A DNA stretch of 16,431 nucleotides, taken from NCBI GenBank assembly GCA_946481095.1, contig CAMLML010000093.1, positions 1 to 16,431 of the forward strand. The letters run 5' to 3'. The position numbers were made by a program, and so were the translations under genes. This document shows positions 1 to 16,431 of the stretch, one piece after another; the stretch's first letter is position 1, and every line of letters starts with the position of its first letter. Source of the DNA: an uncultured Cellvibrio sp. (GTDB lineage Bacteria; Pseudomonadota; Gammaproteobacteria; Pseudomonadales; Cellvibrionaceae). Under the pieces are notes generated by a model, which did not search any database, was not told where the DNA came from, and saw only the letters and a program-made list of their open reading frames with translations.

Positions 1-515
1 GTTCTTCAAGTTCTTCAAGTTCTTCAAGTTCTTCAAGTTCTTCAAGTTCTTCAAGGTCAAGCAGTTCAAGCAGTTCAAGCAGTTCAAGTTCAAAATCGAG
101 TTCCAGTTCTTCAAGAACTCGTATAAGTTCCAGCTCCAGTTCTTTGCGTTCAAGTTCAATCAGTTCATCTTCGCCTTCGAGTGCATCCAGCTCAAGTGCA
201 AGTGGTACGGCAAATTCATGTACTTATGTTGTACTGAATGAATGGGCAACCGGATTCAATGCGGCGATTTATATTAAAAATAATCGCACAACTGCGGTGA
301 ATGGATGGTCTGTCAATTGGACTTATACAGGTTCAGACAGGATGACATCATTCTGGAGTGCAAAAATAACCGGAAGTAATCCTTACAACGCAATTAACGA
401 AACATACAACGGCAATATCGCGCCAGGACAAACAGTGCAGTTTGGTTTCCTTGGTACTAAAACCAGAGGCGTTGCTGCTCAAGTACCTAAAGTCACGGGA
501 GCAATTTGTAATTAA
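1..515 (+). CDS. 3' end of secreted protein: poly-Ser linker plus C-terminal CBM2 (partial)
   Basis: The reading frame is open from the left edge (first full codon at 3), so this is the C-terminal part of a larger gene. An internal TTG at 144 is not a credible start. Bases 3 to about 205 encode an almost pure serine linker with a few Arg, Lys and Pro. It leads into a domain of about 97 residues that looks like a family 2 carbohydrate-binding module. That domain is bounded by a Cys at each end (codons 219-221 and 507-509, the usual disulfide) and contains NEWATGF, GWSVNW and GNIAPGQTVQFGF. CBM2 modules bind cellulose or xylan and tether secreted glycoside hydrolases to the plant cell wall. The catalytic domain lies outside the window, so the enzyme class is unknown. 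Two of the three usual surface Trp positions are Trp; the third appears to be Tyr (codon 405-407). A terminator follows. Confidence 0.88.
   Translation, partial: SSSSSSSSSSSSSSSSSRSSSSSSSSSSSSKSSSSSSRTRISSSSSSLRSSSISSSSPSSASSSSASGTANSCTYVVLNEWATGFNAAIYIKNNRTTAVNGWSVNWTYTGSDRMTSFWSAKITGSNPYNAINETYNGNIAPGQTVQFGFLGTKTRGVAAQVPKVTGAICN
3..83 (+). repeat. Short tandem repeats of serine codons
   Basis: Five perfect copies of the 9-mer TCTTCAAGT (3-47) and a degenerate sixth are followed by three copies of TCAAGCAGT (57-83). Every codon but one (AGG, 54-56) is a Ser codon. The tract is in frame and probably continues to the left of the window. It encodes the flexible linker before the CBM2 domain, and its length could vary by slippage without breaking the frame. 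Confidence 0.9.
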
Positions 516-560
516 TCAAGAAACCCATCCGCTCCCTTGAGGATGATATCTACGCTGATA

Positions 561-590
561 AAAAAACCGCGATTCAATTGCGGTTTTTTT
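561..590 (+). terminator. Rho-independent terminator after the CBM2 gene
   Basis: A perfect 10-bp stem (AAAAAACCGC at 561-570 with GCGGTTTTTT at 580-589) has a 9-nt loop, and the stem runs into a T tract. It lies 45 nt after the TAA. The A tract on the left arm means it could also work on the minus strand. Confidence 0.88.
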
Positions 591-699
591 GTTGCAAAAT
601 GATTAAAAACTTTCAGTGTTGTTGGTGAGATACATTCGGTATTTTGAAGTTACCGGGCTTTTTATAAAATTTTTTCTAACAGTCTAAAGGAAGGTGCTT

Positions 700-2097
700 A
701 TGAAATACCGTTTATTAGCAATGACCCTTATGGGGTTAATGTCTTTTTCTGCTTCTGCAGAAAATAATCGCGCAGATTATGATGTAGATGACGATGGTTT
801 AATTGAAATAAATGATTTAAATGACTTGAATGAAATTCGTAATAATCCGCAGGGCTTAACTTTGTATGGCAGTAATTATGGTTGCCCTGCTACCGGATGT
901 TTTGGTTTTGAGCTAACAAAAGATCTGGATTTTGATACCAGTGGTGATGGCGTATTTAATGAAGCGGATAGTTTTTGGGATGGTGGCGCTGGTTGGTTAT
1001 CGATTCCGGAATTTAATGCGGTGTTTGAGGGTAATGGGTATGTCATAACGAATCTGACAATCAATCGTCCGTCCCTCAACGAGCAAGCATTGTTCGGTAT
1101 TACGCGTAATGCACAGATTCGACAGCTCGGTATTCAAAATGCCTCTATCCTGGCTGGATTCAACTTGGCTACATTGGTCGGAAGGACGAGCAACACCAAA
1201 ATAAACGCTGTATTTGCGACGGGAAAAGTAGTTGCCTCACGTGGTTTGCCAACATTGGGCGGTTTGGTAGCTGTGTCTGGTCTTTCTGAAGTGGGTTACC
1301 CGCTTGAAATAAGTAATTCTTTTTCTTTAGTCGATTTTAGCGGCGGTTATTACGTTGGTGGCCTGGTAGGGCAAGTATTTGATCCTGTGACGATTCGCTC
1401 ATCTTTTGCTATTAATCAGTACGTTGCAGCAATAGATATGACTTACCCAATTATTGGTACAGCATTTTCCAGCTCCGTGGTAACCAATAGTTATTGGTTT
1501 TCTTTCCCGGGTTCGCGCGGTGCGACTTTGGTTGATAGTGCATCTTTAAAGCTGGATCAATTGGAGTGCCCGACAGCAGCAGATGATACTTACTGCGTCC
1601 CAGGCATGACCATCTACAAGGGCTGGGCTGAGGAAAAAGATGCTGAAGGTGTGCCTTATTGGGATTTTGGTACGGCAGATGAATTGCCCGGTTTGGTTTT
1701 GAAAGGTAAGCTGCATCGTTTTGATGTGGAGATTCATCAAGCTGCGTCGTCCTCTTCCAGTTCATCATCATCTTCCAGTCTGACCTGCTTGAACGACACT
1801 GCAACCTCCAGCTTAAGTTCAAGTACCTCTGTCAGTTCCAGTTTTGCCGGGAGTTCGAGATCACATACCAATGGCTCGATGATAACTTCAATGTCCAGTT
1901 CCAGCAGGAGCTCAAGCTCAAGAAGTAGCTCATGTATGACATCCTGGCCTTCGAGTTCAAGTAGCTCCAGTTCAAGCTCCAGCTCTTCGAAAAAAATGCG
2001 CTCCAGTTCAAGCTCCAGCTCTTCGAAAAAAATGCGTTCCAGTTCCAGTTCCAGTTCCAGTTCAAGTTCTTCAAAAAGAAGAAGACCGCATCGTTAA
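700..2097 (+). CDS. Secreted GLUG-motif-like protein with Ser-rich basic C-terminal tail
   Basis: The protein has 465 residues. I chose ATG 700 over GTG 694 because the strong ribosome site AAAGGAAGG (686-694) lies 5 nt upstream of 700 and overlaps 694. Residues 1-20 are a Sec signal peptide, probably cut after SASA. Next comes YDVDDDGLIEIND...LNEIR, the opening common in GLUG-type surface proteins, then a Cys pair, an acidic stretch that may bind Ca2+, FEGNGYVITNLTINR, and several GGLVG-like turns (GGLVAV, GGLVGQ). This pattern suggests a beta-helix-like fold. From about residue 349 the protein is mostly serine, with two 12-residue KKMR-plus-eight-Ser units, and it ends KRRRPHR without a further domain. 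The function is unknown. The neighbouring CBM2 protein suggests a role at the cell surface or in polysaccharide use, but that is inference. A terminator follows 13 nt after the stop, so the gene is probably monocistronic. Confidence 0.8.
   Translation: MKYRLLAMTLMGLMSFSASAENNRADYDVDDDGLIEINDLNDLNEIRNNPQGLTLYGSNYGCPATGCFGFELTKDLDFDTSGDGVFNEADSFWDGGAGWLSIPEFNAVFEGNGYVITNLTINRPSLNEQALFGITRNAQIRQLGIQNASILAGFNLATLVGRTSNTKINAVFATGKVVASRGLPTLGGLVAVSGLSEVGYPLEISNSFSLVDFSGGYYVGGLVGQVFDPVTIRSSFAINQYVAAIDMTYPIIGTAFSSSVVTNSYWFSFPGSRGATLVDSASLKLDQLECPTAADDTYCVPGMTIYKGWAEEKDAEGVPYWDFGTADELPGLVLKGKLHRFDVEIHQAASSSSSSSSSSSLTCLNDTATSSLSSSTSVSSSFAGSSRSHTNGSMITSMSSSSRSSSSRSSSCMTSWPSSSSSSSSSSSSSKKMRSSSSSSSSKKMRSSSSSSSSSSSSKRRRPHR
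1965..2036 (+). repeat. 36-bp in-frame tandem repeat (two copies)
   Basis: Bases 1965-2000 and 2001-2036 are identical. The period is 12 codons, so the protein repeats KKMR followed by eight Ser. The identical DNA, including synonymous Ser codon choices, points to a recent duplication. Confidence 0.92.
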
Positions 2098-2110
2098 TTC
2101 CTGTACCAAT

Positions 2111-2139
2111 AAAAAACCGCGATTTATTCGCGGTTTTTT
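2111..2139 (+). terminator. Rho-independent terminator after the GLUG-type gene
   Basis: A perfect 11-bp stem (2111-2121 with 2129-2139) has a 7-nt loop and ends in T6, 13 nt after the TAA. Its stem is nearly the same as the terminator at 561-590. The A-rich left arm makes it potentially bidirectional. Confidence 0.9.
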
Positions 2140-2196
2140 ATTTTATGGAAACACCTGAATACTTGGGTTGGAATATCGTCATTTTTCCGCAAAAAA

Positions 2197-2213
2197 TGCA
2201 TCAATCTGATGCA
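2197..2213. promoter_or_regulatory. Perfect palindrome upstream of the nqr promoter (candidate operator)
   Basis: TGCATCA (2197-2203) and TGATGCA (2207-2213) form a perfect 7-bp inverted repeat around a 3-bp spacer. The centre is about 60 bp upstream of the TATAAT box at 2264. This is the size and position expected for a dimeric activator site. An A/T palindrome (ATTTTT at 2181-2186, AAAAAT at 2192-2197) adjoins it. I do not recognise the cognate regulator. Confidence 0.45.
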
Positions 2214-2240
2214 AAACAGAAGAAATCCTGAAGTTTGCTA

Positions 2241-2269
2241 TGGTTATTGCGATAGTCGCCCTTTATAAT
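2241..2269 (+). promoter_or_regulatory. Candidate sigma-70 promoter of the nqr operon
   Basis: A perfect -10 box TATAAT lies at 2264-2269. The hexamer 17 bp upstream (TGGTTA, 2241-2246) matches the -35 consensus poorly, so the promoter may need an activator. The expected transcript start is near 2276, which gives a leader of about 260 nt before nqrA. Confidence 0.5.
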
Positions 2270-2275
2270 CCCGCC

Positions 2276-2535
2276 GTTTTGTAGGGGCTATGCAAAAAAT
2301 CCCGTTAAATCAAATGCTTGAGTATTAAATGCTCAAGAGGGTGTTTTTTGGGCTCAGATTTAGGGCGGTGAGTTAGCACGCCAGTGATAACTCACAGTCC
2401 GACCACCGGATCAATGTTGTGAACGCTGTTTATTCCCGCCAGGATGTAATAAACAGTCGATGCCATGTTGACGAGGTGTTTTCGCGATCTGGATTATCCA
2501 GATTAATATCCACTCGAATGACCAGGCAGAGACGT
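2276..2535 (+). promoter_or_regulatory. Long structured 5' leader of nqrA with four evenly spaced hairpins
   Basis: No plausible gene fills this stretch. It contains four inverted repeats. H1 is 2317-2325/2329-2337 (9 bp, one G-U, triloop TAA). H2 is 2368-2375/2388-2395 (8 bp, then a G-A mismatch, 3 more bp and a GCCA tetraloop). H3 is 2426-2434/2448-2456 (9 bp, 13-nt loop). H4 is 2487-2493/2497-2503 (7 bp, triloop TTA). The gaps H1-H2, H2-H3 and H3-H4 are each 30 nt, and H4 ends 32 nt before the nqrA ATG. This suggests a structured regulatory RNA. A short ORF (2290-2328, MQKIPLNQMLEY) overlaps H1. Whether it is a riboswitch, an attenuator or a set of protein sites cannot be told from one sequence. 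Confidence 0.5.
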
Positions 2536-3873
2536 ATGATTAAGATTCGTCGAGGATTGGATCTACCTATTACCGGTAGTCCCGTTCAGTCCATAGAGGA
2601 GGGGCCTCAAATTCGTCAGGTTGCACTGATAGGGTTTGATTACCATGGCATGAAGCCAACTATGGCCGTCAAAGTTGGCGACAAAGTAAAAGTTGGACAG
2701 GAAGTTTTCTCCGATAAAAAAATCCCCGGTGTCATTTACACCGCTCCCGCATCCGGCACAGTGAGTGCTATCAACCGTGGTGATCAACGTGTGTTTCATT
2801 CGTTGGTGATTGATGTTGAAGGTGATGATGCTGTTGAATTTACCCGTTACAACCCGAGCGATTTAGTCGGTTTGTCAGCAGAAGTGGTTCAACAACAATT
2901 GCTTCAATCCGGTTTGTGGACTGCGTTTCGCACGCGTCCTTTCAGTAAAGCACCGGTTCCAGGTTCAAAACCCAGTTCTATTTTTGTCCAGGCTATGGAT
3001 ACCAATCCATTGGCCGCTGATCCAAAAGTGATTATCGACACTAACAAAGAAGCCTTTGCCAACGGTTTGACTTTATTGTCTCGTCTGGCTGACAAAGTGT
3101 TTGTTTGTCATGCGCAAGGTGTTGATTTACCAAAAGGTCAGGGCAATCAAACGCATCAGGCTTTTGGTGGTGTGCATCCAGCGGGTAACCCGGGTACGCA
3201 CATCCATTTCCTCGATCCAGTGTCTGCCAGAAAAACGGTGTGGACTGTGGGTTATCAGGATGTGATGGCAATCGGTGAGTTGTTTACCACCGGGCGTTTG
3301 AATGTGAATCGTGTGGTTGCATTGGCAGGCCCACAAGTTGATCGTCCACGTTTGATCAAAACCCGTCTGGGTGCAAATCTGGATCAACTGACTCAAGGCC
3401 AGGGCAAAGCAGGTGAAAACCGTGTAATTTCCGGTTCAGTCTTTGGCGGTCGTCGTTCACATGGCAATTTGACTTTCCTCGGTCGTTTCCATACGCAAGT
3501 TAGCTTATTGCTTGAAGGTCGCGAGCGTGAAATGCTGCATTACCTACGCGTGGGTACCAATAAATTTTCGGTGCTCGGGCTTTATATTTCGAAATTATTC
3601 GGCGGCAAAAAATTTGCATTCACTACTTCAACCAATGGTAGTGAGCGTGCAATGGTGCCTGTCGGTTCTTACGAAAAAGTCATGCCTTTGGATATTTTGC
3701 CAACGCAATTACTGCGTTCATTGATTGTGGGCGATACCGAAACGGCACAACAATTGGGGTGTCTGGAATTGGATGAAGAGGATTTGGCATTGTGTACTTT
3801 TGTATGCCCTGGCAAATACGAATACGGCCCAATTCTGCGTAATAACCTGTCGCGCATTGAGAATGAGGGCTAA
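2536..3873 (+). CDS. nqrA: Na+-translocating NADH:quinone reductase subunit A
   Basis: NqrA is the cytoplasmic, cofactor-free subunit of the Na+-pumping NADH:ubiquinone reductase. The protein has 445 residues, almost exactly the length of Vibrio NqrA. I chose ATG 2536 because [14 protein letters not shown] is the standard NqrA start. The frame stays open upstream to 2419, but that 39-residue extension is unlike the family and crosses hairpins H3 and H4. The ribosome site is modest (AGAG, 2528-2531). Visible features are the lipoyl/barrel-sandwich-like segment [14 protein letters not shown]...APASGTV (about 44-80) and the conserved C-terminal [12 protein letters not shown]. It is the first gene of nqrABCDEF; nqrB begins 2 nt after its stop. 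Expression probably depends on the promoter and long structured leader upstream. Confidence 0.97.
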
Positions 3874-3875
3874 TC

Positions 3876-5075
3876 ATGCTGAGAAATTTACTCGACAAGA
3901 TGGAGCCGCATTTCCATAAAGGCGGCAAATATGAAAATTGGTATGCGCTTTACGAAGCAATCGATACCGTTTTCTACAAACCGGCTGATGTCACCAAATC
4001 AACAGCCCATGTGCGTGATGGTGTAGACCTCAAGCGCATCATGATCACTGTGTGGTTGTGTGCATTCCCGGCGATGTTCTTTGGTATGTACAACGTAGGT
4101 TTTCAAGCCAACACTATATTGGCAGATACCGGTGCAACCGGCATTGATAACTGGCACGGTGTGTTGACCAGCTGGTTTGCTGGCCATAACCCCCAAAGTA
4201 TCTGGGATAACCTGGTGTTGGGTGCAGCTTACTTCCTGCCAATTTATGCCACAGTCTTTATTGTGGGCGGATTTTGGGAAGTCTTGTTTGCCATGAAACG
4301 CGGCCATGAGGTTAACGAAGGTTTCTTTGTAACGTCTATTCTCTTCGCGTTAACTTGTCCACCCGATATTCCTTTGTGGCAAGCTGCATTGGGTATCAGT
4401 TTTGGTGTGGTTGTCGGCAAAGAAGTTTTTGGTGGTACTGGCAAAAACTTCCTCAACCCGGCATTGGTTGGCCGCGCATTTTTGTTCTTTGCTTACCCTG
4501 CCGAAATGTCAGGTGATGCAGTCTGGACGGCAGTAGACGGTTACTCAGGTGCAACGGCGCTTTCGATTGCAGCACAAAGCGGGATGCAAGATGTAGTCAA
4601 TCAATTAACCTGGTGGGATGCCTTCTATGGTTTTGAGCAAGGTTCAATAGGTGAAACGTCAACACTCGCGATTATGGCTGGTGGGCTTGTATTGTTAGCG
4701 ATGGGCATAGCCTCAACCCGAATCGTATTGGGTACTTTATTGGGCACGGTTGTGACGGTGTTGATTTACAACTGGGCCGGTGAAGACAGTAAGAATCCTA
4801 TGTTCCAAATGCCTTTCTGGTGGCATTTTGTGTTGGGTGGATATGCTTTTGGTTTGTTCTTTATGGCGACCGATCCGGTATCAGCTTCTATGACCAATAC
4901 CGGTAAATGGGTTTTTGGTGCGTTGATCGGATTCATGGTGATTACCATTCGGGTAGTGAACCCTGCATATCCGGAGGGCATGATGTTGGCCATTTTGTTT
5001 GCCAATATGTTTGCCCCCACCATCGACTACTTCGTCGTTCAATCCAACATTAAACGGAGACTGGCTCGTGGCTAA
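3876..5075 (+). CDS. nqrB: Na+-translocating NADH:quinone reductase subunit B
   Basis: NqrB is the large integral membrane subunit that forms much of the Na+ path and the ubiquinone site. It carries an FMN attached to threonine by a phosphoester bond. The 399-residue protein has a cytoplasmic N-terminus followed by many hydrophobic helices (family about 10). The flavinylation motif DGYSGAT puts the modified residue at Thr227. Other conserved stretches are [24 protein letters not shown] and [18 protein letters not shown] 3876 lies 2 nt after nqrA, with AGGG just upstream inside the end of nqrA. The last 8 nt overlap the start of nqrC, suggesting translational coupling. FMN attachment needs ApbE, whose gene is not in this window. 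Confidence 0.97.
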
Positions 5076-5844
5076 TCAAACAGCAAAATACACCATCACC
5101 GTCACATTGATTATGTGTTTGGTGGCGTCGATTTTGGTGGCTGGTTCTGCAGTAATGTTGAAACCACATCAAATCGCTAACAAAGCACTGGATTTCAAAA
5201 AGAACGTATTGAAAGTGGCTGGTATTTATGACGAAAGCCAATCTGTCGATGCACAGTTTGAAAAAATCCAGGTGAAAATAGTTGATTTACAAACCGGAAA
5301 ATTTTCCGATGCTATCGCAGATATTGAGCGTTTCGATCAAACCGCATCTTCCAAAAAACCGGAATTGTCTATAAAGCTGAATCCTGAAGAAGACATTGCC
5401 AAGTTAATTACTCGCGAAAAATACGCAAAAGTATTTTTGGTGAATGATGACGCAGGTAATTTGAGCAAAGTGATTCTGCCTGTTCGCGGAAAAGGTTTAT
5501 GGTCAACCATGTCAGGATTTATTTCACTGGATAAAGACTTGAACACCGTATTGGGTTTTGGTTTTTATGCACATGGTGAAACGCCGGGCCTGGGTGGTGA
5601 AGTGGATAATCCAAAATGGAAAACAGTTTGGATTGGCAAGAAAATTTATTCTGCATCAGGTGATGTAAAAGTCGGTGTGATCAAAGGTCATGTTGATGAT
5701 GCAACGCCCGAAAAAGAATACAAGGTTGATGGTTTGTCCGGTGCGACCCTGACCAGTAATGGCGTGAGCAATCTCGTTAAATACTGGATGGGTGATACAG
5801 GTTTTAAACCTTTCCTCACTAACTTGAAAAATGGAGAAGCGTAA
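5068..5844 (+). CDS. nqrC: Na+-translocating NADH:quinone reductase subunit C
   Basis: NqrC has one N-terminal transmembrane helix and a periplasmic FMN-binding domain whose FMN is covalently bound to threonine. The product has 258 residues, matching the family. I chose GTG 5068: it gives [14 protein letters not shown] directly before the membrane helix (about residues 8-30), and GGAG at 5056-5059 lies 8 nt upstream. The longer in-frame start at 4999 would lie within nqrB and has no support. The flavinylation motif is [13 protein letters not shown], with Thr227 as the acceptor; [10 protein letters not shown] is also typical. The gene overlaps nqrB by 8 nt and nqrD follows 2 nt after the stop. 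Confidence 0.96.
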
Positions 5845-5846
5845 TT

Positions 5847-6515
5847 ATGAGCGCTAAAACTAGAGATCTCCTGACGAAACCCATATTTGAAAATAACCCG
5901 GTTATTTTACAAATTTTGGGAATCTGTTCCGCGCTTGCAGTAACCTCAAGTGTAAAAGTCAGTTTGGTTATGGCAATTGGTTTAACACTGGTTTCTGCAT
6001 TTTCAAACTTTTTTGTTTCGTTGGTTCGTAATTTTTTGCCCAGCAGTGTGCGCATTATTGCGCAGATGATTATCATTTCTGCATTGGTAATTGTGGTTGA
6101 TCAAATATTGAAAGCGGTTGCTTACGATGTGAGTAAACAACTTTCAGTGTTTGTCGGTTTGATTATTACCAACTGTATCGTAATGGGTCGAACCGAAGCC
6201 TTCGCATTGAAAAATCCACCGGTTCCCAGTTTCCTTGATGGTTTTGGTCATGGTTTGGGTTACTCGGCGTTGCTGATTGTGATTGCAACTTTCCGTGAAA
6301 TTTTTGGGGCAGGCAAATGGTTTGGTATTCAGGTATTGCCAGTGGCCACTGATGGTGGTTGGTATATTCCTAATGGGCTTCTGTTGTTACCACCCAGTGC
6401 ATTTTTCATCATCGGTATGATTATCTGGGCTTTGCGCAGCTGGAAAAAGAATCAGGTCGAGAAAGCAGATTTCAAAATTGCACCTAACTCAATCAAGACG
6501 CAGGAGATCGCATAA
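5847..6515 (+). CDS. nqrD: Na+-translocating NADH:quinone reductase subunit D
   Basis: NqrD is an integral membrane subunit with six predicted helices. It pairs with NqrE as an inverted-topology pseudo-dimer (NqrDE/RnfAE family). The protein has 222 residues, slightly longer than the Vibrio protein because of a charged C-terminal tail. Cys27 ([12 protein letters not shown]) and Cys110 ([14 protein letters not shown]) are conserved positions; with two Cys of NqrE they hold the intramembrane Fe-S centre reported in structures of the enzyme. The ribosome site GGAG lies within the end of nqrC. The stop codon overlaps the nqrE start by one base (TAATG), so translation of the two is probably coupled. 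Confidence 0.97.
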
Positions 6516-7123
6516 TGGAACATCTATTAAGTTTATTTGTTAAAGCGGTCTTCATTGAAAACATGGCTCTGGCGTTCTTTTTGGGTATGTGTTCATTTTT
6601 GGCAATGTCCAAAAAAATCAAAGCTGCAATTGGCTTGGGTATCGCAGTAATCGTTGTACAAGCGGTGACAGTGCCAGCTAACAATTTGATCCTGACTTAT
6701 TTATTGAAAGAAGATGCACTTGCCTGGGCAGGTATCACCGGTGTTGATTTAAGCTTTTTAAGTTTTATTTCATTTATCGGTGTAATTGCTGCAATCGTAC
6801 AAATCATGGAAATGGTAATGGATAAATACATGCCTGCGTTGTACAACGCCTTGGGTGTATTCCTGCCATTGATTACTGTGAACTGTGTGATCATGGGTGG
6901 TTCTTTGTTTATGCAAGAACGTGATTACAATTTTTCTGAAAGTGTTGTCTATGGTGTTGGCTCCGGTGCTGGTTGGGCGCTGGCAATTGTTGTATTGGCG
7001 GCAGTGAAAGAAAAATTGAAATACTCTGACGTACCTGAAGGTCTTCGTGGCTTGGGTATTACCTTTATCACCGTGGGATTGATGTCATTGGGCTTCATGT
7101 CCTTTGGCGGTATTTCCCTCTAA
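6515..7123 (+). CDS. nqrE: Na+-translocating NADH:quinone reductase subunit E
   Basis: NqrE is the second six-helix membrane subunit of the NqrDE pair. The protein has 202 residues, as expected. Cys26 ([13 protein letters not shown]) and Cys124 ([13 protein letters not shown]) match the conserved ligands of the Fe-S centre shared with NqrD; this site passes electrons across the membrane between NqrF and NqrC. The start overlaps the nqrD stop by one base, and GGAG at 6503-6506 is the ribosome site. nqrF follows after 22 nt. Confidence 0.97.
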
Positions 7124-7145
7124 GCGAGACGAGGAATAAAAGCGA

Positions 7146-8369
7146 ATGAATACCGAAATTTTATTAGGCGTCGGCATGTTCACCTTCATCGTGTTAGCTT
7201 TGGTGGTGATTATTCTGATGGCACAAGCCAAGCTGGTTAGTAGTGGTGATGTGCAAATATTAATTAACGACGAAAAAACCATTACTGTTCCTGCTGGTGG
7301 GAAGTTATTGCAAACATTGGCAGCCAATAATGTGTTTTTGGCATCGGCTTGTGGTGGCGGTGGTAGTTGTGCGCAATGTAAATGTGTGGTGAATGATGGT
7401 GGTGGATCAATTTTGCCAACAGAAGAGGCACACTTTAATCGTCGCGAAGCGAATGAAGGCTGGCGTTTGAGCTGCCAGGTTCCGGTAAAACAAAACATGA
7501 AGATTCATGTACCGGAAGAAGTTTTTGGTGTGAAGCAATGGGTAACCACAGTTGAATCCAATCCAAACGTAGCCACTTTTATCAAAGAGTTGACTTTGCG
7601 TTTGCCTGAAGGCGAGAGCGTGGATTTCCGTGCAGGTGGTTATGTGCAATTGGAATCACCACCTTACCATGTCAAATTCAAAGATTTTGATATTGGTGAA
7701 GAATATCGCGGTGACTGGGAACGTTTTGGTTTCTTTAATTTGGAATCCAAAGTCGATGAAACTGTGATTCGCGCTTATTCAATGGCGAATTATCCTGATG
7801 AAAAAGGCGTAGTGAAATTCAATATTCGTATTGCAACTCCACCGCCCAAATCACAAGGTATCCCACCAGGAAAAATGTCGTCTTACGTATTCAGTTTGAA
7901 ACCGGGCGATAAGATTACTGTGTACGGTCCATTCGGTGAGTTCTTTGCCAAGAAAACCAATGCAGAAATGGTATTTGTTGGTGGCGGTGCGGGTATGGCG
8001 CCTATGCGTTCGCACATATTCGATCAATTACGCCGCTTGAAAACGGATCGTAAAATTACTTTCTGGTACGGTGCGCGTTCGTTGCGCGAATTGTTCTACA
8101 AAGAAGATTACGACATGTTGCAAGCTGAAAATCCAAACTTCAAATGGCATGTGGCTTTATCCGATCCACAGCCTGAAGATAATTGGAATGGTCTGACAGG
8201 TTTTATTCATAACGTACTCTATGAAAATTACCTGAAAGATCATCCGGCTCCGGAAGATTGTGAGTTTTACATGTGCGGCCCACCAATGATGAACGCCGCC
8301 GTAATTAAAATGTTGAAAAGTCTGGGTGTTGAAGACGACAACATTTTGCTCGACGACTTTGGTGGTTAA
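7146..8369 (+). CDS. nqrF: Na+-translocating NADH:quinone reductase subunit F (NADH dehydrogenase subunit)
   Basis: NqrF is the electron entry point: it oxidises NADH at FAD and passes electrons through a [2Fe-2S] cluster. The protein has 407 residues, the standard length. An N-terminal membrane anchor (about 6-26) precedes a ferredoxin-type domain with cluster ligands Cys69, Cys75, Cys78 and Cys110. A ferredoxin-reductase domain follows with the FAD motif RAYS (209-212), the NAD segment [13 protein letters not shown], and the near-terminal [16 protein letters not shown] at 7131-7134 is the likely ribosome site. A terminator begins 3 nt after the stop, so the six structural genes form one unit ending here. 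Confidence 0.97.
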
Positions 8370-8372
8370 TCA

Positions 8373-8399
8373 AAAAACGGGGCCTTGCGCCTCGTTTTT
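8373..8399 (+). terminator. Rho-independent terminator after nqrF
   Basis: An 11-bp stem (8373-8383 with 8389-8399, one G-U pair) has a 5-nt loop and ends in T5. It starts 3 nt after the nqrF stop and should separate most nqrABCDEF transcripts from nqrM. Confidence 0.85.
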
Positions 8400-8420
8400 G
8401 TTTTGAGGTTTATTAAAACA

Positions 8421-8619
8421 CCCTCTCCCCAGCCCTCTCCCATCAAGGGAGAGGGAGCAGATTTGAGTTTTAAAAGAAATGGAAGATAAGTTTGAAAGGA
8501 ATGAGCTTAAGTAAAATTTCGAACAGAACTAAATCCCCTCTCCCCTTGTGGGACGACTGCATGGATGCAGGAGGTAGGGCAAAGCATGGAGCAATTGCCG
8601 AGAGGGGCAGGGGAGAGGG
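8421..8619. repeat. Palindromic MITE-like element with nested insertion, nqrF-nqrM gap
   Basis: The outer ends pair perfectly (CCCTCTCCCC at 8421-8430 with 8610-8619). The left end has its own hairpin (CCCTCTCCC, short loop, GGGAGAGGG; 8433-8455). The matching right-end hairpin (8535-8542 with 8600-8607) is split by a loop of 57 nt that contains another small hairpin (CTGCAT 8557-8562, ATGCAG 8565-8570). The central stretch, about 8458-8530, resembles the core of the element at 13361-13506, so the two look like copies of one non-autonomous element. It carries no credible gene. Confidence 0.75.
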
Positions 8620-8646
8620 AGGATTTTTCAAGAGGTAAAAAACAAA

Positions 8647-8898
8647 ATGGCAACTTTACTAGTCACTTTAGCCGTAATGCTATTCGTCGCTTTTGCACTA
8701 TCGATCAGTGTTATCGCAGGCCGTAAACCTATCACCGGTTCTTGTGGTGGTGTTGGTAAAGCACTGGGCGAACCGGATTATGTTTGTCAGCTGTGCGGTG
8801 GCGATGAAGCGAAATGTGCAGAATTAAAAGAAAACTCATCTGTAGAAAAAAATGCAGACGATTTATCTTACGACGCGAGTAAAAAAGATCAGGCATAA
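8647..8898 (+). CDS. nqrM: Na+-NQR maturation protein NqrM (DUF539)
   Basis: NqrM is a small membrane-anchored protein needed to assemble active Na+-NQR, thought to help deliver iron for the NqrD/NqrE site. The protein has 83 residues. One N-terminal transmembrane helix (about 2-24) is followed by the diagnostic Cys pattern: Cys33 in GSCGGVGKALG, then Cys47, Cys50 and Cys57 in CQLCGGDEAKC. An acidic, lysine-containing tail follows. The ribosome site AGAGG (8631-8635) sits just after the palindromic repeat. The nqrF terminator and this repeat separate it from the operon, so it probably has its own promoter or depends on readthrough. In Vibrio, apbE lies between nqrF and nqrM; it is absent here. 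Confidence 0.95.
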   Translation: MATLLVTLAVMLFVAFALSISVIAGRKPITGSCGGVGKALGEPDYVCQLCGGDEAKCAELKENSSVEKNADDLSYDASKKDQA

Positions 8899-8918
8899 AA
8901 CCTGCATAAAAAAAGAAA

Positions 8919-8939
8919 GTAGGGTGGGCGTTGCCCACC
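8919..8939 (+). repeat. Single REP-like sequence (GTAG foot plus hairpin) after nqrM
   Basis: GTAG (8919-8922) is followed at once by a perfect 7-bp hairpin, GGTGGGC (8923-8929) and GCCCACC (8933-8939), with a 3-nt loop. A GTAG foot next to a palindrome is the hallmark of REP sequences mobilised by RAYT (TnpA-REP) transposases. It may also act as a weak terminator or mRNA-end stabiliser for nqrM, but no T tract follows. Confidence 0.6.
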
Positions 8940-9000
8940 AAAAATCAGGCATAAATTATTTTGGTGGATAATGTCCACGGCAGTTATCGGGAGCAAACAA

Positions 9001-10398
9001 TTGGCTGACTATAGTTATGATTTGTTGGTGATAGGGTCTGGTCCTTCTGGTGAAAGTGCAGCAATATCGGCAGCAAAAATTGGCAAAAAAGTTGCGGTGA
9101 TAGAAAATCGTGTGTTTGTTGGTGGTAGTTGCGCACACAAAGGTACTATTCCTTCCAAATCCTTGCGTCATGTCGTCAAGCAAGTGATTCAATTTAAATC
9201 CAACAGTTTATTTCAGGATGTTGGTGAAAGCCGTCGATTAACTTTCCCCAAAGTATTGCAATCAGCCAATCGTGTAATCCCCAAACAAGTTGAATTGCAT
9301 ACTGCTTTTTATTCGCGTAATCGCGTCACTGTGCACATAGGACAGGCCTCTTTTACTGATAAGCATCATGTTCAATTGCTTATGCCGGATGGTGCCAAAG
9401 AAATTATTTATGCTGAAAATATTGTGATAGCAACAGGTTCACGACCTTATCGTCCCACTGATGTTGATTTCACTCACCCGCGTATTTACGACAGTGATAC
9501 GATTCTGGATATGCAACACAACCCACGTCATATTATTGTGTACGGCGCAGGTGTTATTGGTTGTGAATATGCATCAATTTTTTCCGGTTTGGGAATGCGT
9601 GTTGATTTAATTAATAACCGTGATCGTTTGTTATCTTTTTTGGATGATGAAATATCCGATGCCTTAAGTTATCACCTGCGTGACAATGGTGTGACTGTTC
9701 GTCACGGTGAAGAATATGAATCAATTGAAGCCAGTGACAGCAGTGTTACTGTTTATTTGAAATCAGGTAAACGTCTGCGTGCAGATGCAATTCTTTGGTG
9801 TAACGGTCGCAGTGGTAATACGGACAATTTGAATTTGGCTGCAGTAGGTTTACAAGCAGATCATCGCGGCAATTTAAAAGTGGATAATTGTTACAAAACT
9901 GATATCGATCATATTTATGCTGTGGGTGATGTTATTGGTTCGCCCAGTTTGGCGAGCGCATCCTATGGCCAGGGGCGGGCGGTCACTGGCGGGATATTTG
10001 GTGGTGAATGTAAGCTGGTTATCGATGTACCAACCGGCATTTATACTTTACCTGAAATCAGTTCTATCGGAAAAAATGAGCGCGAATTAACCCAGGCAAA
10101 AATTCCCTATGAAGTAGGCCGTGGTTTATTTAAATATATCGCGCGTGGTCAAATCAGTGGTGAAGAAGTGGGTATGTTGAAATTACTATTTCACATAGAT
10201 ACTTTGGAAATTTTAGGTGTTCATTGTTTTGGTGCAGAAGCAGCCGAAATTGTTCACATCGGCCAAGCGATTATGAATCAAAAAAATGGCGGCAATACTA
10301 TTCAATATTTTTTGAATACGATTTTCAATTATCCGACTATGGCTGAGGCATATCGAATTGCGGCCTTGGATGGCATGAATCGGATTAATCGTCGTTGA
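9001..10398 (+). CDS. sthA: Soluble pyridine nucleotide transhydrogenase
   Basis: SthA (UdhA) is a cytosolic flavoprotein that interconverts NADPH + NAD+ and NADP+ + NADH, usually draining excess NADPH. From TTG 9001 it has 465 residues. The FAD motif VIGSGPSGE lies at 10-18, [14 protein letters not shown] at 40-53, the nucleotide motif [15 protein letters not shown] near the middle, AVGDVIG after that, and the dimerisation domain ends [20 protein letters not shown]. Thr49 replaces the second redox Cys of the disulfide reductases, as usual for SthA. The start is uncertain. TTG 9001 has GGGAG at 8989-8993 and gives [14 protein letters not shown], matching the family start. ATG 8971 would add 10 residues and has only GGTGG 3 nt upstream. 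The neighbouring nqr genes use the NADH this enzyme can make. Confidence 0.93.
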
Positions 10399-10406
10399 TT
10401 TTTATT

Positions 10407-10550
10407 GTAGGTTGGGGTGCAAACCCCAACATGGGATTTTGAAATGGAAAATAATTTTTATAATTGCCATTTCGATTTTGTAGGTTAATATTTTTTAAAT
10501 TTTGGTAATTGTTGCAAGATTGTCGTGTTGGGGTTTGTACCCCAACCTAC
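10407..10550. repeat. Inverted REP pair (BIME-like) between sthA and folE
   Basis: Two 24-bp ends (10407-10430 and 10527-10550) are inverted copies with one mismatch. Each begins with GTAG at the outer edge and folds into a hairpin of GTTGGGG with CCCCAAC. About 96 bp of A/T-rich sequence separates them. The layout is that of a bacterial interspersed mosaic element. It lies between convergent genes and could end transcription or protect mRNA ends on both sides. The right-hand GTAG overlaps the folE stop codon. Confidence 0.8.
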
Positions 10551-11086
10551 CTCACTAACGACAAAAACTCATTACGTGTAGCTTGGTTGCTTCTAAAGGT
10601 TCCGAGCATTGCGGAGGTTTTCATGGAGGAGTTTTGTTTTTCTACACCGCGCATCATCATGCACATGTGTTTGGCTTCGATAATCACACCCACACCCTTT
10701 GCGCCGGTAATTTCCTGAATGGATTCTGCAATTTGCAATGTGAGTTGTTCCTGGATTTGCAAGCGGCGGGCGAACATATCCACTATGCGTGCGACTTTGG
10801 ATAATCCCAATACTTGCCCGGTAGGAATATAGGCGACATGCGCTTTACCGATAAATGGCAGCAGGTGATGTTCGCAAAGTGAATAGAGTTCTATGTCTTT
10901 TACCATGATCATTTCTTCGGAATCAGAAGGAAAAAGCGCGCCATTAACTACATCAGTAATATTTTGCTGATAGCCACGGGTTAGAAATTGAAAGGCTTTT
11001 GCTGCACGTTTTGGTGTATCGAGTAATCCCGGACGGGTTAAATCTTCACCGATGGAATCGATAATGCTAGCGAAATATTCTTGCAT
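10547..11086 (-). CDS. folE: GTP cyclohydrolase I (FolE1)
   Basis: This enzyme converts GTP to 7,8-dihydroneopterin triphosphate, the first step of tetrahydrofolate synthesis and also a queuosine precursor. The protein has 179 residues, near the length of short bacterial FolE1. Zinc ligands are Cys71 and His74 ([10 protein letters not shown]) and Cys142 ([10 protein letters not shown]), with the catalytic His73 between the first two. [16 protein letters not shown] and the final RNEFLSLV are also typical. This is the zinc-dependent type, not FolE2. The minus-strand ATG has TGAGGA about 8 nt upstream. The stop codon TAG is formed by the GTAG foot of the adjoining REP, so the last Arg codon and stop come partly from the repeat. 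The gene is divergent from prmB and convergent with sthA. Confidence 0.96.
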
Positions 11087-11162
11087 GGCGTTTTCCTCAA
11101 AAAAATTTACCTCGTAGTTTACCTGAATAATTGAGGTAGAATAACGATTGTTTTTATGCTTT

Positions 11163-11190
11163 ATATCCTCTCCTTGCCAAAGGAGGATAT
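11163..11190. promoter_or_regulatory. Inverted repeat in the folE/prmB divergent region
   Basis: ATATCCTC (11163-11170) and GAGGATAT (11183-11190) form a perfect 8-bp inverted repeat with a 12-nt loop. The same intergenic region has three TACCT-type words (11108-11112, 11120-11124 and, reversed, 11134-11138). The hairpin lies within about 115 nt of the prmB start and could be in its leader. No T tract follows, so it is probably not a terminator. Its role is unknown. Confidence 0.35.
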
Positions 11191-11277
11191 AGTGACTTTA
11201 TTTTGGGTATACGACCCTATAGATACGGTAGATCAGGTGGGGTTAAATCCCGGAGAAATTTTAAAACGGTTGTTTTA

Positions 11278-12177
11278 ATGTCAAATCAATATATTCTCGA
11301 TAATCTACATAACATACGTGATTTTATTCGCTGGGGCGCCAGCCAATTTATCGCTGCTGAATTATTTTTTGGTCATGGCACCACGAATGCGTTCGAGGAA
11401 GCTGAATTTTTGGTATTGGATGCATTACATCTTGATCCACCGTTGGATAACGTTTGGTTGGATGCGCGGTTGGCTCACGAAGAAAAAAACCGGGTTATCA
11501 ATCATTTGCATCGTCGCATTAATGAGCGGATTCCAGCGGCGTATATTACGGGGCGTATGTGGTTTGCAGGCTTGATGTTTTATGTCGATGAGCGTGTCCT
11601 GGTACCACGTTCGCCAATTGCGGAGTTAATTGAAAAAAAATTCAATCCCTGGATAAAAAAATCTCCTCAACGTATTTTGGATTTATGCACAGGCAGTGGT
11701 TGTATTGGCATCGCTTGCGCGATGGTTTTTCCGGATGCGGAAGTGCAATTGAGTGATATTTCTTACGATGCTCTGGAAGTTGCGGATCAAAATATTCAGT
11801 ATCACAATTTGTTTGATCGTGTATTTCCCATTCAGTCGGATTGTTTTGAAAATTTGCAAGGACAAAAATTCGATTTAATTGTGTCCAATCCTCCTTATGT
11901 TGATGAAGAAGATTTGGCGGATATGCCGGATGAATATCATGCGGAGCCACCAATCGGATTGGCTTCAGGTAAAGATGGACTAGACTTCACTCGCCGGTTA
12001 TTACGAGAAGCAGCGAACTACTTGACCAACGATGGATTATTGGTTGTCGAAGTCGGGAATTCCTGGGTGGCTTTGGCTGAAACTTATCCGGATTTGCGTT
12101 TGGAGTGGGTGAAATTTGAACGCGGTGGCGATGGGGTATTTGTTATTTCTGCTCAAGAATTACGTAAAGTTTTTTGA
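11278..12177 (+). CDS. prmB: Ribosomal protein L3 (uL3) glutamine N5-methyltransferase
   Basis: PrmB transfers a methyl group from S-adenosylmethionine to a glutamine of ribosomal protein L3, aiding large-subunit assembly. From ATG 11278 the protein has 299 residues, close to the E. coli enzyme. An N-terminal helical domain (FIRWGASQF...FGHGTTNAFEEA) is followed by FYVDERVLVPRSPI (101-114), the SAM motif ILDLCTGSGCIGIA (about 133-146), and the catalytic NPPY (204-207). PrmC is the close relative; the RWGASQF and VPRSPIAELI segments favour PrmB. The frame is open to 11203, but those residues are unlike the family. No strong ribosome site precedes 11278, so the start is less certain than the identity. 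aroC follows, a common pairing in gammaproteobacteria. Confidence 0.93.
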   Translation: MSNQYILDNLHNIRDFIRWGASQFIAAELFFGHGTTNAFEEAEFLVLDALHLDPPLDNVWLDARLAHEEKNRVINHLHRRINERIPAAYITGRMWFAGLMFYVDERVLVPRSPIAELIEKKFNPWIKKSPQRILDLCTGSGCIGIACAMVFPDAEVQLSDISYDALEVADQNIQYHNLFDRVFPIQSDCFENLQGQKFDLIVSNPPYVDEEDLADMPDEYHAEPPIGLASGKDGLDFTRRLLREAANYLTNDGLLVVEVGNSWVALAETYPDLRLEWVKFERGGDGVFVISAQELRKVF

Positions 12178-12183
12178 TCGATA

Positions 12184-12214
12184 ACCACCTCTCCCCCCGA
12201 AGGGGTGAGGTGGT
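12184..12214. repeat. Hairpin between prmB and aroC
   Basis: ACCACCTC (12184-12191) pairs with GAGGTGGT (12207-12214). After a T-T mismatch, CCCC and GGGG extend the stem. It starts 7 nt after the prmB stop. No T tract follows; instead TATAAT (12216-12221) lies next to it, a possible aroC -10 box without a good -35. It recalls the CCCTCTCCC repeats in this window but lacks their flanks. Confidence 0.5.
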
Positions 12215-12255
12215 CTATAATCCGCACACTTTTTCGTTAACAGGTTTTGATCGTT

Positions 12256-13356
12256 ATGTCAGGTAACAGTTTCGGTAAATTATTCACCGTCACCACATTC
12301 GGTGAAAGTCACGGCCCTGCACTGGGTTGCATTATTGATGGCTGCCCGCCAGGAATGGAATTATCTGAAGCCGATTTACAAATTGATTTGGATCGCCGCA
12401 AACCCGGTCAATCACGTTACACCACGCAACGTCGTGAAGAAGATCAGGTCAAAATTTTGTCCGGTGTTTTTGAAGGTAAAACCACTGGCACTCCGATTGG
12501 ACTCTTGATTGAAAATACCGATCAACGATCAAAAGATTATTCTGATATCAAAGATACTTTCCGCCCCGCACACGCGGATTACACCTACATGCAAAAATAC
12601 GGTGTGCGCGATTATCGCGGTGGTGGTCGTTCGTCTGCACGTGAAACGGCAATGCGTGTTGCTGCCGGTGCAGTTGCAAAAAAATATTTAAAAGAAATTT
12701 TGGGTGTTGAAGTGCGTGGATATTTATCACAACTCGGCCCGATCAAAATTGATTTAATTGATTGGAATCAAGTTGAACAAAACGCCTTCTTCTGTCCTGA
12801 CGCCAATAAGGTCGCTGAATTAGAAAATTACATGCAAGCGTTAATTAAAGATGGCGATTCAGTTGGTGCAAAAATTACGGTTATCGCGACAAATGTTCCT
12901 CCTGGATTAGGTGAACCAATTTTTGATCGTTTGGATGCAGAATTAGCGCATGCATTGATGAGTATCAATGCAGTTAAAGGTGTTGAAATTGGTGATGGTT
13001 TTGATGTGGTCGCACAGCGTGGCACCCAACATCGCGATGAAATCACACCACAAGGTTTTTTATCCAATCACGCCGGTGGAATACTCGGTGGAATTTCTTC
13101 AGGGCAAGATATTGTTGCGCATCTTGCATTAAAGCCTACATCCAGTTTACGTATACCCGGCCGCAGTGTTGATGTGCATGGTAATCCGGTTGAAGTGGTA
13201 ACAACCGGGAGACATGATCCTTGTGTCGGTATTCGCGCAACACCGATTGCCGAGGCGATGATGGCGTTAGTATTAATGGATCATTTGTTGCGTCATAGAG
13301 CGCAGAATGCGTTGGTGTCGCATAGTGTTCCGGTGATTCCTGCGAGTGTTAAATAG
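12256..13356 (+). CDS. aroC: Chorismate synthase
   Basis: AroC catalyses the last step of the shikimate pathway, the anti-elimination of phosphate from EPSP to give chorismate, using reduced FMN. The protein has 366 residues, as expected for the family. ATG 12256 gives [20 protein letters not shown], the standard start; a TTG three codons upstream was rejected. The two catalytic-region His are visible: His19 in GESHG and His106 in [19 protein letters not shown] (122-131) and [15 protein letters not shown] are further signatures. AACAGG at 12239-12244 is a weak ribosome site. A palindromic element begins 4 nt after the stop and separates the gene from the MFS transporter. Confidence 0.97.
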
Positions 13357-13360
13357 TTTT

Positions 13361-13506
13361 CCCTCACCCTAGCCCTCTCCCAGAGGGAGAGGGGATTAGA
13401 TTTGGGTTCTATAGAAAAGAAATTTAAATTTGAAAAATGTGAGTTCAAGTGAATTTTTGAACAAGGCAAAGTTCCCTCTCCCTCTGGGAGAGGGTTAGGG
13501 TGAGGG
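13361..13506. repeat. MITE-like element with 33-bp terminal inverted repeats, aroC-MFS gap
   Basis: The ends 13361-13393 and 13474-13506 are inverted copies with one mismatch. Each holds an internal hairpin (CCCTCTCCC and GGGAGAGGG) plus a flank of CCCTCACCC type. The 80-bp core resembles the core of the element at 8421-8619. The element nearly fills the gap: it begins 4 nt after the aroC stop and ends 4 nt before the MFS ATG. Its last bases (GTGAGGG) act as the ribosome site of that gene. Confidence 0.85.
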
Positions 13507-13510
13507 CAAC

Positions 13511-14677
13511 ATGAATTCCTACCCCTATTGGCGCCTCTCCAGTTTCTACTTTTTCTATTTCTGCGTAGTCGGTGCTTTAATTCCTTTCTGGCCGGTGTAC
13601 TTACATCATCTGGGTTACTCCTCATCTGAAGTTGGCATTATTTCGTCCATCATTCTCGCCACTCGTATTATTGCACCGAATTTTTGGGGATTTCTGGCTG
13701 ACAAGACCCAGGCCCGTTTATCGATTATTAAAATCGGTAGTTTGTTAGCCGTGATATTTTTTTCGCTGGTATTAATTCGTCAGGATTATTATTGGTTGTT
13801 GTTCAGCATTATTTGTTACACATTTTTTTGGCACGCAATTTTGCCGCAATTTGAAGTGATTACTTTGGCCTATCTGGATAAACAATACGCGCAGTACGGG
13901 CGCATCCGTTTGTGGGGGTCGATTGGTTTTATTGCGGCTGTGATGGGCCTTGGTTTGTTATTTGATTTTATTTCCATCCGCCATTTGCCTTTGGCAATTC
14001 TCAGTTTTTTATTGTTGATTGGGTTATCCAGTTTTGGTTTAAGTGATAAATCGCATAAAAAATCTCATGAATCGACGGAAGGGTTTTTAGCGTTGGTTAA
14101 ACATCCTTTTATGATTTGCTTTTTGCTGGTGAGTTTTTTGCTGCAATTCAGTCATGGACCTTACTACACTTTTTACACGCTTTATCTGGTTAATCACTTT
14201 GAGTACTCCAGTAGTTTTGCGGGATTGTTATGGTCGCTTGGCGTGTTGGCTGAAATTATTGTGTTTTTGATTGCACCGATTTTGTTTAAACATTTTTCTT
14301 TACCATCACTCATGTTATGGAGTTTATTTTTAACGGCGATACGCTGGTTGTTAATTGGTTATCTTGCGGATTATTTAGTGTTGCTAATGATTGCCCAGTT
14401 ACTTCATGCCTGCAGTTTTGGTATTGCTCATGCCATAGCAATCGATTGGGTCAGACAACATTTTGCAGCGGGTCATCAGGGGCAGGGGCAAGCTTTGTAC
14501 AGCTCACTCAGTTTTGGCGCGGGTGGTGCAACCGGTGCATTGGCGGGTGGGTTTGTCTGGGATTTAAGTACTGAATCTGCTTTTTTGATGTCGGCTATAG
14601 CCGCCTTTTTGGCCTGGCTTATTGGCTTGTATGGTTTTGCGCGTTATCCTCATAGGATCATATCCTCAAACCATTGA
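13511..14677 (+). CDS. MFS transporter, HcaT-like (MFS_1_like family)
   Basis: This is a 388-residue integral membrane protein with about 12 hydrophobic helices and short loops. It resembles E. coli HcaT (3-phenylpropionate transporter group). Shared features are the opening YFFYFCVVGALIPFWPVYL, the loop-2 segment GFLADKTQARL, YGRIRLWGSIGF after helix 4, the HGPYYTFYTLY segment opening the second half, and GLLWSLGVLAEIIVF. The substrate cannot be deduced: members of this group are often annotated by similarity only. ATG 13511 is preceded by GAGGG (13502-13506), which belongs to the palindromic repeat. The omega-amidase gene follows after 30 nt on the same strand, so the two are probably cotranscribed. 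Confidence 0.9.
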   Translation: MNSYPYWRLSSFYFFYFCVVGALIPFWPVYLHHLGYSSSEVGIISSIILATRIIAPNFWGFLADKTQARLSIIKIGSLLAVIFFSLVLIRQDYYWLLFSIICYTFFWHAILPQFEVITLAYLDKQYAQYGRIRLWGSIGFIAAVMGLGLLFDFISIRHLPLAILSFLLLIGLSSFGLSDKSHKKSHESTEGFLALVKHPFMICFLLVSFLLQFSHGPYYTFYTLYLVNHFEYSSSFAGLLWSLGVLAEIIVFLIAPILFKHFSLPSLMLWSLFLTAIRWLLIGYLADYLVLLMIAQLLHACSFGIAHAIAIDWVRQHFAAGHQGQGQALYSSLSFGAGGATGALAGGFVWDLSTESAFLMSAIAAFLAWLIGLYGFARYPHRIISSNH

Positions 14678-14707
14678 TGCAGTATCAGGCTTGGCCAAAG
14701 GTTTTTT

Positions 14708-15490
14708 ATGCAAGACGATCAATCATCTCATTTATTAGTCACTTTGGTTCAATCTTCTATTCTTCCAAAAGATCCGCAAAACAATATTGCTCGTCTGGAT
14801 CAATTAATTGCAAACGATCTAAAAACGGATTTGGTATTGCTGCCAGAAGTTTTTACAACCGGATTTTGTTCCGGCGCTCGCGATTTTGCTGAAACACCCA
14901 ATGGTTTTGCTTACAGTTGGATGAAAGAAAAATCCAAAAAACTCGATGCAGTAGTTGCCGGTACCTTGGTTGTAAAAGTTGGCGATGAATTTTTTAATCG
15001 TTTGGTGTGGGCGCAACCTGACGGTCACGTAATTGAATACGACAAGCGCCATTTGTTTCGTATGGCCGGTGAGCACTTGCGTTACAAAGCGGGTGATAAA
15101 CGCATCATCATTGAATTAAAAGGTTGGAAAGTCTTGCCATTGATTTGTTACGACTTGCGCTTTCCTGTCTGGAGCCGCAATCGCCAGGATTATGATTTGG
15201 CGATTTATTTAGCGAATTGGCCAAATCAGCGCGCACTCCATTGGAATCGTTTGTTGCAAGCACGTGCGATTGAAAATTTGGCTTATGTAATTGGTGTGAA
15301 TCGTGTCGGTGTTGATGAAGCAGGGCAGATTTATTCCGGTGATTCATCTATTTATTCGCCGAATGGTGAGTGTGATTTTATTTCGCAATCTGAAGGGGTT
15401 TTTACGCAAGTGATTTCACGGGATTTGCTGTTGGATTATCGTAAAAAGTTCCCGGCGTTTATGGATGCGGATGAGTTTGATATTCGGTGA
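14708..15490 (+). CDS. yafV: Omega-amidase, YafV-type (nitrilase superfamily)
   Basis: The protein has 260 residues and is closely similar in pattern to E. coli YafV, which hydrolyses the amide of alpha-ketoglutaramate or alpha-ketosuccinamate. These compounds arise when glutamine transaminases act, for example in methionine salvage. The nitrilase triad is visible: Glu47 (LLPEVFTTGF), Lys113 (YDKRHLFRMAGEH) and Cys147 (PLICYDLRFPVWSRN). LANWPNQRALHW and ARAIENLAYVIGVNRVG are further family segments, and it ends FPAFMDADEFDIR. There is no signal peptide, so the protein is cytosolic. AAAGG lies 6 nt upstream of ATG 14708. A palindromic repeat starts at the base after its TGA. Confidence 0.95.
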   Translation: MQDDQSSHLLVTLVQSSILPKDPQNNIARLDQLIANDLKTDLVLLPEVFTTGFCSGARDFAETPNGFAYSWMKEKSKKLDAVVAGTLVVKVGDEFFNRLVWAQPDGHVIEYDKRHLFRMAGEHLRYKAGDKRIIIELKGWKVLPLICYDLRFPVWSRNRQDYDLAIYLANWPNQRALHWNRLLQARAIENLAYVIGVNRVGVDEAGQIYSGDSSIYSPNGECDFISQSEGVFTQVISRDLLLDYRKKFPAFMDADEFDIR

Positions 15491-15600
15491 AGCCCTCACC
15501 CTAACCCTCTCCCGGAGGGAGAGGGAACAAAATTTACTTCGTAGTGAATTAATTTGGGAGTTCATTCCCTCTCCCTCCGGGAGAGGGCCAGGTGAGGGCT
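15491..15600. repeat. Short palindromic element filling the yafV-rsmE gap
   Basis: Inverted ends (15491-15526 and 15566-15600) match except for a few bases near the outer flank. Each has the CCCTCTCCC/GGGAGAGGG hairpin and a CCCTCACC-type edge. The core is only about 39 bp and does not resemble the longer cores at 8421-8619 and 13361-13506. It begins one base after the yafV stop and ends one base before the rsmE stop on the other strand. The hairpins could end transcription from both sides. Confidence 0.85.
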
Positions 15601-15601
15601 G

Positions 15602-16324
15602 CTACCCAAACAACCGCCCCACCAAAAACGGCAACGCCGTTTCCACTCGCAAAATTCTTTCACCCAAATGCACTGCATCAAACCCTTGTTGTTTTAATAA
15701 ATCAATTTCGTAAGGAATAAATCCACCTTCGGGGCCAATTGCTAACACCAAAGGTTGATTAAACGAAACCGGGCAGGGGGTGTCGGTGTAGGGGTGTGCA
15801 ACCCATGCAGTTTTGTTTTTAATAATTTCCGGCAATTCATCTTCAACAAAAGGTTTGAATCGATTTTTAAAATGCACTTGCGGTAAAACAGTATCGCCAC
15901 TTTGTTCCAAACCTAAAATTAATTGGTGGTGCACATCATCTTCGTTTAAAAACGGGCTTTGCCAGTAACTTTTTTCAACGCGATAAGAATGAATAAAGTA
16001 AACCGATTTAACACCCAGACTACTCAGTGTTTGTAAAATTCGGCGAAACATTTTCGGACGAGGTAGTGCCATTATCAGGGTGAGTGGCAGGGCCGTTGGT
16101 GGAGATTTTGTTAGTTCATATTGCAAATGAATTTCATGTTTTTTTTCTGTTTCCATCTGCACAATGGTTGCGTTTCCGATTAATCCATTTAACAAACCGG
16201 TTTTTAAATTGTCACCTACTTTGGCTTGTTGGATCTGATGAATATGCTCACAGCGTCGTGCATCGCGAATAATCGCGAGGGACGAGCTGACCAGGTCATC
16301 TTGATCGAGTAGTAGAAGATTCAT
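15602..16324 (-). CDS. rsmE: 16S rRNA (uracil(1498)-N(3))-methyltransferase
   Basis: RsmE methylates N3 of U1498 in helix 44 of 16S rRNA on the 30S subunit. The protein has 240 residues, the family length. An N-terminal PUA-like domain (about 1-70) is followed by the SPOUT methyltransferase domain: LIMALPRPK (83-91), LEQSGDTVLP, the SAM-binding loop LAIGPEGGF (194-202) and the knot segment LGERILRVETA (220-230). The minus-strand ATG has no good ribosome site; MNLLLLDQDD looks like a normal RsmE start. The tRNA-Arg gene lies 29 nt upstream on the same strand without an evident terminator between them. The gene is convergent with yafV. Confidence 0.95.
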   Translation of the reverse strand: MNLLLLDQDDLVSSSLAIIRDARRCEHIHQIQQAKVGDNLKTGLLNGLIGNATIVQMETEKKHEIHLQYELTKSPPTALPLTLIMALPRPKMFRRILQTLSSLGVKSVYFIHSYRVEKSYWQSPFLNEDDVHHQLILGLEQSGDTVLPQVHFKNRFKPFVEDELPEIIKNKTAWVAHPYTDTPCPVSFNQPLVLAIGPEGGFIPYEIDLLKQQGFDAVHLGERILRVETALPFLVGRLFG

Positions 16325-16353
16325 GCGAGATTAAAAACACGAGAGATTAAAAA

Positions 16354-16430
16354 TGGTGCCCCGGAGACGATTTGAACGTCCGACCTGCCGCTTAGGAGGC
16401 GGCTGCTCTATCCAACTGAGCTACCGGAGC
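16354..16430 (-). tRNA. tRNA-Arg (anticodon CCU)
   Basis: Read on the minus strand, 77 nt fold into a complete cloverleaf. The 7-bp acceptor stem is GCTCCGG with CCGGGGC (one G-U). The D stem is GCTC/GAGC. The anticodon stem GCCGC/GCGGC has loop CTCCTAA, giving CCU, which reads AGG. The 5-bp T stem has loop TTCAAAT. The discriminator A and the CCA end are encoded. The gene ends one base inside the window edge, so its promoter is outside. Confidence 0.96.
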
Positions 16431-16431
16431 A

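Follow-up and report, generated by a model that had tools for sequence, protein, structure and literature searches.

According to PMC11109978, the nqrA-II motif (SRC-35-1) consists of four stem-loops located immediately upstream of nqrA, was described from five genera of the Pasteurellaceae with reported covariation, and is suggested by its authors to respond to Na+ or another ligand related to the cation gradient. The same source presents the nqrA (nqrA-Marinomonas) motif as a rare RNA upstream of nqrA in one gammaproteobacterial genus and states that Na+ riboswitches control genes of Na+ transport (PMC11109978).

In this study, we analyzed the region upstream of nqrA in a 16,431-nt stretch of DNA, referred to as the window, whose NqrA is closest to Cellvibrio (83% identity to the named Cellvibrio loci L001 and L002). 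The best explanation overall, to which we assign a probability of about 0.6, is that the 260 nt between a TATAAT box and nqrA form the 5′-untranslated leader of the nqr operon and act in cis as a conserved structured RNA.

The leader and its four hairpins in the window

The features considered here are all located on the forward (+) strand:

2264..2269, +, TATAAT, the −10 box of the presumed nqr promoter, read from the sequence and common to Cellvibrio-type and family leaders
2276..2316, +, 5′ conserved box (GGGGCTA, then AAATCAA), presumed start of the leader RNA, from model matches
2317..2337, +, hairpin 1, enclosed in the MFE structure by a stem of 2293-2303 with 2339-2350, from folding
2368..2395, +, hairpin 2 with a GCCA apical loop, from folding
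2426..2456, +, hairpin 3 (P3), stem 2426-2434 / 2448-2456, loop 2435-2447 CCCGCCAGGATGT, from covariation
2467..2472, +, GTTGAC, candidate pseudoknot partner (GYUGRY) of the P3 loop, from pairing counts
2486..2504, +, hairpin 4 (P4), starting 50 nt 5′ of the ATG, paired in all 70 cells
2519..2535, +, initiation box TGACCAGGCAGAGACGT with the non-canonical Shine-Dalgarno word AGGC, from leader counts
2536..3873, +, nqrA, first gene of the nqr operon (PF05896, PF24836, PF11973; 83% identity to L001 and L002)

From the ORF list, we take the genes at 3876-8369 to be nqrB to nqrF. Between nqrF and a pyridine nucleotide-disulphide oxidoreductase gene lies an 83-codon frame with a cysteine motif (8647-8898), presumably nqrM. 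On the other side, positions 694-2097 encode a 467-aa protein with long poly-serine stretches and without a Pfam match, which adjoins the end of a CBM2 cellulose-binding protein (3-515).

The initial annotation had placed four hairpins between TATAAT (2264-2269) and the ATG of nqrA, and all of them are present at these positions with the loops as described. Hairpin 1 (2317-2337) reads CTTGAGTAT-TAA-ATGCTCAAG and contains one G-U pair, hairpin 2 (2368-2395) reads GTGAGTTA-(GCAC GCCA GTGA)-TAACTCAC, hairpin 3 (2426-2456) reads CTGTTTATT-(13-nt loop)-AATAAACAG, and the core of hairpin 4 (2487-2503) reads ATCTGGA-TTA-TCCAGAT. Hairpins 2 and 3 of the window (2368-2456) share an apical CGCCAG, i.e., a GCCA loop closed by C-G, which is absent by eye from hairpin 2 of the relatives. 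The gaps between the hairpins are exactly 30, 30, and 30 nt as claimed, with 32 nt from the last hairpin to the ATG (2536). This spacing is not kept in evolution: the gap between hairpins 3 and 4, the only one measured in relatives, ranges from 28 to 46 nt over ten Cellvibrio-type leaders when stems are extended as far as pairing goes. Because of this variation the 30-nt rhythm looks like chance, and we dropped it as a feature.

With a strict definition (stem of at least 7 pairs, loop of 3-14 nt), which excludes hairpin 1 with its G-U pair, the leader contains three non-overlapping perfect Watson-Crick hairpins. This count was reached in 1 of 2000 dinucleotide shuffles and also in 2 of 125 stretches of 260 nt taken with overlap across the whole window, among which the leader itself may be. 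Folding of the 260-nt leader gave an MFE of −77.7 kcal/mol (z = −2.29; as low in 2 of 200 shuffles), and the z-scores of nine relatives range from −0.35 to −2.27, so that the predicted stability of the whole leader appears to exceed that of shuffled sequences modestly.

Conservation of hairpins 3 and 4

For comparison, genome contigs were scanned for NqrA and the best 80 loci were kept. nqrA was found in 134 of the 144 genomes of the family and in 13 of the 21 genomes in the genus group to which the genome of L001 belongs. The other 8 of these 21 genomes (the genus group of G001) gave no nqrA match, so that the Na+ pump either is patchy in the group or escapes detection because genomes are incomplete. 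The core set of ten leaders comprised the window and nine genomes (L001, L002, and L086-L092; NqrA identity 81-85%); because these leaders are closely related, their double changes are not all independent. After removal of duplicates, a broader set of 155 leaders was available, of which one was dropped for length, leaving 154 (97 from the family and 57 from outside; family grouping was by locus number and may include a few outsiders). The window was omitted on purpose from alignment A2 and is also missing from alignment A5, while neither L088 nor the window could be aligned in the 5′ domain and both were left out of alignment A4, which covers it.

In the region of hairpin 3, the ten leaders align without gaps. 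Seven of the nine stem pairs show double changes, 90% of the 90 cells are paired, and the covariation score was reached by none of 500 shuffles and lies far above that of slid versions. The outer four pairs are open in some leaders, resulting in a contiguous stem of 5-10 pairs, and partition-function folding of the ten leaders gave a probability of 0.56-0.67 for the closing pair. Two invariant U-A pairs close the loop, CCCGCCAGGA[A/U]GU, in which 12 of 13 positions are invariant. The search for the exact 15-nt loop word covered 17 genomes of the genus group: 9 of the 13 with nqrA and all 8 without it. The word occurs once per genome, 87-106 nt 5′ of nqrA, in all nine nqrA-positive genomes searched and in none of the eight nqrA-negative ones. 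When one mismatch was allowed, there were 8 further matches elsewhere, compared to 6 for a reversed control pattern. In the remaining four nqrA-positive genomes (L093-L096; NqrA identity 63-69%), the loop word is absent from the 330 nt inspected. With its near-invariant loop, the hairpin 3 element is a small and directly testable target.

Hairpin 4 is conserved in pairing and in position. All 70 cells of its seven pairs are standard in the ten leaders, two pairs carry a double change (one in the window, one in L088), and partition-function folding predicts the hairpin with a probability of 0.66-1.0. It starts 49-52 nt 5′ of the ATG in all ten leaders, while its distance to P3 varies from 28 to 46 nt. 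Downstream of it, the initiation box with AGGC is nearly invariant in the ten leaders. Among the 154 nqrA leaders, AGGC lies within 32 nt of the start in 131 and TTAGGC in 100, and one of the words GGAG, GAGG, or AGGA within 20 nt of the start in 8. A conserved non-canonical box, often (GUGR)UUAGGC, precedes nqrA in this lineage, in Pseudomonas, and in Thauera and its kin; by eye, a box of the AGGC type is clear in one (L181) of 20 more distant gammaproteobacterial leaders.

A covariance model covering hairpin 3 to the ATG and built from the nine relatives only finds the window with 68.3 bits (E 3.2e-14), a score to which the conserved start box contributes. Applied to 94 other loci from a set of 174, the model gave 13 matches at E ≤1, the best of which (L093, 24.1 bits; L122, 22.8 bits) mainly aligned the start box. 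In the 144 family genomes, ten were found at E ≤0.1, namely the nine own sources of the model and G009, the genome of L093 (E 0.046), and in 390 genomes drawn from the order, G001 alone was found at E ≤0.01. Both genome searches began with a more strictly filtered step and scored only its best candidates, so that weak matches may have been lost. As judged from these searches, the motif is found only in the Cellvibrio group, a single clade. Based on the covariation, the leader very probably represents a real conserved structured RNA.

In the 87 family leaders from outside the Cellvibrio type, structure is strongest from −80 to −31 (mean z −1.02; 31% below −1.5). Windows from −90 to −11 have mean z values of −0.72 to −1.02 versus −0.04 to −0.58 farther upstream, and the start-codon region is without structure. 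Because structure peaks there also in these leaders, hairpins located just 5′ of the start box may be more widespread, and what is special to Cellvibrio may be the hairpin 3 element. The enrichment at the place of hairpin 4 in other genera, with unrelated sequence, would also be expected if the hairpins were generic elements for mRNA stability or ribosome standby without sensing, with selection acting only on a hairpin before the start box, and the sequence variation of hairpins 1 and 2 even inside Cellvibrio fits such elements as well. We nevertheless regard generic hairpins as rather unlikely, since they leave unexplained why a 13-nt loop with 12 invariant positions sits on a freely covarying stem and why the exact loop word occurs only before nqrA across 17 genomes.

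Another reading concerns the partner of the P3 loop and overlaps with the leader RNA preferred here, which leaves this partner open: hairpin 3 could be a site for a protein of the CsrA/RsmA type controlling translation or stability. CsrA/RsmA binds GGA in a hairpin loop, with a core of ANGGA and a second GGA at the Shine-Dalgarno box. GGA is present in the hairpin 3 loop of all ten leaders, the loop of the window, CAGGAUGU, is close to this consensus, and the more distant relative L093 retains a hairpin with a CAGGA loop. However, the conserved CCCGCC half of the loop would be dispensable for CsrA, the A two positions before GGA in ANGGA is a C in hairpin 3 (C-A-GGA), and the initiation box contains no GGA. 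Also, GGA is not enriched in loops of the 87 other family leaders (14 of 87, compared to a mean of 24.4 over all trinucleotides), and a family-wide GGA-loop code was rejected on this count. We therefore give a CsrA/RsmA-type site a low probability.

The 5′ domain and the start of transcription

When the leader of each relative is folded, hairpins 1 and 2 have counterparts at the same place. At the place of hairpin 1, relatives carry a longer hairpin whose 5′ strand is conserved in sequence. In eight leaders, 77.9% of the cells of the hairpin 1 domain are paired, compared to up to 55.3% in slid versions, and its covariation score of 0.180 exceeds that of slid versions (up to 0.151) and was reached by 5 of 500 shuffles. 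Three pairs show double changes, a number not above that of some slid versions, and the automatic consensus fold of the 5′ block resulted in weak pairs with an energy of −1.48 kcal/mol. From these values, pairing of the hairpin 1 domain in the relatives is likely. A structured model (R2) and a sequence-only model (R3), each built from eight other leaders, both find the window, R2 at 2276-2381 (28.1 bits, E 7.8e-6) and R3 at 2276-2345 (18.9 bits, E 6.7e-5). The R2 match contains many non-standard pairs and does not coincide with the real hairpin 1, and L088 obtains a higher bit score from R3 than from R2 (32.4 versus 25.7 bits); the homology of hairpin 1 is thus a matter of place and 5′ sequence. 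At the place of hairpin 2, every leader carries a hairpin, with a sequence that differs between leaders, and the consensus fold of this block contained zero pairs because the alignment is too divergent.

Compensatory changes beyond shuffled and slid controls are accordingly found for P3 and P4 and not clearly for the hairpin 1 domain. The alignment of nqrA leaders, proposed as a check for the Cellvibrionaceae and made here with Cellvibrio-type leaders, revealed compensatory changes in hairpins 3 and 4 and weak or none in hairpins 1 and 2, so that we count two of the four hairpins as shown by evolution. For the structured leader as initially annotated, this means that the proposal holds for hairpins 3 and 4, by covariation and by the model match, and does not extend to the regular spacing or, with any strength, to hairpins 1 and 2.

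For the transcription of the leader, the position of TATAAT is informative. It is located 272-336 nt 5′ of the ATG in all ten Cellvibrio-type leaders, and 89 of the 97 family leaders have TATAAT within 450 nt 5′ of nqrA (shuffle mean 11.8), the nearest one at 182-427 nt in 84 of these 89. Because TATAAT is that far upstream in both sets, a long transcribed leader before nqrA is plausible. A scan of 1800-2700 for promoters did not list TATAAT at 2264 because no fitting −35 precedes it.

Transcription attenuation, by hairpin 1 with a U-run or by a leader peptide (ATG 2290, MQKIPLNQMLEY), is very improbable: hairpin 1 was flagged as terminator-like and AGGGG precedes the short frame at ATG 2290, but no run of at least five T follows the place of hairpin 1 in the nine relatives (by eye), and six of the ten leaders (L086, L087, L088, L089, L091, and L092) lack an ATG frame of at least 7 codons with a purine-rich box. 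We accordingly rejected both a conserved terminator function of hairpin 1 and the leader peptide, whose short frame with ribosome site is not conserved. Hardly any weight remains for an internal promoter (TTGACG at 2468, 18 nt, GATTAT at 2497) driving nqrA and leaving the hairpins untranscribed with it, since its 9 of 12 consensus match, although the sole one from the scan, equals what chance provides (one match expected; shuffle mean 1.2), L087 is the one relative of the nine with TTGAC in this stretch and none has the exact GATTAT (by eye), and TATAAT lies upstream of all hairpins in ten of ten leaders.

Possible mode of action and comparison with known RNAs

For the conserved leader RNA, we propose the following mode of action. 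The 260-nt stretch from TATAAT to nqrA would be transcribed as the 5′-untranslated leader of the nqr operon. A small ligand, a small RNA, or a protein would be recognized by the hairpin 3 loop, and the output would be formed by hairpin 4 together with the weak Shine-Dalgarno box, the input altering the efficiency with which ribosomes start on nqrA. Because two hairpins are clearly preserved in the Cellvibrio relatives, the leader is probably a switch-like control element for the sodium pump, and regulation of nqr by the leader RNA in cis appears reasonably likely. As a switch, the 5′ arm of hairpin 4 might alternate among three partners, namely the 3′ arm of the same hairpin, the loop of hairpin 3, and the initiation box, with the start blocked in the last case.

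The pairing counts for such exchanges are high. In the nine relatives, the hairpin 3 loop pairs with the 5′ arm of hairpin 4 in 44 of 45 cells and, equally, with the downstream GYUGRY motif in 44 of 45. In the window, GTTGAC placed by eye provides four of five pairs, and three of five in the alignment as it stands. Permutation of the columns 3′ of the loop (500 trials) gave at least one equally good loop partner in 11% and at least two in 2.6%. The initiation box pairs with the 5′ arm of hairpin 4 in 58 of 60 cells, with no double change and an uninformative shuffle control. A complement of the start box at the same place was present in 29 of the 87 other family leaders, identical to the reversed control (29 of 87), and as a family-wide feature it was rejected for this lack of enrichment. 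In folding, all three letters of the start-box AGG are at least half unpaired in just 3 of the 10 leaders, i.e., the box is open in some and paired in others, and the idea of a start box open by default was dropped. Because permuted columns also yield partners, the start-box complement is unenriched, and folding gives no default state, we treat this particular circuit as speculative; the absence of an open start box as the usual default made us lower an already small estimate slightly.

It is possible, at a similarly low level of confidence, that the leader represents a new riboswitch class for Na+, a flavin, or the quinone redox state, which would switch the Na+ pump on or off through the arm exchange of hairpin 4. 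It would then be the third structured RNA upstream of nqrA, without relation to either published motif. If so, nqr operons of three separate gammaproteobacterial groups would carry distinct structured leaders, which would suggest repeated RNA control of the pump and provide a set for seeking a common signal.

Rfam 15 gave no match within 2276-2535 of the window, neither at gathering scores nor at E ≤10. At E ≤10, 18 matches were obtained over 2100-2700, none of them touching the leader, and at gathering scores the whole window contains one match, a tRNA at 16357-16430. In the 20 distant gammaproteobacterial nqrA leaders, two tRNAs were matched and no cis-regulatory family. For nqrA-Marinomonas, there was no match in the window or in 20 related loci, with a library lacking a positive control for this family. 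The identity with nqrA-Marinomonas that the initial annotation had considered thus finds no link in the leader, as Rfam 15 has no match in 2276-2535 (presence of the family in the library being unconfirmed). Among the papers listed in literature searches, no title or abstract opening contained an earlier report of this Cellvibrio nqrA leader RNA.

Na+ riboswitches form the class named Na+-I. The leader resembles them in its association with a gene of Na+ transport and differs in having no Rfam match, the presence of the class in the library being unconfirmed. With CsrA/RsmA sites it shares a GGA in a leader hairpin loop, and it differs from them by conservation far past the GGA and by a start box without GGA. 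Like nqrA-Marinomonas, it sits upstream of nqrA in a narrow lineage. With nqrA-II, it has in common that a candidate cis-regulatory RNA with four hairpins lies upstream of nqrA (PMC11109978). Covariation is found here in two of the four hairpins and is weak or none in the others, and the host is different, nqrA-II being reported from Pasteurellaceae, whereas the NqrA of the window is closest to Cellvibrio (83%); this comparison with nqrA-II covers gene context, number of hairpins, and host lineage. The leader is best classified, among the candidate cis-regulatory RNAs associated with nqrA, as a new one that is like in kind to nqrA and nqrA-II and a member of neither.
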